Part shown: positions 1-64,000 of the stretch, in pieces
Numbering within the stretch: the stretch's first letter is position 1
How the letters are laid out: every line of letters begins with the position of its first letter
Assembly (NCBI RefSeq): GCF_017310505.1
Contig: NZ_CP065957.1
Coordinates: 1,674,001 to 1,738,000, forward strand
Length of the DNA: 64,000 nucleotides
Direction of reading: 5' to 3'
DNA from: Methylacidiphilum caldifontis
GTDB taxonomy: Bacteria > Verrucomicrobiota > Verrucomicrobiia > Methylacidiphilales > Methylacidiphilaceae
Made by a program: the position numbers and the translations under genes
Notes under the pieces: generated by a model
The model's input: the letters and a program-made list of their open reading frames with translations, nothing else
What the model was told of the DNA's origin: nothing
The model's database searches: none

Positions 1-2
1 AT

Positions 3-1115
3 ACGGGGCCTTTTGAAGAACTATTGAAATCCAAGAAGTCTTTGACAGGAGCATACTTGAGAGGAGAACTTTCCATTCCCGTTCCACCAAAACGAAGAAA
101 ACCCAGGGCAAAATGGATCCGTCTTTATGGAGTCAAGGAGCATAATTTAAAAAATATCGATGTTTCTATTCCCGTTGGCCTCTTTTGTTGCGTTACTGGG
201 GTCAGTGGTTCAGGTAAGAGTACACTTGTTAACGATGTATTAGCCAAGATCTTCTTGAAACATCTTCAAGATCCTAAGATTGAACCGGGCTCTTTTGACC
301 GGGTAGAGGGGCTTTCCTTGATAAAAAAAATTGTTGTCATCGATCAATCCCCCATAGCGCGTTCGATGCGGTCAAATCCTGCAAGTTACAGCGGGGTTTT
401 AACTCTTATCAGAGAGCTTTTTGCAAAGCTTCCCAAGTCAAAAATATTGGGTTTTTCAGCTACCCGGTTTAGCTTTAATGTTCCGGGTGGTCGATGTGAA
501 CGCTGTAAAGGTGAAGGGGTTATCGAGGTGGAGATGGCTTTCCTTTCTCCTGTGTATGTCGTATGTGAAGCTTGCCAGGGCAAAAGATTTAACCGAGAGA
601 CTCTGGAAGTAACCTATCGAGGTAAAAATATAGCTGATATTCTCGATATGACTATAGAGGAGGGATGCGCTTTTTTCAGGAATATCCCTGAGCTGTTCGA
701 AAAGCTTGAACTTATGGCTAACGTGGGACTTGGGTATTTAAAACTAGGCCAACCTTTCTCTACGCTTTCAGGGGGAGAAGCTCAAAGAATAAAACTTGCT
801 GTGGAACTCTTGAAAGGATCAGAGGGCAAAACCCTTTATATCCTTGATGAACCGACCACAGGTCTTCATTTTGCGGATATAGATCTTTTGCTTAGGCTCT
901 TGCACAATCTTGTGGATAGGGGTAATACAGTGGTTGTCATCGAACATAATCTTGAGGTTATCAAATCAGCGGATTATGTTATTGATTTAGGCCCAGAAGG
1001 CGGGAGCGGTGGGGGATATGTTGTTGTTGCAGGCAGTCCAGAAGAGGTTGCAGGGGAAAAAGCGAGCTGGACGGGAAAGTATCTCCAGCCTTTAGTTAAG
1101 CAAAATAGATCATAA
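3..1115 (+). CDS. uvrA: UvrABC excinuclease subunit A, C-terminal part (5' truncated by window edge)
   Basis: This is the C-terminal portion of the DNA-damage recognition ATPase of nucleotide excision repair; the reading frame is open to the window edge, so the gene starts upstream. Visible in order are the second P-loop (GVSGSGKST), the UvrA zinc finger with CERC and CEAC pairs about 20 residues apart, the ABC signature LSGGEAQRIKL, Walker B (LYILDEPTTGLH) and the switch region VVVIEHN. The domain order and glycine-rich C-terminus (DLGPEGGSGGG) match UvrA fully. A TTG at 24 is an internal codon, not the start, because the preceding in-frame residues (GPFEELL) continue the family alignment. 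The stop overlaps the next start by one base (TAATG), which implies translational coupling with the TPR gene. Confidence 0.96.
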   Translation, partial: TGPFEELLKSKKSLTGAYLRGELSIPVPPKRRKPRAKWIRLYGVKEHNLKNIDVSIPVGLFCCVTGVSGSGKSTLVNDVLAKIFLKHLQDPKIEPGSFDRVEGLSLIKKIVVIDQSPIARSMRSNPASYSGVLTLIRELFAKLPKSKILGFSATRFSFNVPGGRCERCKGEGVIEVEMAFLSPVYVVCEACQGKRFNRETLEVTYRGKNIADILDMTIEEGCAFFRNIPELFEKLELMANVGLGYLKLGQPFSTLSGGEAQRIKLAVELLKGSEGKTLYILDEPTTGLHFADIDLLLRLLHNLVDRGNTVVVIEHNLEVIKSADYVIDLGPEGGSGGGYVVVAGSPEEVAGEKASWTGKYLQPLVKQNRS

Positions 1116-3655
1116 TGAGAAGAAAAATATTCTTTGTTTTTCTCTTTTTGAGTTTTTTTTCCTGCTTTTTTTTCAACAGTAGTTATGCCTTGAGTCCTGA
1201 AGAAGCCGCTTTCGAACAAATTCGAAATTCCATGGACGATACTCTATTGAGTCGTGCCATTGATTTATCCAAGGAATTTGAGAAAAATTATCCTCGTTCT
1301 TCTTATCTTCCATCAGTTTATATTATGCATGCCGAAGCCCTTTATTTTCGGGCTTGTTACGAAGAGCTGATCGCCTTGTTTGCCCAACAATCCCTAGCTC
1401 AATTTTCATTTGAAGAGTTGGGTAAAGTGGCTTTCTGGAAAGCGGAAGCGTACCGAGCATTGGGAAAATGGCCACAAGCTGTGGGCGAATATGAAGTAGC
1501 TGAAAAATATCTTCTGGATAGTTTTCTTCTGGAGAAAGTCTGGCTTAGAAAAGGCTTCTGCTTGTGGCAAGAGGGAAAGATACAGCAAGCTAAAGAACTG
1601 TTAAGTAAAGTCATCCACTCCAACAATTCCTCTGTGAGTGCTGAAGCTCTATTAGTTCTAGGTAAGCTTTCATTGAACCTGGGTAAAGAAAAGGAAGCTA
1701 AAGAGTATTTCCAATCTGTTATCGCTCGGAGTGCTTATTCGGCCTACGCCGTTGAAGCCAAGTACTGGATAGGGCTATTGCTTGAACATAGCTATCCCCA
1801 AGAAGCGGCCTCCTTTTTCGAATTTGTCGTGAATAATGCCAGCTTTTCCAGGGATATGACTGTTCAAGGGTTTCTTGAACTAGGTAAAACCTACATGGCC
1901 TTGGAGGAAACGGGCAAGGCGATGCTTTCTTTTGAAAAAGGGCTAAACCTATGTACAAAAGAAAATTTGCAACTTCTTTTTGTAAAATATTATCTGAAAG
2001 CCGCAATTTTACAGAATCGGCTTAATGAAGCCAGGCAGAAGCTGTTTTCTCTGTTTCCCATTGAAAAGGGATCAAGGATTGGAGCATGGATAAGGTTTAT
2101 CGAGGCTGAAGAAGAAGCCAATAACGAACAATATGATTATGCATTGCTTCTGCTCGACAAGCTTCTTGCCGATGAAACCTTGTTAGGAACGGACAAACAA
2201 GTGGAGTATGCTCTTGGTAGGGTTTATTTTAACATGGGTTCAAAAGATGCAGCTGAAAAAAATTTTTTAAAAGCATTGACTTCCTCTGATCTTAAAGTGA
2301 GTGAATATGCTACGTTTTATCTTGGTCTTATCGAATATGACAAGTCGAAGTATGCTGAAAGTGCGGATAGGTTTCTTGAAGCTTTCAATAAACAGGGGGA
2401 ACTTGAAGAGGAAGCCTTATACAATGTCCTTCTTTCGAAGGCAAAGATGCATAAAGTAGAGGATTTTCTCAAAGCTAAGGAAGCTTTTCTGTTGAAATAT
2501 CCTTCCAGCCGTTTTATCTCCGAAATTTATTTGGTTGAGGCTGAATTGTGGGAAGAACTTGATCAATTCGATAATGCCATTGGGGTAATTGAAAAATCTC
2601 TTTCTGATTCTTCTATCAATCATGGCAAGGAGGAGTTGCTTTTCAAACTGGGAAAACTTTTTTTGAAGCGAGCGAAATATTCTGAAGCCCAGGAGGTTTT
2701 TTTGAGGCTTTGCAATACCTATCCCAATAGTAAACTTGTTCCGGAAGCGTTATATCTGGCTGTTTTTTCAGATTATCTCTCCGGAAAGATAGGCGTACAT
2801 ACGGCCAGGGAAAAAATGTTGGATTTATTGAAAAGATATCCTTCCGAAGCTATAGCCCCAAAAGCCCTGTTCTCGGCAGCTGAATATGCCTATAATGAAG
2901 CCGATTTTTATGGAGCTAGATGGCTTTTTGAAGAAGTACCCAAGGAGTATCCGAATAGCGATCTTGGAGACCAGGCTTATTATTGGGCTGCCAAAGCAGC
3001 CATTGAATGCAAGGATTTTTCTGGGGCTGTGCTCCTTCTTGAAAAAATACCCGAAAATTCTTCCATAAAATCTGAAGCTCGACTTTTACAAGGAAAAATA
3101 TATTATGATCAAAGCCAATATGCGGCTGCAATTTCTCTTTTTGACGGGGTTTTAGATAAGGAAAAGACAGGGAAGCTTCACGTTTTGGCTCTTTTAAGGA
3201 AAGCGGACTCTCTTTTTGCTCAAGCAACGAAAGAAAAGAAATATTTCTTGGATGCCTGCAATATTTATTCAGCTGTGGCCAAAGACGAAACAGCTGACCT
3301 TGAAGAAAGGGATGAAGCCGCATTTAAATGCGCGATGTGTCTTCAAAAAACGGGAAGGGTTGATGATGCTTTAGCTTCTTATCTAGCGATACTGGATGGA
3401 AGGATTGGGGGTCATCTTAAAGGAGAAGCTGAAAAAGAAGGTCTTAGGGATGTTCAACAAACAGATTTCCCTGAGTTTTATTGGAGAATTAAAGCGGGGG
3501 TCGAGGCTGCTCTCATAAAAGAAGATCAGAAAGATTGGATAGGGGCTATTTCCATTTACCGCAAATTGGAGTCATTAGGGGGGCCCACACAGCAAGAGTT
3601 TCATGATACGATAAACCGGTTGAAGAAAGATCATTTTATAGCCGATGGGATTTAA
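1115..3655 (+). CDS. Secreted tetratricopeptide-repeat protein, 846 aa
   Basis: The protein begins with a short basic stretch and a strongly hydrophobic segment (residues about 4-25, ending SSYALS), a signal peptide or N-terminal anchor, so it is expected in the periplasm. The remainder is a long series of helical TPR/Sel1-like units with recurring A-x-x-x-F and YP-x-S patterns, for example LSKEFEKNYPRSSYLPS near residue 50 and VFLRLCNTYPNSKLVPEA near residue 530. These resemble the tandem units of BamD/YbgF-type proteins, but the protein is much longer and I see no enzymatic domain. TPR arrays act as protein-binding scaffolds; the partner is unknown. It is coupled to uvrA by a one-base overlap, which need not mean a shared function. 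Confidence 0.8.
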   Translation: MRRKIFFVFLFLSFFSCFFFNSSYALSPEEAAFEQIRNSMDDTLLSRAIDLSKEFEKNYPRSSYLPSVYIMHAEALYFRACYEELIALFAQQSLAQFSFEELGKVAFWKAEAYRALGKWPQAVGEYEVAEKYLLDSFLLEKVWLRKGFCLWQEGKIQQAKELLSKVIHSNNSSVSAEALLVLGKLSLNLGKEKEAKEYFQSVIARSAYSAYAVEAKYWIGLLLEHSYPQEAASFFEFVVNNASFSRDMTVQGFLELGKTYMALEETGKAMLSFEKGLNLCTKENLQLLFVKYYLKAAILQNRLNEARQKLFSLFPIEKGSRIGAWIRFIEAEEEANNEQYDYALLLLDKLLADETLLGTDKQVEYALGRVYFNMGSKDAAEKNFLKALTSSDLKVSEYATFYLGLIEYDKSKYAESADRFLEAFNKQGELEEEALYNVLLSKAKMHKVEDFLKAKEAFLLKYPSSRFISEIYLVEAELWEELDQFDNAIGVIEKSLSDSSINHGKEELLFKLGKLFLKRAKYSEAQEVFLRLCNTYPNSKLVPEALYLAVFSDYLSGKIGVHTAREKMLDLLKRYPSEAIAPKALFSAAEYAYNEADFYGARWLFEEVPKEYPNSDLGDQAYYWAAKAAIECKDFSGAVLLLEKIPENSSIKSEARLLQGKIYYDQSQYAAAISLFDGVLDKEKTGKLHVLALLRKADSLFAQATKEKKYFLDACNIYSAVAKDETADLEERDEAAFKCAMCLQKTGRVDDALASYLAILDGRIGGHLKGEAEKEGLRDVQQTDFPEFYWRIKAGVEAALIKEDQKDWIGAISIYRKLESLGGPTQQEFHDTINRLKKDHFIADGI

Positions 3656-3675
3656 CTTTAGATTCGTGTTTCAAT

Positions 3676-3710
3676 GATTCCCTCTGGCCTTGAATCCTCT
3701 TTAGGGAATC
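3676..3710. terminator. Possible bidirectional terminator hairpin
   Basis: GATTCCCT (3676-3683) can pair with AGGGAATC (3703-3710) across a 19-nt loop, between two convergent genes and overlapping the stop codon of the minus-strand gene. An A/T-rich run follows. The long loop makes this weak. Confidence 0.25.
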
Positions 3711-5656
3711 CATAAAAAATGGGGTTCACCAGATAGAGAAGGAACAACAAGAATTTCTGGGGAGAAACCGGCAGCACGGAGTATGTCTTTTCTTGAAAGC
3801 TTGACTGGCAGGCTTTCACATAAAGAAAAATATCCTACCGATTTTTTATCTTTCACCGTGTCGCGTACAATTTCATAATAGGTTTGAGGCAGTTCAGTTG
3901 TTTTGGAAAATTGTCCAATAAATTGATGTTGAGTAATAAAGAATTGAGCCAAGCTTTCTGTTCTTACTTTAATTTCTGGTTTCTGCAAGAGATTGGGATA
4001 GGCTGTAATAAAAAGAAGATAAAGAGAAGCAATCTCGATATATTTCTCGAAATCTATATAAATAATATTCTTCAAGGATTCTCGATCAAGGTTTTTGAGT
4101 TGAGGAAAAGAAGGATGATTTTCAGGAGGCAGGATATAAAAGAAATATTCCTCTTGGTTTATAGCCTTTTCAGAAGAACGTTGATTTTCCTTAAATGAAC
4201 TTTCTTTTTCTGAATGTAAAGAAGGGATTTCAAAACTAAAGCTGAATTGCCTTAAACCAACCTGCCAACGGATACGAAAAAAAGACTCTTCAGTTTTAAC
4301 TCCATTTATCCAGCAAACCGAACGAGCTGCGTGAGTCAAAAACCACGTTATGGGGCAACGAAAAGTTAACAATGCTGGATTAAGTTCTAAAGCTAATTTT
4401 ACTTCTAGCATGACTTCCTCAAAATAACCAAGAGCTGTCAAATTGGGGTCTTTGAGTGAAGGTAAAATGCTTTCATATCCATACTTCAAGAAAAAACTGT
4501 AGGATAAAAGACCATCATAGTTATTGATGAGCTTTATTGCTTCAGCTTTCTTTTCTTTGCTCAACTTTTTTATCCTGTTGAGTCGGCCAATGCCTAGTTC
4601 TATAAGATGCTCTTTCTTTGGCTCTTCGACATAGAGAGGATGTAGATAGGTTGATATAAGAGGATCGGCTTTGAGACTATCCCATAGCTTATTACTCCCT
4701 GCGATTATAATCAATGTGCCAGGAAAACCGAACAGCTCTCCAATATTCTTTGACCAGGAGTCAAAATAAGATTTATCTAAAAGAGCATTTTCCCAGTGAT
4801 CAAAAACGAGCAGAAAAGGTCGAATCCTAGAGGAGAGTACAAAAAAATCTCTTATTTTTGATTTGGCAAACGTTTCTCTATCTCCATGGAAAGGCTTATA
4901 GGGTATATCGAAAAAAGAGGGTTCAGGACTGATAAATGGTTCTCCCAGAAACCAGTTTTTACATATCTCTTTAATCCGTCTGTCCTGTCCAAGGATAGAA
5001 AATCCATAAATAATTTTAATCCAATCTCTTGGATCATCTTCTAGCGTTCCCCAGCTAACAAGCTCTTTTTCCAAGAAGGGGAGTACAAAGTGGAAATCCC
5101 TTTTAATCCATTCAACCCATTCGGGCACAACTTCCTCGGGGAGAAGAGAGGTTGGGTTTTTTTTTAAAAAAGCCAAAGCAGATCGGATTTTGCGGTATAA
5201 GTTTTTATTTTTTTGTGCTGCGCGACTGACGAGCTCTAGCAGAAGACCATAAGCTAGGGCATCAAGTTGAGAAGCTTGGCCAGGCCAGCAACCTGTTGCA
5301 CCGGGCTTTTCTGGGAAGAGCAGCTCGTAGAACAGACATTGTTGCAGATGCTGGAAGAAACCTCTGCAATCGAAAAGGGGAGGAATGGAGACCAAAAACA
5401 AGTTTTGAGAAAAATAATGAAATAGCCGGCCTATAAGATGGCTTTTCCCGGAACCGGAACAAAAAGAATAGAGGACAAAAATCTTTTTTTCTCCCCCTTT
5501 AATCTGGGATGAAAGAAGAGGGACTATTTGGGAAAAAGGCTTTTGGCCTAACCCTTCAACTGAAGGTGCAATTTTTCGATGATCCACAACATGGGATCCA
5601 AAAAAGATATTCCAGTTGAGCGCACTTTCCTCTTTCTTATTGGAAAAGCCAATCAT
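3701..5656 (-). CDS. P-loop ATPase of unknown function, 651 aa
   Basis: I do not recognise the family. Residues 66-72 (CSGSGKS) form a P-loop-like element, although the first glycine of the usual GxxxxGK[ST] is phenylalanine (F65). A good Walker B (FLLVFD, D286, followed by HWE) and a sensor-1-like strand (LIIIAGSNKLWD, about 315-326) follow at AAA/STAND-type spacing. The middle is rich in aromatic and charged residues. The C-terminal half includes short loops rich in serine and glutamate. No membrane segment or signal peptide is evident. It lies convergent to the TPR gene, and an 85-bp gap separates its start from the end of the citrate synthase gene upstream on the same strand. The layout (ATPase, helical linker, distinct C-terminus) resembles NTPases that act as switches or helper ATPases, but that is inference. 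Confidence 0.6.
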   Translation of the reverse strand: MIGFSNKKEESALNWNIFFGSHVVDHRKIAPSVEGLGQKPFSQIVPLLSSQIKGGEKKIFVLYSFCSGSGKSHLIGRLFHYFSQNLFLVSIPPLFDCRGFFQHLQQCLFYELLFPEKPGATGCWPGQASQLDALAYGLLLELVSRAAQKNKNLYRKIRSALAFLKKNPTSLLPEEVVPEWVEWIKRDFHFVLPFLEKELVSWGTLEDDPRDWIKIIYGFSILGQDRRIKEICKNWFLGEPFISPEPSFFDIPYKPFHGDRETFAKSKIRDFFVLSSRIRPFLLVFDHWENALLDKSYFDSWSKNIGELFGFPGTLIIIAGSNKLWDSLKADPLISTYLHPLYVEEPKKEHLIELGIGRLNRIKKLSKEKKAEAIKLINNYDGLLSYSFFLKYGYESILPSLKDPNLTALGYFEEVMLEVKLALELNPALLTFRCPITWFLTHAARSVCWINGVKTEESFFRIRWQVGLRQFSFSFEIPSLHSEKESSFKENQRSSEKAINQEEYFFYILPPENHPSFPQLKNLDRESLKNIIYIDFEKYIEIASLYLLFITAYPNLLQKPEIKVRTESLAQFFITQHQFIGQFSKTTELPQTYYEIVRDTVKDKKSVGYFSLCESLPVKLSRKDILRAAGFSPEILVVPSLSGEPHFLWIP

Positions 5657-5741
5657 TTTTCATTTTTTTATCCAGTTAAAAAGAAAAAAGTTTTTTTCTT
5701 TTCTCGATTAATCTGTAGATGATGATTTTCTTCTAGATCCC

Positions 5742-6869
5742 TTAAAGGGTTCTTTCCTCTATCGGAATAAAGGGCATAGGTAAAGGCCCTACATACTCTG
5801 CGATGGGCCTGATCAGGCGGTTATTTGCTCTCTGTTCGAAAATATGAGCACACCATCCAGCAGTTCGAGAAATAACAAAAAGAGGAGTGAATAATAGAGT
5901 GGGAATGCCCAAGAAATGATAGGTGAGGGCGCTATAAAAGTCTACATTGGGATAGAGATGCTTCTCTTTAAACATGACTTCTTCTATTTTTTCTGCGATT
6001 GAAAATAAAACTTTATATTGAGGCTTAACAGATAGATTTTTAGCCCATTCCTTGATAATGTCTGAACGGGGGTCTCCATACTTGTATACTCTATGGCCAA
6101 AACCCATAATTTTTTCTTTTTTAGAAAGCATTGCTTTGACTCCCTGTTCAGCTTCTTCCACTGATTGAAATTTGCCAATCTGTTCCATGGCAGCTTCGTC
6201 TGCACCCCCATGCAAGGGCCCTCTGAGGGCACAAATTCCCCCTGTAATGGCGGAATAAAAATCAGAAAGGGTAGATGTGATGACTCTGCAGGTGAATGTT
6301 GAAGCGTTAAATTCATGTTCGGCATGAAGAATTAAAGCGACGTCCAACGCTCGTATTTGGTCAGCATTGGCAGGATGGCCATACAAAAGATGCAAAAGAT
6401 GAGAGGCTATTGTTTTTTCGCTTTCTGATGTTGTTTCAATCGATCCTTTTCCTTTATGATACTGATACCAGTACAAAAGCATAGAAGGCAGTACAGCCAG
6501 CAGTCTTTTGGCAATATCTTCTTGGGTTCTACCGCCTTCTTCAGGTTCCAAGGTACCGAGCATGGAACAACCTGTTCTTAAAACATCCATTGGATTTGTT
6601 TCTTTAGGAATCAACTTAAGAACGGATTGGAGGGAAGAAGGGAGTTCTCTTAAAGAGGCAAGTTGGTCGATAAAGGTATTCAGTTGGCTTTTCGTCGGAA
6701 GTTTGTTGTAGAGCAAAAGAAAAACGACTTCTTCAAATGTGGCTTTTTTTGCCAGGTCATGGATAGAATACCCTCTGTAGGTCAAATCTAATCCCTCTTT
6801 ACCCACTGTACTTATAGAAGTTTTACCGGCTATAATTCCCTCAAGTCCTCCTTTAATGGTTTCAGTCAT
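5742..6869 (-). CDS. gltA: Citrate synthase (or 2-methylcitrate synthase)
   Basis: It condenses oxaloacetate with acetyl-CoA at the entry to the TCA cycle. At 375 aa it has the length of the short bacterial citrate/methylcitrate synthases. The catalytic set is visible: H220 in GPLHGGADEA, H259 in MGFGHRVYKYGDPR and D310 in NVDFYSAL. A Shine-Dalgarno-like AAAGGA lies about 9 nt upstream of the ATG. The sequence alone does not separate citrate from 2-methylcitrate synthase; no prpB or prpD neighbour is present, which favours the TCA role. It works with SdhCAB at 46.2-49.6 kb. Confidence 0.93.
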   Translation of the reverse strand: MTETIKGGLEGIIAGKTSISTVGKEGLDLTYRGYSIHDLAKKATFEEVVFLLLYNKLPTKSQLNTFIDQLASLRELPSSLQSVLKLIPKETNPMDVLRTGCSMLGTLEPEEGGRTQEDIAKRLLAVLPSMLLYWYQYHKGKGSIETTSESEKTIASHLLHLLYGHPANADQIRALDVALILHAEHEFNASTFTCRVITSTLSDFYSAITGGICALRGPLHGGADEAAMEQIGKFQSVEEAEQGVKAMLSKKEKIMGFGHRVYKYGDPRSDIIKEWAKNLSVKPQYKVLFSIAEKIEEVMFKEKHLYPNVDFYSALTYHFLGIPTLLFTPLFVISRTAGWCAHIFEQRANNRLIRPIAEYVGPLPMPFIPIEERTL

Positions 6870-7049
6870 AAATATTTTCCTTTCTTGTAAGCTATGTTTT
6901 TAAAATTAATGATGCCTTGTTTTTATTAAACATAAGTATCGCTTTTTCCTCTATACAGAAGAAAGGCTTATTTTTTATGAATTAAGGTTCTTTTCAAGGA
7001 ATAAAGAATTGATTTGTATTGTAAAGAATGCTAATAAAATGTGCTGTCA

Positions 7050-7826
7050 ATGCATAGAAGAGATTTTTTTAAAAAAGTTGTTTTTTCTTTTGCCGGTTTT
7101 GCTATAGGACAATCTTTACAACAGACTATTGCTCAACAGCTTCAAACAAATCCAACCGGAACTCCTCATCCCTTAACTAACCCAAAAAACCCCTTGGATA
7201 TAGAGGTTCCTTTTGTTCATAATGGGCCTGGTTTTGGCCGAAGAGTTGCCATTACTTTTGACGATGGCCCTGTCCCAATAACAACTGAAATGGTTTTAAA
7301 GGCATTAGAGAGCAGAAAAATCCCCGCTACTTTTTTCATGTTGGGTGAACACGTTAAAGCTTACCCTTCCTTGGCTAGGGAAGTCCATTCTGCAGGTCAT
7401 GAAATTGGCAATCATACATTTAATCATCCCCAACTTTCTAAATTGCCTGATGCCTTGGTAGAACAACAGATCCGTGTTACACAGGATCTTATTGTGGATG
7501 CTACAGGAACTCGTCCTGTCTGGTTGAGACCTCCTTATGGGGCATTTAAAAGATCTCAAGCGCATATTGCTTATAAATTAAAACTGGGAGTTGCTCTCTG
7601 GAATGTGGATACGAGAGACTGGACAAAACCTGGAATTCGAAAAATTCTTGAAATTATAGAAAAAGAAACCCGTCCTGGTTCAATCATTCTTTTGCATGAT
7701 ATTCATAAAGAGACGGCTCAAAATACAGGACGAATTCTAGATTTTCTCTTGGAAAAGGAATATGAATTTTCCACCATTTCTGGGTTCATAGGCAACCCCT
7801 ACGTTCACGAAAGTGTCCCTTCTTGA
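7050..7826 (+). CDS. Polysaccharide deacetylase (NodB family), Tat-type signal
   Basis: This is a 258-aa metal-dependent deacetylase, predicted to remove acetyl groups from an N-acetylated glycan (peptidoglycan or surface polymer). The N-terminus MHRRDFFKK followed by a hydrophobic stretch fits a twin-arginine signal, so export is likely. All NodB motifs are present: TFDDGP (motif 1, metal Asp), GNHTFNHP (motif 2, metal His pair), RPPYGAF (motif 3), WNVDTRDW (motif 4) and ILLHDIH (motif 5). I chose the ATG at 7050; a GTG at 7041 would add MLS. A second, different deacetylase lies at 14.1 kb in the glycan patch. Confidence 0.88.
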   Translation: MHRRDFFKKVVFSFAGFAIGQSLQQTIAQQLQTNPTGTPHPLTNPKNPLDIEVPFVHNGPGFGRRVAITFDDGPVPITTEMVLKALESRKIPATFFMLGEHVKAYPSLAREVHSAGHEIGNHTFNHPQLSKLPDALVEQQIRVTQDLIVDATGTRPVWLRPPYGAFKRSQAHIAYKLKLGVALWNVDTRDWTKPGIRKILEIIEKETRPGSIILLHDIHKETAQNTGRILDFLLEKEYEFSTISGFIGNPYVHESVPS

Positions 7827-7837
7827 AACCTTTGAGG

Positions 7838-7866
7838 TTGACTTTGGTTTATGTTCTCTTTTTAAT
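7838..7866 (+). promoter_or_regulatory. Sigma-70-type promoter for tRNA-Phe
   Basis: TTGACT (7838-7843) and TTTAAT (7861-7866) are separated by exactly 17 bp, each matching consensus at five of six positions. Transcription would start near 7873, about 17 nt before the mature tRNA. Confidence 0.65.
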
Positions 7867-7889
7867 CATATATCTATTTTTTTTCTTTT

Positions 7890-7962
<73 letters not shown>

Positions 7963-8027
7963 CAGAAACGTCATAAACAGGATGGAGTCCAAGAATAGAG
8001 AAGCTTTATCTTTTTTTAAAGGGTTGA

Positions 8028-8546
8028 TTATTTAGATGCTGGAGTCAAAAAAAGATAAGTTGCTTTGTAGGGAATGCTCACGGTTTGATCTGCCTTTTGA
8101 GGAGGATTTTTAGGCGGGAGTCCTCCCAAAGTATCAATGCGTAGCACATAATTTACCCGACTCAAAATTCCTTCTCCTTCATGAGATTTCACTTTCAAAA
8201 GGAGCCAGGGAATTGAGTTTTTTTGTTCCCACTTGCTTTCGGGAGGGGTCGAAGCGGTAATTTTGCTCCCATCATTGGCTTGCCATGTTGGTCCGGAATA
8301 ATGGGAACCAATTTTTTTTCCGGATTTGCTTAAAAGGGTAGCTTTTGGGGACTTAAATGTCCATTCAAAGGAATTTTTTTCTCCCTTTTTAGGTTTGCTT
8401 ACATAGATCTGGACTCCTTCTGCCTGAGCTACCCATAGAAGTAAACTATGAGAAGGGATGGTAAGACCTGGATTTTTTTGAGCAGCTAAAAGGGATAGGG
8501 GAGATAAAAATAAAGAAGCAATGAGTCCATACAAAAAAATCTTCAT
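8028..8546 (-). CDS. DUF3455-like secreted protein, 172 aa
   Basis: A clear signal peptide (MKIFLYGLIASLFLSPLSLL, then AAQ) indicates export. The mature part carries the DUF3455 pattern: an early AEGVQIYVSKP strand, PKATLLSKSGKKIGSH, GPTWQANDGS, an IPWLLLK strand, a RIDTLGG turn and a final IPYKATYLFL strand. Typical family members have a cysteine after the RV-T-GG turn; I see none here. The family is extracellular or periplasmic and its function is unknown to me. It stands alone on the minus strand between the tRNA and the methyltransferase. Confidence 0.75.
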   Translation of the reverse strand: MKIFLYGLIASLFLSPLSLLAAQKNPGLTIPSHSLLLWVAQAEGVQIYVSKPKKGEKNSFEWTFKSPKATLLSKSGKKIGSHYSGPTWQANDGSKITASTPPESKWEQKNSIPWLLLKVKSHEGEGILSRVNYVLRIDTLGGLPPKNPPQKADQTVSIPYKATYLFLTPASK

Positions 8547-8623
8547 TTTATTTGATCAGATATTATCTGTTTAATTTTTTAACGAAATAATGCTTTATGA
8601 TTCAATGAAAAAGAGAGTTGCAC

Positions 8624-9583
8624 ATGTCCAATATTCTAACTTGTCGGATTTGTGGCTGTACAGCAGACCATCCCCAGTACATTGCAAAAGAAACGATCAT
8701 GGGGAGCTTTGAGCGGTTTTGTTATTTTAAATGCTTGGATTGTGGTTGTTTGCAAATTGTTTCCATTCCTAAGAACTTGGGAAAATATTACTCTTTGAAC
8801 TATCACTCTAGAATATTAGAGCTTGGTAATCTTGAAAAAAAAGAAATTCTTTTTTTAAAAAAAAGGATTGCCCGCCTTATTCTTTTTTCAGGGAAAAGAG
8901 GGAAAATAACTCGGAATTTGTTTGGTAAGCTATTCCCAGGGTTTCTCTGGCAGTTTGGAGAACTAGGAATAAATCAAAAATCAAGAATTCTTGATTATGG
9001 ATGTGGAAGGGCCCACTTTCTTTTAAGATTGTATGGTTGGGGATTTGAAAATCTTTTAGGCTTAGATCCATATATTCAGAACCCACAAAGGATAAAAGAT
9101 AGCGTTGTTATAAAAAAAGGAGATTATACCCAGCTTAGCGGGTTTTTTGAACTGATTATATTAAATCACGTGATAGAACATCTCGAAGAGCCTCTTGGGG
9201 TTTTAAAAGCTTTGAGCAATCATCTTAGTGATAAGGGTACCCTGATTGTCAATACTCCCTTGGTAGATAGCTATGGATGGAGAAAGTTTGGGAACAGTTG
9301 GGCGATGTGGGATGCTCCTAGACATCTTCATCTCTTTACGGTCAAATCAATGGCTATAGCGGCGCAAAAGTGTGGGTTGAAGATAGTCAAGCTTGACTAC
9401 GATGTGGGGAACAACATTTGGGAGACTTCCCGGCTTTTTTCTCTTAGCCCTGAAGCAGAGCGAATCGAGACTGTTTCTCAAAAGGAGCTAGAGAGGAGAC
9501 AAAAAAAGATAAAGAAATTTTTAAAGATGCTCGATGCCCTTGGGGATAGTGATATGGCTTCTTTCTATTTAAGGAAGAGCTGA
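8624..9583 (+). CDS. SAM-dependent methyltransferase with N-terminal zinc-ribbon
   Basis: The 319-aa protein starts with a Cys-rich element (CRICGC and CLDCGC about 30 residues apart), likely a structural zinc site. A class I Rossmann methyltransferase domain follows: motif I ILDYGCGRAHFLL, an acidic motif II (LGLDPY) and the post-motif LIILNHVIEHLEEP. A Cys ribbon followed by this domain is common in methyltransferases that act on sugars or surface glycans, but the substrate cannot be read here. I chose ATG 8624, which has AGAGAG about 6 nt upstream; TTG 8618 is the alternative. It ends about 60 bp before folK. Confidence 0.75.
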   Translation: MSNILTCRICGCTADHPQYIAKETIMGSFERFCYFKCLDCGCLQIVSIPKNLGKYYSLNYHSRILELGNLEKKEILFLKKRIARLILFSGKRGKITRNLFGKLFPGFLWQFGELGINQKSRILDYGCGRAHFLLRLYGWGFENLLGLDPYIQNPQRIKDSVVIKKGDYTQLSGFFELIILNHVIEHLEEPLGVLKALSNHLSDKGTLIVNTPLVDSYGWRKFGNSWAMWDAPRHLHLFTVKSMAIAAQKCGLKIVKLDYDVGNNIWETSRLFSLSPEAERIETVSQKELERRQKKIKKFLKMLDALGDSDMASFYLRKS

Positions 9584-9644
9584 TTGGTTCCTGAATAATT
9601 TTCAAAATTGTTTTAAAAAATGGTTTTTGAGTTTAATTTTTTTT

Positions 9645-10124
9645 ATGCGTGTGGGAATAGCTTTGGGTTCAAACGATGGAGAAAGAAAAAGGCATATCGA
9701 AAAAGCCCTCAGCTTTTTAAAAAACTTGACGAAAAATAATCATTTTCTCTGTTCTTCGATCTGGGAGACAACACCTGTAGATTGTCCAGAAGGATCACAA
9801 AAGTTTCTAAATTGCGTAACAGAAATTGAGACAGATCTTTCTTCGAGGATCTTGCTTGGCTGTCTCCAAGAATATGAGCTTTCAGAGGGTCGATTACCAC
9901 TAGCCAGCCGAAAAAAAAATGGACCGCGTCCGATTGATTTGGATATTTTATACTATGGTCATGAGATTATTGAGGAAAGAGACCTAACTATCCCTCATCC
10001 CCGAATGACTCAAAGGCTTTTTGTTCTGGGGCCTCTTGCAGAAATTAGGCCAGAGTTGATTCTTCCAGGTTATTCTAAGACTGTCAAGGATCTCTTCCAT
10101 GAACTCAATAAAAATAACTCCTGA
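9645..10124 (+). CDS. folK: 2-amino-4-hydroxy-6-hydroxymethyldihydropteridine pyrophosphokinase
   Basis: It transfers pyrophosphate from ATP to the pterin precursor in folate synthesis. The N-terminus VGIALGSNDG and the signature GPRPIDLDIL followed by IPHP are diagnostic. Length is 159 aa from ATG 9645; an in-frame TTG at 9627 would add a hydrophobic stretch not typical of FolK. Its 3' end overlaps panB by 26 bases, so the two are translationally coupled. FolC lies elsewhere in the window (44.1 kb). Confidence 0.93.
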   Translation: MRVGIALGSNDGERKRHIEKALSFLKNLTKNNHFLCSSIWETTPVDCPEGSQKFLNCVTEIETDLSSRILLGCLQEYELSEGRLPLASRKKNGPRPIDLDILYYGHEIIEERDLTIPHPRMTQRLFVLGPLAEIRPELILPGYSKTVKDLFHELNKNNS

Positions 10125-10872
10125 TTGGGTAAGGAATAGAAAAAATACCGGTGAAAAAATCGCCGCTTTGACTGTCGTTGACTATCCTACGGCAAAAATT
10201 CTTGATGAAGCTCAGATACCCCTTCTTCTTGTTGGAGATTCGTTGGGTATGGTCACCTTAGGATACGAAGACACGACCAAAGTGAGTTTAAATGATATGC
10301 TCCATCATGTTCGGGCTGTGGCCCGAGCGAATGTAAAAGCCTTGGTGGTAGCAGATATTCCTTTTGGCTGGAACCGTGAAGCAGAGAAAGCCCTTTATTG
10401 TGCACGTAAACTTTATGAAGCGGGAGCTGAAGCCGTAAAGATTGAGGGGGGCAAAGAAGTGGGACAGATAGTAAAATTACTGATTTCTCAGGGAATTGCA
10501 GTCATGGGTCACATTGGGCTGATGCCTCAATTCCTTGGTCAACCCCCAAAATACAGGAAATATGGTATTGATGAAAAAGAAAAAAAGCAAATTATCGATG
10601 ATGCCCTTTTCTTAAGTCGATTGGGGGTATTTGCAATAGTGCTTGAGGCTTTGGATGAAGCAGTTGCAGCGGAAGTTACCCGGCTTATCGAAGTGCCTAC
10701 GATTGGTATTGGTTCAGGGAAATATTGTGACGGTCAAATTCTAGTTTTTCATGATCTCGTTGGACTTTTCCCATGGTTTCGGCCGAAATTTGTTCAACCC
10801 AAATTGAACATGGCTTTACTGATTAAAGAAGCGGCAATAGCTTATAAAAAAGAAGTCCAAAGCGGGCTCTAA
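10099..10872 (+). CDS. panB: 3-methyl-2-oxobutanoate hydroxymethyltransferase (ketopantoate hydroxymethyltransferase)
   Basis: It uses methylene-tetrahydrofolate to convert alpha-ketoisovalerate to ketopantoate in pantothenate and CoA synthesis. Visible family features are the VGDSLGMV metal-binding segment, the GAEAVKIEGG strand, MGHIGLMPQ, and IPTIGIGSG-like PTIGIGSG with CDGQILVFHD. Length (257 aa) is normal. The start lies inside folK. The pairing makes sense because PanB consumes a folate cofactor. Confidence 0.95.
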   Translation: MNSIKITPDWVRNRKNTGEKIAALTVVDYPTAKILDEAQIPLLLVGDSLGMVTLGYEDTTKVSLNDMLHHVRAVARANVKALVVADIPFGWNREAEKALYCARKLYEAGAEAVKIEGGKEVGQIVKLLISQGIAVMGHIGLMPQFLGQPPKYRKYGIDEKEKKQIIDDALFLSRLGVFAIVLEALDEAVAAEVTRLIEVPTIGIGSGKYCDGQILVFHDLVGLFPWFRPKFVQPKLNMALLIKEAAIAYKKEVQSGL

Positions 10873-10888
10873 AGGCCACCGAGTTCAA

Positions 10889-11947
10889 TCAATGGGATGA
10901 GAACTCAGATAAAAATGCCTGATCAGCATTCTTTGTCCCTTGAAGCAAGGCAATCCCATAAGCCATGCGATTAACATCTTCGAGCAACCCACCAAGGGGA
11001 ACAGCAAGCATATGGGCTTTCCAGACAAGAGTTTCGATCTTGCCTTGCAGCTCCAAAGGCCACATTTCTATAATTTCCATGCCATTGTAGTAGACTGAGC
11101 TGACGTAAAATTCACAGTTAATCTGTTGCCAACTTTGCTGAGTTTTAAATCCATAGCTAGAAGCCAAAGAAAGGGTAGCCATTCCATTAGCGTCAAAAAA
11201 GTTACAATAATAATTTTGGGGAGGTTGTTGGCTTGCCCAATTGCTGAGAAGAGAATCGATAAGAGGTTGGTAACGAGCATAAATTTTGGGATTGGCTTTG
11301 GCCAAGTTACTAATTTCATCAACAGGCTTGATGGGACTATTTCCATTTTCATACGGAGGAAGTTTGAATAGACCTGATTGAGAATAGCTCAAGAGTTTTG
11401 CTTGCAGATCATTTATGAAAAAGGTTTTAAGTGATTGAAGTGAGCTTTCATCTATTTTTCCTTTGAGGGGGGACAGTGTGGATTGAAGTTGTTTGATTTC
11501 TTCTATGCTCAGATTCAACACACTTTTGCCCGGCTTAGCTCGAAATGCCTCCACAAGAAGTTTCTTTACGGGAGCTTTTTTCAAGTCGAAAGGTAAGGAG
11601 TTAAAGGTAAAAGAGCTGGCTGATGTATTTTCTAAATGAGCAAGAACTTTAAGAGAAGGATGTTTGCTTGGATCCCAATGAAGAAAGGCATATGAGACGG
11701 CTTGAGGTTCAGCGGGAACGATAAAACAAGTTTCGATTAATAAGCTATGGCCTTTGCTATTTTTGTCATCAAAATTTCCTAATATGGTGTTATTAGATAA
11801 ATTGGAGAGTGAAACATTGGGAATCGAGCTAAAGGAGCTCAGCTCATCGAAAGGGGAAGGGAAAAGAGAAATGGGACAAAAAGCAAAATAAATTAAAAAG
11901 AGAAGTCCAAAGCCGTTGATGTCTTTTTGGTTTTTAGAATTTTTCAT
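10889..11947 (-). CDS. Secreted protein of unknown function, 352 aa
   Basis: I do not recognise this protein. The N-terminus has a basic stretch and a hydrophobic segment (FGLLFLIYFAFCPISLFP, about residues 13-30), consistent with a signal peptide. The mature sequence is rich in Ser, Leu and Lys, with a hydrophobic aromatic C-terminal part (MWPLELQGKIETLVWKAHML) that suggests a compact globular domain. No catalytic motif is evident. It is convergent with panB (16 bp between stops) and separated from the glycosyltransferase patch by about 75 bp. Confidence 0.65.
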   Translation of the reverse strand: MKNSKNQKDINGFGLLFLIYFAFCPISLFPSPFDELSSFSSIPNVSLSNLSNNTILGNFDDKNSKGHSLLIETCFIVPAEPQAVSYAFLHWDPSKHPSLKVLAHLENTSASSFTFNSLPFDLKKAPVKKLLVEAFRAKPGKSVLNLSIEEIKQLQSTLSPLKGKIDESSLQSLKTFFINDLQAKLLSYSQSGLFKLPPYENGNSPIKPVDEISNLAKANPKIYARYQPLIDSLLSNWASQQPPQNYYCNFFDANGMATLSLASSYGFKTQQSWQQINCEFYVSSVYYNGMEIIEMWPLELQGKIETLVWKAHMLAVPLGGLLEDVNRMAYGIALLQGTKNADQAFLSEFSSH

Positions 11948-12022
11948 TCGCTTTGAAAAAGGTTTGATTTAAGATTTTGCATTTGCGATAAGAATTCATT
12001 GCTATAGCAAAAACAGCCTTTT

Positions 12023-13192
12023 TTAAGTTCTTCTACGCTCAGTCGTTTCTATGAGCAGCTGATTATATAGATTTAACATATTTTTGGCCATCACTTTATA
12101 GGAGAATGTCAATTCTATTTTTTTATGGCATTCCCATTTTTTTTCTTCAGGAAGTGGCCCAGTAGCTGCTATATCGGCTAAAGCTTGGCATAAATCTGGA
12201 GTAGACCAGGGAGGGATCAGTTTGCCGACTTGGCAGGCTTGAAAAGCTTCGGGAATACCATCTATAGTCGTTGTGATAACGGGTTTGCCACAAGCGAAAG
12301 CTTCTAAAATAACCAAACCGAAAGCTTCGGTGGCAATAGCTGGATGTACAAGGCAGTCTAAAGCATTGATCCAATTTTCTATTTCAGAAGTGTGAGGAAC
12401 AAGAAATACGCGACCTTCAAGTGACAACCTTTTTATCTTTTCTTCAAGAAGTTGTTGCATGTTACCCCTTCCGATGATGAGAAACCGACCATGAGGAAGA
12501 ACGTTGCGAGAACAGTCAGCAGCTTCAAGAAAGTCTAACTGTCCCTTGCCTAGGGGAAAATCATAACTGCCGATCATGCCAAAAAGGAAATGTCGGGCTT
12601 CTATCCCCAATTTTTCTCTAAGATATAGCACCTTTCGTGGATAAAACCGTTGAGTATCAATGCCTCCATAAATAACTCTTATTTTTTTATGATCTCCCCT
12701 GATTGGCTCTCTTTTATGCCTCTCTTTAATTGGACAGAGAGGATCAAAATCCCCTTGAACAAGAACTTTTTTTGTAAACCGAGATACAGCGACCATGCAA
12801 TCGCAACAGTTTAAAAGATAATGCTTGCTTAACCATGATCCAGGACTTTTGGCCATATGTCGGGTAAGAACAATTTTAGGTTTGGGGGTGGTCCAGGATG
12901 CACTGAGTATAGCTGGCCAATAGTCTCTGCCGTGATGGGCATGCAAAACCGAAATTTTACGACTTTTTATTATTTTCCAAAGCTTATAAAAGCCAGAGAT
13001 CTTTTTTTCCCAATGCACACTTTCTATTCCATAAGATTTTAGCTGATCGAACAGTTCTGTATTTTGGGGGCAAGCGACAAGAACTGAAACTCCTAATTCC
13101 TGTAGTCCGCGTGCGAGTAAAATGACTTGATTATCTGTACCTCCTCCTTGGAGAACAGAGTCAATTAAAAGAATACGAGGTTCATTTTGCAT
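12023..13192 (-). CDS. Glycosyltransferase family 4 (GT-B fold)
   Basis: A retaining, nucleotide-sugar-dependent transferase of 389 aa. The N-terminal GGGTDNQVILLARGL loop and the C-terminal EAFGLVILEAFACGKPVI element (the E-x7-E motif) place it in GT4 (WaaG/PimA-like). It probably acts at the cytoplasmic face of the membrane on lipid-linked glycan. I chose ATG 13192 because AAGGA lies about 7 nt upstream and only 1 base separates it from the preceding stop; a longer reading up to 13249 runs into the neighbouring gene. It is the last gene of a two-gene minus-strand unit with the GT2 below. Confidence 0.85.
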   Translation of the reverse strand: MQNEPRILLIDSVLQGGGTDNQVILLARGLQELGVSVLVACPQNTELFDQLKSYGIESVHWEKKISGFYKLWKIIKSRKISVLHAHHGRDYWPAILSASWTTPKPKIVLTRHMAKSPGSWLSKHYLLNCCDCMVAVSRFTKKVLVQGDFDPLCPIKERHKREPIRGDHKKIRVIYGGIDTQRFYPRKVLYLREKLGIEARHFLFGMIGSYDFPLGKGQLDFLEAADCSRNVLPHGRFLIIGRGNMQQLLEEKIKRLSLEGRVFLVPHTSEIENWINALDCLVHPAIATEAFGLVILEAFACGKPVITTTIDGIPEAFQACQVGKLIPPWSTPDLCQALADIAATGPLPEEKKWECHKKIELTFSYKVMAKNMLNLYNQLLIETTERRRT

Positions 13193-13193
13193 T

Positions 13194-14132
13194 TTAATCC
13201 TTTGATAGTCCCATGTTGTCGGGCATACCTTTAAGATGCCATAATGCAATTTTAGAATTAGTTTTTAACCTAGTGTTTGAATATTTGCCGAAAGTGACCA
13301 GGTAAAGAAGACTTTCAAAGAAAAGGGATATAAAAAGCCGTAATAGAAGACCTATCCTGAGAATCCAATATTTAAAAGGATGGTGGATTTTGAAATATTT
13401 GTATCTTGATTTCCAATATTCAATGCGAGCTTCGGCTTGTTGTTTTTTAGCTGTTTTCCCTTGACCGTGCCATACTTTGACTTGGGGTAAAAAATAGATG
13501 AAGTAGCCTTTTTTTGTTGCTCTCAAACAAAAATCGGTTTCTTCAAAAAAGAAGAAATATCTTTCATCAAGTCCTTTCAGCTCATCCCAAATTTTTTTTC
13601 GAATAAGCAAAAAGGCCCCTATTACCGATTCAACAGCGAGGGGACGCTCAGTTTTGTATTCTTTACCTGGAAATTTTTTAGGAAAAAGTCTTCGCAGCAT
13701 TGACTTGTTGCCTAATTCCGTTAGAAGGTTTGGAAAGTTAGCGATCGAATTTTGGAATGTCCCATCTTCATTGAGAAGCTGTGCTCCACAGACTGCACAT
13801 GATGGATGATCTTCCATCCATTCCACGGCTTTTTGAATGGAATCTTTCTCTAGCCGGGCATCAGAGTTGAGCAATAGAAGATAATCGCCTTGAGAATACT
13901 GGGCAGCCTGATTTACGGCTTTGGAAAAGCCCAGATTGGTCGGAGAGCGGAGGTAAAGAACCCAAGGGAATTTTTTTTTTATCATTTTTTCTGTTCCATC
14001 TTTTGATCCATTATCAAAGACAATAACCCGTTTCTCATAAGGATCGCGGCTGTTTTCAATGGAAGTTAAAGCCTGTTCAAGCAGCAATTGAGTATTGAAA
14101 CTGACAATAATTATCGATACATTCGCATTCAT
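13194..14132 (-). CDS. Glycosyltransferase family 2 (rhamnosyltransferase-like)
   Basis: A 312-aa inverting GT-A enzyme. The N-terminal VSIIIVSFNT strand, FDNGSKDGT, the LLLLNSDAR metal-binding DXD-like motif and the EETDFCLRATKKGY acceptor region are typical of GT2 proteins related to dTDP-rhamnosyl transferases. A hydrophobic stretch near the C-terminus (about 262-290) suggests membrane association. Its start codon overlaps that of the divergent deacetylase gene (CATG at 14130-14133). Confidence 0.85.
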   Translation of the reverse strand: MNANVSIIIVSFNTQLLLEQALTSIENSRDPYEKRVIVFDNGSKDGTEKMIKKKFPWVLYLRSPTNLGFSKAVNQAAQYSQGDYLLLLNSDARLEKDSIQKAVEWMEDHPSCAVCGAQLLNEDGTFQNSIANFPNLLTELGNKSMLRRLFPKKFPGKEYKTERPLAVESVIGAFLLIRKKIWDELKGLDERYFFFFEETDFCLRATKKGYFIYFLPQVKVWHGQGKTAKKQQAEARIEYWKSRYKYFKIHHPFKYWILRIGLLLRLFISLFFESLLYLVTFGKYSNTRLKTNSKIALWHLKGMPDNMGLSKD

Positions 14133-14916
14133 GGCAGGATTGCCTCAAGTCTCATCTCGGGTGGAGAATTCCTTTACCCACTTGTCTCATTATCGAAAGA
14201 CTTACGGAGATAAAACTCCCATACTTATGTACCATCATATAGGAAGAAGTCCAAAAGATTCCAAGTTTCCTTCTCTGTGGGTTCCTAGCCTGCTTTTTGA
14301 AAGACAGCTTGGAGAGTTTTGGTCTGTGGAATGGCCTTCTATTTCCTTGGGAGAATTCGTTGCGGCCAGTTGTTCAGTTTGCAAAGGGGTAATTCTCAGT
14401 TTTGATGATGGCTATCAATCTGTGTTTACTCGCGGTCTACCTTTGCTTACAAAATTCAGAATGCGTGCCATTCTTTTTGTTGTGGTCAACTATATTGGAA
14501 AGTATAATGAATGGGATAGAGCTTTGGGAGAACCTCCTCAAAAGCTTATGGGTAAAGAAGAAATTAGAGACTGGATTGCTGCTGGACATGAAATTGGCAG
14601 CCATAGCCTTTCCCACCCCCATCTCCCTAAGCTTTCTTTTGATGAAGCTCGAAGAGAAATTGAGGATTCAAAAAAAATACTTGAAGATATTTTTTCTTTC
14701 CCTGTTCGACATTTTTCTTATCCGTATGGCGAATGGACTGCCCAATGCGCAGAAATAGCAGAAAAAGCGGGATATGAATCCGCATGCCAAATTGGAGAAG
14801 GGGTGAATTTTCCCGGAGAAAACCCCTTTTGTTTAAAAAGGTTAACGGCTAGAAGACCCAAAAGAAATTTAAGAACCCTTTTACAGATGCTCCTTCCTTA
14901 TCGCCACACCGCTTAG
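14131..14916 (+). CDS. Polysaccharide deacetylase family protein
   Basis: A 261-aa NodB-type protein. Visible motifs are LMYHHIG, the metal Asp in VILSFDDGY, the HxxxH-type element EIGSHSLSHPHL, and SYPYGEW. It probably trims N-acetyl groups from a surface glycan built by the adjacent glycosyltransferases. No signal peptide is apparent from ATG 14131; the start is uncertain because it overlaps the divergent GT2 start, and a reading up to 14095 would run deeper into that gene. Confidence 0.8.
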   Translation: MAGLPQVSSRVENSFTHLSHYRKTYGDKTPILMYHHIGRSPKDSKFPSLWVPSLLFERQLGEFWSVEWPSISLGEFVAASCSVCKGVILSFDDGYQSVFTRGLPLLTKFRMRAILFVVVNYIGKYNEWDRALGEPPQKLMGKEEIRDWIAAGHEIGSHSLSHPHLPKLSFDEARREIEDSKKILEDIFSFPVRHFSYPYGEWTAQCAEIAEKAGYESACQIGEGVNFPGENPFCLKRLTARRPKRNLRTLLQMLLPYRHTA

Positions 14917-14927
14917 TTTTCTTGCAA

Positions 14928-15731
14928 ATGGATAAACTGCCTATAAGCCTGACCATGATAGCCAAGAATCAGGCTCATAATTTGCCAAGAAGTTTGGGAA
15001 GTGTAGCCCGGTGGGTAAGTGAAATCGTTGTGGTCATCAATGATTGTACGGATGAAACTGAAGCTGTAGCCAAAAGTTTTGGAGCACGGGTTGAAAAAAG
15101 GCCCTGGAGTTGTCGCAGGGATCAAAAAAACATCGCTCTTGAGCTGGCTTCCTACAATTGGGTTTTGGGATTGGATGCCGACGAAGTAGTTTCTGAGAAC
15201 TTGAGACGGGACATTTTTAACTTTTTTTTAAAAGATCATCTTCATTATGTAGGAGCCACTTTCCCAAGGAAAACATGGTTGATGGACCGGTGGATTACCC
15301 ATGGGGATTTTTATCCTGATTATAATTTAAGACTTTTTCGAAAAGATCGAGGCCGTTGGGGAGGAAGCCGGGAACATGACCGAGTTGTGGTAGAGGGAAA
15401 AGTTAAAAAGTTAAAAGGAGAATTGCTCCATTATTCTTTTCCGACTATCGATTATACAATCACTAAGCTTCCTGAATATGCTACATCTTTTGCCCAAGAA
15501 GCATTAACCAGAGGAAAAAGATGGAGCTGGGTTGACATCCTGTTTAGACCACCTTGGAGGTTTTTTAGGAGCTATATTTTGAAGGGAGGTTTTCTTGATG
15601 GGTTCCCTGGATTTTATGTTGCTTCGATGGCCGCCTTTTCTAATTTTTTTAGGTATAGCAAACTTTTTGAATTAACCCAAAAAGGTAAAGAGATTAAAAA
15701 TATTCATAATAATCTTGAAAAGACAAGATAA
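14928..15731 (+). CDS. Glycosyltransferase family 2 (WaaE/KdtX-like)
   Basis: A 267-aa GT2 enzyme related to those that add beta-linked glucose to LPS core heptose. The start ISLTMIAKNQAHNL, the VVVINDCTDET loop, a GLDADEV motif (the DXD element) and the downstream FYPDYNLRLFRKDRGRWGG-like segment (NLRLFRKDRGRWGG) are hallmarks of this subgroup. Substrate specificity is not deducible. ATG 14928 is chosen over TTG 14922. It follows the deacetylase by 11 bp, implying cotranscription. Confidence 0.85.
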   Translation: MDKLPISLTMIAKNQAHNLPRSLGSVARWVSEIVVVINDCTDETEAVAKSFGARVEKRPWSCRRDQKNIALELASYNWVLGLDADEVVSENLRRDIFNFFLKDHLHYVGATFPRKTWLMDRWITHGDFYPDYNLRLFRKDRGRWGGSREHDRVVVEGKVKKLKGELLHYSFPTIDYTITKLPEYATSFAQEALTRGKRWSWVDILFRPPWRFFRSYILKGGFLDGFPGFYVASMAAFSNFFRYSKLFELTQKGKEIKNIHNNLEKTR

Positions 15732-15750
15732 TCAAAAATCGAAGCGGTAT

Positions 15751-16707
15751 TTAAAGCTGCTCTTTTTTTATAAAAGCCAAAAGCTGCCTGCTCATGTATT
15801 TGATTCTGTTTAAATCTGAAAATGAAAGTCCAAAAAAAAGGGGAAGCCGGTAATGGAAAGGCAGCTTTTTTTCCAATAGATTTTTATGTTCTTTGAAGTA
15901 ATCCTCAGCTAATGAAAGATCTATAGATTTGTAGGCAAAAAGCTTTTTGAATCGGTTTTCTATGATGGCTTTTTTTCTTTCTTCGGTGAGTATTCCTTCT
16001 TTTTTTAAATATTCGATCATTTTTTCAAGTAGATTATCATGATCTCTGAGGATTTCTATAAATTGGTGATTAGCCCGGGTAGACGTATGACCTACACGGT
16101 AAATGGCTCCAGGAGTAGGGCAATAAACAAACTTCAATTTGTTGGTAATCGCTCGCATATAAAGGCTATAATCTTCACAGGGATGAAAGCTATCCCAGCC
16201 GCCGATTTTCAGAAGAGATTCTTTGCGCCATAGGTAGGATCCTGTCTGTGGCATATCCCAAGAAAGCCACAATGTTAAAGGGTCTTCTTTGGGGTCGGAA
16301 CCAAGCAGTTTTTTCTGGATGGGTTTTCCGTTTTTCCAGATTTCAACATAAGTTGGTGAGTATAAAACATCGGCAGAATCGATCTTTTCTTTGGCCTCCT
16401 CCTGTTGTGTTTTTATTTTTCCTTCCAGCAAATAATCGTCATGATCGATGTACTGAATCCATTCACCAGTCGATTCGAAAAGAATTAAATTCCGGTTGTC
16501 TGCCGTGTCTTGAGGTTTGTTAAGCCGTATAAGCTTGATTTTATCTTTGTACTGGTTCAAAATAGAAGAAGTTCCATCTGTTGACCCCGCATCAACAACA
16601 ATAATCTCTTTATTTTCCCAATCTTGACCTATAGCACTCTCTAGGGTTTGAAAGAGCCATTTTCCTGGATTATAAGTTGGAATACCAATGGTGATCTTTG
16701 GATTCAA
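15751..16707 (-). CDS. Glycosyltransferase family 2
   Basis: A 318-aa GT-A enzyme with ITIGIPTYNPGKW, VVDAGSTDGTSS and the metal-binding IDHDDY motif. It resembles the neighbouring GT2 at 16783-17715 in length and layout, including a GSYLWRKESLLKIGGWDS acceptor region, which suggests an old tandem duplication. It is separated from that paralogue by about 75 bp and convergent with the GT2 above (20 bp between stops). Likely role: extension of a surface polysaccharide. Confidence 0.85.
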   Translation of the reverse strand: MNPKITIGIPTYNPGKWLFQTLESAIGQDWENKEIIVVDAGSTDGTSSILNQYKDKIKLIRLNKPQDTADNRNLILFESTGEWIQYIDHDDYLLEGKIKTQQEEAKEKIDSADVLYSPTYVEIWKNGKPIQKKLLGSDPKEDPLTLWLSWDMPQTGSYLWRKESLLKIGGWDSFHPCEDYSLYMRAITNKLKFVYCPTPGAIYRVGHTSTRANHQFIEILRDHDNLLEKMIEYLKKEGILTEERKKAIIENRFKKLFAYKSIDLSLAEDYFKEHKNLLEKKLPFHYRLPLFFGLSFSDLNRIKYMSRQLLAFIKKEQL

Positions 16708-16782
16708 TTTTAGCTGGTTATTGTATTTTTTTTTATTTTATATTTTTTCGCTGTCAACATTTTTAGCTTGATGACCAACTGG

Positions 16783-17715
16783 TTATTTCTGTCTAAAAAT
16801 GCTTTGGATTTTTTCAGTAACAGAAAATCCAAAAAGAGAATAGAGTACACTGTATCTCAAAGGGCCATCTACACAAAAAAGACCTAATGGCTTTTGTTTT
16901 CTTTCTAGGGCGACTGCTTCCTCAATTTTTCCTTCTTTTGCAAGCCACCGGGCGACAAGAAAATAGGCTTTCCCAATTTCTTTTTTAAGTTCTGGAACCA
17001 ACTGGCCGTTTTGATTCAGCCACTGCACCATCCTGTCCATGCATCTTTTTTTTTGTTCAATAAACTCCATCGCTTGCTGATGAGCCATAGGCTTGTTCCT
17101 GTAATTCCAATATGCTCCAGCTATGGGAGTCAAAGAAAATTTTAAATTCGACTGGATTGCTCTTCCCACAAGTTCATAATCGTCATAGAGAGAGGCATAA
17201 TCCGACCATCCCCCAATTTTTGCAACCGATGTTTTTTTCCAAAGATAACCGCCTGTTTGAGGCAGTTCGGATGAAAACCACAGGGAAAGGATGGGTCTAC
17301 TCATAGCCTTGGCGGATGGCACGTATTTTTCTTTTCCTTCAGGCGAAACAGCGATGATTGGAGAATAAAATACATCAATCGTGTCAAGTTCGGCTGTCAA
17401 AGAAAAATGGTTGTTGATTTTATTCTGATCCAAATAGTCGTCGTGATCAAGCCATTGTATCCAAGAACCCTTGGCTCTATTCAATGCCTCGTTTCTAGCT
17501 TTTGCTCTCCCTTGGTTTTCTTTGAAAAAGACATGAGAAACAACTCCTCTATACTTTTCAATAATTTTAGCTGTCTGATCGGTAGAACCATCGTTAATGA
17601 CAAGAATCTCTTTGTTTGGCCATGATTGATTGAGAGCACTCAGAATGGCCTTTTCAATCGTTTTCTCCCCGTTATAGGTTATGATGGCAATAGTAACAAG
17701 GGGCAGATGATTCAT
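16783..17715 (-). CDS. Glycosyltransferase family 2
   Basis: A 310-aa GT2 enzyme, paralogous to its downstream neighbour. VTIAIITYNGEKT, VINDGSTDQT and the LDHDDY metal motif are visible, and the acceptor region again has GGYLWKKTSVAKIGGWSD. The C-terminal part contains a conserved-looking amphipathic tail (EEAVALERKQKPLGLF). ATG 17715 is preferred to the TTG at 17721. The two secreted paralogues start upstream on the same strand and could be cotranscribed (34 bp gap). Confidence 0.85.
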   Translation of the reverse strand: MNHLPLVTIAIITYNGEKTIEKAILSALNQSWPNKEILVINDGSTDQTAKIIEKYRGVVSHVFFKENQGRAKARNEALNRAKGSWIQWLDHDDYLDQNKINNHFSLTAELDTIDVFYSPIIAVSPEGKEKYVPSAKAMSRPILSLWFSSELPQTGGYLWKKTSVAKIGGWSDYASLYDDYELVGRAIQSNLKFSLTPIAGAYWNYRNKPMAHQQAMEFIEQKKRCMDRMVQWLNQNGQLVPELKKEIGKAYFLVARWLAKEGKIEEAVALERKQKPLGLFCVDGPLRYSVLYSLFGFSVTEKIQSIFRQK

Positions 17716-17748
17716 TTTCAAGAATGTAAATGAGAAAAAGGAGCCGAA

Positions 17749-18291
17749 TCAACGAGAAGACTCACTATCTTGAGAGTCTTGAGCAGGTTGGGCAGTGGAG
17801 GAAGAAGTGGATGGATTGGGTGAGGAACTTGTTTCAGCTTCAACTGCACTTGGAAGTTTGGCTGACTGGGAAAGAGATTTGAGCTCTCGCATTCGGGAGC
17901 GCATCGCATCCATTTCCTGATGCATTTCTTTTCTTTGTTCAATGAGCCGGGTAACGATGAGAGTTAAATAATCGATTTTCTTTTCTTTTGGAGCTTTTTT
18001 GAGTTCTTTTAATAATCCATCCAACTCCTTATCTTGTTTATCTAGCATCCTCCTAAAACTTTCCTGCATTTCAGAGAGCAGAGCTTGTTGGTCTGAATCT
18101 AAAGACTTTTCAGGAGAACGGCTTTTCGGAGAGTAAAGTTGTGTGGAAGATTGCCCGATGAGAGGAGAAAGGGTCCCCATAAATACTATGAGAACCCAAC
18201 GATAAAAGAGCTGTTTTTTTTTATTCCGTAGAAAAGACAAACCGTACCTATTCATGAAGAGTTTGTTAGATTGGCCCTTTATTATTCTCAT
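17749..18291 (-). CDS. Secreted coiled-coil protein A of a tandem pair, 180 aa
   Basis: I do not recognise a named family. A hydrophobic segment (about residues 28-46, WVLIVFMGTLSPLIG) indicates export or anchoring; an internal ATG (residue 13) would give a more standard signal peptide. The middle contains a helical core shared with its upstream neighbour: DKQDKELDGLLKEL, KAPKEKK, then QRKEMHQEMDAMRSRM. The C-terminus (from about 145) is Ser/Thr/Pro/Gln-rich and probably disordered. The core recalls Spy/CpxP- or CnrX-like periplasmic metal or stress sensors in its Met/charged helical character, but similarity is not established. Its start overlaps the stop of protein B (ATGA), so the two are coupled. 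Confidence 0.65.
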   Translation of the reverse strand: MRIIKGQSNKLFMNRYGLSFLRNKKKQLFYRWVLIVFMGTLSPLIGQSSTQLYSPKSRSPEKSLDSDQQALLSEMQESFRRMLDKQDKELDGLLKELKKAPKEKKIDYLTLIVTRLIEQRKEMHQEMDAMRSRMRELKSLSQSAKLPSAVEAETSSSPNPSTSSSTAQPAQDSQDSESSR

Positions 18292-18662
18292 TCATGATGT
18301 TCTTTATGATTCATCATCATTTTATGATGCATCGATTTCATCTCTTCATGCATCTGAATACGTTGATTGACCAACGTGTTCAAAAGGACTACAACTTTAT
18401 CCAATTTCTGGTCTTTGGGAGCTTTGTTCATCTCGTTAGCGAGTTTTTTTAATTCCTCATCCTGTTTATCCATGAGCCGCTGCATTTTTTCATGCATTTG
18501 CCTGGCCATCTTATGCCGATAAGCCCTGTTATGATGAGGAGGGGAAGATGAAGAAGGAACTTCTCCCTGTGACTCGGTCGTATTTTGGGCAAAAAGGGGA
18601 TTACACAGAAAACTTGCAGTAGCAAACAAAAGAACAAAGTTTTTTAACTTATTCAATTTCAC
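18288..18662 (-). CDS. Secreted Met/His-rich coiled-coil protein B of a tandem pair, 124 aa
   Basis: A clean signal peptide (residues 1-25, ending LFAQ) precedes a His/Met-rich mature protein. The core DKQDEELKKLANEM, NKAPKDQK and QRIQMHEEMKSMHHKM parallels protein A position by position. Both ends are dense in His and Met (HHNRAYRHKM near 43 and MHHKMMMNHKEHHE at the C-terminus), the composition expected of a soft-metal (copper or silver) or nickel binder. No cysteine remains in the mature part. It may act as a periplasmic metal buffer or chaperone; this is inference from composition. It is coupled to protein A by a 4-base overlap. Confidence 0.65.
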   Translation of the reverse strand: MKLNKLKNFVLLFATASFLCNPLFAQNTTESQGEVPSSSSPPHHNRAYRHKMARQMHEKMQRLMDKQDEELKKLANEMNKAPKDQKLDKVVVLLNTLVNQRIQMHEEMKSMHHKMMMNHKEHHE

Positions 18663-18786
18663 TTGTTTCCTCCATGAGATTTCTTCTTGGCAAAGTTAAA
18701 ACGAAATTATAAATAGAGTTTCTCTTTTTTAGAAAAAAAGGGCCAACCAGTCAAGTTTATCGATGTGGGAGTAGGAATAACCATCC

Positions 18787-19287
18787 CTAATTTTTTGAAA
18801 GGGTCTTTTGACGTAACTTTTCAATTTTATCGATAAACGGTTGAGGTCCTCCGGGCATGTAGCCAAAGCTGGAAATTTCTTCACCCTGTGGGGAAAGAAG
18901 AACCAAGGTGGGAAAAGAATCAACATTATATTGGTTGGCTAAATCTTCATTTTGTTTCTTTAATTCAGCGGGCTGTGTTTTATGTTGAGGAAAATCAACT
19001 TCGAGTAAAACTAGATTTTTTTGAGCATAATTTTTAAACTCGGACGTTGAGAATACTTCTTTATCTAGTTTTTGACACCAGGGACACCAGTCGGATCCTG
19101 TAAAATTCATCAATACCATCTTGTTTTCTTTTTTTGCTTCAGCGAGTGCTTGCGTATAGTTGGTTAGCCAACGGAGATTTTCAGCAGCAACAAGACAACG
19201 CAGAGGAAAAAAAACAAAAAAGAAAGCAAAGCAAAAATAAAAAATAAAAGAAAGGCGTCTGTTAAAAAAAGAAATATTGTGGATCAT
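18787..19287 (-). CDS. Secreted thioredoxin-like protein with WCPWC motif
   Basis: A 166-aa protein with a long hydrophobic N-terminus (residues 10-34) and a thioredoxin fold. The active site is SDWCPWCQKLDKEVF (C68 and C71), followed by VLLEVDFPQ and the cis-Pro loop (SFPTLVLLS). This is the pattern of thioredoxin-like proteins that reduce or transfer disulfides in the periplasm. It lies divergent to the NtrC-type regulator, with an 11-bp inverted repeat between them, and 125 bp upstream of the Met/His-rich pair on the same strand. It could serve cysteine or metal-site maintenance in the envelope. Confidence 0.85.
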   Translation of the reverse strand: MIHNISFFNRRLSFIFYFCFAFFFVFFPLRCLVAAENLRWLTNYTQALAEAKKENKMVLMNFTGSDWCPWCQKLDKEVFSTSEFKNYAQKNLVLLEVDFPQHKTQPAELKKQNEDLANQYNVDSFPTLVLLSPQGEEISSFGYMPGGPQPFIDKIEKLRQKTLSKN

Positions 19288-19314
19288 ACATCATTAATTT
19301 TAAAAGTGTTACAA

Positions 19315-19356
19315 GGAAAAATCAATTGCTCTTTCTTTTAAAAACTTGATTTTTCC
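19315..19356. repeat. Perfect 11-bp inverted repeat between divergent genes
   Basis: GGAAAAATCAA (19315-19325) is the exact reverse complement of TTGATTTTTCC (19346-19356), with a 20-bp spacer. The element lies in the 119-bp gap between the divergent thioredoxin-like gene and the NtrC-type regulator. It could be an operator or, if transcribed, a leader hairpin. Confidence 0.7.
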
Positions 19357-19406
19357 AACTCCGTTATCATTTTCATAAGTAGGAAAAACAGATAAAGAAA
19401 CTTGTA

Positions 19407-20861
19407 ATGAAAGAAAAAGCAGCTGATATTCATTCCATAGAAGAGGATTCGGTTTCCCAATCCATTCTCATCGTCGATGATGAAGAAGATGTTTATTACT
19501 CTTTTCAAAGATTTCTTGAGCAATTCCCTCTAAGGACATTTAATGCGCGGTCTGGGGAAGAGGCTTTGAAGTTTCTAAAAACTCAACCTGTAGATGTTAT
19601 TATCATGGATATCAGGATGGGGAAAAAGAATGGGTTGGAAACCTTGAAAGAAATCAGGAAACTTTTCCCCCAGCAAGTCGTGGTCATCATGACCGCATAT
19701 GGGACTTGTCAAACGGCGATTGAGGCGATGAAGTTGGGTGCCTACGATTATATATTAAAACCTTTCAATATCCAAGAGTTACAATCGATCATATATAAAG
19801 CCTTAGAAGCTTCGAAACTCACCAAAGAGGTTTCTTCTCAGATTACTGCTGCGAACTCTTTCGATAGCCGTGGCCTACAGATAATAGGGAAAAGCCAACC
19901 CATGCAGCAAGTCTATAAGCTCATTGGTCAGGTAGCGCCCACTAATGCTACAGTGTTGATTGTAGGGGAAAGCGGTTCAGGCAAAGAGCTTGTTGCAAGG
20001 GCCATTTATCAATATAGCCTTAGAGCCAACAAGCCTTTTATAGCAATAAATTGTGCAGCCATTCCTGAAAATCTTCTCGAAAGTGAACTTTTCGGTCATG
20101 AAAGAGGATCATTTACTGGGGCCATGGCTCAGCGTATCGGTAAATTTGAACAAGGGGATGGAGGAACGGTATTTTTGGATGAAATTGGGGAAATGCCGCT
20201 TTCAACTCAAGCTAAAATTCTTAGGGTGCTCCAGGAAGGTGAGTTTTCTAGACTGGGAAGCAACGAACCCATAAAAACAGATGTCCGCATTATTGCTGCA
20301 ACCAATAAAGATCTTGCAGCAGCTGTAGGGAAAAGAGAGTTTAGAGCAGATCTCTTTTACCGGCTTAATGTTGTAAAAATTACGCTTCCTCCTTTACGTG
20401 AAAGAACTGAAGATATTCCTGATCTCGTAGATCATTTTCTGGCTAAGCATCGTCGTTATCTTCCCAACGCGCCCACTTGCATTTCTTCTCAAGCAATGAA
20501 GAGCCTTATGGCTTATCATTGGCCAGGAAATATAAGAGAACTGGAAAATGTGATCCAGAGAGCTATGGTTCTGGCTTCAAGTGCCACCATCCAGAGTTGT
20601 CATCTTCCAGAAGAAATTCAAGCTTCTGAAAAAAAGAAGTGTTTCAAGGATAAGCACAGTAAGGGCAGCCTGACAGGGGGATTAGATTCCCTCATACAGG
20701 AAATGGTTTGTTCGGAACTTAAAGAAAGCCGGCTTGAAACCTTGAAAACCCTATTACATAGGATTTATACGCATGTTCTTGAAGAGTGCGAGGGGGATGA
20801 ATCCAAAGCCAAAAGAATATTAGGATTCCATCCCGGTTGGGTAAATGCCCTGAAATCCTGA
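19407..20861 (+). CDS. Sigma-54-dependent response regulator (NtrC family)
   Basis: A 484-aa transcription activator. Receiver: D24-D25 and phosphoacceptor D68 in IIMDIR, then T97 and K118. AAA+ domain: Walker A GESGSGKE (187-194), Walker B VFLDEIGE (255-262), and the sigma-54 contact loop as GSFTGA (234-239) where GAFTGA is usual. The C-terminus ends in a short Fis-type HTH (EECEGDESKAKRILGFHPGWV), which seems to lack the usual residues after the recognition helix. No histidine kinase is adjacent, so it is an orphan here. It probably activates sigma-54 promoters, perhaps of its neighbours. Confidence 0.92.
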   Translation: MKEKAADIHSIEEDSVSQSILIVDDEEDVYYSFQRFLEQFPLRTFNARSGEEALKFLKTQPVDVIIMDIRMGKKNGLETLKEIRKLFPQQVVVIMTAYGTCQTAIEAMKLGAYDYILKPFNIQELQSIIYKALEASKLTKEVSSQITAANSFDSRGLQIIGKSQPMQQVYKLIGQVAPTNATVLIVGESGSGKELVARAIYQYSLRANKPFIAINCAAIPENLLESELFGHERGSFTGAMAQRIGKFEQGDGGTVFLDEIGEMPLSTQAKILRVLQEGEFSRLGSNEPIKTDVRIIAATNKDLAAAVGKREFRADLFYRLNVVKITLPPLRERTEDIPDLVDHFLAKHRRYLPNAPTCISSQAMKSLMAYHWPGNIRELENVIQRAMVLASSATIQSCHLPEEIQASEKKKCFKDKHSKGSLTGGLDSLIQEMVCSELKESRLETLKTLLHRIYTHVLEECEGDESKAKRILGFHPGWVNALKS

Positions 20862-20925
20862 TCGGCTTTAAATCTTGTATTTTGTTCTATCATCTTTTTG
20901 GGTTGTTTCTTTTGGTAGGCACATC

Positions 20926-20947
20926 AAAGCAATAGAGTTGCTTTTTA
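20926..20947 (+). terminator. Rho-independent terminator after the NtrC-type gene
   Basis: AAAGCAA (20926-20932) pairs with TTGCTTT (20938-20944) over the 5-nt loop TAGAG, and the 3' arm runs into a short T tract. It lies about 65 bp after the stop codon. Confidence 0.45.
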
Positions 20948-21048
20948 GGATAACCTATTGATTACAAATAAAATATTTTTTTCTTTAGCAAGAAAGGCTT
21001 TTATTTAAATGGGTCGTTTCAAAGGGGAATGCAAAAGAGAGGATAGGC

Positions 21049-21420
21049 CTAGCTTGCACACGATGGACAGCGACCATAGAGAATGATCTCGTGTTCCTGG
21101 ACTAGAAAACCTTTAGGAGCAAGCTTCTCGATCTGGTCAGTGCATTTTCCGAGTTCAAAGATTTGGTGACAGTTCCGACAATAGAAATGGTGATGATGCG
21201 CTCTTCCTGAAATTTCATAACGAGGGGCTTCACCAGGAATTTCTACGGTTACCACTTTTTTCTTTTCTTTAAGGGTTCGTAACAGTCGATAAACGGTAGC
21301 GATACCCAGAGAAGGAACGAACAAGGAAGCTCGAGTTTGAATTTCTGCCGGTGATAAGGGGCTATCCGCGCTGCTTAATACCTTAAATATAGCTTCTTTT
21401 TGTTTAGTTTTACGTACCAT
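21049..21420 (-). CDS. Fur-family transcriptional regulator
   Basis: A 123-aa metal- or peroxide-responsive repressor. The winged helix (SLGIATVYRLLRTLKEK) is followed by the regulatory-site cluster HHHHFYC and the two structural zinc CxxC pairs (CRNC and CPSC). Length matches short Fur/PerR/Zur members; the binding metal cannot be assigned. ATG 21420 is used; a GTG at 21432 would add MSAS. It is convergent with the NtrC-type gene and separated by 73 bp from the exonuclease-like gene upstream. Confidence 0.9.
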   Translation of the reverse strand: MVRKTKQKEAIFKVLSSADSPLSPAEIQTRASLFVPSLGIATVYRLLRTLKEKKKVVTVEIPGEAPRYEISGRAHHHHFYCRNCHQIFELGKCTDQIEKLAPKGFLVQEHEIILYGRCPSCAS

Positions 21421-21493
21421 CGATGCACTCACTATGTTTTGGCTTTTCTTTTAAGTCAAGAAAGGATGGACTAAAACAGCTTGTTCAAAAAAT

Positions 21494-22048
21494 CTAACTG
21501 ATTACCCAGTTGACGGGAATTTGTTCCTTAATCCCCTCTGCATTATCATAATAAACCTTGCCATGTTGCATTCCATATTCATGAATGAGCTTAGTAATTT
21601 TTACATCATAGCAACAATATTCAGCAATATCCAACAGTTTTCCCTCTTTCCACCATTGTAAGGCTTGCAAACCATGTCCCGTTTTACCTATGCCTAATGT
21701 AGCTTTGGCCAGTTGATCAAGTTTTATGCGTCTAGAAATCTTTTTTTCGATATCTATGAGCAGATCCAAACAGGGAATGTCTGAAAGATTAAACACAGAG
21801 TAAGATTCAAGAACAGGGATATCAAATCCAACTATATTATAACCCACAATGCAATCGGATTGACGAAGCATCCTTAGAAGTTGATCCACTTCTTGTTCAC
21901 TAAATATGAAATATTTGTTGTAAAAACTACTATAGATGACCCCTATAGATAGTCTCATCAGATGTTTTTTATGCCAGCCTCCTACTTCAAATGAGCTTTT
22001 TTGGGTTTCGATATCTAAATAAACGATATTTTTTGAAGAAGCATTCAC
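21494..22048 (-). CDS. DEDDy-type ribonuclease H-like exonuclease
   Basis: A 184-aa protein with the RNase H-like 3'-5' exonuclease fold. Putative acidic residues are D12 and E14 (YLDIET), D76 (GYNIVGFDIPVL) and a YxxxD motif, Y144 to D148 (EYCCYDVKIT). The layout resembles YprB-type RNase H-like domains. Whether it cuts RNA or DNA cannot be said. About 75 bp separates it from the Fur gene downstream. Confidence 0.8.
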   Translation of the reverse strand: MNASSKNIVYLDIETQKSSFEVGGWHKKHLMRLSIGVIYSSFYNKYFIFSEQEVDQLLRMLRQSDCIVGYNIVGFDIPVLESYSVFNLSDIPCLDLLIDIEKKISRRIKLDQLAKATLGIGKTGHGLQALQWWKEGKLLDIAEYCCYDVKITKLIHEYGMQHGKVYYDNAEGIKEQIPVNWVIS

Positions 22049-22143
22049 AAGCCCTAGAGAATAACCAAAAACAATTCAATTATTGTTCTAGAATAGAAAA
22101 ATATTCAAGAATAAGGAAATGATTAAACATTAAAAGCTATCTT

Positions 22144-22908
22144 TCATTGAATAGGAAAATCAACTGTTTTCCATCTTGAAGAAGCTTCTTTTTCTCTGGC
22201 TTTTATCGCTGAATAGATGATAGCTTGTTCTCCATATTTTATCCATGGACCAGGAGGGACAACACAATCATCAACTATTCTCCAATCGGTCAAGTCCATT
22301 CCTGTCAACCCTAAATAGTCTCTGACCGCTGGAGACACATCCAGACCCGCTTGATTATAGTCATGCGGTCTGTCAGGTCCAAAAACATAAGAAGCATGGT
22401 CACTTCTTAATGGACCTACATCTTCCCACTGGGCAAAAGCGACTTTACCCCTTCTGCTTCGTATCTCTACCCATTTCCCCTTGCATTGAGAGACAAATCG
22501 ATTGGCAGCCGAGGGGACCTTATACCAGGGGACCCATTTTCGGGCTAAATCGGGATAAGCGACATCGTTAAAGGGAAGAGCAACATAAAATGGATTTAGA
22601 GTTGCTGCAAACCGCCGAGGAAGAAATCCAATCCTTTTGATGGGGTCATCTGCTCCCCCATAATTTTTTGCCCAATGCACATCCCATGCACTTGCCACTC
22701 CATTTGCAGCGCTAATTGCGGTGCGTCCTTCACCGATCCAAAAAACAGTGGTAACAATATTTCTGTGCCAAGGATAGGCATGATCACGATTTTCTGTTTT
22801 AAGATAGTCTTTATAAGAATAACTGAAAAGAGGTGAAGAAATAAACAGCATGAATATGAAGAAAAGATACTTTGTTTTACAATCCTTTAGCCTTCCTCTC
22901 CAATTCAT
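22144..22908 (-). CDS. Secreted protein of unknown function with a near-perfect Shine-Dalgarno sequence, 254 aa
   Basis: The N-terminus has a basic stretch and hydrophobic segment (about residues 13-30, FFIFMLFISSPLF), a signal peptide. The mature part is aromatic and charged, with a VAFAQWEDVGPL strand, then AGLDVSPAVRDYLGL and WRIVDDCVVPPGPW. These are reminiscent of a secreted beta-barrel such as a double-psi barrel (RlpA-like), but I do not assign a family. ATG 22908 is preferred to the GTG at 22914 because the Shine-Dalgarno sequence covers the GTG. Confidence 0.7.
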   Translation of the reverse strand: MNWRGRLKDCKTKYLFFIFMLFISSPLFSYSYKDYLKTENRDHAYPWHRNIVTTVFWIGEGRTAISAANGVASAWDVHWAKNYGGADDPIKRIGFLPRRFAATLNPFYVALPFNDVAYPDLARKWVPWYKVPSAANRFVSQCKGKWVEIRSRRGKVAFAQWEDVGPLRSDHASYVFGPDRPHDYNQAGLDVSPAVRDYLGLTGMDLTDWRIVDDCVVPPGPWIKYGEQAIIYSAIKAREKEASSRWKTVDFPIQ

Positions 22909-22920
22909 GATCACCTCCTT
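22909..22920 (-). promoter_or_regulatory. Extended Shine-Dalgarno sequence
   Basis: AAGGAGGTGATC on the minus strand directly precedes ATG 22908 and complements the canonical 3' end of bacterial 16S rRNA over 12 positions, with 5 nt between the GGAGG core and the start codon. It decides the start of the secreted-protein gene. Confidence 0.75.
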
Positions 22921-23263
22921 CTGGATTAGTTTTGCTGTTTCGAGATAATGTTTGTAAAAATTTTACGAAGAACTGTCAATAATTATTTCTCTATAGGAAA
23001 TAATTTCTTTTTATTCCTAATACCCTATTCAATACATTGTTTACTCTTTTGTCTTGTTGAAAAAAGTGGATTACTCTCCAAGGCCGCAGAATATCTTGAG
23101 TGTTTGAAATCGGCTATTTGCTTGACAGATATTCTAGCTGCACCTATCTTTTGCAATATTTGATTAAAGGCGATTTTTGTCTATACAATACTAATTTGGT
23201 GAGAGATAAGATAAAACTATCTTTAGAAAAATGTTGAAAAATTAACTTTAACAAACTAAAAAC
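22921..23263. other. Intergenic region between divergent genes (about 345 bp)
   Basis: It holds the 5' leaders and promoters of the minus-strand secreted-protein gene and of rpsB, including the rpsB promoter at 23122-23150. A 71-codon frame at 22948-23163 looks non-coding. I see no tRNA, riboswitch or repeat. Confidence 0.5.
23122..23150 (+). promoter_or_regulatory. Probable sigma-70 promoter of rpsB-tsf
   Basis: A perfect TTGACA (23122-23127), a 17-bp spacer and TATCTT (23145-23150, four of six). Transcription would begin near 23157, giving a leader of about 105 nt before rpsB. Confidence 0.6.
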
Positions 23264-23995
23264 ATGGTTGAACTAGAAGATCTTATAAAATCTGGTACCC
23301 ATTTCGGGCATAAAAAGGATCGGTGGAATCCCAAGATGGCGCCCTTCCTTCTTGGTCTTAAAGGAGGAATTCATTTAATCGATCCCAAAAAAACGTTGGA
23401 TTATTTAAAGAATGCTTGTGATTTTCTTCGAAAAGTATCCTTTGAAGGAGGAAAAGTTCTCTTTGTTGGTTGTAAACGGCAAGCACAGAAGGTTGTTGAA
23501 GAAGTGGCTCGTAAAAGCGGGTCATTTTACGTAAATTACCGGTGGCTTGGAGGAACGTTAACGAATCTAGTGACTATACGAAAGTCTATCAGTCGAATGA
23601 AGTGGATAGATCAACTCGAAGAAAATGGAACAATGGAGAAGCTGCCCAAAAAAGAAGTATCCAAACTGAGAAGAGAAAATATGAAGCTTCACAGAGGTCT
23701 TGATGGGATAAAGGATATGGAAAGACTCCCATCGGCAATAGTCATCATTGATGTTGTCAGAGAAGAAATAGCGGTATCTGAGGCAAAAAGGCTTGCTATA
23801 CCCATAGTGGCTCTAGTGGATACCAATGGCAATCCGGAAAATATCGACTATCCTATTCCTGCGAATGATGATTCCATGAGATCTATAAAAACAATTCTTG
23901 AAGAAATCAATGCGGCGATAATAGAAGGGAAAAAAGAAGCGGGCTTGTCTTTACCCGAAGAGAGTGCTGAAAAGGCGGCTTTTTCTTCAAATTGA
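23264..23995 (+). CDS. rpsB: 30S ribosomal protein S2
   Basis: The S2 family is clear: the N-terminal LIKSGTHFGHKKDRWNPKM, GGIHLIDPKKT, VNYRWLGGTLTN and IVALVDTNGNPENIDYPIP segments are all diagnostic. At 243 aa it is the usual bacterial length. It binds the head-body junction of the small subunit and is needed for initiation. As in most bacteria it is followed by tsf (103 bp gap), so the pair is likely an operon. Confidence 0.98.
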   Translation: MVELEDLIKSGTHFGHKKDRWNPKMAPFLLGLKGGIHLIDPKKTLDYLKNACDFLRKVSFEGGKVLFVGCKRQAQKVVEEVARKSGSFYVNYRWLGGTLTNLVTIRKSISRMKWIDQLEENGTMEKLPKKEVSKLRRENMKLHRGLDGIKDMERLPSAIVIIDVVREEIAVSEAKRLAIPIVALVDTNGNPENIDYPIPANDDSMRSIKTILEEINAAIIEGKKEAGLSLPEESAEKAAFSSN

Positions 23996-24098
23996 CTTTC
24001 ATGATTCATTAGAAAAAAATATCAGATTTTAGCTGGGGACTTTATTCTTCTCTATTCACCGTACCTAGATATTTAAGAAAATAGTAAGGAGGAAAAGA

Positions 24099-24701
24099 GT
24101 GAATTCTATATCTGCCAATCTAGTCAAGGAACTAAGGGAAAAAACAGGAGCGGGGATAATGGATTGTAAAAAAGCATTAGAAGCTGCGGGAGGCAATATA
24201 GATGAAGCTGAAAAATGGTTGAGGCAACAGGGGATGGTAAAAGCCCAGAAGAAATCCGATAGGCTCACTCCCGAAGGAGTAATCGCTTCTTATATTCATG
24301 CGGGAGATAAAATTGGAGTTCTCGTAGAAGTGAATTGTGAAACTGACTTTGTTGCGAGAACGCCTACATTCAAAGAGTTTGTAAAAGAAATAGCTATTCA
24401 AATTGCAGCGGCTAGCCCTAAGTATGTTGCCAAAGAGGATATCCCTAAAGAAATCTTTGAGTCGGAAAGACAAAAAATTATTGAAACCTTAAAGGGACAA
24501 AACAAAGAAGATCCGGATAAAATAGTTCAGGAAAAACTTGAAAAATTTATTGTTGATAATTGTCTGCTTGAACAACCCTTTGTAAAAGATCAGAGCATAA
24601 CGATCCGTGATCTGATCTGTCAACGCATAGCTCAAATTGGCGAAAATATTGTTATCCGTCGGTTCGTGAGGTATCAACTAGGAGAAGAGATCGAAAAGTA
24701 A
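24099..24701 (+). CDS. tsf: Translation elongation factor Ts
   Basis: The nucleotide-exchange factor for EF-Tu. The N-terminal UBA-like segment (LREKTGAGIMDCKKAL) and VEVNCETDFVAR are diagnostic. At 200 aa it is the short form (like that of Thermus) rather than the 280-aa enteric form. Start is GTG, backed by AAGGAGG (24086-24092) six bases upstream. It follows rpsB. Confidence 0.97.
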   Translation: MNSISANLVKELREKTGAGIMDCKKALEAAGGNIDEAEKWLRQQGMVKAQKKSDRLTPEGVIASYIHAGDKIGVLVEVNCETDFVARTPTFKEFVKEIAIQIAAASPKYVAKEDIPKEIFESERQKIIETLKGQNKEDPDKIVQEKLEKFIVDNCLLEQPFVKDQSITIRDLICQRIAQIGENIVIRRFVRYQLGEEIEK

Positions 24702-24873
24702 AAAAGAGATCTTTTCATTTATTCTCTAATGCATTCGATTGTTTTGGCTTTCTTTTGCAAAAAATAAATTTTTGAATCTTGATTTTTATATTTTCGTTCT
24801 TTAGGATTAATTCTTACTATTAAAAATAGTTTCTATTGGTTTGTCTTTTTTCATAAGTTTCGTACCCAGGACA

Positions 24874-26238
24874 ATGTTCAATAAAATCTTAATTGCTAAT
24901 CGTGGTGAAATAGCCCTGAGGATAATTCGGGCTTGTCGTGAGCTGGGTATTAAAACTCTTGCTGTCTATTCAGATGTTGATGAAAGATCTCTTCATGTTC
25001 AGCTTGCTGACGAAGCCATATGTATCGGGTCAGGGCCTTCTACAGAAAGTTATTTGCGGATGGATAGGATTATCAGTGCCGCCGAAATCGGAGATGTTGA
25101 TGCCATTCATCCCGGGTATGGTTTTTTAGCCGAAAATCCTCATTTTGCCGAAATCTGTGCAAATTGTAATATTAAGTTTATTGGTCCTAAAGCGGCGACC
25201 CTAAAAAAAATGGGCGATAAAGCTATGGCCCGTTTCCATGCTCGCAAGGCAGGTGTACCTGTGGTTCCTGGCAGTGATGGGATTGTTGAATCAGAGAAGG
25301 AAGCTTTGAGGATTAGTCATCAGATAGGCTATCCTGTTGTGATTAAGGCGGTAGCGGGAGGAGGGGGTAGGGGAATGAGAATTGCTCATAATGATGTGAG
25401 CTTGGTCCAGGGATTTGTGGCGGCTAGGCTAGAAGCCGAGAAAGCCTTTGGAGATGGCAGTATATACATAGAAAAACTGATTGAAGATCCACGCCATGTG
25501 GAATTTCAGATTATTGCCGATACAAAGGGTAAAATCTTTCATGTAGGGGAAAGAGATTGTTCTATCCAACGAAGAAACCAAAAACTTATTGAAGAGTCTC
25601 CTTCACCCATTGTGGATCCCATTTTGAGGAAAAAAATGGGCAAGACAAGCATTCGGCTTGCAGAATCTATCGATTATGAGGGGGTTGGAACAATTGAATA
25701 TCTCGTTGATAGATCCGGGAATTTTTATTTCATCGAGATGAACTGCAGGATTCAAGTCGAACATCCTGTAACCGAAGAAGTCTATGGTATCGATCTTGTC
25801 AAAGAACAGATCCTGATTGCCGCGGGGTATCCTTTAGGAAAAGAATGGGAAGAACTCGAACCCAAGAAACATGCTATCGAGTTTCGAATTAATGCCGAAG
25901 ATGGGCTCCAAGGTTTTCGTCCTTGCGCAGGGAAAGTTGATTTTCTCCATTTTCCAGGAGGACCAGGGATACGAATCGACTCGCATCTTTATCAAGGAAT
26001 AGAAATTTCACATTATTATGACTCTTTACTTGTAAAGCTAATTGCAACTGGAAATTCCAGAGAAGAAGCGATCATTCGAATGAGAAGGGCATTGGATGAA
26101 ATCATGATTGAAGGCATAAAAACAACTATCCCGATTGGAAAATCGGTTTTCCAAAACTCCGATTTTAAGCGAGGGGAATATACGACTAATCTCATCAATA
26201 AGATTCTTGCAGCAAAAAAGTCTCTTGATGAAATTTGA
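24874..26238 (+). CDS. accC: Acetyl-CoA carboxylase biotin carboxylase subunit
   Basis: It carboxylates biotin on the carrier protein with ATP and bicarbonate, the first half of malonyl-CoA formation for fatty acid synthesis. ATP-grasp features: KILIANRGEIALRII at the start, the GGGGRGMR loop, HVEFQI, and EMNCRIQVEHPVTE (family consensus usually EMNTRLQVEHPVTE). Length is 454 aa from ATG 24874; TTG 24841 would add 11 atypical residues. No accB lies next to it, unusual since accB normally precedes accC. It is followed by thiE at 9 bp. Confidence 0.95.
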   Translation: MFNKILIANRGEIALRIIRACRELGIKTLAVYSDVDERSLHVQLADEAICIGSGPSTESYLRMDRIISAAEIGDVDAIHPGYGFLAENPHFAEICANCNIKFIGPKAATLKKMGDKAMARFHARKAGVPVVPGSDGIVESEKEALRISHQIGYPVVIKAVAGGGGRGMRIAHNDVSLVQGFVAARLEAEKAFGDGSIYIEKLIEDPRHVEFQIIADTKGKIFHVGERDCSIQRRNQKLIEESPSPIVDPILRKKMGKTSIRLAESIDYEGVGTIEYLVDRSGNFYFIEMNCRIQVEHPVTEEVYGIDLVKEQILIAAGYPLGKEWEELEPKKHAIEFRINAEDGLQGFRPCAGKVDFLHFPGGPGIRIDSHLYQGIEISHYYDSLLVKLIATGNSREEAIIRMRRALDEIMIEGIKTTIPIGKSVFQNSDFKRGEYTTNLINKILAAKKSLDEI

Positions 26239-26247
26239 AGAAGGATA

Positions 26248-26913
26248 ATGAAACAGGGTGCCCTTTGGAAAAGATATCTTTTAAGCCAAGCTCGATTTTA
26301 TGGAATTTTAGATCTCAGTTATGTCGATCCCTTGCATGCAGTAAACTTTGTACAAAAACTTGTTGAAGGGAAAGTCGATATCTTGCAGCTACGGGCAAAG
26401 ACATTTAATAAAAAAGAACTATTAAAATTATCCCTTGAAATAAAACCTCTTTTGGCTGAAAAGGATATCCTTTTTATTATCAATGATCATCCCGATGTTG
26501 CCTTGGAAAGTAGAGCAGACGGTGTTCATTTAGGCCAAGAGGATATGCCGGTCCCTGAAGCAAGAACCCTGTTAGGCGATGATTTTTTAATTGGGAAATC
26601 TACCCATTCAGTTGAACAGGCAGAACAAGCTGCATCTGAGCAAACTGATTATATCGCTTTTGGTCCGATTTTCAAAACCCCTACTAAACCGGATTATTCT
26701 CCTGTGGGGTTGACATTTATCCCCTTGGTTAGAGAAAGAATTAAAAAACCGGTTTTTTTTATTGGAGGAATAAATAAAGAAAACATTTCAGAGGTGCTTT
26801 CTGCTGGGGCAGATAGGGTAGTTATGGTTTCTGCGTTATTAAAAGCAGCAGATATTCCAGCTTTCTGCCAGCAAATAAGAAACCTACTTTCTATAAAAGG
26901 TCTATGGGTATAG
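26248..26913 (+). CDS. thiE: Thiamine-phosphate synthase
   Basis: It joins HMP pyrophosphate and thiazole phosphate to give thiamine phosphate. Visible motifs are LQLRAK, INDHPDVALESRADGVHLGQ, IGKSTHS, the FGPIFKTPTKP loop and the GGINKENI phosphate-binding strand. At 221 aa it is a standard ThiE. Only 9 bp separates it from accC and 19 bp from the next gene, so it is probably cotranscribed with both; no TPP riboswitch was seen upstream. Confidence 0.94.
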   Translation: MKQGALWKRYLLSQARFYGILDLSYVDPLHAVNFVQKLVEGKVDILQLRAKTFNKKELLKLSLEIKPLLAEKDILFIINDHPDVALESRADGVHLGQEDMPVPEARTLLGDDFLIGKSTHSVEQAEQAASEQTDYIAFGPIFKTPTKPDYSPVGLTFIPLVRERIKKPVFFIGGINKENISEVLSAGADRVVMVSALLKAADIPAFCQQIRNLLSIKGLWV

Positions 26914-26932
26914 TTGTCTAGAAAAGTCGATA

Positions 26933-27892
26933 ATGAAAGCAATTGTTGTATCCCAATTTGGAGCTCCCGAGGTTCTTGAGTACAAAGAAATCCCTCAACC
27001 AACCGTGCAAAAGGACTCGGTTTTAATAAGGGTCAAAGCTGCTGGCGTAAACCCAGTAGATACTTACATAAGGGCAGGGAGTTTTGGTTATCAAAATAAC
27101 CTTCCTTTTATTCCAGGGATTGATGGAGCTGGGGTGGTTGAAGAGGTTGGAGAAGAAGTAACGAAATGTTATAAAGGGCAGAGAGTGTTTTTTCAGGGGG
27201 TTATGGGCAGTTATGCTGAATACATTGTCTGTCCCGAAAGTCATGTATTTGAACTTCCACAACATATCACTTTTGCTCAAGGTGCAGCAATCGGTAGTCC
27301 TTATGCAACTGCCTATCATGCTCTGTTTCAACTTGCAGCTGCTCAGGCTGGGCAATCTGTACTTGTCCATGGTGCAAGTGGGGGAGTGGGTATCGCTGCA
27401 TTGCAATGGGCCAAAAGTTATGGACTCAATGTATTAGCAACAGCAGGATCTCCAAAAGGTAGGGAAATAATCATGAATATGGGGATCAAGGAGGTGTTTA
27501 ACCATAACGAAGAAGGATATGTAGAACAGATTTTGTCATATACAAAAAATCAAGGATTAGAAATCATTCTTGAAATGCTTGCCAATAAAAACCTAGGAAA
27601 AGATCTTTCTTTAGTGGCTCGTTATGGAAAAATTGTTATTATTGGAAGCCGAGGTAGTATTGAAATTAATCCAAGAAATATTTTAAGAAAAGAAGCAAAA
27701 CTAATAGGGGTTAACCTTTTTCTTGCCACTGCAGATCAAAGAAAATCGATTTTTTCAGCGATAGAAGCAGGATTAAAGAGTGGAATATTACTCCCTATTA
27801 TTCGAACTGAAATCCCTTTAGAAAAAGCTTCTTTAGCTCATGAATTAATTATGCAGCCAGGAGCAGCGGGCAAGATTGTCCTGATTATGTAA
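26933..27892 (+). CDS. NADPH:quinone oxidoreductase (MDR/zeta-crystallin family)
   Basis: A 319-aa medium-chain reductase. The GroES-like catalytic fold is at the N-terminus (KAAGVNPVDTYIRAG), and the Rossmann motif VHGASGGVGIAALQWAKSYG follows near residue 145. No structural zinc cysteine cluster is seen, consistent with a zinc-independent quinone oxidoreductase that reduces quinones with NADPH. Substrate is uncertain. It closes the accC-thiE unit. Confidence 0.88.
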   Translation: MKAIVVSQFGAPEVLEYKEIPQPTVQKDSVLIRVKAAGVNPVDTYIRAGSFGYQNNLPFIPGIDGAGVVEEVGEEVTKCYKGQRVFFQGVMGSYAEYIVCPESHVFELPQHITFAQGAAIGSPYATAYHALFQLAAAQAGQSVLVHGASGGVGIAALQWAKSYGLNVLATAGSPKGREIIMNMGIKEVFNHNEEGYVEQILSYTKNQGLEIILEMLANKNLGKDLSLVARYGKIVIIGSRGSIEINPRNILRKEAKLIGVNLFLATADQRKSIFSAIEAGLKSGILLPIIRTEIPLEKASLAHELIMQPGAAGKIVLIM

Positions 27893-27987
27893 ATAATCCC
27901 TATCCTTTTATTTTCCCTATCTCCTTATAAATTTTCCATTTTCTTTGAATCATAGCCCTGCAGAAACTTAAATATTTTCATAGTGTA

Positions 27988-28026
27988 AAAAAAGCAAAAA
28001 AAAAGGGCTTCCCAAAGGAAGCCCTT
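27988..28026 (-). terminator. Strong rho-independent terminator of the outer-membrane protein gene
   Basis: On the minus strand AAGGGCTTCC pairs perfectly with GGAAGCCCTT (28003-28012 with 28017-28026) over a CAAA loop, and a long T-tract (complement of 27988-28002) follows. It starts 17 bp after the stop at 28043. Confidence 0.9.
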
Positions 28027-28042
28027 AACATCGATTCAAATT

Positions 28043-28948
28043 TTACCAAAACACATACTTTGCACCTAATACTCCGATGTAATTAAGCATCTGCCCAAAG
28101 TGCATAGACTCGTTCCCCAATGCTGTTCCATAGCTAAGAATCGGGTTGTTCATGTAAAGAAACTTAAATTCAACAAACACACTCAATTCTTTTGTTAAAT
28201 AATACTCAGAACCAGCAATAGGAGTGAATACAAAACCTCCATCAGTTGTACTTGCCCCATTAACGATACCACGGCCAGCTACACTTTGGCTGATATTACT
28301 AGCCGATAAATAATAACCACCAACACCCATACCGATATAAGGAACTAATTTCCAGGGTGTTACGAGTTTTAACAACCCATTGATGGTCATTATCCCCATG
28401 TTTAATTGCATTCCCGTACTGGTCGAGGATGCGGCAATGGATGTTGGGCCTGTTGCTGCACCTGTAAATCCAGATCCAGATTGAGAATTGCCGATATAAA
28501 ATCCATCAAATTCAGCTGCCGGCATAAGGTACCAGCCTTTTCCAGCAAGATTATCTCCCAGTTCCCATCCTTTCCATTGATATCCAACTTTAACACCACC
28601 AACCCATTGCCAGTTTCCTCCCATTTGTCCATTTCCAAATAGGCCAGAACTAAAATTAGAATTGTAGTTATTGGTATCCATGTATCCCGCACCCCCATAG
28701 AGACCTGCATATAGACCTTCCTTTGGCCTAAAAGCTTCTTCCTTGGATACCTCTTTCTGCTCCTTCATTTCTTTGCTGGCTTCTTTCATTTCCTTGTCAC
28801 CACCGGAGCTAGAAAGGTCCCCCGATGCATTCGACGCTGAAACCGAATTGTCTCCCTCTTCGATTCCTGCCCAAACGGGTTGCATAGCCCCAAATGCTAA
28901 TAAGCTAATTGCCGGTATCAAATAACGGAGAGTTTTCCTCCTCTTCAT
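28043..28948 (-). CDS. Outer-membrane beta-barrel protein, 301 aa
   Basis: A signal peptide (residues 1-27, ending PVWA) is followed by a Ser/Gly-rich linker and a charged stretch (KEMKEASKEMKEQKEVSKEE) before the barrel. The barrel has alternating aromatic strands (KVGYQWKGWEL, YIGMGVGGYYL, SEYYLTKELSVFVEFKFLY) and a typical final aromatic C-terminus (KYVFW). It resembles outer-membrane proteins of the OmpA/OprG or Rickettsia-type surface class; the ligand is unknown. A strong Shine-Dalgarno (AAGGAGGAT) and terminator suggest high expression. Confidence 0.82.
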   Translation of the reverse strand: MKRRKTLRYLIPAISLLAFGAMQPVWAGIEEGDNSVSASNASGDLSSSGGDKEMKEASKEMKEQKEVSKEEAFRPKEGLYAGLYGGAGYMDTNNYNSNFSSGLFGNGQMGGNWQWVGGVKVGYQWKGWELGDNLAGKGWYLMPAAEFDGFYIGNSQSGSGFTGAATGPTSIAASSTSTGMQLNMGIMTINGLLKLVTPWKLVPYIGMGVGGYYLSASNISQSVAGRGIVNGASTTDGGFVFTPIAGSEYYLTKELSVFVEFKFLYMNNPILSYGTALGNESMHFGQMLNYIGVLGAKYVFW

Positions 28949-28977
28949 AGTTTATCCTCCTTCTTTTTCATAATTTG

Positions 28978-29001
28978 AATAACATTTTCAATCATGTTAT
29001 T
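28978..29001. repeat. 8-bp inverted repeat in the outer-membrane protein leader
   Basis: AATAACAT (28978-28985) and ATGTTATT (28994-29001) are perfect inverted arms with an 8-nt loop, about 30 nt upstream of the start codon at 28948. It could be an mRNA-stabilising leader hairpin or an operator. Confidence 0.5.
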
Positions 29002-29027
29002 ATCCTGATTTGTATGTTTTTTCAAAA

Positions 29028-29056
29028 ATTAAAATAATTGTCAAACAAATTTCCAA
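29028..29056 (-). promoter_or_regulatory. Possible promoter of the outer-membrane protein gene
   Basis: Read on the minus strand, TTGGAA (29051-29056) and TTTAAT (29028-29033) are 17 bp apart, four and five matches of six to consensus. It would start transcription just upstream of the inverted repeat. Confidence 0.35.
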
Positions 29057-29161
29057 AATATTTCATTAAAATTTAAATTTTTTTATCTCTTAAACTCAAA
29101 GCAAACACTTACTTACCCTATTTCTTATCCATTAATCAACATTTTTTTTCAAAAGTTTTTA

Positions 29162-31900
29162 TTATTTTGTATTTTTTTGTGGGTTTATCATCCCGGATTT
29201 AGGCAATTCTTTAAGAACTTGTAAACATCTTTGACAAACATGAGGAAATTGAGGATCTTCGTTTGTTTGTGCAAAAAGGCTAATTTTCCAGCACCGGGGA
29301 CATTTTTTGCCCGAAGCTTTTTCGACAATAATAGCTGTTTTATCCGAAGGGATAATTTCAAGCTGAGAAACCAAAAAGACTTCAGTTAAAAGGGCTATAT
29401 CCTGCTCGTTAAAATCAGTTGTATGAAGAAGTAATTTGGCCTCGAGATTTTTCCCAATCAGTTTTTGTTGCCGTGCTTTTTCTAGCTCTCTATTGGCAAG
29501 ATCTCTGAGATCTAATATTTTTTCCCAACGGTAAAGAATTTTATCAGCCTCTTTCTGCTCTCTTTCTTCAGGAAAAAGTTCCAAGTGAATAGAGCTAGTT
29601 TTTCCAAAAGATCGCCATGCTTCTTCAGCGGTAAAAGGAATGACTGGGGCAAGAAGTTTAACTAGGCTTTCAAAGGTTCTATGCAATACAGTCTGGGCGG
29701 ATCTCCTTGAAAGCCAATTTTGCCCATCGCAATACAACCTATCTTTAAGCACATCGATGTAGAAACTGGACAACTCAACCGAACAAAAACGAACCAAAGC
29801 TTGGTATACCTGTGAAAATTCATAATTTTGGTAAAAAGATTTCGTTTTTTTGACCAAGTTTGTCAGGCAAAGATCGAAATACCTGTCAATTTCCAAAAGC
29901 TGTTCTTCTGGCACCGAATGTTCTCGGGGATTGAAATCAAATAGATTGCCTAGAAGGATCCTTAAACTATTCCTAATCAGTCTATATGAATCTGACAACC
30001 GAGAAAAAATTTCCTTAGAAAAGGGGACATCTTCAGCGTATTCTTCGCTAGCTACCCAAAGCCGTAAGAGATCGGCCCCATAAGTCTTGATCTGTTCAGA
30101 CAAGTCCCTAGCCCCTGAGGATTTGGACAGTTTTTTCCCATCCAGATCAACCACAAAACCATGGGTAAGAACAGATTTATAGGGAGCTTTTCCTCTGGAT
30201 GCCATACTTAAAAGAAGGGAAGATTGAAACCAACCCCGATGCTGATCGCTACCCTCAAGGTAGAGATCGGCAGGATATTCCCCTCTAGGTAACAGGACTG
30301 TATAATGGCTTGAACCTGAATCTATCCATACATCGAGTGTATCTAGTCCCTTTTCAAGCTCTTCAGAAGCAGCTACATCAAGGAGTTTTATAAGCTCTTT
30401 GCTATTGAGACGAAACCACAAGTCTGTTCCTTGCTCTTCTACCATATCTGCAAAGCGTCTTATGACTTTCGAATCGAGAAGAGCCTCTCCATTTTTTTTG
30501 TAAAAAACAGGAATAGGAACTCCCCATGACCTCTGGCGGGAAATACACCAATCCTTGCGACTTTCGACGGCCCCTTTTATACGGTTTTCGCCTCGAGGAG
30601 GAATCCACTTAATAGCTTCTATTTCCTTGAGTGTTTGAGATTTAAAGGCTTCGATAGCAATAAACCATTGAGGCACTGATCTGAAGATGATAGGGGTTTT
30701 AGAACGCCAGCAAAAAGGATAGTCATGAACATAAGGATATTTTGCCCATAAAAACCCCTTTTCTTCAAGCATGGTGCAAAGGATAGAATTAGCCTCAAAT
30801 ACGTTTAACCCCACAATCTTTTCTATACCACATTCCTTTGTAAATTTTCCTTCATCGTCTACGGGGGAATAAATATCTAGCCCATGAAGCATTCCTAATT
30901 GATAGTCTTCCATCCCGTGCCCTGGAGCAATATGGACAACTCCACTACCCGTTTCTCCACTGACAAAATCAGCTGTATACACCCTTCCTTGCCTTGGAAG
31001 AAGGGGATGGTTGTAATGAAATCCCTCAAGAGAATGACCACTGGGAAAAGATAAAATCGGGGTGGAGTGGGTAAAACCAGGAATTGACTCTACAAGATTA
31101 CTGCTGATAATAAACAGTTTTTCTCCAACCTGCCTGAGTTCATAAGAGAGATTGGGACTTACTGCTAGGGCTAAATTGGCGGGCAGAGTCCAGGGGGTAG
31201 TTGTCCAAGCAAGAAACGCAGTTCCTGGAGGTAGCCCCGATTTTTTGCACTGATCATCAACTATTGGAAATTCTACATAAATGGCGAGGTCTTCCTTTTT
31301 TTGGTATTCAATTTCGGCTTCGGCAAGAGCTGTTCGGCATCCAATGCTCCAGAAAACGGGCCGTAGTCCACGGTAAACTAATTTCTTTTCAACAAGCTCA
31401 GCAAAAAGTCTCAACTCATCTGCTTCGTAACGAGGGTTCATGGTGATATAGGGATCATCCCATGCTCCTAACATTCCTAACCGTCTGAATTGTTCTTTTT
31501 GGATTTCAATCCAACGGCCGGCATATTCCTTGCATTTCTTTCGAAGAGTTAGAGGATCAGAAGCCAAAGAAGGGTTTTCACTCATCACCTTGTGCTCTAT
31601 GGGCAGACCATGGCAATCCCAACCTGGTATGTAAGGGCATTGGAAACCAAACATATTTTTGGATTTAAGCACTATGTCCTTAAGTATCTTGTTGAGACCA
31701 CTTCCCATATGAGCTGTCCCATTTGCAAAAGGGGGGCCGTCATGGAGGACAAACTTTGGGCAGTTTTTTCTTTTTTCTAAAAGGGTGCTGTATACCTTTT
31801 CTTTTTCCCAAACCTCAATCCAACGAGGCTCCCTTTGGGGAAGTTCAGCTTTCATTGGAAAATCTGTTTTAGGTAATAAAACAGTTAACCGGTAATCCAT
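29162..31900 (-). CDS. ileS: Isoleucyl-tRNA synthetase
   Basis: A 912-aa class I synthetase charging tRNA-Ile. The N-terminal signature appears as HMGS (residues 64-67, GTAHMGSGLNKILK) instead of HIGH; the catalytic loop is KLSKS (DLDGKKLSKSSG). The editing domain (FLAWTTTPWTLPANLAL) and the C-terminal zinc pairs KCPRCW and CQRCL are present. It is downstream of pheS (50 bp gap) in the minus-strand unit resB-pheS-ileS. Confidence 0.96.
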   Translation of the reverse strand: MDYRLTVLLPKTDFPMKAELPQREPRWIEVWEKEKVYSTLLEKRKNCPKFVLHDGPPFANGTAHMGSGLNKILKDIVLKSKNMFGFQCPYIPGWDCHGLPIEHKVMSENPSLASDPLTLRKKCKEYAGRWIEIQKEQFRRLGMLGAWDDPYITMNPRYEADELRLFAELVEKKLVYRGLRPVFWSIGCRTALAEAEIEYQKKEDLAIYVEFPIVDDQCKKSGLPPGTAFLAWTTTPWTLPANLALAVSPNLSYELRQVGEKLFIISSNLVESIPGFTHSTPILSFPSGHSLEGFHYNHPLLPRQGRVYTADFVSGETGSGVVHIAPGHGMEDYQLGMLHGLDIYSPVDDEGKFTKECGIEKIVGLNVFEANSILCTMLEEKGFLWAKYPYVHDYPFCWRSKTPIIFRSVPQWFIAIEAFKSQTLKEIEAIKWIPPRGENRIKGAVESRKDWCISRQRSWGVPIPVFYKKNGEALLDSKVIRRFADMVEEQGTDLWFRLNSKELIKLLDVAASEELEKGLDTLDVWIDSGSSHYTVLLPRGEYPADLYLEGSDQHRGWFQSSLLLSMASRGKAPYKSVLTHGFVVDLDGKKLSKSSGARDLSEQIKTYGADLLRLWVASEEYAEDVPFSKEIFSRLSDSYRLIRNSLRILLGNLFDFNPREHSVPEEQLLEIDRYFDLCLTNLVKKTKSFYQNYEFSQVYQALVRFCSVELSSFYIDVLKDRLYCDGQNWLSRRSAQTVLHRTFESLVKLLAPVIPFTAEEAWRSFGKTSSIHLELFPEEREQKEADKILYRWEKILDLRDLANRELEKARQQKLIGKNLEAKLLLHTTDFNEQDIALLTEVFLVSQLEIIPSDKTAIIVEKASGKKCPRCWKISLFAQTNEDPQFPHVCQRCLQVLKELPKSGMINPQKNTK

Positions 31901-31950
31901 GGAAAACTCCCTTTGTCTAAATTACAATTCACGCTTTGAAATATCCTCTA

Positions 31951-33006
31951 TTAAAAGGAGGGACTTAAATTTTTTAAAAATCGAATATCGTTTTCAGAAA
32001 ATAACCTTAGGTCCGGCACCTTGTGAGCAACCATCAAATATCTTTCAATACCAAATCCAAAGGCGAATCCCGAATAGACTTCTGGATCGATCCCTACATT
32101 TAAAAATACCTTGGGATGTACCATACCACAACCACATAACTCCAACCATTTTGGATCTTTGCCTTCAGGAGGACGCACTGCTCCATCGACTTCAAAACTG
32201 GGTTCTGTAAATGGAAAATAATGGGGTCTAAATCTAAATTGAAGATGACTTCCTAAAAGTTCTCTAAAAAAATATTCCAAGGTTCCCTTGAGATCGGCAA
32301 GGCTTATGCCTTTATCGACAACCAAGCCTTCGAGTTGATAGAAAACAATGGAATGGGTAGCATCGATTTCATCTCTGCGATAACATCTTCCTGGAGCGAT
32401 CATACGGATAGGGAGTTGTTTTTTCTTCATAATCCGAATTTGAACAGGTGAAGTTTGAGGACGAAGCAGTAATTTTCCTGTAGAGTTATCTTTTAAGACA
32501 ACCTTTTGTTTAATATAAAAGGTATCCTGTTCATTTCGTGCAGGGTGCCCTAAGGGAATATTCAGGGCGTCAAAATTGTTATACTCGCTTTCTATCTCTG
32601 GACCTTCTTCAAGGGTAAAACCAATTCTTTTGAAAATTTCAAAAATTTTTTTTAACGCGATAGAAATAGGATGGAGGGTCCCAGATTGCATGGGTCTACC
32701 CGGAAGGGTAGGATCAAAAAAAGAAAACAAAGAATGACTAGGGGAAAAGGGAGTCGAGGATTTGGAAAGAATTTCCTTTTCTTTTTCTTGTAAACTATTC
32801 CATAGCTTGGACTTAAGTTCGTTTAATTTTTGACCCCATTCCGGCCTTCTTTCCTTGGGCAATTGGCCAATTTTTTCAAACAGAGAAGGAACAAGTCCTT
32901 TTCGACCAAAATATTTAATTCGTATGGACTCGATCCCTTCTTTTGTTGATAGCGTTTTAATTTCTTCTGAAAAAGTTTTTTCTATAATATCCAATTCTTC
33001 ATGCAT
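31951..33006 (-). CDS. pheS: Phenylalanyl-tRNA synthetase alpha subunit
   Basis: The class II catalytic subunit of PheRS. Family features are HPISIALKKIFEIFKRIGF, FDALNIPLGHPAR, RPQTSPVQIR, an EPSFEVDG segment and the terminal motif FAFGFGIERYLMV. ATG 33006 gives 351 aa, the normal length; earlier starts up to 33093 would overlap resB. No pheT is adjacent, an uncommon arrangement. Confidence 0.95.
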   Translation of the reverse strand: MHEELDIIEKTFSEEIKTLSTKEGIESIRIKYFGRKGLVPSLFEKIGQLPKERRPEWGQKLNELKSKLWNSLQEKEKEILSKSSTPFSPSHSLFSFFDPTLPGRPMQSGTLHPISIALKKIFEIFKRIGFTLEEGPEIESEYNNFDALNIPLGHPARNEQDTFYIKQKVVLKDNSTGKLLLRPQTSPVQIRIMKKKQLPIRMIAPGRCYRRDEIDATHSIVFYQLEGLVVDKGISLADLKGTLEYFFRELLGSHLQFRFRPHYFPFTEPSFEVDGAVRPPEGKDPKWLELCGCGMVHPKVFLNVGIDPEVYSGFAFGFGIERYLMVAHKVPDLRLFSENDIRFLKNLSPSF

Positions 33007-33055
33007 CGGTTTTTTTCCGTATTGTTGGTTTTCTTCTTTAAAAAAAATAAAAAAA

Positions 33056-34984
33056 TCAAGAAATAGAATGGGAACTTGCTGCTTGGGAAGCATTCTTCTC
33101 GGTCTTGGGAACCGATCCTTTTTCTTTATCCAGAATTTCAGGAGCCTTGGGACTGATTACAAACATTGTCAATATACCTATGCATATCATCAAAGAGCCA
33201 ATCCATTTTAAAGGCCATCCCGGATCAAAGAGAACTTGGAGAGTACTTTCATTGAGATCTTGGGGATTCCAAGAAGATTGAGAAAATTTATAATTACGTC
33301 CCAAAACCGATCTCCATAGCCCTCCTGGAAAGGAGGCGGGATAATTCATGTGGGCTTTAGCTATAATACTTTTCCCCGTATTGGGATCTTCAAACTTAAG
33401 TGTACTGATAAAATCCGATGGAGAATCAGATCCCTCTGTCCGGGGTACTTCAAATTTTTCAAGAGTTACTCTGAAGGGCAGTTTTATGGTTTTAAATCCA
33501 AAACTGATCTGAAGAGCAATGTTGTTGAGGACAAAACTTTGTGGGTATCCTGAAAGGATCCAAAGGGCTTGGGTTTTGTCTTTGGTTTTTTTGTCTTCTA
33601 TCCAACAGTGTAGTCCTGGAGGCAGAATTTGTGCGATAAAAGCTTCGGAGGACTGTTTTTTTTGAATTTCTCTTGTAAGGGTTGCTTGAGGCTCGAATTT
33701 GAGCAATGTTGCTGTCCAGTCACCCCATCCTAAAGGAAGAGATTGATCGGCTCCCATCTGACCCTCTTGATAGACTTTGCCACTGCGAATCAGTTGGTAA
33801 TTGATTATTCCATCTGGAGAGTCCCATAACCTAAAGACTAAATTTTTCCTTTGATCATTTTGCCAATAGACGTGTACAAGAATAGCTGGATTGAGAGGTT
33901 CTCCAGAGAGGGAAGTGGGTTTGCCCTCTTTGATAGAAAAATTTGGCCAATATTCAGCAACCTCCATTTTTGCCTCTCCAGGAAGATCGATTGTCTTGTG
34001 GATGACTTCATTCAAGGGCCAAGCTCTCTTTTCACCATCTTGGTTAATGAATACCACAAAAAGAGCCTTATTCGGAAGGGCAGGGTTATCCCACAAAAGA
34101 AAGTATCGATAATTTGAACTTACTCCTTCATGTGCGTGGACAACTGATTGATCGGGAGCGTTGGCAAAAAGGACTGCTGATTCATGAAAAATTGTTTCTT
34201 CAGAGGCTTCAGGGTCTTTCATTTCAAGCCTTGCCATCCCAAAGAAGTCTTCATACCATCTAGAAGGATCATTTTTTAAAAGGACATATCGGAACGTTTG
34301 GTTAGCCCTTTTACTTTTCATTTCGATGAAAACTCCCGGCTTTCCTGAATTAGGGTCTTTTGTTAAGTATTCGGAAAGGAAGAGTTCATTGGCATAATCG
34401 TCAGCACAAAATTTTAACCCTGTTCCAGGTATGTTGAGGGAACGTGGAGCTTTTTTCGAAGGTTTCCAGAGTTCAGCAGGAAACCTAAATTCCTCGATTT
34501 CATTAAGAATGGGATTCTTTACTAGAACAACGGTGTCTTTAGTCGTTAACTTATCCTTTGGGGGATCCCCTACTTCAAGAGTGATGAATCCTTCAAAGCC
34601 TTTTTTAAGTCCTATTAATGCACCCATTAAAAGAATAATAATACCATAATGGGTGACAATAAATCCGATGTGTCGCTTCTTCCAGGGAATCCTTGTCAAT
34701 GTCACAGCAAAGAGATTGATGCAAAGGAGTATAAGCCAACCAAAAAACCAGGGAGATTTGTAAATATAGAATTGCGCAACCTGGGTGTCCCATTTTGATT
34801 CTAAAATGGTGGCAATAGCACAACCCAAAGCTATAGAAAGCAAAAGGAGGATAGCCAGCTTAAGGGAACCTAAAATGTGAATGATTTTCCAAAAGAGTGA
34901 AGAATTTTTTCTTTCCTCAATCAGCTTTTTGCGTTCAGTTTCGGTTAAAGAGCTAAAAAGTCTCACAATTTTAGACAATAACAA
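33056..34984 (-). CDS. ResB-like cytochrome c biogenesis protein
   Basis: A 642-aa membrane protein of the ResB/Ccs1 family, which works with a ResC/CcsA partner in heme delivery and apocytochrome c maturation outside the membrane. The N-terminal transmembrane helices (LGSLKLAILLLLSIALGCA, FFGWLILLCINLFAVTL, GFIVTHYGIIILLMGALIG) are followed by a large extracytoplasmic domain and a final helix (MICIGILTMFVIS). No ResC was seen in the window. It is followed by pheS at 49 bp. Confidence 0.88.
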   Translation of the reverse strand: MLLSKIVRLFSSLTETERKKLIEERKNSSLFWKIIHILGSLKLAILLLLSIALGCAIATILESKWDTQVAQFYIYKSPWFFGWLILLCINLFAVTLTRIPWKKRHIGFIVTHYGIIILLMGALIGLKKGFEGFITLEVGDPPKDKLTTKDTVVLVKNPILNEIEEFRFPAELWKPSKKAPRSLNIPGTGLKFCADDYANELFLSEYLTKDPNSGKPGVFIEMKSKRANQTFRYVLLKNDPSRWYEDFFGMARLEMKDPEASEETIFHESAVLFANAPDQSVVHAHEGVSSNYRYFLLWDNPALPNKALFVVFINQDGEKRAWPLNEVIHKTIDLPGEAKMEVAEYWPNFSIKEGKPTSLSGEPLNPAILVHVYWQNDQRKNLVFRLWDSPDGIINYQLIRSGKVYQEGQMGADQSLPLGWGDWTATLLKFEPQATLTREIQKKQSSEAFIAQILPPGLHCWIEDKKTKDKTQALWILSGYPQSFVLNNIALQISFGFKTIKLPFRVTLEKFEVPRTEGSDSPSDFISTLKFEDPNTGKSIIAKAHMNYPASFPGGLWRSVLGRNYKFSQSSWNPQDLNESTLQVLFDPGWPLKWIGSLMICIGILTMFVISPKAPEILDKEKGSVPKTEKNASQAASSHSIS

Positions 34985-35024
34985 TAAAAATATTTAATAG
35001 AATTTACATTTAAAAAAAGAATTA

Positions 35025-35054
35025 TTGAAAAAGATAGAGAATTAATTTTATAAG
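35025..35054 (+). promoter_or_regulatory. Probable promoter of fhs
   Basis: TTGAAA (35025-35030), an 18-bp spacer and TATAAG (35049-35054), each five of six matches. It would give a leader of about 36 nt before the GTG start. Confidence 0.45.
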
Positions 35055-35096
35055 GAAAGGATTTTTTTTCAACCTGATTCGTCGATTTAATACAAT

Positions 35097-36785
35097 GTGA
35101 AAATCAAAAATATATCTCCTGATCTAAAGATAGCAAGAGAAAGTAACCCCTCTGCCATTGAAGAGATCGCCAACAATTTATCCATTCCTCGGAATGCTCT
35201 AGAACTTTACGGGGCTTTTAAAGCAAAGCTATCTTGGGACTATTTGAAAGAGCTTTTTTCCCAACCAAAGCGGGGGAAACTGATTTTAGTTACCGCTACA
35301 ACCCCTACACCTGCTGGCGAAGGAAAAACGACTACGGCAATAGGCCTTACTGACGGGTTAAACCGTTTAGGACAAAAAGCCATTCTATGTTTGCGTGAAC
35401 CTTCAATGGGACCTGTATTTGGAGTCAAGGGAGCGGCTACAGGTTCAGGGCTTGCTCAACTTATTCCCAGGGAAGATATTAACCTTCATTTTACCGGGGA
35501 TTTTGCGGCCGTTGCTGCTGCTCACAATCTTTTGGCTGCTTTGATCGATAATCATCTTTATCATGGAAATTTTTTGGGGATCGATCCTAGAAGGATTTCA
35601 TGGGGAAGAGTGTTGGATATAAACGATAGGGCACTGCGAAGTATTTTAGTAGGATTAGAGAGTAAGAAGTCTTTCCAGAGATTTTCTTTCTTCGATATTG
35701 TTGCCGCATCTGAACTGATGGCGATTTTATGCCTGTCTCAATCTTATAACGATTTGAGACAAAGATTAGCCAATATCAGTGTTGGGAAGAGGTGGGATAA
35801 CAAGAAAATTACTGCTGAAGATCTAGAAGCTGCGGGCGCTATGTCCGCCCTACTTGTTCATGCTTTTAAGCCTAATCTTGTGCAAACTTTGGAACATAAT
35901 CCCGCTTTTGTGCATGGAGGACCTTTTGGTAATATCGCTCATGGATGCAGTTCAGTGGTTTCTTTGAATACGGCTCTGAGGCTTGGTGATTGGGTGGTTA
36001 CGGAAGCCGGTTTTGGAAGTGATCTAGGGGGAGAAAAATTTGTCAATATTGTATGTAGACAAAGTGGCTTAAAACCTGATTGTGCTGTCATTGTCACAAC
36101 GCTTAGGGCTTTAAAGTTTCATGGAGGAATGGACTTGGAATGTTTAAGCCAAAAAGATGTTGACTCTCTAGAGAAAGGATTCCCCAACCTTTTAAGGCAT
36201 ATTCAGATTGTTGAAGAAACCTTAGGCATTCCAGCCGTGGTTGCCTTAAACCGTTTTTTAACAGATAGCGAAGAGGAGATCAACTGGTTAGAAAAAATGC
36301 TAAGTTCTTTAAAACATCCTTTTGCCATCTGTGATCACTGGGCTCAAGGAGGAAGCGGTGCTGTCGAACTGGCTAAGAGGGTTATGGAGAGAAGCCAGCA
36401 AGCTCAACATGACTTTAATTTTACTTACAGGGATAATGATTCGATAATAGAGAAAATCGAAAAAATCGCTTTTAATATATATAAAGCAGGAAGTATCTCT
36501 TTGCATTCCCATGCACAAGAGGAAATCAATAACATTGAACAGGAAGGACTTGGTCAATTGCCCCTATGTATGGCTAAAACCCAATATTCCTTTTCTGTTG
36601 ACCCTCAGTTAAAAGGGGCACCTCAAGGACACGATCTTTTCGTCAGGGATGTCAGGGTTGCCGCCGGTGCTAAGTATATCCTCGTTTTATGTGGAGAAAT
36701 CTATACGATGCCCGGACTACCGAAGATTCCCGCTTCTGGCTCCATCGATATTGATTCAGATGGCAATATACTCGGAACAATCTGA
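35097..36785 (+). CDS. fhs: Formate-tetrahydrofolate ligase
   Basis: It activates formate with ATP to 10-formyl-tetrahydrofolate, a key step in C1 assimilation or oxidation. The P-loop TPTPAGEGKTTT (70-80), the segment GGGPQVxxx-equivalent GPVFGVKGAATG, and NLHFTGDFAAV are diagnostic; 562 aa is normal. The start is GTG 35097, the first start after an in-frame stop; an ATG two bases upstream is out of frame and runs into TGA. No Shine-Dalgarno is seen near it. Confidence 0.95.
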   Translation: MKIKNISPDLKIARESNPSAIEEIANNLSIPRNALELYGAFKAKLSWDYLKELFSQPKRGKLILVTATTPTPAGEGKTTTAIGLTDGLNRLGQKAILCLREPSMGPVFGVKGAATGSGLAQLIPREDINLHFTGDFAAVAAAHNLLAALIDNHLYHGNFLGIDPRRISWGRVLDINDRALRSILVGLESKKSFQRFSFFDIVAASELMAILCLSQSYNDLRQRLANISVGKRWDNKKITAEDLEAAGAMSALLVHAFKPNLVQTLEHNPAFVHGGPFGNIAHGCSSVVSLNTALRLGDWVVTEAGFGSDLGGEKFVNIVCRQSGLKPDCAVIVTTLRALKFHGGMDLECLSQKDVDSLEKGFPNLLRHIQIVEETLGIPAVVALNRFLTDSEEEINWLEKMLSSLKHPFAICDHWAQGGSGAVELAKRVMERSQQAQHDFNFTYRDNDSIIEKIEKIAFNIYKAGSISLHSHAQEEINNIEQEGLGQLPLCMAKTQYSFSVDPQLKGAPQGHDLFVRDVRVAAGAKYILVLCGEIYTMPGLPKIPASGSIDIDSDGNILGTI

Positions 36786-37154
36786 TCTTTTTAAAGGGGG
36801 TTTTTACAATCAATAATCGATCATAAATCAATAAAAGATAGCCTTGGTTTTCCTTTTGATAAAGACTGTTGCCCCTGAAAATCTTCCAATAATTAGATCC
36901 ATAAAACCGTGGCTAACGTTTCTTCATCGGGGCGATACAAGGCTTATTTTTTTTTATTTTTCATCAAGGCTACTGAATCTCTCTATAGCTTGATCTAAGG
37001 ATCCCGGTGCTCCGCTTTTTTCACAGTAAGATTGATTTGCACATAAAAATTAAAAAAATGATATTTTTAGAAAAGATGAGAAAATCATTTCTTCATAAAA
37101 GTCCTCTATTGAGGATGTTAAATTAATGATTAAAAATTAAAACTATAGCCTGTG
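36786..37154. other. Intergenic region between fhs and a small membrane ORF
   Basis: About 370 bp without a confident gene. It contains a foldable element (36840-36946), a hairpin ATCAAG-G-CTA/TAGCTTGAT (36963-36994), and a minus-strand frame without a start (36954-37049) that looks coding-like. A hairpin TCCTC/GAGGA occurs near 37105. Confidence 0.5.
36840..36946 (+). ncRNA. Foldable RNA candidate ending in a T-tract
   Basis: AGCCTTG (36840-36846) pairs with CAAGGCT (36938-36944). Just inside, TGTTGCCCC (36867-36875) pairs with GGGGCGATA (36929-36937), with two wobble pairs, and TGAA pairs with TTCA. A run of T follows at 36947 onwards. Together they would enclose a 3' end resembling an intrinsic terminator. 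I could not match it to a known riboswitch, 6S, SRP or tmRNA pattern. It may instead be the fhs terminator. Confidence 0.35.
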
Positions 37155-37325
37155 ATGTTCTTAGCTATAAGTTCTGTTTGCTTGGGGGCAGCAACATTTT
37201 CAGCCATAGCTATTGCTGGCCTTGGATTTGCTGTTTGGAGTTACTATAAAAAAAGAAAAAGGCTTGCTTTCCTTGTTTTCTTCTTTTCGGCTCTTTTATC
37301 CCTAATCGCCAATCTGTTTTGTTAA
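37155..37325 (+). CDS. Putative small membrane protein, 56 aa
   Basis: An open frame of 56 codons with two hydrophobic stretches (residues about 2-30 and 38-56) linked by KKRKR, the profile of a two-helix membrane protein. Start ATG is preceded by no evident Shine-Dalgarno. Its stop overlaps that of convergent lepB. Small size makes chance coding possible. Confidence 0.35.
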   Translation: MFLAISSVCLGAATFSAIAIAGLGFAVWSYYKKRKRLAFLVFFFSALLSLIANLFC

Positions 37326-38461
37326 CGGATTATCCCCCATCTTTTGCTAAAAGGCCAGTAAACGATAAACCCGGTGCCTACGATATTTTGCATAGGAACT
37401 GGACCCCAAAATCGGCTATCCAGGCTATCTGGACTGTTGTCTCCCATTGCCCATAGACTGAGGGGAGGAACAGTATAGGTTTCGTTTGGATCAACTAAAT
37501 ATTGTTGGTTGGCTAAAATGACATAGCCTTGATATCCATCTTGTTGCGACTCGATTTTAGCCATCATTGGATTGGGAGGAATGGTCGAACCATTGATGGA
37601 TAAAAAGGGAGGCTTGATCTGGAGGATATCTCCGGAAATGCCTACGCATCTTTTGATGTAATACTGAGAACCTTCAATGCCTTGAAGCCGCAAATTCGAC
37701 TCAATACCTTCTATTCCTGTAGTCTTAAATACAATGACCTCACCTCTTTGAGGGAAACGGAAATGATAAATGAGTTTGTTCACCAAGACTTGATCTCCTG
37801 TTTCTACCACGAAGTTTAGGACATTCTCCTTTGGTTCAAAGGCCATTCCTGGATGAATTCCAAGCTTATACTCCAACAAATGTGGACTTGTCCAAAGAAT
37901 AGCACTTTCTCCACTCTCAAAAATGAGTCTTGAATATTCGAAGAACAGAAATTTTTTCCCTTCAATTTTCTCTAGAATACCTCCCCTTTTCAAAGAAAGG
38001 TTATGGTAGCTTTTCCCAAAAATACATAGCTCTAGGATTCTACGGAGAGGATGTGGAGGTTTTTCATTACTTGCAATGACTTGTATCCCGTAGAGTGTGG
38101 GTTTCATGGAATCTGTGGGTATCTTAAAGGGCTGTAGGAAATAAGCCCTAATGGCAAGGGCAACTACCAATGCTACAAAAAGGACTTCAATATTTTCTTT
38201 AAATCCAGCCCATTTAGATTGGATAAAAACAGATCGGTACAACTTTTCTCCTTCATCGAGAACAACCTCGAGATTTTGTTGACTGCCATTAATAGCCGAT
38301 TCGAGTTTTTGAAGATAATCCAGGACTTTTTTTACCTCAATTTCATCAAGCAGGTCTTTTCGATAATTCAACTTCCTACGAAAATCCTTCAGGAACTGAA
38401 GAGCGATTTTCTTGTGTTTGGCTTTTTTATGATATCTGTTCTTTAGAAATAAAAAATTCAT
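37322..38461 (-). CDS. lepB: Signal peptidase I
   Basis: A membrane serine protease that removes signal peptides. The Ser-Lys dyad is visible: S118 in IPTDSMKPTL and K270 in YYIKRCVG; GDNSPDSLDSRFWGPVP near the C-terminus is box E. A transmembrane helix lies at about 90-109. At 379 aa it is longer than usual owing to an N-terminal coiled-coil-like extension of about 85 residues. Its start overlaps the lepA stop (ATGA), so the two are coupled. Confidence 0.94.
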   Translation of the reverse strand: MNFLFLKNRYHKKAKHKKIALQFLKDFRRKLNYRKDLLDEIEVKKVLDYLQKLESAINGSQQNLEVVLDEGEKLYRSVFIQSKWAGFKENIEVLFVALVVALAIRAYFLQPFKIPTDSMKPTLYGIQVIASNEKPPHPLRRILELCIFGKSYHNLSLKRGGILEKIEGKKFLFFEYSRLIFESGESAILWTSPHLLEYKLGIHPGMAFEPKENVLNFVVETGDQVLVNKLIYHFRFPQRGEVIVFKTTGIEGIESNLRLQGIEGSQYYIKRCVGISGDILQIKPPFLSINGSTIPPNPMMAKIESQQDGYQGYVILANQQYLVDPNETYTVPPLSLWAMGDNSPDSLDSRFWGPVPMQNIVGTGFIVYWPFSKRWGIIR

Positions 38462-40278
38462 GACTGTTTAGTGTCCGTTTTTAGGATTTCCAGAAAGGCA
38501 TCCTGGGGAATATCTACTTTTCCAAATGTCTTCATCCTCTTTTTCCCCTCTTTCTGTTTTTCTAATAGCTTTCTTTTTCTTGTAATATCTCCTCCATAGC
38601 ATTTGGCTGTCACATTTTTGCCAATGGCCCCTATATCTTCTCTAGCCAAAATCTTGCCTCCAACGGCTGCCTGAAGAGCAATTTTGAATAAATGGCGTGG
38701 AATTCTTTCCTTCAATTTGTGGATAATTGACCGACCTCTGGACTCCGCTTTTGAAGAATGAACGATGCAACTCAAAGCCTCGATGGGTTCTCCATTAACC
38801 AGAATATCGAGTTTGACAAGATCGCTTATCCGATATTCATCAGGTGTGTAATCCATCGATCCGTACCCGTGGGTAATAGACTTAAGTTTGTCGTTGAAAT
38901 CCACAAGAATCTCATTCAAAGGGAAATAACAATGCATGATAACCTTGTCATGACCGAGACTTTCGGTTGATTCACAACTGCCCCTCTTTTCTGAAATCAG
39001 TTGCATAACCTCGCCTATATTTTCTGAAGGAACAATAAGATAGCTTTTTACATAGGGTTCTGCAATATGGTCTATGTAGGAGGGATCAGGAAGCTTGGCG
39101 GGATTATCCACTTCGATCGTTTTGCCTGAACGCAAGCTGACTTTATAGATTACGCTGGGATAAGTCGTGATTATATCGACTCCATATTCTCTGCTTAACC
39201 TTTGTTGGACAATTTCCATATGGAGTAGCCCTAGGAAACCGCAGCGGAAACCAGATCCAAGAGCAACCGAACTTTCAGGGCTGATCGTAATAGCGGGATC
39301 ATTTATTTGAAGTTTTTGGATGGCATTTTTGAGTTTTTCGAATTCAGAAGAATTCAAAGGATAAATTCCGCTAAAAACCATCGGCGATATTTCTTGAAAT
39401 CCTGGCAGAGCGGTGGTGGTTCCTCCGGTTTCCCAAGTTAAGGTATCACCGATTTTTATCTCGGCAGTATTCTTGATGTTAGCGATAATATATCCTGAGT
39501 TGCCTTCATACAATGCTTCTTCTGGAACCATTTTCGGGCAAAAAACTCCCACTTCTTTTACTTCATAGGTTTTGTTTGAAGAGAGAAGAAGAATTTTATC
39601 CCCCTTTTTGACTTTCCCAGAAAACATGCGGACATAAAGAATGACCCCTTTGTAGGGATCATAGATGGAGTCGAAAATAAGAGCTCTCAAGATTTGATCA
39701 GGAAATGAAGGTGGAGGAGGAATTTTTTGTATGATGGCTTTAAAGATTTGGTCGATGCCTATACCTTCTTTTGCACTTGTAGCTATGGCCTCATCTGCAG
39801 GGATAGCGAGGCTGTCTTCGAGCTGTTTTTTGACAAGGGTTAAATTGGCTGTAGGAAGATCGATTTTATTGATAACAGGAATGAGAACAAGACGGTGTTT
39901 TTCAGCAAGAAACGCATTGGAAACGGTTTGTGCTTGAATTCCTTGAGTTGCATCGATCACCAAAAGGGCTCCTTCACAGGCCGAAAGGCTTCGTGAAACT
40001 TCGTAAGAAAAATCGACATGTCCTGGGGTATCAATGAGATTAAGCTGGTAATGTTCCTTTTCCTCAGGGAAATAATAGATCATGGTTACGGGATGCGCTT
40101 TAATTGTAATTCCTCTTTCCCTTTCAAGATCCATGGAATCAAGAATTTGTTCTTTCATTTTGTTTTCAGCTACAGTTCCCGTCATCTGCAAAAGCCGGTC
40201 TGAAAGGGTCGTTTTCCCATGATCGACATGGGCGATGATACAGAAATTTCTAATTCTTTCTCTGGGGAATTTTTCCAT
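38458..40278 (-). CDS. lepA: Elongation factor 4 (ribosomal back-translocase)
   Basis: A 606-aa GTPase of translation. G1 is AHVDHGKTTL; G3 is DTPGHVDF; G4 is NKID. The LepA-specific C-terminus (GGDITRKRKLLEKQKEGKKRMK) is present. Downstream lepB is coupled to it, the classic lepA-lepB arrangement. Confidence 0.97.
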   Translation of the reverse strand: MEKFPRERIRNFCIIAHVDHGKTTLSDRLLQMTGTVAENKMKEQILDSMDLERERGITIKAHPVTMIYYFPEEKEHYQLNLIDTPGHVDFSYEVSRSLSACEGALLVIDATQGIQAQTVSNAFLAEKHRLVLIPVINKIDLPTANLTLVKKQLEDSLAIPADEAIATSAKEGIGIDQIFKAIIQKIPPPPSFPDQILRALIFDSIYDPYKGVILYVRMFSGKVKKGDKILLLSSNKTYEVKEVGVFCPKMVPEEALYEGNSGYIIANIKNTAEIKIGDTLTWETGGTTTALPGFQEISPMVFSGIYPLNSSEFEKLKNAIQKLQINDPAITISPESSVALGSGFRCGFLGLLHMEIVQQRLSREYGVDIITTYPSVIYKVSLRSGKTIEVDNPAKLPDPSYIDHIAEPYVKSYLIVPSENIGEVMQLISEKRGSCESTESLGHDKVIMHCYFPLNEILVDFNDKLKSITHGYGSMDYTPDEYRISDLVKLDILVNGEPIEALSCIVHSSKAESRGRSIIHKLKERIPRHLFKIALQAAVGGKILAREDIGAIGKNVTAKCYGGDITRKRKLLEKQKEGKKRMKTFGKVDIPQDAFLEILKTDTKQS

Positions 40279-40339
40279 TTTTAACAGAGGCCAATCTTTT
40301 TACTTTTTGAAATGAAGAAAAGCCAAAAGAAAAAGATTT

Positions 40340-40368
40340 TTTACATAGACATCTTAATCGTTTTTCAA
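40340..40368 (-). promoter_or_regulatory. Possible promoter of lepA-lepB
   Basis: Read on the minus strand, TTGAAA (40363-40368) and TGTAAA (40340-40345) are 17 bp apart, five and four of six matches. Confidence 0.3.
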
Positions 40369-40488
40369 CAAATCTTAGCTTTTCGTCATCAAATGAAAAA
40401 AATAGTATAAATAATAAACTGTAAAATAAGCTAAACAAAGGCTATTTGCTATTTTTCTTCCTTATTTTCTCATGACCTTTTCCCTTTA

Positions 40489-40590
40489 CTAAAAAGTAAT
40501 CGTAATGCTTAAATTAAAGGCAATGACGGAGCCAACAAGAAAAACCGAAACGGGAATCAGAGCAAAAAAGCTGCATTCCATTCTATTCAT
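40489..40590 (-). CDS. Putative single-helix small protein, 33 aa
   Basis: ATG 40590 to TAG 40489 encodes a peptide with a short polar start and one hydrophobic helix (FFALIPVSVFLVGSVIAFNL). It starts 9 nt after the aldo/keto reductase stop, so it could be cotranscribed. No family match and a short length make this speculative. Confidence 0.25.
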   Translation of the reverse strand: MNRMECSFFALIPVSVFLVGSVIAFNLSITITF

Positions 40591-40599
40591 AGCCCAGTC

Positions 40600-41586
40600 T
40601 TAGTTTTCCAAGGGAGCCATGAACTCGGGACCAATGGGGCGAGGAATGGTCTGAGCAAGAATGGTATCTATCTGATCAAGATCTTCCTTATTTAAGTGCC
40701 ATCCGGTAGAGCCTAAAGCTTCTTTAATCTGGGTTGGTCGACGTGCGCCCCAAAGCACAATTGAAACTCCAGGTTGTCCGAGCGCCCAGCCTGCTGCAAA
40801 CTGCGCTAACGATTTTCCATATTTGGCAGCAATGGGTTTGAGTTTTTCAACGGCTTGGAGATAACAACGAAAATTTTCTCCTTGAAATTTGGGATCATAG
40901 TTCCTTAGATCCCCTTCTGGAAATGTTGTATGGGGATGAAATTTCCCCGTGAGCAGTCCACGACAGAGAACTCCATAGGTCAGGGTGGCTATACCCTGCT
41001 GCAGGCAGTAGGGTAGTAGGTCTTTTTCAATCGCTCTTTCAAACAAATTGTAAGGAGGTTGGAGGGTATGAAGTGGTCCTCCCTTCCTAAAGAGTTCTAC
41101 TTGGTTTGGAGAAAAATTACTCACCCCTATAGCACGAATTTTGCCTTCTTCTTTGAGTTTTAGAAGCGCATAAGCTGTTTCTTCAAAAGGCACTTGAGCA
41201 TCGGGCCAGTGTACTTGATAGAGATCTATGACTGGCAAGCCAAGTCTAGATAGACTGGCTTCTATTTCCTGCCTGATCCGAGCCGGTGAAGAATTTCTTC
41301 TTATTTCACCTCGTTCATTCCATTCCAGGCCGAATTTGGTTGCAATCACAAAAGGGAAGGAATTTCCAACAAGTTTGAGGGCTTTGCCTACTATTTCTTC
41401 AGCTCTACCGAATCCATAAATGGGTGCAGTATCAATGAGATTTATTCCCCACTCGATTGCTTTGATTATCGTTTGTATAGCCTCTTTTTCGTCAGCTCCT
41501 CCCCACATCCATCCTCCCATAACCCATGTCCCTAGGCCTATTCGAGAAACTTTTTTATCAATGGGATCTAATTGTATGTATTCCAT
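40600..41586 (-). CDS. Aldo/keto reductase
   Basis: A 328-aa NAD(P)H-dependent reductase with a TIM barrel. The catalytic tetrad is visible: Asp in LIDTAPIYG, Tyr in PIYGFGRAE, Lys in ATKFG, and His in LYQVHWPD. A GLGTWVMGG start and VSNFSPNQ are also typical. It acts on a carbonyl compound; the substrate is unknown. Confidence 0.92.
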   Translation of the reverse strand: MEYIQLDPIDKKVSRIGLGTWVMGGWMWGGADEKEAIQTIIKAIEWGINLIDTAPIYGFGRAEEIVGKALKLVGNSFPFVIATKFGLEWNERGEIRRNSSPARIRQEIEASLSRLGLPVIDLYQVHWPDAQVPFEETAYALLKLKEEGKIRAIGVSNFSPNQVELFRKGGPLHTLQPPYNLFERAIEKDLLPYCLQQGIATLTYGVLCRGLLTGKFHPHTTFPEGDLRNYDPKFQGENFRCYLQAVEKLKPIAAKYGKSLAQFAAGWALGQPGVSIVLWGARRPTQIKEALGSTGWHLNKEDLDQIDTILAQTIPRPIGPEFMAPLEN

Positions 41587-41674
41587 ATTTTTTTTAAATT
41601 GCCTATAACGACTTTATCTTTTAAGTAAAATCTTTTTTGTAAGCTTGTCCAAGGGTTGCAGCCAATACTTGTGG

Positions 41675-42343
41675 TTATCGGGAAAGAGCCTTTGATAATT
41701 CCTTTTTGAGCAGGGTTATTTCATGATCAGATATATTTTTAGGAACAGTAAAAAGCGGGCCGACAAAAATCGTACATTGAGTAAAAGGGAAAGGAATTTG
41801 AAATCTATCCCAGCTTCTGAGTTCTATTTTCTTTTCCAACTGGTAACTTACAGGGATAATAGGGAATCCGGAAAGTCTGCTGAGATGAATGACCCCTTCT
41901 TGGAAAGTGTAACAAGGTCCTCTTGGTCCATCTGGGGTAACCGCTATATCATAGCCTTTTTTCTTTGCCGCTTGTATAGCTGTTTTGAACGCAGAAACTC
42001 CTTTTTTTGAAGAAGATCCGGCTGCAGGAATGAGGTTGAACTCGCCAAGGAGTCGGCTGAGAAATTTCCCATCGTTACTGCTGCTTACAAGAGCAATAAG
42101 TTTTCTTTTTGGAAAATGTTTTCTGTAAAGATAAGGCATGAGCAGTATGCGGTTGTGCCAAAAAGAGAAGATAAGAGGGGTAGATGGGGGTGAGTCGACT
42201 ATGCCTATGGGGTCATGAAGATCGTAAGAAATCGTGCAAGCCCAGCTTCGAATAAAAGCACTTGCCACTGCAGGTGAAAAGCTGCCTCTCATCCATTTTC
42301 TTGTTTCTGTTATCAAAGAAGAGATGGAAGATATCGAAGCCAT
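41675..42343 (-). CDS. Lysophospholipid acyltransferase-like protein (DUF374)
   Basis: A 222-aa protein of the DUF374 family, related to LpxL-type acyltransferases of lipid A. The HxxxxD-type element appears as FWHNRILLMPYLY, followed by SSSNDGKFLSRLL and the TPDGPRGPCY loop. Its role is probably acylation of an outer-membrane lipid. It follows the CorC-type gene (69 bp). Confidence 0.85.
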   Translation of the reverse strand: MASISSISSLITETRKWMRGSFSPAVASAFIRSWACTISYDLHDPIGIVDSPPSTPLIFSFWHNRILLMPYLYRKHFPKRKLIALVSSSNDGKFLSRLLGEFNLIPAAGSSSKKGVSAFKTAIQAAKKKGYDIAVTPDGPRGPCYTFQEGVIHLSRLSGFPIIPVSYQLEKKIELRSWDRFQIPFPFTQCTIFVGPLFTVPKNISDHEITLLKKELSKALSR

Positions 42344-42411
42344 AAAAAAGAACTTAAAAAATATTTTCTTTTAAATTGAAAACCTATTTTTTTTACATTT
42401 TCTATAATCCA

Positions 42412-43767
42412 TCATGGGCTCCCTTCAAAGAAGTTTTCCTCTTCTGTTGGTTTGGGTATCTTAATGAGCTTTACCCTTCTAATTTTTTGTGGGCTGACAT
42501 CTTCAACGACGATTTGGAATCCATCGATTGAGAAGAGTTCGGCTTTTTTGGGTTGTCGTTTTATCTGTTCAAAACACCATTCCGAAACAGTTTGTGTGGT
42601 ATCCGTGGGCAAAGGCCAATTTGTTTCATTAACAAGATCCCTTAGAGGAAGATCCCCATCGACTATGGCATAATCCTTGGACAGTTCGTATATGGGTCCT
42701 TTTTCGATGTCAAATTCATCGCGGATATCACCAACCAGTTCTTCGAGCACATCTTCAAAACTGACCAAGCCGATAACCTTTTCATTTTTGTCCTTTACAA
42801 TAGCTAGGTGCGTCCTTGCTTTGCGAAATTTTTCGAGCATTACAGGCAGGGGTGTAGAGGGGGAGAAGATGAGAGCAGGCCTGATTATGGCAGAAAGCTT
42901 TGTCTGGTCTCCAAGGGCTATGTATTGCCATAAAAGCTCTTGAAGAAGGACCATGCCGACAAGATTGTCAATCGTCTTATCGCATACGGGGAATCGGCTG
43001 TATCCAGACCTTTGAGCGATCTTAAGGTTTTCTTGAATGGATTCGTTAAGCCAGAGGACAACGACTCTTTCCTTAGGGATCATGACTTGTTGAGCGGTTG
43101 TATTTTTCAGCCGTAACGCCTTGATCATAATGCTGTTGATCAGTTCATCGAAGGGATGAGCATGCGGTGAATGCATGATGATCTGCTGGAGTTCTTCCAT
43201 TGAGATTCCTTGACCGAAACGGGTGGGAGACTTGGGAGGTTCAAAACCAAGAAGTCTGAGGGCTAAATTAGCAGAAATATTGAGGAGGGCTATTGCGGGG
43301 TAAAAAAGGAGAAATGTTAAGGAAAGGATTGGACTGGTGAAAAGAATGATTCTTCGAGCATATTGGAGGGCCAGAAATTTAGGGGCAAGTTCTCCAAGGG
43401 CAATGGAAAAAAATGTGATCAAACAGAGAGCAAAAAAATAGGAAAGGGAATTGACGGTCAGTTCATGGGATAAGCCGGTCCTTAAAAGAAGTTCTTTTAT
43501 CCATCCGGCAACAGTAGGTTCTGCTATCCATCCTAACCCCAAGCTTGAAAGAGTAATACCGATTTGCGTAGCGGATAGAAAAAGAGGAGGATTTTGGACA
43601 ATTTTTAAAGCCAGAGGCAGACGCCAATCCTTTGCTTTTAAGAGGGGTTTTAGTTCAGTTATTCTTACTTTTACAATGGCGAATTCGGCAGCAACAAAAA
43701 ACCCATTAGCAAGAATAAGAAGAATAATAAGAACAGGCTTCCAACTTATTTCAAACCAATTGTGCAT
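42412..43767 (-). CDS. CorC/HlyC-type membrane protein with CBS domains
   Basis: A 451-aa protein: four membrane segments of the DUF21 (CNNM) domain, then a CBS pair (MIPKERVVVLWL, SRFPVCDKTIDNLVGMVLLQEL, VIGLVSFEDVLEELVGDIRDEFD) and a C-terminal CorC/HlyC domain. The family is associated with Mg or Co efflux and sometimes labelled hemolysin; hemolytic activity is not implied. Confidence 0.9.
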   Translation of the reverse strand: MHNWFEISWKPVLIILLILANGFFVAAEFAIVKVRITELKPLLKAKDWRLPLALKIVQNPPLFLSATQIGITLSSLGLGWIAEPTVAGWIKELLLRTGLSHELTVNSLSYFFALCLITFFSIALGELAPKFLALQYARRIILFTSPILSLTFLLFYPAIALLNISANLALRLLGFEPPKSPTRFGQGISMEELQQIIMHSPHAHPFDELINSIMIKALRLKNTTAQQVMIPKERVVVLWLNESIQENLKIAQRSGYSRFPVCDKTIDNLVGMVLLQELLWQYIALGDQTKLSAIIRPALIFSPSTPLPVMLEKFRKARTHLAIVKDKNEKVIGLVSFEDVLEELVGDIRDEFDIEKGPIYELSKDYAIVDGDLPLRDLVNETNWPLPTDTTQTVSEWCFEQIKRQPKKAELFSIDGFQIVVEDVSPQKIRRVKLIKIPKPTEEENFFEGSP

Positions 43768-44070
43768 TACCAGAATAAAATTTTAATAAAAACTGGATTA
43801 AGAAGTTCTTTTTAAGAAGAGCAACGAGCAGGAATTCAGTTTTATTGTTCACTTCTATTTTCTATCTAACACAATTTAGGAATAAAAAGGGAGAAAATAA
43901 AAATTCCCATTTGAATGCCTTTTTATTGTTTTCAGAACAACATAAAGATATATTTTTTTTTGATTTGTGACCAAGCTCATATCTAGCGATAATATTTTTT
44001 TATATGCATAGGCGGGATGACCTGAGCATCAAAGATTAAATCCTCTATTCTTCCAAAAGCTTGGTTGAGA
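43768..44070. other. Intergenic region before folC (about 300 bp)
   Basis: AT-rich with no convincing promoter, RNA or repeat. A minus-strand frame crossing into folC (43983-44168) is judged a shadow. Confidence 0.4.
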
Positions 44071-45396
44071 ATGAACAGTGGTTTTGCTGAAGAAAAGTTG
44101 TACAGAGAAGCACTCCAATTTCTTGGACAAACAAGAAAGATGGGGATGAAACTGGGTTTGCAAAACATAGAGAGGCTTGCCCAGGAAATGGGTAATCCGC
44201 ATAAAAATTTGAATTTTATTCATATTGCTGGAACTAATGGTAAAGGATCAACAGCCGCTTTTATAGCTTCAGCAATGAAAGCCAGCGGGATAAAAACAGG
44301 CCTTTATAGTTCTCCTCATCTTATTTCAATAAGGGAAAGAATACAGGTTAATGGAAAATCCATTACCAAGTTACAATTTAGTCGTTGGATATCGGAAATT
44401 CAAGAAAAGATTCAAAATATCAGGCTGAATCAAAAGGAATTTGCATGCACTTTTTTTGAAATCCTTACAATGGTTGCTATTCTTGAATTTTCAAGATGTA
44501 AAGTTGATTGGGTAATATGGGAAACAGGATTGGGGGGTCGATTGGATGCGACCAATTTCATTGTTCCAAGACTTTCTGTCATTACCAATATCGACTATGA
44601 CCATACCCAATATCTTGGAGACTCCCTGGAGTTGATAGCCGCTGAAAAAGCGGGGATTATAAAAAAAGGGGTACCTGTGGTAGTGGGAAATTTGAGAGGG
44701 GAAGCCTTGGAAGTGATCCGAAATCATGCAGCCAAAAACGAGGCACCCTTGGTGGAAGTCTGCCAAACCGTTTCCATGAGGACCATCAAATTGGATTATA
44801 AAGAACATTGGGTCGAAATTTCGGGCTATCCCTTTTGTTTAGGATTAAGAGGATCTCATCAGCTTGAAAATGCGGCTTGTGCATTTGTCTGTTTGCAGCT
44901 TCTTTTTTCTGGAGATAACCATTTATCCTTACAAAATATTCAACAAGGCTTTAAGACAGTTTGCTGGCCAGGCCGATTCCATCTCCTTTGGGAAAATCCT
45001 TTGTGTATTATTGATGGTGCACATAACGAGGCTGCTATTGATCGACTTGTGGCCAGTTGGGAAAAGATTTTTGGTAATGAACCTTATCATTTAGTTTTTG
45101 GAGTACTCAGGGATAAGAACTTTGCCTTAATGTCGAATATCTTGAAAAAAAAAGCCAAAGCGGTAACATTAATCAAACCCCCCACTTCAAGAGGATTAGA
45201 TCCCTTGGAACTTGTTCCTTTTTTTGATGATCTCAAAATTCAGATCTGTTCTTCTTGGCATGACTTTAAGTTGTCTTTGGGTAAGACTTCTTTGCCTATC
45301 TTGGTCACCGGTTCTCTTTATTTGATTGGTCATATTCTGGTTGAAGAATACGGAGAAGAAGAAGAATATAGATGGAATGAACTCCTTGATGGATAA
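44071..45396 (+). CDS. folC: Dihydrofolate synthase / folylpolyglutamate synthase
   Basis: It adds glutamate to dihydropteroate and folates. The P-loop is GTNGKGSTAAF, followed by YSSPHLISIRERI and the metal-binding DYDHTQYLG segment. Start ATG 44071 gives 441 aa. The HAD gene follows by 6 bp. Confidence 0.95.
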   Translation: MNSGFAEEKLYREALQFLGQTRKMGMKLGLQNIERLAQEMGNPHKNLNFIHIAGTNGKGSTAAFIASAMKASGIKTGLYSSPHLISIRERIQVNGKSITKLQFSRWISEIQEKIQNIRLNQKEFACTFFEILTMVAILEFSRCKVDWVIWETGLGGRLDATNFIVPRLSVITNIDYDHTQYLGDSLELIAAEKAGIIKKGVPVVVGNLRGEALEVIRNHAAKNEAPLVEVCQTVSMRTIKLDYKEHWVEISGYPFCLGLRGSHQLENAACAFVCLQLLFSGDNHLSLQNIQQGFKTVCWPGRFHLLWENPLCIIDGAHNEAAIDRLVASWEKIFGNEPYHLVFGVLRDKNFALMSNILKKKAKAVTLIKPPTSRGLDPLELVPFFDDLKIQICSSWHDFKLSLGKTSLPILVTGSLYLIGHILVEEYGEEEEYRWNELLDG

Positions 45397-45402
45397 ACCT
45401 TG

Positions 45403-46110
45403 ATGAGTTTCATTTTCAAACCCAGAGTTAAAAAGAAAAAGCCTGCACTGTTTTTTGATCTTGTGGGCACCCTGTTGGATGTAGCCCAACCTGTTGGGGA
45501 AGTCTATTCAAAAATGCTTAAGGAGTATGGAATAGATAGCGATCCTAGGCTACTGCAAAAAAATTTTATGGTCATTTTCGAGGCCATGAAAAAAAGACCC
45601 AATGGATCAATTCCCAAAAATGGAGAGGATAAAGCGTTTTGGTTTGAACTGGTCAGTTCGGTGTTAAAAGAAAGCCGAATACAGCCAAGTTCCTTCTCAG
45701 TTAGGTCTTATTTCGAGGAGCTTTATTTTTATTATTCTAAAAAAGAGGCATGGCGACCCTACCCGGAAGTCGTAAGTGCTCTTGAAAAAATGTCCTCTTC
45801 AGGTTTTTCTTTATTTGTTGCCTCCAACTGGGACAACCGCGCTAGGAAGGTCCTCTCAGAATGGGGAATGACCCAATTTTTTAAAGATATATTCTTGTCC
45901 GCCGAGTTGGGGATAGCAAAGCCTTCTGCATTGTTTTATAACATCCTTCTTTTAAAAACGAAGAGATATCTCGATTCTTTCTTTTTCATAGAAGATGATC
46001 CCCAGATGAAACCTCCTTTTGACCTTGGCAATTATGTTTATGTTTTGAAAAGACCGGAAAAGAATCTTTTTGATTTTTTTTATGAAATTTCAAAAAATTT
46101 AATTGATTAA
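45403..46110 (+). CDS. HAD-superfamily hydrolase, REG-2-like
   Basis: A 235-aa HAD-IA protein. Motif I is FFDLVGTLLD, so the second Asp of DxDGT is Val; motif II is ASNWDNR, a Lys in GIAKPS is motif III, and FIEDDP is motif IV. This DxVGT pattern is shared by REG-2/HDHD3-type HADs, whose activity is uncertain. It may bind phosphate esters without being a normal phosphatase. It is coupled to folC. Confidence 0.82.
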   Translation: MSFIFKPRVKKKKPALFFDLVGTLLDVAQPVGEVYSKMLKEYGIDSDPRLLQKNFMVIFEAMKKRPNGSIPKNGEDKAFWFELVSSVLKESRIQPSSFSVRSYFEELYFYYSKKEAWRPYPEVVSALEKMSSSGFSLFVASNWDNRARKVLSEWGMTQFFKDIFLSAELGIAKPSALFYNILLLKTKRYLDSFFFIEDDPQMKPPFDLGNYVYVLKRPEKNLFDFFYEISKNLID

Positions 46111-46159
46111 TTTTTTTTCTTAATCAATAAGTTTTTAAAAAAAATTATTATAAAATTCG

Positions 46160-46852
46160 ATGACACAACCTCCTCGTTCATATTCTACGATCGGTTTGAA
46201 AATATTGATGGGATCAAGTGGGCTTATTTTATTTCTTTTTCTTATAGTGCATATGTTGGGCAACTGGCAGGTCTTTCTTCCCCCTTATTATATGAATACG
46301 TATGCCTATTTTTTAAAATCGAAACCGGCTGTCCTCTGGTCCATTCGACTGTTTCTTCTTATGGCTCTGGTTGTTCATGTCATTAGCGCTATCAGATTAT
46401 GGAAAATCAACCGTCAAGCTAGACCTCAGCCTTATGCTCTGTTACTACCCAATCAAGCAAGTTTTGAGTCTCGAACAATGATTTTTTCTGGACTTGTTAT
46501 ACTGTCTTTTATTTTGTTTCATCTTTACCATTTTACCTTTAAAGCCCCTCCATTTGGGTATTTTAAAAATTTTCTTTATCAATTTGAAAAATCGCAAGTA
46601 TCGATTCCTGATGTTCGGGCGATGGTTATTGCCGGCTTTCAGAATCCTTGGGTTACTCTCTTTTATATTTTGTCTTTAACGATCTTGTATTTTCATCTAA
46701 GGCATGCCCTAGAAAGCTTTCTTAATTCTCTGGGTTTTGTGAACAGCAAATCTTTGCCATGGGAAAGAATCGTTGCCCATGCATTTGCTTTGGTTGTATA
46801 TGGGGGGTTTCTTATAGTTCCTTTAGCTGTTTTTTTAAGATTGGTTCATTAA
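46160..46852 (+). CDS. sdhC: Succinate dehydrogenase cytochrome b subunit
   Basis: A 230-aa membrane anchor with five helices, like the single-anchor diheme type of Bacillus/Wolinella. Candidate heme ligands: H31, H73, H121 or H124, and H179 or H182. It transfers electrons from SdhB to quinone. It starts the sdhCAB unit. Confidence 0.9.
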   Translation: MTQPPRSYSTIGLKILMGSSGLILFLFLIVHMLGNWQVFLPPYYMNTYAYFLKSKPAVLWSIRLFLLMALVVHVISAIRLWKINRQARPQPYALLLPNQASFESRTMIFSGLVILSFILFHLYHFTFKAPPFGYFKNFLYQFEKSQVSIPDVRAMVIAGFQNPWVTLFYILSLTILYFHLRHALESFLNSLGFVNSKSLPWERIVAHAFALVVYGGFLIVPLAVFLRLVH

Positions 46853-46868
46853 ATGGTGATTTATTCAA

Positions 46869-48815
46869 ATGCCAAACGCAGATGTTGATAACAAGGGGAT
46901 AACCCTACCGGATGCAAGGATTCCTTCAGGTCCTTTGAGTGGGAAATGGCAGAAACTCAAGGATAACGTTGCTCTCGTTTCTCCACAAAATCGACCAAAA
47001 TTCAAGGTTATTGTAGTAGGAACCGGTCTTGCGGGTTCCTCTGCTGCTTCCTCCTTGGGTGAGATGGGATATAATGTAGAAGTTTTCTGTATCCAAGATA
47101 GTCCAAGACGAGCCCATAGCGTAGCGGCACAAGGAGGAATAAATGCGGCAAAAAATTATCGTAACGATTGTGATAGCGTTTACAGACTTTTTTATGAAAC
47201 CATAAAAGGTGGAGATTTTAGGGCTAGAGAAGCAAATGTGTATAGGCTTGCAGAGATTAGTGCAAAAATCATCGATCATTGCGTGGCTTTAGGTGTTCCT
47301 TTTGCCCGGGAATATGGGGGAATGTTGGCCAACAGATCATTTGGAGGAGTCCAGGTTTCACGAACTTTCTATGCAAGAGGAGCTACGGGCCAACAGTTGC
47401 TTCTTGCCGCTTATAGTTCTCTTAACAGGCAAGTTGCGCTCGGTACGGTCTCAATCCATCCTCGGATGGAAATACTAGACATTGTGATCATCGATGGCCA
47501 TGCAAAAGGAGTTATTGCCAGGGATCTTGTATCTGGGAGGATAACTGCTCATAGTGCTGATGCTGTTGTTTTGGCCACAGGCGGATATGGGAATATCTAT
47601 TATTTGTCGACAAATGGTCGCGGTTCGAATGCAACCGCTATTTGGCGAGCTTATAAAAGAGGTGCTGCTTTTGCCAACCCCTGTTTTACTCAAATCCATC
47701 CGACATGTATTCCTATCTCTGGAGATTACCAGTCGAAGTTGACATTGATGTCGGAGTCTCTTCGCAATGATGGCCGAATCTGGGTTCCTGCTCGCAAAGG
47801 AGAACAAAGATCCCCCTCCAACATTCCAGAGTCTGATCGAGATTATTTCCTCGAAAGACTTTATCCTGCTTATGGCAATCTTGTTCCTCGAGACATTGCT
47901 TCAAGGGCAATCAAGAGGATTTGCGACGAGGGTTACGGTGTTGGTCCAGGAGGGCTGGGGGTATATCTTGATTTTTCGGATACAATTAGAAAAAAGGGTG
48001 TCGACTATCTTAAGGAACGTTATGGCAATCTCTTTGATATATACAAAGAAATAACTGGCGAGAATGCTTATGTTTCTCCCATGAGAATATATCCAGCGGT
48101 TCATTATGTAATGGGGGGGTTATGGGTGGATTATCACTTGATGTCCACCATTCCTGGGTTGTTTGTCATTGGAGAAGCAAATTTTTCTGATCATGGGGCG
48201 AATAGACTTGGGGCTAGTGCCTTGATGCAAGGTCTTGCAGATGGTTTCTTTATATTGCCTAATACGATTTGTGACTATCTTGCCAAAGTTGGACCTCGAA
48301 AGATATCCACAGAGCGGACTGAATTCAGTTCCTTGGAAAGAGAACTGATAGAAAAAAACAAGAGACTTTTAGAAAACAAAGGCAAAAAAACAGTCAGTCA
48401 ATTCCATAAGGAGTTAGGGAAAATTCTTTGGGATCATTGTGGGATGATGAGAAATGGTCCAGGGCTTAAAGAAGCGTTTACACAGATTTTAGAACTAAAA
48501 GAGCGGTTTATGAAAGAGGTTATGGTGGGAGGAGAACCAGAAGGACTGAATCAATCCTTAGAGTATGCTTTGAGGGTAGCTGATTATTTTGAACTGGCTG
48601 AGCTTATGTGCAGGGATGCTTTAAATAGGGAGGAGTCTTGTGGGTGTCATTTCCGGGAAGAATACCAGACTCCTGAAGGGGAGGGAATGCGTAATGACAA
48701 AGATTATGGCTATGTTGCTTTGTGGTTTCATGGAGGAAAAGAAGGAAATCCCATTTTAGTTAAAGAACCCCTAGTTTACGAAGAAATTCAATTTAGCACT
48801 CGCAGTTATAAATGA
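46869..48815 (+). CDS. sdhA: Succinate dehydrogenase flavoprotein subunit
   Basis: A 648-aa FAD enzyme oxidising succinate to fumarate. The FAD motif is [12 protein letters not shown]; the His that covalently binds FAD is in [14 protein letters not shown]; substrate residues lie in HPTCIP and [19 protein letters not shown]. It starts 16 bp after sdhC and overlaps sdhB by 4 bases (ATGA). Confidence 0.97.
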
Positions 48816-49576
48816 AAGTAAGACTGAAGATATGGCGTCAACCCTTTCAAAATAATAAAGAAGGGGGCTTTGCTTTTTATACTCTTGAAGAAGTTAACCC
48901 CAACATGTCTTTTCTCGAAATGCTCGATCAGTTGAATAATACCCTTATACTTAAAGGTGACGAACCCATAGCATTTGATTCAGATTGTAGAGAAGGGATT
49001 TGTGGGAGCTGCTCACTGATGATCAATGGGAAACCTCATGGACCGGGATATGGTATCACTACATGCCAACTTTACATGAGGCGATTCAAAGACAACGAAG
49101 AGATTATTGTTGAGCCCTTTAGAAGCCGAGCTTTCCCCGTTATCAAGGATCTGATTGTGGATCGCTCCGCTTTCGATAGAATCATGCAGGCTGGAGGATA
49201 TATTTCTGTTTCTACTGGACAAGCTCCCGAGGCAAATACTATCCCTATCCCGCATCATGTCGCGGAAAAAGCTTTTGATGCCGCCCATTGTATAGGTTGT
49301 GGAGCATGTGTTGCCGTATGTAAAAATGGCTCAGCTTCTCTTTTTGTTGGGGCTAAAATAACCCATCTTTCTTTGTTGCCACAAGGTCAAGCAGAAAGAA
49401 GAAGAAGGATTCTCCAGATGGTTGAACAGGCTGATAAAGAGGGATTTGGAGCTTGTAGTTTTACAAGAGCTTGCGAGGCTGTCTGTCCCAAATCGATTTC
49501 TGTAGAAGTCATCTCTAAAATGCATCGTGAATACTTGATCAGTACTTTAATAAAGAGATTGGGTTGGATTTATTGA
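48812..49576 (+). CDS. sdhB: Succinate dehydrogenase iron-sulfur subunit
   Basis: A 254-aa electron-transfer protein. The 2Fe-2S cluster is in [12 protein letters not shown] with a later Cys; the 4Fe-4S cluster in [11 protein letters not shown]; the 3Fe-4S cluster in [13 protein letters not shown]. It completes sdhCAB and its stop overlaps the convergent transporter gene by 7 bases. Confidence 0.97.
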
Positions 49577-50688
49577 TTGTTTTTATAAAAATGGGAATTT
49601 TTATTATTTTCTTTTTTGAAAAGGGAGAAAGTAAAAGAGGAACTCCCAAGAAAGTTGTCTTTTTTTGTCCATAAAGAATAGAAATAAGCAGCCAGTATCT
49701 GTTGAAAAAGGTTGTAGAGAATGATAGGTAAAAAGATATCGGGTTGGCTACTAAATACGATGTTTCCGACAACAAGTCCCATTCCATTGTTATTCATTCC
49801 CAAGGTATAGGTCATCGTGCGTTTTACTGGTTCCCCAAAGCCAACTATTTTCGATATCCCTAAGCCTGAAATAAATCTCAAAAGACATACAAGAAATGTA
49901 ACTATGGCAATAAGGAGGAAAAAATCCATGTCAGGTTTATGGACGGCGGTTGGGAGTGAAGTGGTTGCATTGGAATAAATTAAAATGAGCAAGTTGATTT
50001 CATTGATGTGTTTGATCAAAGGAAAGAATTTTTTGTAGCGATAATCTCCAGCGACTAGTCTTGCCAGTACTCCCAAACAAGAGGGAAGAACGATATTTAA
50101 AACAAGAAATTGGCTATTGAGTTGGGAGTCAAGGTTACTAAAGAGAGTCTCTACCGATTTTCCAGCAATAAACGTGCAAAAATGAATGATCAGTGGAGTC
50201 AACAGTGGACTTAAAAGAGTCGAGAAGATAACCATTCCAAGACATAAAGAAAGGTTGGCATTGGAGTTTTGTACCCAAGCTAGAGTAGAGCCAGCAATAG
50301 GCATGGCTATAATCAACACAAGTCCTGTATAGAGGTTGTATCTTTCTATTGGATTGTGCCATGGCAAGGAAAAAAGCCAATACAGAGAGACCAAGCTTAA
50401 AGGAAGGATAAAATTAACAAGAATTCCTAAGATTAAGGGAAAAGGTTTGAAGAACTGTTCTTTCAGCTCGCTCAATTTTACTCCAAATCCTCCATTGAAA
50501 AGGAGTATGAAGAGTTGCAATAGCGGAAAATTTAGCGGCTCCTTAATACCTACAAAATCCAATTGCATAAAGCTGATGTTTCTTAAGAAAAGACCGATTT
50601 GTGGAAATAGTGCAGCTAGCAGGTAAGAAAGAATCAGACAGAAAAAAAATCTTTTGTGTATCCAGTCAAAAATTTTGCTTAGACCCAT
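49570..50688 (-). CDS. Bile acid:sodium symporter family (BASS) transporter
   Basis: A 372-aa membrane protein with about 8-10 helices. The BASS fold is indicated by LLFNGGFGVKLSEL, AMPIAGSTLAWVQNSNANLSL and the second repeat TLGMNNNGMGLVVGN. It probably imports an organic anion with sodium; the substrate is unknown. ATG 50688 is used; TTG 50694 is alternative. It is a neighbour of pstB (77 bp away) but on no obvious functional path. Confidence 0.8.
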   Translation of the reverse strand: MGLSKIFDWIHKRFFFCLILSYLLAALFPQIGLFLRNISFMQLDFVGIKEPLNFPLLQLFILLFNGGFGVKLSELKEQFFKPFPLILGILVNFILPLSLVSLYWLFSLPWHNPIERYNLYTGLVLIIAMPIAGSTLAWVQNSNANLSLCLGMVIFSTLLSPLLTPLIIHFCTFIAGKSVETLFSNLDSQLNSQFLVLNIVLPSCLGVLARLVAGDYRYKKFFPLIKHINEINLLILIYSNATTSLPTAVHKPDMDFFLLIAIVTFLVCLLRFISGLGISKIVGFGEPVKRTMTYTLGMNNNGMGLVVGNIVFSSQPDIFLPIILYNLFQQILAAYFYSLWTKKDNFLGSSSFTFSLFKKENNKNSHFYKNNQ

Positions 50689-50765
50689 GACCAATAACCA
50701 TTATTTTGAAGTATAATCGTTAAGTTTGGGGAAAGGTTTCTTTTAATTGGTCATAAAAAGGGTCA

Positions 50766-51587
50766 TTAGCTGAACCTTCCGGTTATATAATCTTCTGTTG
50801 GCTTGTGACGGGGATTGGTAAAAAGTTTTTTTGTAGAATCCATTTCGATTAATTTTCCATCTAAAAAGAAAGCCGTAAAGTCAGAAGTTTTCCCCGCTTC
50901 TTGAAGGTTATGGGTGACCAGAATGATGGTATAATTTTTTTTAAGACTGACAATGAGCTCTTCGATCTGCCCTGTAGCTATGGGGTCAAGAGCAGAACAG
51001 GGTTCATCCATGAGCAATACTTCAGGCTGAACAGCGATAGCTCGTGCTATACATAATCGCTGCTGTTGACCTCCTGACAAGCTGGTTCCTGGAGCATCCA
51101 GTCTATCCTTGACTTCATCCCATAGGGCGGCCATCCTAAGAGATTGTTCGAGTCTTTCTTCTAGAAAAGCTCTGTTGCGTATTCCTGCAAGTTTTAATCC
51201 GATTAGAACATTTTCCTCTATGGACATTGTAGGGAAAGGGGTTGATTTTTGGAAAACCATGCCAACTCTTCTTCTGATCAAGGTAGGATCGACATCAGCT
51301 GAATAGATTTCCTTGCCCATGAGTTTAACCGATCCTTCGACTTTTACACCAGGGTTTAGTTCATGCATGCGGTTTAAACAACGTAAAAAGGTCGATTTTC
51401 CGCAACCGCTTGGTCCAATAATGGCCAGAACCTGATGCAGAGCAATATTCATGGAGATGTGAAAAAGAGACTGTTTTTTACCAAACCAGACATTTAAGTC
51501 ATGGATTTCAAAAGCGAACGGTCCACCGGGATTGGGATCAGAGTTAGAAAAAGAAAAAGGATAGGAAAAAAAACTCTTGGTTGTCAT
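50766..51587 (-). CDS. pstB: Phosphate ABC transporter ATP-binding protein
   Basis: The ATPase of the high-affinity phosphate importer. Walker [19 protein letters not shown] signature, Walker [14 protein letters not shown] and the Pst-specific [14 protein letters not shown] and [10 protein letters not shown] are visible. An N-terminal extension of about 25 residues precedes the domain. It starts 2 bp after pstA. Confidence 0.96.
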
Positions 51588-51589
51588 GG

Positions 51590-52426
51590 TTAAGTGGTTT
51601 TTCTTAAAAGAACACGGAGAGAAAAATGGAGCAAGAATATCAATGAAAGAAGTATGAGAGCACTTGCCCAGGCTTCTTTATGCCATTGTTCATAGGGAGA
51701 AATGGCGTATTCGAATATGAGTAAGGGAAGTGCAGATACCGGTTCGTTAAGCCTGAAGGTCCAGTATTGGTTACCAAAGGCGGTAAAGAGCAATGGGGCG
51801 GTTTCTCCTGCAATTCGGGCAAGTGCGACAAGAATCCCAGATAAAATTCCCTGTTTTGCAGTTTCAAGCATGATGTAGCAGATGACTTTCCATTTTCTTA
51901 TCCCCAAGGCTAAAGCAGCATCCCGAAGCTCCTTGGGAACAAGGAGGAGTGCATCTTCTGTTGTCCTACAGACTATAGGAACAAATATTAGACTTAAGGC
52001 GACTGCTGCGGCTATCGCTGAAAATCCGTGCATGGGAATAACGATCCAACTGTAAACTATTATTCCAATAACGATCGAAGGTGTACTGTTAAAAAAATCT
52101 GCAGAGAATCGAACAATTTTTTTTAGGGTATCATTCCCATATTCGCAGATAAAAATTCCGCTCAGAATCCCAATCGGAGTGCCTATAAAAAAAGTCAGTC
52201 CCATGAGAATCAGTGTTCCAATGATGGCATTAGCTATCCCTCCATCTTTTTCTCCAATTGGTTTAGGGAGCTGAGTGAAGAAATCAAAGTCAAGAGAAGA
52301 GGCTCCAGATTTAAAGAGAAAAACAAGAATGAAAAGAAAAGGAACGATAACGCATAAAGCTGAAAAAACGCAAAACAACTTAACGAAAATATCTTTGAGT
52401 TTTCTTAATAGATAAAATGTGTTCAT
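51590..52426 (-). CDS. pstA: Phosphate ABC transporter permease
   Basis: A 278-aa six-helix permease. The EAA-type loop ([21 protein letters not shown]) and the [23 protein letters not shown] motif are typical of PstA. It overlaps pstC by four bases (ATGA). Confidence 0.95.
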
Positions 52427-53391
52427 GATAAAGAAGAGGTTGTATTCATTCTTTCTTTGCCCAGCAGCTTCGTTAAATCGAGTGGTTCTATTCCATGAAT
52501 GAGAATTTGGGCTAGAATATTTACGACGATTGTTATTGCTCCAAGAATCAAGGCTATTTCGTAAAGTGCACTCAAATGGAGTTTAGATATTGATTCAGCA
52601 AATTCATTAGCGAGTACACTGGATAAGGTATAGGCTGGAGAAAACAAGGAAAGAGAAATTTCAGGTTTGTTCCCGATAACCATCGTTACGGCCATCGCTT
52701 CACCTATCGCCCTTCCAAGACCAAGGATAGCGGCTCCTAAAAGACCCCTTTTGATGAAAGGCAATATACCGATTCGAATTGATTCCCATTGAGTCGATCC
52801 CAGTGCGAATACCGCTTCCTTATATACAGGGGAGATCGATTTAATCATTTCTATAGCCATTGAGATCATTATGGGCAGAATCATAATCGTAATGATAAGA
52901 CAACCCGATAGCATACTGACGCCATAAAAATCTCCCTGAAAGAGAGGCAAAAATCCTAAATTTCTTTTAAGAAAAGGGACGATGTATTTTTGCAACAAGG
53001 GAATAAGTTCAAAAATGGCCCATAGTCCCCAGATCACGCTGGGAACAGCAGACATGATCTGTATAAGCATGATGAGGGGTTTTTGAATCCATTGAGGAGA
53101 AAATTCAGTGAGAAAAAGAGCTGTTCCCAACCCTAGAAAAGAGGCAAGGATTAAAGAAAAACCAGCTGACATGGCTGTTCCATAAAGAAATGGCAAAGCT
53201 CCAAAGTAGCCTGAAACAGGATTCCAGTCATGATTAAATAAAAAATAGAGGCCGAACTTTGTAACGGTTGGAAGACAATTAATAAATAATTTTTGGGCTG
53301 CGAAGACAAGCAGGAAAGGAAGAGAAAAAGCGCAGAGATAAACTAAAATAACAAAAAAATAGTCCTGTAATTGCTGTTTTAATTTTCTCAT
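52423..53391 (-). CDS. pstC: Phosphate ABC transporter permease
   Basis: A 322-aa six-helix permease partner of PstA. Visible: QIMSAVPSVIWGLWAI, the EAA-type SPVYKEAVFALGSTQWESI loop and GLGRAIGEAMAVTMVIGN. It lies 77 bp after pstS. Confidence 0.95.
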   Translation of the reverse strand: MRKLKQQLQDYFFVILVYLCAFSLPFLLVFAAQKLFINCLPTVTKFGLYFLFNHDWNPVSGYFGALPFLYGTAMSAGFSLILASFLGLGTALFLTEFSPQWIQKPLIMLIQIMSAVPSVIWGLWAIFELIPLLQKYIVPFLKRNLGFLPLFQGDFYGVSMLSGCLIITIMILPIMISMAIEMIKSISPVYKEAVFALGSTQWESIRIGILPFIKRGLLGAAILGLGRAIGEAMAVTMVIGNKPEISLSLFSPAYTLSSVLANEFAESISKLHLSALYEIALILGAITIVVNILAQILIHGIEPLDLTKLLGKERMNTTSSLS

Positions 53392-53468
53392 GCAATTTTA
53401 AGAATGTTGCTTTTTTAGATTGGGCATCGAAAAGTTAAATTTCCTCCTGTTTTCATCTTTATTTATTT

Positions 53469-54596
53469 TTAATAGGCTATTGGGCAGAAGTCATTTTTTT
53501 TATTCCGATGAAAATTCACAACTCTCCATTTCCAAAAAAGATCTGAAAGGGGACTTTTCCCTGTTAATGATTCAAGAACGGTTAAAACTTTCTGTCTGAG
53601 AGGTTGGGGGAGAGGAGAATAATCTAAGGGAAGTGCATAAGCTTGTCCCTCAGTTAAGGCCCAAGACAAGAATTGGCAGAGATAATCGATTGTGAGCCTG
53701 TGCGGGGTGTGACTATTCAATAGTATCCATGTTAGCCCTGCAATGGGATATGCTCCGGGCTGAGAAGAATCCGTTAACGAAATGCGCAAATCATCGCTAT
53801 CGAAAACTGCAGGAAATGATTGAACGACGCTTCTAATCGAAGGTAACACGTATTGGCCGCAGCGGTTTTTTATGGCAGCCATGGGGAAGTTATTTTGAAC
53901 TGCATAAGCCAGTTCAAGATAACCGATAGATCCTTGAATCGTTTTGATTGCAGCGGCAACTCCGGCATTTCCTTTAGCTCCTATACCCATCGGCCATTGA
54001 ACAGCGGTACCCTTCCCGGTATTTTTAGCCCAGCTTGGGCTGATCTTGGAGAGATACTCAGTAAAAATGTAGGTTGTTCCACTTCCATCGGATCTATGGA
54101 TAATCACAATAGGAAGATTGGGTAGTGGGGATTGAGGATTTAATGCTGCGATCCGAGCATCGTTCCACCGGGAAATATTTCCTAGAAAAATGTCTCCAAT
54201 AGTATCCTTGTCTAAATAAAGCGTGGTGATTTTAGGCAAATTAAAAGCGATGACTACAGCACCGGCTACGGTAGGAATATGGATTATTCTGTTTTGTTTG
54301 CCAGAAATCAAGATATCGGGGATAGGGCTATCGGAACCGGCAAAATCAATTGTTTGATTCAGTAATTGCTGTATGCCTCCACCCGAACCGATAGGTTGGT
54401 AATTGAAATGAATGGAGGGCTTAATTTTTGCATATTCGAAAAACCATTTCGAATAGAGAGGATAAGGAAAACTGCCCCCAGCACCGTTGAGTGTCAGATA
54501 ATCATTGCTATGGGAGCTGACCAGTCCATTCATAAACAGCAAATAGGGAAGAATTAAAATTCCAAGAAAGATAGAAAGTTTTTGAAAAAAAGGCAT
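53469..54596 (-). CDS. pstS: Phosphate ABC transporter substrate-binding protein
   Basis: A 375-aa periplasmic phosphate-binding protein. A hydrophobic signal (about 6-25) precedes LNGAGGSFPYPLY, QPIGSGGGI, FAGSDSPIPD and HRSDGSGTTYIF, the phosphate-contact segments. No phoU or phoBR lies in the window. A hairpin stands 7 nt upstream of the start. Confidence 0.95.
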   Translation of the reverse strand: MPFFQKLSIFLGILILPYLLFMNGLVSSHSNDYLTLNGAGGSFPYPLYSKWFFEYAKIKPSIHFNYQPIGSGGGIQQLLNQTIDFAGSDSPIPDILISGKQNRIIHIPTVAGAVVIAFNLPKITTLYLDKDTIGDIFLGNISRWNDARIAALNPQSPLPNLPIVIIHRSDGSGTTYIFTEYLSKISPSWAKNTGKGTAVQWPMGIGAKGNAGVAAAIKTIQGSIGYLELAYAVQNNFPMAAIKNRCGQYVLPSIRSVVQSFPAVFDSDDLRISLTDSSQPGAYPIAGLTWILLNSHTPHRLTIDYLCQFLSWALTEGQAYALPLDYSPLPQPLRQKVLTVLESLTGKSPLSDLFWKWRVVNFHRNKKNDFCPIAY

Positions 54597-54603
54597 CTTA
54601 TTT

Positions 54604-54619
54604 ATCCACTTTTGTGGAT
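54604..54619. repeat. Hairpin in the pstS leader
   Basis: ATCCAC (54604-54609) and GTGGAT (54614-54619) form a perfect 6-bp stem with a TTTT/AAAA loop, 7 nt from the pstS start codon. It may affect translation initiation; no clear Shine-Dalgarno lies outside it. Confidence 0.45.
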
Positions 54620-54674
54620 TTATTTGTTTTGTCTAATTACCTAGAAATAGTTTAGAACCATCGATAGCTATGAA

Positions 54675-54692
54675 ATGCATTTATTATGACAA
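54675..54692 (-). promoter_or_regulatory. Weak Pho box-like direct repeat upstream of pstS
   Basis: On the minus strand TTGTCAT is followed, at an 11-bp period, by AATGCAT. The first half fits the PhoB half-site at six of seven; the second is poor. Confidence 0.22.
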
Positions 54693-54874
54693 TGTTTTCT
54701 TTGAAATCCAAATAAAAATTAGGATCGTCTTTGGGTTCAATGGATAACCCAAAAGGCTTGTTCTGTGGAGCTGTTCAAGTTTTTTAAATTTATTGGAAAT
54801 AAGAATAGTCAATCGCTACGTGAATATGTAAAAGAAAAAAGTAAGGACAAAAGGGAATGTAAAAAAGTTTATCT

Positions 54875-55198
54875 ATGATTAAGGAAAACAAGAAGGAAGA
54901 TCTGTTGTTAGAAAAAAAAAGCCTATTGATTGTTGTAGAAGCAGATCCAGAAAAAAGCCCTCGTTTTGCCGAAGCTTTGAGAGTTGCAGCAGGATTAAGC
55001 ATGCATCCCCGTTTGTCAGTGAACCTTGTTTTAAAAGCGGATATTTTAAACGATTTAAATGAAGGAAGGTCAGCTTTATGGGTGGATTCAGATATTATTG
55101 AGTCGTCTTGGATGGATTTAAAGGAAAATGGATGTCGTATTTTTTCGGCATCCCCTCAAGATGAACGGTTCGATTGTCTCATTCAGTTTGATTGTTAA
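54875..55198 (+). CDS. Small conserved-looking protein, 107 aa
   Basis: I do not recognise a family with confidence. After a charged start, the sequence has a SLLIVVEADPEKSPRFAEALR strand-helix and a second strand (LSVNLVLKADIL), an alternation reminiscent of DsrE/TusD-type folds. It lacks cysteine until the last residues. It ends 1 base before the prenyltransferase start, so the two are coupled. Confidence 0.6.
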   Translation: MIKENKKEDLLLEKKSLLIVVEADPEKSPRFAEALRVAAGLSMHPRLSVNLVLKADILNDLNEGRSALWVDSDIIESSWMDLKENGCRIFSASPQDERFDCLIQFDC

Positions 55199-55199
55199 T

Positions 55200-56090
55200 A
55201 TGCCTATGGAAATCGAAAATTATATTTTTCAGCAGCAGCAGGTAGTAGAATCAGCTCTTAGAAAATTTGTTACCGAGAAGTCAAAAAAGCCTCGCATTCT
55301 TCACGAAGCCATTGATTATTGCTTATTTTCCGGAGGAAAGAGATTAAGGCCCATTCTTTGTTTGGCCGGAGCACATACAGTCTGTCTAAAAAGTGATTGT
55401 GCACTTCCCCTGGCTTGTGCCGTTGAATGTATCCATACCTATTCTTTGGTCCATGATGATCTGCCCAGTATGGATAACGATGATTTCAGAAGGGGAAAAC
55501 CCTCTCTTCATAAAATTTATGGCGAAGCGCTGGCTATTCTTACAGGCGATGCTTTGCTTGCCCTTGCCTTTGAAATAGCCAGTTTATGTTCTCCGGTAGG
55601 AAAGAATTATCCCGTTTCTCAAATGATCTGGGAGTTAGCAAGAACCGCTGGGAGCCGAGCATTAGTTGGAGGCCAAGCTGCTGACTTAGAAGCAGAAGGC
55701 AAAGAAATTGGATTAAATCAACTTCGATACATCCATTGCAGAAAAACTGCTGCATTAATTACTACTTCTTTGCGTTTAGGTGCAATGGCTGCAGATGCCG
55801 ACAAGAAAACTTTGAACCTCATCACTCGATATGGGAGATCTTTAGGGCTCGCTTTCCAGATTATCGACGATATTCTTGATGTTACCCAAACGACCGAGGT
55901 CTTGGGGAAAAGTGCAGGAAAGGATCAAAAGGCTCAGAAAGCAACATATCCAAGAATAATGGGACTTGAATATTCCAAAAAAGCTGCAGAATTTTATACC
56001 CAAAAAGCCCTTTGCTATGCTTCTATGCTTGGGGAGAAAGGGAAACTGCTCTCTGATCTTGCTAACTTTTTGCTGACAAGGAAAAAATAA
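55200..56090 (+). CDS. ispA: Polyprenyl (farnesyl/geranylgeranyl) diphosphate synthase
   Basis: A 296-aa trans-isoprenyl diphosphate synthase. The first Asp-rich motif is VHDDLPSMDNDDFRRG and the second is QIIDDILDVT; GGKRLRP is also typical. It makes C15-C20 precursors for squalene, hopanoids and quinones. ATG 55200 is used; an ATG at 55206 is possible. Confidence 0.92.
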   Translation: MPMEIENYIFQQQQVVESALRKFVTEKSKKPRILHEAIDYCLFSGGKRLRPILCLAGAHTVCLKSDCALPLACAVECIHTYSLVHDDLPSMDNDDFRRGKPSLHKIYGEALAILTGDALLALAFEIASLCSPVGKNYPVSQMIWELARTAGSRALVGGQAADLEAEGKEIGLNQLRYIHCRKTAALITTSLRLGAMAADADKKTLNLITRYGRSLGLAFQIIDDILDVTQTTEVLGKSAGKDQKAQKATYPRIMGLEYSKKAAEFYTQKALCYASMLGEKGKLLSDLANFLLTRKK

Positions 56091-56119
56091 AATTTTATTC
56101 AGCTCCTCGAAAGCCAGCT

Positions 56120-56129
56120 GGTGTACACC
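56120..56129. repeat. 10-bp palindrome GGTGTACACC
   Basis: A perfect palindrome 55 bp before the FKBP gene. It could be an operator or chance. Confidence 0.25.
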
Positions 56130-56183
56130 GAAAACATGAAAAATGAACTTGAGAGTTTTGACTGAAAATCGCAACAATGAGAA

Positions 56184-56666
56184 ATGAATGTAAAATTTCT
56201 ATATCTTCAGAAAAGATTTTTCGTTCCAGTTGTGTTGATTTTCTCTTTTTTAGTTTTTGCCCCTTTTCTTAAAGCCGAGGATGATTTTTTTTCTGCAAAA
56301 CCTTTTCAACCGACTGATGATGAAAAAATAACTACATTGCCCTCTGGATTAAAATATATCGATTATGTGGTCGGATCGGGCAATGCGGTTGCTCCAGGCA
56401 AAAGGGTTACCCTTAATTATGTGGGCAAGTTGGAGGACGGGAAGGTTTTTGATAGCTCTCTTGCGAGGGGAAAGCCTTTTAGCTTTGTACTTGGTGTAAG
56501 CCGTATGATCAAAGGATGGGAAGAAGGCGTGTCCACGATGAAAGAGGGAGGCAAAAGAAGACTTATTATTCCTCCAAGTTTAGGATATGGCACAGAAGGA
56601 GTAGAAGATATTATTCCTCCGAATGCCACGCTTATTTTTGATATAGAAGTCCTTAAAGTAGAATAG
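56184..56666 (+). CDS. FKBP-type peptidyl-prolyl isomerase, secreted
   Basis: A signal peptide (about 1-31, ending LKAED) precedes one FKBP domain: VTLNYVGKLEDGKVFDSS, FVLGVSRMIKGWEEGV and GGKRRLIIPPSLGYG. It catalyses proline isomerisation in the periplasm and probably aids folding of exported proteins. Length 160 aa. Confidence 0.92.
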   Translation: MNVKFLYLQKRFFVPVVLIFSFLVFAPFLKAEDDFFSAKPFQPTDDEKITTLPSGLKYIDYVVGSGNAVAPGKRVTLNYVGKLEDGKVFDSSLARGKPFSFVLGVSRMIKGWEEGVSTMKEGGKRRLIIPPSLGYGTEGVEDIIPPNATLIFDIEVLKVE

Positions 56667-56780
56667 GAGTTTTATTTTTTCAATACTGTTGCTAAAAAAG
56701 GAGCCATTGGATCGTCCATGTCATTGAGTTTTTATTTTTCGTATTGACCAAAACGAAAAGAATCGTTATCCACAATTCCC

Positions 56781-58853
56781 ATGCATTCAGGAATGCTTTT
56801 TTTAAAAAAGGACAGTCGAGAAGAAGATAAGTCTTTTCATTCTTCTCCACTCGTTTTAGTAGAAGAAAGCCTAAATCTTCCTCAAAGAGTAGAAGAAACG
56901 ATAAAAAAAGCTCAAAGATATCTCCTGTCGATACAGAAGGAAGATGGGCATTGGGTGGGAGAGCTTTTTGTTGATGTAACTTTGGCTTGCGATTGCATTC
57001 ATCTGATGCATTGGAGAGGAAAGATTGATCATAAAAAGCAAAACAGGTTAGTAAAGCATATTCTTGATAGGCAACTGCCTGATGGCGGATGGAACATTTA
57101 TCCTGGAGGACCAAGCGAAGTCAATGCGACGGTGAAGGCTTACTTCGCCCTCAAGCTGGCCGGTTTCTCGGCAGATGAACCCTTAATGGCCAAGGCAAGA
57201 TCGACTATTCTTAGACTTGGGGGTATACCCAAATGTATGACCTATACTAAGCTGGGTTTGGCTCTCTTGGGAGTTTACCCCTGGGATCGATTGCCTGTAA
57301 TACCTCCTGAAATCATTCTCTTCCCGAATTGGTTCCCTTTCAATATTTATGAAATCTCGGCTTGGAGCCGAGCAATGCTTGTGCCTCTTTCTGTTATCCA
57401 TCATTTCAAACCCACAAGACATCTGCCTGAAAAATACCAACTTCACGAGCTTTTCCCCTATGGAACCGAACATGGGAAATTTTCCTGGCTGAAAAAGGGC
57501 GCAAAATATTTATCTAAACAAGGATTATTCCTGGCCTGTGATAAGTTTTTGCAATACTGGGATAAATCCTCTTTGAAGCCTTTTAGAAAGCAGGCATTAA
57601 AGAAAGCCGAAAAATGGATTCTAGAAAGAATATCCACAGGATCAGATGGCCTTGGTGCGATTTTCCCGGCAATGCATTATGCGATCATGGCCTTGATCGC
57701 CTTAGGTTATACGGAAGATAATGCAATTCTTAAAAAAGCGATTTATGATTTCGAAGGTTTGGAAGTGGATGACAAGAAAAACGACGACTTAAGAATACAA
57801 CCCTGTTTCTCCCCTGTATGGGATACTGCTGTCGGATTGGTTGCGTTGGCTGAGTCCGGGGTAGAAAAAAATGCAGCAGAATTAAAAAAAGCCGCCCATT
57901 GGCTCATAGAGCGAGAAATTAAAATAAAAGGTGATTGGTATGTGAGGAACCCCCATCCAGAACCGAGCGGATGGGCTTTTGAATATAACAATGTTTATTA
58001 TCCAGATGTCGATGACACCCTTATGGTTCTTTTAGCGCTTCGATTGATTGATATTGATGATAAAATGAAAAAAGAGGAGCTCATCCAGAGGGCATTAAGA
58101 TGGGTGATTAGTTTTCAGTGTAAAAATGGAGGCTGGGCTGCTTTCGACAAAGATGTCTATAAAAAGTGGCTTGAGGATATTCCTTTTGCCGATCACAATG
58201 CCATTCTTGATCCTCCTTGCTCGGATATAACGGCTAGGGCACTTGAACTCTTTGGGAAAATGGGCATCAAGAAAACAGAAAAATTTGTTCAAAAAGCCAT
58301 TGCTTATCTTAAAGAGACCCAGGAAAGTGATGGATCATGGCTGGGAAGATGGGGAGTAAATTATATTTATGGCACCTGGCAGGCCTTGAGAGGGTTGCAG
58401 GCGATTGGGGAGAATATGAATCAGGAATGGATTTTAAGAGCTAGGGACTGGCTGGAGTCTTGCCAGAATGAAGATGGAGGTTGGGGAGAAACACCAGCTT
58501 CCTATGATAACTCCCAACTTAAAGGCAAAGGTCCAAGTACGGCTTCTCAGACAGCTTGGGCTGTTAGCGGAATTATGGCCTGTGGAGATATATTTCGTCC
58601 AAGTGTTATGCGGGGAATTAAGTGGCTATGTGACAGGCAGCTTTCTGACGGATCTTGGGCTGAGGAGTTCTTGACGGGAACCGGCTTTCCAGGCGTTTTT
58701 TACTTAAAGTATGATATGTATAGAAATGCTTGGCCGCTGCTCGTTATTGGAGAATATAAAAGACTTTATTTAAAAGCAAAAGAACAGGCTTCCTATTGGG
58801 TTGATGGAACTATCGGTCGTGTGAGGAAGAACGGAAAGCTTCCTGCGGTATGA
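56781..58853 (+). CDS. shc: Squalene-hopene cyclase
   Basis: A 690-aa cyclase that folds squalene into hopene. The catalytic DxDD is at D409-V-D411-D412 (YYPDVDDTL). QW repeats are visible at QKEDGHW, LPDGGW, CKNGGWAAF, ESDGSW, NEDGGW and LSDGSW. It is membrane-associated. It overlaps hpnG by four bases (ATGA). Confidence 0.95.
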   Translation: MHSGMLFLKKDSREEDKSFHSSPLVLVEESLNLPQRVEETIKKAQRYLLSIQKEDGHWVGELFVDVTLACDCIHLMHWRGKIDHKKQNRLVKHILDRQLPDGGWNIYPGGPSEVNATVKAYFALKLAGFSADEPLMAKARSTILRLGGIPKCMTYTKLGLALLGVYPWDRLPVIPPEIILFPNWFPFNIYEISAWSRAMLVPLSVIHHFKPTRHLPEKYQLHELFPYGTEHGKFSWLKKGAKYLSKQGLFLACDKFLQYWDKSSLKPFRKQALKKAEKWILERISTGSDGLGAIFPAMHYAIMALIALGYTEDNAILKKAIYDFEGLEVDDKKNDDLRIQPCFSPVWDTAVGLVALAESGVEKNAAELKKAAHWLIEREIKIKGDWYVRNPHPEPSGWAFEYNNVYYPDVDDTLMVLLALRLIDIDDKMKKEELIQRALRWVISFQCKNGGWAAFDKDVYKKWLEDIPFADHNAILDPPCSDITARALELFGKMGIKKTEKFVQKAIAYLKETQESDGSWLGRWGVNYIYGTWQALRGLQAIGENMNQEWILRARDWLESCQNEDGGWGETPASYDNSQLKGKGPSTASQTAWAVSGIMACGDIFRPSVMRGIKWLCDRQLSDGSWAEEFLTGTGFPGVFYLKYDMYRNAWPLLVIGEYKRLYLKAKEQASYWVDGTIGRVRKNGKLPAV

Positions 58854-59545
58854 TAGCTCTTGGATTTGCTATCGAACACGAAGCTAAAGAGCTGTTGCGT
58901 CGTGTTTTTAGGGAGAAAAAGGAAGTAGAGGGACAACCCTGTTATCTAGGAGAATATGCACGCAAAGAAATATGTGCTACAGTACTAGGAATGGGGAAAA
59001 ACAGGTCTGCACGAAGTGCAGAAATCTTGATTCGTAATTTTTCACCCTCTCTTTTTGTACTCGCGGGTTATTCGGGTGCATTAGTTCCAGGTATTAAAAA
59101 AGGGGAGGTGTGTGTAGTTGAAAATTATCTTTCTGAAGAACTTCGTCCTATTTTGATTGGACAAGGATTAGCTTTTTACAAAGCTGTTTGCTCAGATGTT
59201 ATTGTTGCTGATCCCGAAAATAGGACAAAAATTGCAACTATTTCTTCTGCTCAGATCGTGGACATGGAAACCGAGGCGGTTTACAATGCTGCTAAGGCGC
59301 ATAATATCCCTTTTTGTTCTATTCGTGTTATCAGTGATGAGTATGGAGAGAAGCTTCCTGTTGGAGCGATGCTCTCTTCATGGGATTCAGAAAGGGGTAA
59401 ATCCAGGCCCTTGGCTTTACTGCGCTATCTTTTTATCCACCCGGAGGAAGCTTTCCCTTTTTTCCGATTCGTCCAAGCCTTACCTCTAGTTCGGACCAAG
59501 TTGACCAAGGCCGTTCTTACGCTTATTTATAATTTAGAAATATAA
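58850..59545 (+). CDS. hpnG: HpnG-like hopanoid-associated nucleosidase/phosphorylase
   Basis: A 231-aa purine nucleoside phosphorylase-fold protein. The VDMETEAVYNAA motif and FVLAGYSGAL identify the family. In hopanoid clusters HpnG removes adenine from adenosylhopane to give ribosylhopane. Coupling to shc supports this role. The sequence alone could also be a general nucleosidase. Confidence 0.82.
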   Translation: MIALGFAIEHEAKELLRRVFREKKEVEGQPCYLGEYARKEICATVLGMGKNRSARSAEILIRNFSPSLFVLAGYSGALVPGIKKGEVCVVENYLSEELRPILIGQGLAFYKAVCSDVIVADPENRTKIATISSAQIVDMETEAVYNAAKAHNIPFCSIRVISDEYGEKLPVGAMLSSWDSERGKSRPLALLRYLFIHPEEAFPFFRFVQALPLVRTKLTKAVLTLIYNLEI

Positions 59546-59556
59546 GGAATTCCACT

Positions 59557-59898
59557 ATGAGTGAAAAAATAGATTCAGAGTTGGATATCAAATTAACTCC
59601 TTTGGCATTATCGAAAATAAGAACATTAGTTCCTCCCAGTTCTGGTAATGTTTTGAGGATCTCTGTGTATAAGGGTGGATGCGCAGGGTATGAATATCAA
59701 TTAGAGATCTGCTTACCTAAGGAAAATGATATCCGGCTCAACTTTGAAGAAATTACCCTTGCTGTTGATCCAGAAAGTTGTCCCTTTTTATCAGGTTCAA
59801 CCATCGATTACAAAGAAGGGTTAACACAAGGTGGTTTTAGAGTTATAAATCCTCGAGTCAAATCAACATGTGGATGCGGCTCATCATTTCAGATTTAA
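59557..59898 (+). CDS. A-type iron-sulfur carrier (IscA/ErpA-like)
   Basis: A 113-aa protein with the HesB/IscA motif: C42 in GGCAGYEY and C105/C107 in STCGCGSSF. It carries iron-sulfur clusters to client enzymes. It follows hpnG by 11 bp. The radical SAM HpnH would be a plausible client elsewhere, but none is seen here. Confidence 0.9.
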   Translation: MSEKIDSELDIKLTPLALSKIRTLVPPSSGNVLRISVYKGGCAGYEYQLEICLPKENDIRLNFEEITLAVDPESCPFLSGSTIDYKEGLTQGGFRVINPRVKSTCGCGSSFQI

Positions 59899-59952
59899 GC
59901 TTTTAGTTTTTCCTTTCTCTTAATAAATAAAGAATAAATAATTTTTTTTATT

Positions 59953-62421
59953 ATGTCAGCGCGTAAAGCCTATCCTTTTGATGACATTGAACCTAAATGG
60001 CAACATTATTGGCTTGATAAAAGGCTTTTTCGTGCAGCAGATCCAGGGGAAGAAGGTTCGAACAAACCCAAATTTTATGTTTTGGACATGTTCCCTTATC
60101 CTTCAGGGAGCGGTCTTCATGTGGGTCACCTTGAGGGTTACACCGCATCGGATATCATCGCCCGCTACAAAAGAATGAAAGGGTTTAATGTCCTGCATCC
60201 CATGGGATGGGATGCTTTTGGACTTCCTGCCGAGCAGCATGCGATTTTAACAGGGACTCATCCAGCGATTACGACAAAACAAAATATCGCTAATTTCAAA
60301 CGTCAGATTCAATCGATGGGTTTTTCTTATGATTGGAGCAGGGAAATCGATACAACCGATCCCGCTTATTATAAATGGACACAATGGATTTTTTTAAAAC
60401 TATTTGAAAAGGGATTGGCATATGTCGCTGAAGCCCCCGTGTGGTATTGTCCAATGCTCAAAACGGTCCTTGCTAACGAAGAAATCATCCATACCCCGGA
60501 AGGTCCGAGATCTGAAAGAGGAAATCATCCTGTTATTAGGAAACTTTTTAGGCAATGGTTTCTGAAAATAACGGCTTATGCTGAAAAACTGTTGGAGGGA
60601 TTAGAGACTGTTCAATGGCCCGAGTCGATTAAAGAGATGCAACGCCATTGGATTGGAAGGAGTGAAGGAGCATTAATCAAATTTGCTGTTGAAGGCAAGG
60701 AGTTGGAAATAGAAATCTTTACCACCAGGCCTGACACGTTATTTGGAGCTACGTTTTTGGTTCTGGCACCCGAACATCCCCTTGTTGAAGCGATAACGGC
60801 TGTTGAATATAGGAATGAAGTGGAGAATTATCGTGCGGCGGCCTTTTTGAAATCCGACTTGGAAAGAACTGAACTATCCAAGAATAAAACAGGAGTCTGG
60901 ACAGGCGGATATGCGATTCATCCTGTAACGGGAGATAAATTACCTATTTGGATTTCGGACTATGTCCTTATGACTTATGGAACAGGAGCTATAATGGCTG
61001 TTCCCGCTCATGACTACAGAGACTATGAATTTGCAAAAACTTTTGGTCTTCCCATAAAAAAAGTGGTTGTACCTGAGAAGCAGACCGAAGAAATAGGCTC
61101 TGAATGCTTTACCGGTGAGGGCGTAGCTGTGCATTCTGGATTTATTTCGGGGCTTAGGACAGCTGAGGCAAAGAAAAAAATAATCGAGTGGCTTGAAGAA
61201 AAAAAACGGGGAAAAAAAGATATACAGTACAAACTAAGAGATTGGCTTTTCTCTCGCCAAAGATATTGGGGAGAACCCTTCCCGATAATATGGAAGGAAG
61301 GCAAGCCTCTGCCCGTTCCAGAGGAAGATCTGCCTGTTTTACTACCTGATCTTGATGATTTTACTCCTACCGATGAAGGTATTGCTCCTTTGTCGAGGAA
61401 AAAAGATTGGGTTGTATTGCCAGATGGAGGCAAAAGAGAAATTAATACTATGCCTCAGTGGGCAGGATCCTGTTGGTATTACTTAAGGTATTGTGATCCC
61501 TCGAATGAAAAATTGCCTTTTGCAGCTCAAAAAGAAAAATATTGGCTGAGTCCGCATGGAGTCGATTTATATATTGGCGGAGCAGAACATGCCGTTTTGC
61601 ATCTTCTTTATGCCCGATTCTGGCACAAGGTTCTCTATGATATAGGCTTGGTATCCAGCCCTGAACCTTTTTATAAATTAGTCAATCAAGGGATCATTCT
61701 AGGAGAAGACAATCAAAAAATGGCAAAATCAAGAGGAAATGTGGTTAATCCAGATGCTATAATACAGGAGTTTGGAGCAGACACTTTACGTCTTTTCGAA
61801 ATGTTTTTAGGTCCCCTACAACAGAGTAAGCCTTGGTCTTCCAAAGGACTTGAAGGTCCTTATCGATTCTTAGCAAGGGTTTGGAGATTATTTATGGATG
61901 AGGATGGAGAGGGCTTGTGGGTCCTTAAAAAGGATATTGTTGATGAAGAGCCGCCACTGCCCATTAAAAAGCTTCTTCATCAGACCGTGGCAGAAGTCAC
62001 CCAGGATATAGAGAATTTTCAATTTCACACCGCCATTGCTAAGCTGATGACTTTTGTTAATGAGTTAACAAAAGAAAAAAAAAGGTGGAAAAGTGTTCTT
62101 GAAAAACTTCTGTTGCTCCTCTCTCCTTTTGCTCCCCATATCTGTGAGGAGCTGTGGCATAATATAGGTCATAAAGACTCTCTTGCTTACGAACCTTGGC
62201 CTGAATATGATCCAAAATTTTTGGAGGAAGAATGGGTAGAAATCATTGTTCAAATTGATGGAAAAGTTCGGGGACGGCTGAGAGCAAAGAAAGACGCTGA
62301 TAAGGATGAGCTGACAACGAAGGCTACAGATATTCCTGCAATTGCTAAATGGCTTGAAAACCGGGTTTGTTCAAAAATAGTCTATGTCCCTAATAGGCTT
62401 ATCAATTTTGTCCTTGAATGA
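59953..62421 (+). CDS. leuS: Leucyl-tRNA synthetase
   Basis: An 822-aa class I synthetase. HIGH is HVGH (56-59) and the catalytic loop is KMAKS (589-593) rather than KMSKS; the CP1 editing domain ([12 protein letters not shown]) and the terminal tRNA-binding part ([11 protein letters not shown]) are present. It is convergent with tldE (37 bp between the stops). Confidence 0.97.
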
Positions 62422-62458
62422 GAATAGAAAGCTGCGCCTTTCAACTATAAATAGACTT

Positions 62459-63802
62459 TTAAATAGCTTCAGAGGCAGAAGAAAAATTAAAATCTTTGAC
62501 TAACAAGGGGGGAACAACAGCAGGAAATTCGTCTATTTCACTCCCTATAGCAGAAAGTGGTTTCCCCATGGCTATAACATTTTGAAGCATTTTAATAGGA
62601 CTTTGATTGAATCGAAAATTATTTAGCGCTTTACTTATTTTTCCTTTTTCAATGAGAAATGTTCCATCTCGCGTAAGACCCGTATAAATAAGCGATTGGG
62701 GATCCGCTTCCCTTATATACCAAAGCCTTGTAATTAAAATGGCTTTGTCGATGGATTGGATTAGTTCATCAAGAGATAGTGGACTCCCAGACATGATTAT
62801 GTTGGAAGGTTCAGCAATGGGTTGTTTATTTTGCTTTTTTGCCCAAAATCTGGAATAAATAAGTTGACAAAGAACCCCATTCTGTATCCAAGGAGTTCTC
62901 AAGCAGGGAAGCCCCTCTGTGGAAAAAATGGATCCTGGTGTTCTTGGGTCAGAGGGATCAGAAATGATAGTTATATTATGGGGGAATAAAAGTTCTCCAA
63001 TGCGATTACCTCCTCCAGGTTTAGAAAAAACGCTTCTTCCCTCGTCCGCCATCCGGCCATCCATGGAGAATAACATAAGTCCAACAAGATCCACTGCGGC
63101 CGAAGGTTCGAGAAGAACGGTATAATGGCCGGGATCCAGGGAAATTTTTTCCCTGCCTGCAATAGCTTTACGTATTGCAGATTCTATGAGTTTCTCTGGA
63201 TTGATATCCGAGGGATGAAAAACAAGAGCGCCTGCCCAACCCGAACCTTTGCCATCATGAGTTCTGGCTGTAGCGGTCAGTTGTAGATTAGCAAATTTTT
63301 GATAGCCAAAAAGCCCGCTTGTATTAGCTATGGCTATAAAATATTTTTGCCATTTAACATAACAACTGATGTCTATACCCGAAGATTTCTCTCTGGAAAG
63401 CATATCCATGGCATGGGCAATCATCCTACCTAGGTCTTCTATTGAAAGATTCCCCATCTCTTCAGCGTAAGAAAAACTATGGGGATAGAATTGAGGCCCA
63501 AGAGGAGGAAGAAATTCAGGATCAGGAGGGGCAACCTTTGCAAGCCTTTCGCAATACCTTAATCCCTGTTCTATTTCCGCTTTTCTTAGCTGATTTAATG
63601 TGTAACTTGCAGTTCTATTGCCGAACGCTGAATTTAGCGTTAACTTCAAAGATTTTTCTGTGCCGTTAGTATTCAAGGAATTCTTGCTTATGCGGATATT
63701 TGTGGACAGCCCTCCTCTTGCCTCCAAAACCAAACTATCCGCTTTGGATAATGAAATGATGGATCCTAAAAGATCTTTTGTTTCAGTTTCAGTAAGAATC
63801 AT
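62459..63802 (-). CDS. TldE/PmbA-family metalloprotease subunit
   Basis: A 447-aa protein of the TldD/TldE (PmbA) family, which forms a heterodimer that degrades or matures peptides. Visible: YTVLLEPSAAVDLVGLML, the GGGNRIGELLF loop and an IMSGSPLSLDELI segment. It lacks the HExxxH of TldD, as expected for TldE. It overlaps tldD by four bases (ATGA). Confidence 0.9.
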   Translation of the reverse strand: MILTETETKDLLGSIISLSKADSLVLEARGGLSTNIRISKNSLNTNGTEKSLKLTLNSAFGNRTASYTLNQLRKAEIEQGLRYCERLAKVAPPDPEFLPPLGPQFYPHSFSYAEEMGNLSIEDLGRMIAHAMDMLSREKSSGIDISCYVKWQKYFIAIANTSGLFGYQKFANLQLTATARTHDGKGSGWAGALVFHPSDINPEKLIESAIRKAIAGREKISLDPGHYTVLLEPSAAVDLVGLMLFSMDGRMADEGRSVFSKPGGGNRIGELLFPHNITIISDPSDPRTPGSIFSTEGLPCLRTPWIQNGVLCQLIYSRFWAKKQNKQPIAEPSNIIMSGSPLSLDELIQSIDKAILITRLWYIREADPQSLIYTGLTRDGTFLIEKGKISKALNNFRFNQSPIKMLQNVIAMGKPLSAIGSEIDEFPAVVPPLLVKDFNFSSASEAI

Positions 63803-64000
63803 GAATGCAAACGGATATTGAGGACATCGATGTTTCTAAATCGAGCGGGAACAGCGCCATGTGAAACGGGAGCTAATTGAGAAGGTTCCCCTTTGCCGCA
63901 GAAAAGGGTTCCGCAAAGCTGATATTCATCTTTGCCACAAATCCCGTCACAGGATTTCCAAAAAGATTGTGTGTTACCTTGATAAACAACATCCCGAAGC
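63799..64000 (-). CDS. tldD: TldD-family metalloprotease, C-terminal end (5' part beyond the window)
   Basis: Reading the minus strand gives 66 residues ending ARFRNIDVLNIRLHS, preceded by a Cys-rich WKSCDGICG and LFCGKGEPSQLAPVSHG, the typical TldD C-terminus. The stop overlaps the start of tldE. The catalytic part lies outside the window. Confidence 0.85.
   Translation of the reverse strand, partial: LRDVVYQGNTQSFWKSCDGICGKDEYQLCGTLFCGKGEPSQLAPVSHGAVPARFRNIDVLNIRLHS

Follow-up and report, generated by a model that had tools for sequence, protein, structure and literature searches.

Two adjacent minus-strand genes in the stretch of Methylacidiphilum DNA analysed here (the window, 64,000 nucleotides of a genome of 2,254,698 bases) encode a pair of predicted secreted helical proteins, A and B, whose sequences fit an origin as ancient tandem paralogues, from one duplication that would have occurred before two genera split. 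The pair appears to represent an unnamed family, not covered by Pfam or NCBIfam, which we class broadly and provisionally with periplasmic metal buffers. By analogy with SilE and PcoE, our leading but tentative reading is that A and B form a metal-buffer pair in the periplasm, with Cu(I) (or Ag(I)) as the most likely metal.

The open reading frames of A and B were found at exactly the positions listed in Table 1, with A upstream of B, with four bases (ATGA) shared between the stop of A and the start of B, and with GGAGG immediately 5' of the start codon of A. Both are real genes, since dN/dS was low in six ortholog comparisons: values were ~0.08-0.10 for A and 0.10-0.27 for B (three ortholog pairs each), and purifying selection was seen in 6/6. 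The N-termini of both proteins resemble signal peptides, and export is predicted for each. On the minus strand, the order of genes runs from the thioredoxin-like gene through A and B to two glycosyltransferases.

Table 1. Features of the A-B locus (positions in the window)
Feature	Position	Strand	Remarks
Protein A, His/Met-rich, predicted secreted helical hairpin	18288..18662	-	124 aa, GTG start
Protein B, ligand-poor paralogue of A, Ser/Thr/Pro-rich tail	17749..18291	-	180 aa, ATG start
A: shared core and C-terminal end, two predicted helices	18291..18530	-	helices 43-80 and 83-123, turn A81-P82
B: shared core, two predicted helices	17851..18102	-	helices 61-99 and 102-143, turn A100-P101
Secreted thioredoxin-like protein, upstream of A	18787..19287	-	CPWC, DsbH-like; under the NCBIfam DsbH cut-off
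Divergent response regulator, receiver and sigma-54 activation domains	19407..20861	+	beside the thioredoxin gene

The two proteins share 34% identity and 57% positives across 106 residues (BLASTP 1e-18), with a common core of ~70 residues. Mature A and mature B aligned with a score of 163, compared to a maximum of 70 among 2000 shuffles of B (2000/2000 lower), and a comparison of the A profile to the B profile, made with seven A rows and seven B rows from 12 each, gave a probability of 99.0% across 67 columns. Moreover, when B was searched against its whole own genome, it matched itself, A (1.2e-15) and one chance-level sequence (0.103), with no clear third copy. The motifs that the preliminary description had picked out as common to the pair (DKQD-E/K-EL, KAPK and QR-x-x-MH-x-EM) are indeed found in both A and B, and the ends differ as it had described: the last 18 residues of A include 5 His and 5 Met, while the last 33 of B include 12 Ser, 3 Thr and 3 Pro. 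In a tree of 27 cores, the 12 A and 12 B proteins were separated by one branch (90/80), with both genera on each side, which fits a single duplication preceding the genus split; support was strong on 6 of the 24 inner branches of this tree, and its third-genus row was very long. Four residues (Q23, A37, K42 and R57, in the numbering of the first core row) were invariant in 17/17 core rows, which were selected by homology.

AlphaFold2, run on four-row alignments for A and B singly, predicted a two-helix hairpin for each protein, with the turn of both models on the conserved Ala-Pro. Confidence was high in the cores (pLDDT ~90) and low in the tails, with pTM values of 0.48 (A) and 0.41 (B). The invariant Q, A, K and R, together with the two-helix hairpin (modelled for A and B), are the characters by which we recognise the family of A, B and their Met-rich relatives. 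The best match in a VIA fold comparison with B was a designed cage, with a Z of 10.0 that lies inside the range unspecific for helices, as is expected of a hairpin. Foldseek with A yielded 192 matches at E<=10 and none at E<=0.001, and the best matches in the PDB by sequence (E 0.096 and 0.049) were to a designed protein.

In A, eight His and Met residues in the open half of the predicted hairpin (H50, H57, M64, M104, H105, M108, M111 and H112), plus M78 near the turn, were invariant in all 12 proteins from the two genera; position 60 was Met in 11/12, and positions 115 and 116 were His or Met in 10/12 each. Near the turn (65-103), every A has 1 His/Met per 39 positions, compared to 13-20 of the 42-43 positions in the open half. 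In B, by contrast, solely M56 and H105 (A numbering) were kept in 12/12, and just one of the eight open-end positions invariant in A is retained across all 12 B proteins. The B proteins of the second genus have no Met at 104, 108, 111 or 115, and have Phe/Tyr, Val/Ile or Ile at some core Met positions. By arithmetic on the hairpin, not from coordinates, a turn at 81-82 would place M60 facing M104 and H57 near M108; HxxM/MxxH spacing was weakly above that expected from composition (4/12 A proteins at p<0.05). The homology of A and B, the split common to two genera, the predicted hairpins, the signal-like N-termini and the loss of His and Met from B but not from A together support the earlier suggestion that a secreted helical protein had been duplicated and specialised.

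Searches with A matched all 13 genomes of the family, and A and B were adjacent in 12 of them, five from Methylacidiphilum and seven from a second genus, which we take to be Methylacidimicrobium. The thioredoxin gene upstream and the divergent response regulator were present in 12/12 pair-bearing genomes, across the two genera; this gene order is what was observed, and it suggests a link of both genes to the A-B pair. The two genes overlap both in the window and in Methylacidiphilum sp. Yel (L029), the one relative found when genome contigs were scanned with B alone; in the six second-genus loci measured (L040 left out), 61-190 bases lie between them if B is taken to begin at its first possible start codon. 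The thirteenth genome, from a third genus, has a single divergent copy, followed ~0.7 kb downstream by genes for DUF202 and NRAMP proteins (L037, 7874-11080), with the thioredoxin and regulator absent at 1e-5 within the 16 kb searched.

A search of 387 genomes of the phylum gave eight matches, six of the pair's own family and two from another class (G170 and G200), which were the sole matches among 193 genomes of that class. Both of these relatives are rich in Met, look exported and share the core of A and B. They matched a model built without them at E 6.3e-21 and 2.6e-10, and a profile of the two matched the B and A profiles with probabilities of 97.9% and 98.6%. Unlike A and B, they are single copies with more Met and with other neighbours; both have Met at positions 60, 64, 78, 104, 111, 115 and 116 (A numbering). 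The G200 copy directly follows, in the downstream direction, a gene for a heavy-metal-binding-domain protein, and genes for a multicopper oxidase and a cupredoxin lie ~5 kb away; the G170 copy has a ferritin-like protein and SOD close by and a P-type ATPase at a distance of ~5 kb. A weak match in a further genome (G006, E 7.6e-4) was not taken as a member, as its open reading frame looks like a generic coiled coil. Searching plasmids for A, B and the G170 protein yielded nothing at 0.01 (the G170 core gave E 6 matches only), and viral contigs gave 21 pattern matches and 0 relatives.

We compared A and B with known families and found that no curated family in Pfam or NCBIfam was above cut-off in 25 members scanned, that PHROGs gave no convincing match, and that the literature searched held no description of the pair. 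The preliminary description had held that a significant profile match to a well-characterised family such as CnrX or CpxP would speak against it, and neither gave one. For Metal_resist (PF13801, CnrX/ZraP; cut-off 29.2 bits), B scored 21.0 bits (E 0.0004) with A not listed, and 5/25 family members matched at E<=0.1; for CpxP/Spy, the LTxxQ motif was found in 0/27 proteins, and the LTXXQ family of Pfam was unlisted for A and B at E<=1. Proteins of the Metal_resist (CnrX/ZraP) type are exported, helical and linked with metals, and the subthreshold match of B is a likeness to them. However, A and B differ from this type in falling under the cut-off, in lacking LTxxQ and in giving no significant profile match, since their profiles had a probability of 0.2-1.9% with the Metal_resist-like proteins of the pair's own family (three query profiles; L073 left out). 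Metal_resist matches at E<=0.01 occur in 8/13 family genomes (5 over the cut-off) and in none of the five from Methylacidiphilum. As a separate observation, Cys-containing Metal_resist or near-Metal_resist proteins (L070-L077) occur in the seven second-genus genomes and the third-genus genome. CorA matched B at E 0.0013, and 12/25 members at E<=0.1, under cut-off, and was taken as a composition match; matches to Sdh5, spectrin, TraP and sll1863 were likewise under cut-off, lay on generic helix stretches where seen, and were also ascribed to composition.

The closest likeness by description is to SilE and PcoE, His/Met proteins that turn helical upon binding of Ag+ or Cu+, with SilE disordered before metal binding (PMC5008109). 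A and B resemble them in being small, exported and helix-compatible with conserved His and Met, and in that one A/B relative sits in a copper-type neighbourhood, but differ in the predicted hairpin of A, in the fixed core (QD-EL, AP, QR) and in the tandem ligand-poor partner. The SilE/PcoE family was unlisted in the NCBIfam and Pfam scans of the 25 members, in libraries whose coverage of SilE/PcoE is uncertain.

Based on this analogy, we propose, with some reserve, that A and B work like SilE/PcoE. A would be exported and form its hairpin alone or with B, and its ladder of His and Met at the open end, with the ragged ends, would hold, buffer or carry a soft metal ion. B has kept the structural core but lost most such residues, and would most likely pair with A (hairpin plus hairpin making a four-helix bundle) or act as a scaffold, while the upstream thioredoxin would keep thiols, or the metal, reduced. 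Metal binding itself, the choice of metal and the pairing of A with B are each parts that we infer. Histidines would be protonated in the acid surroundings in which these organisms live, which would leave Met as the main ligand, and metal binding by thioethers needs no deprotonation at low pH. We favour Cu(I) or Ag(I) because thioethers can bind without deprotonation, because relatives of the pair lie near metal genes, and because copper is needed by strain Kam1, of the same genus, the growth of which ceased in copper-free medium (PMC6688271). Also in favour of this reading are the invariant His and Met crowded at the open end, the confidently modelled hairpins, the gene order kept in 12/12 genomes, the NRAMP gene beside the third-genus copy and the COX1 gene beside the pair in the second genus. 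Several points count against it: the window itself has no gene for copper or for metal transport next to the pair; HxxM/MxxH spacing exceeds composition weakly; histidines would be protonated; relatives outside the family are limited to two, with copper-type neighbours that are partly non-adjacent; no sigma-54 site precedes the thioredoxin gene or A; and Met at core positions can in part be plain hydrophobic packing, given the Phe/Tyr, Val/Ile or Ile found at some of them in second-genus B. In a narrower version of the proposal, which strikes us as quite unlikely, the tandem pair would be obligate, with one ligand-bearing and one ligand-poor member, and would form a Cu(I)-storing four-helix bundle adapted to very low pH through Met thioethers rather than His; it would supply or protect the copper enzymes of verrucomicrobial methanotrophs.

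We considered that A and B might instead be periplasmic chaperones that protect against acid (like HdeA/HdeB, Spy or Skp), with hairpins that hold unfolded proteins and His residues that serve as pH switches. This explanation is the most credible of the alternatives, if still an unlikely one: the pair was found in one acidophile family alone, the helical hairpin is a common shape of such chaperones (with a weak Skp/OmpH-like match, 4kqt at E 2.6, among unspecific rows), and a thioredoxin neighbour suits quality control of envelope proteins. Nevertheless, a Pfam scan of A and B at E<=1 listed neither HdeA, LTXXQ nor OmpH, LTxxQ is absent from 27/27 proteins, and a chaperone function leaves unexplained why A, and the relatives that lie near metal genes, contain so much Met.

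The divergent regulator, syntenic in all 12 pair-bearing genomes, and the Metal_resist match of B (E 0.0004) would both suit a metal sensor or signalling accessory, like ZraP (of the ZraSR sigma-54 system) or CnrX, that feeds this sigma-54 regulator. We regard such a role as improbable, as the match falls short of the curated cut-off and is seen in 5/25 members at E<=0.1, profile probabilities with the family's Metal_resist-like proteins are very low, Metal_resist is not matched at E<=0.01 in any of the five Methylacidiphilum genomes, and the intergenic regions have no sigma-54 promoter. Specifically, a search for sigma-54 sites gave none ahead of the thioredoxin gene or of A, and the window holds 16 such sites, compared to 12.3 expected; a scan for sigma-70 promoters and terminators in 17600-19500 was at or under chance. 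The regulator had no DNA-binding HTH family at E<=0.001. About equally improbable, in our judgement, is that A, B and the thioredoxin provide a respiratory oxidase with copper, much as PCuAC, Sco or TlpA do. A secreted thioredoxin gene does precede A, and in 7/7 second-genus genomes (L036 9660-11501; L033-L035, L038-L040) B is followed downstream by a convergent gene for COX1 (heme-copper oxidase). However, this gene runs on the opposite strand, no COX1 was found close to the pair in the five genomes from Methylacidiphilum, and no similarity to PCuAC or Sco was listed for A or B.

If the preferred reading of A and B as a metal-buffer pair holds, it touches a subject, periplasmic copper handling at very low pH, that is hardly dealt with for these methanotrophs in the accessible portions of the literature searched. 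To judge from Kam1 (PMC6688271), methane oxidation in the verrucomicrobial methanotrophs seems to require copper. A conserved, unannotated, secreted His/Met pair, found in all genomes examined of two genera, gives laboratory work a concrete candidate, and the A/B cores can seed the alignment of a family outside Pfam and NCBIfam. We also note that the two glycosyltransferases that follow B (15751-17721) are similar to each other; in the second genus none was found near the pair, and L031 has a clear ortholog of the first alone.
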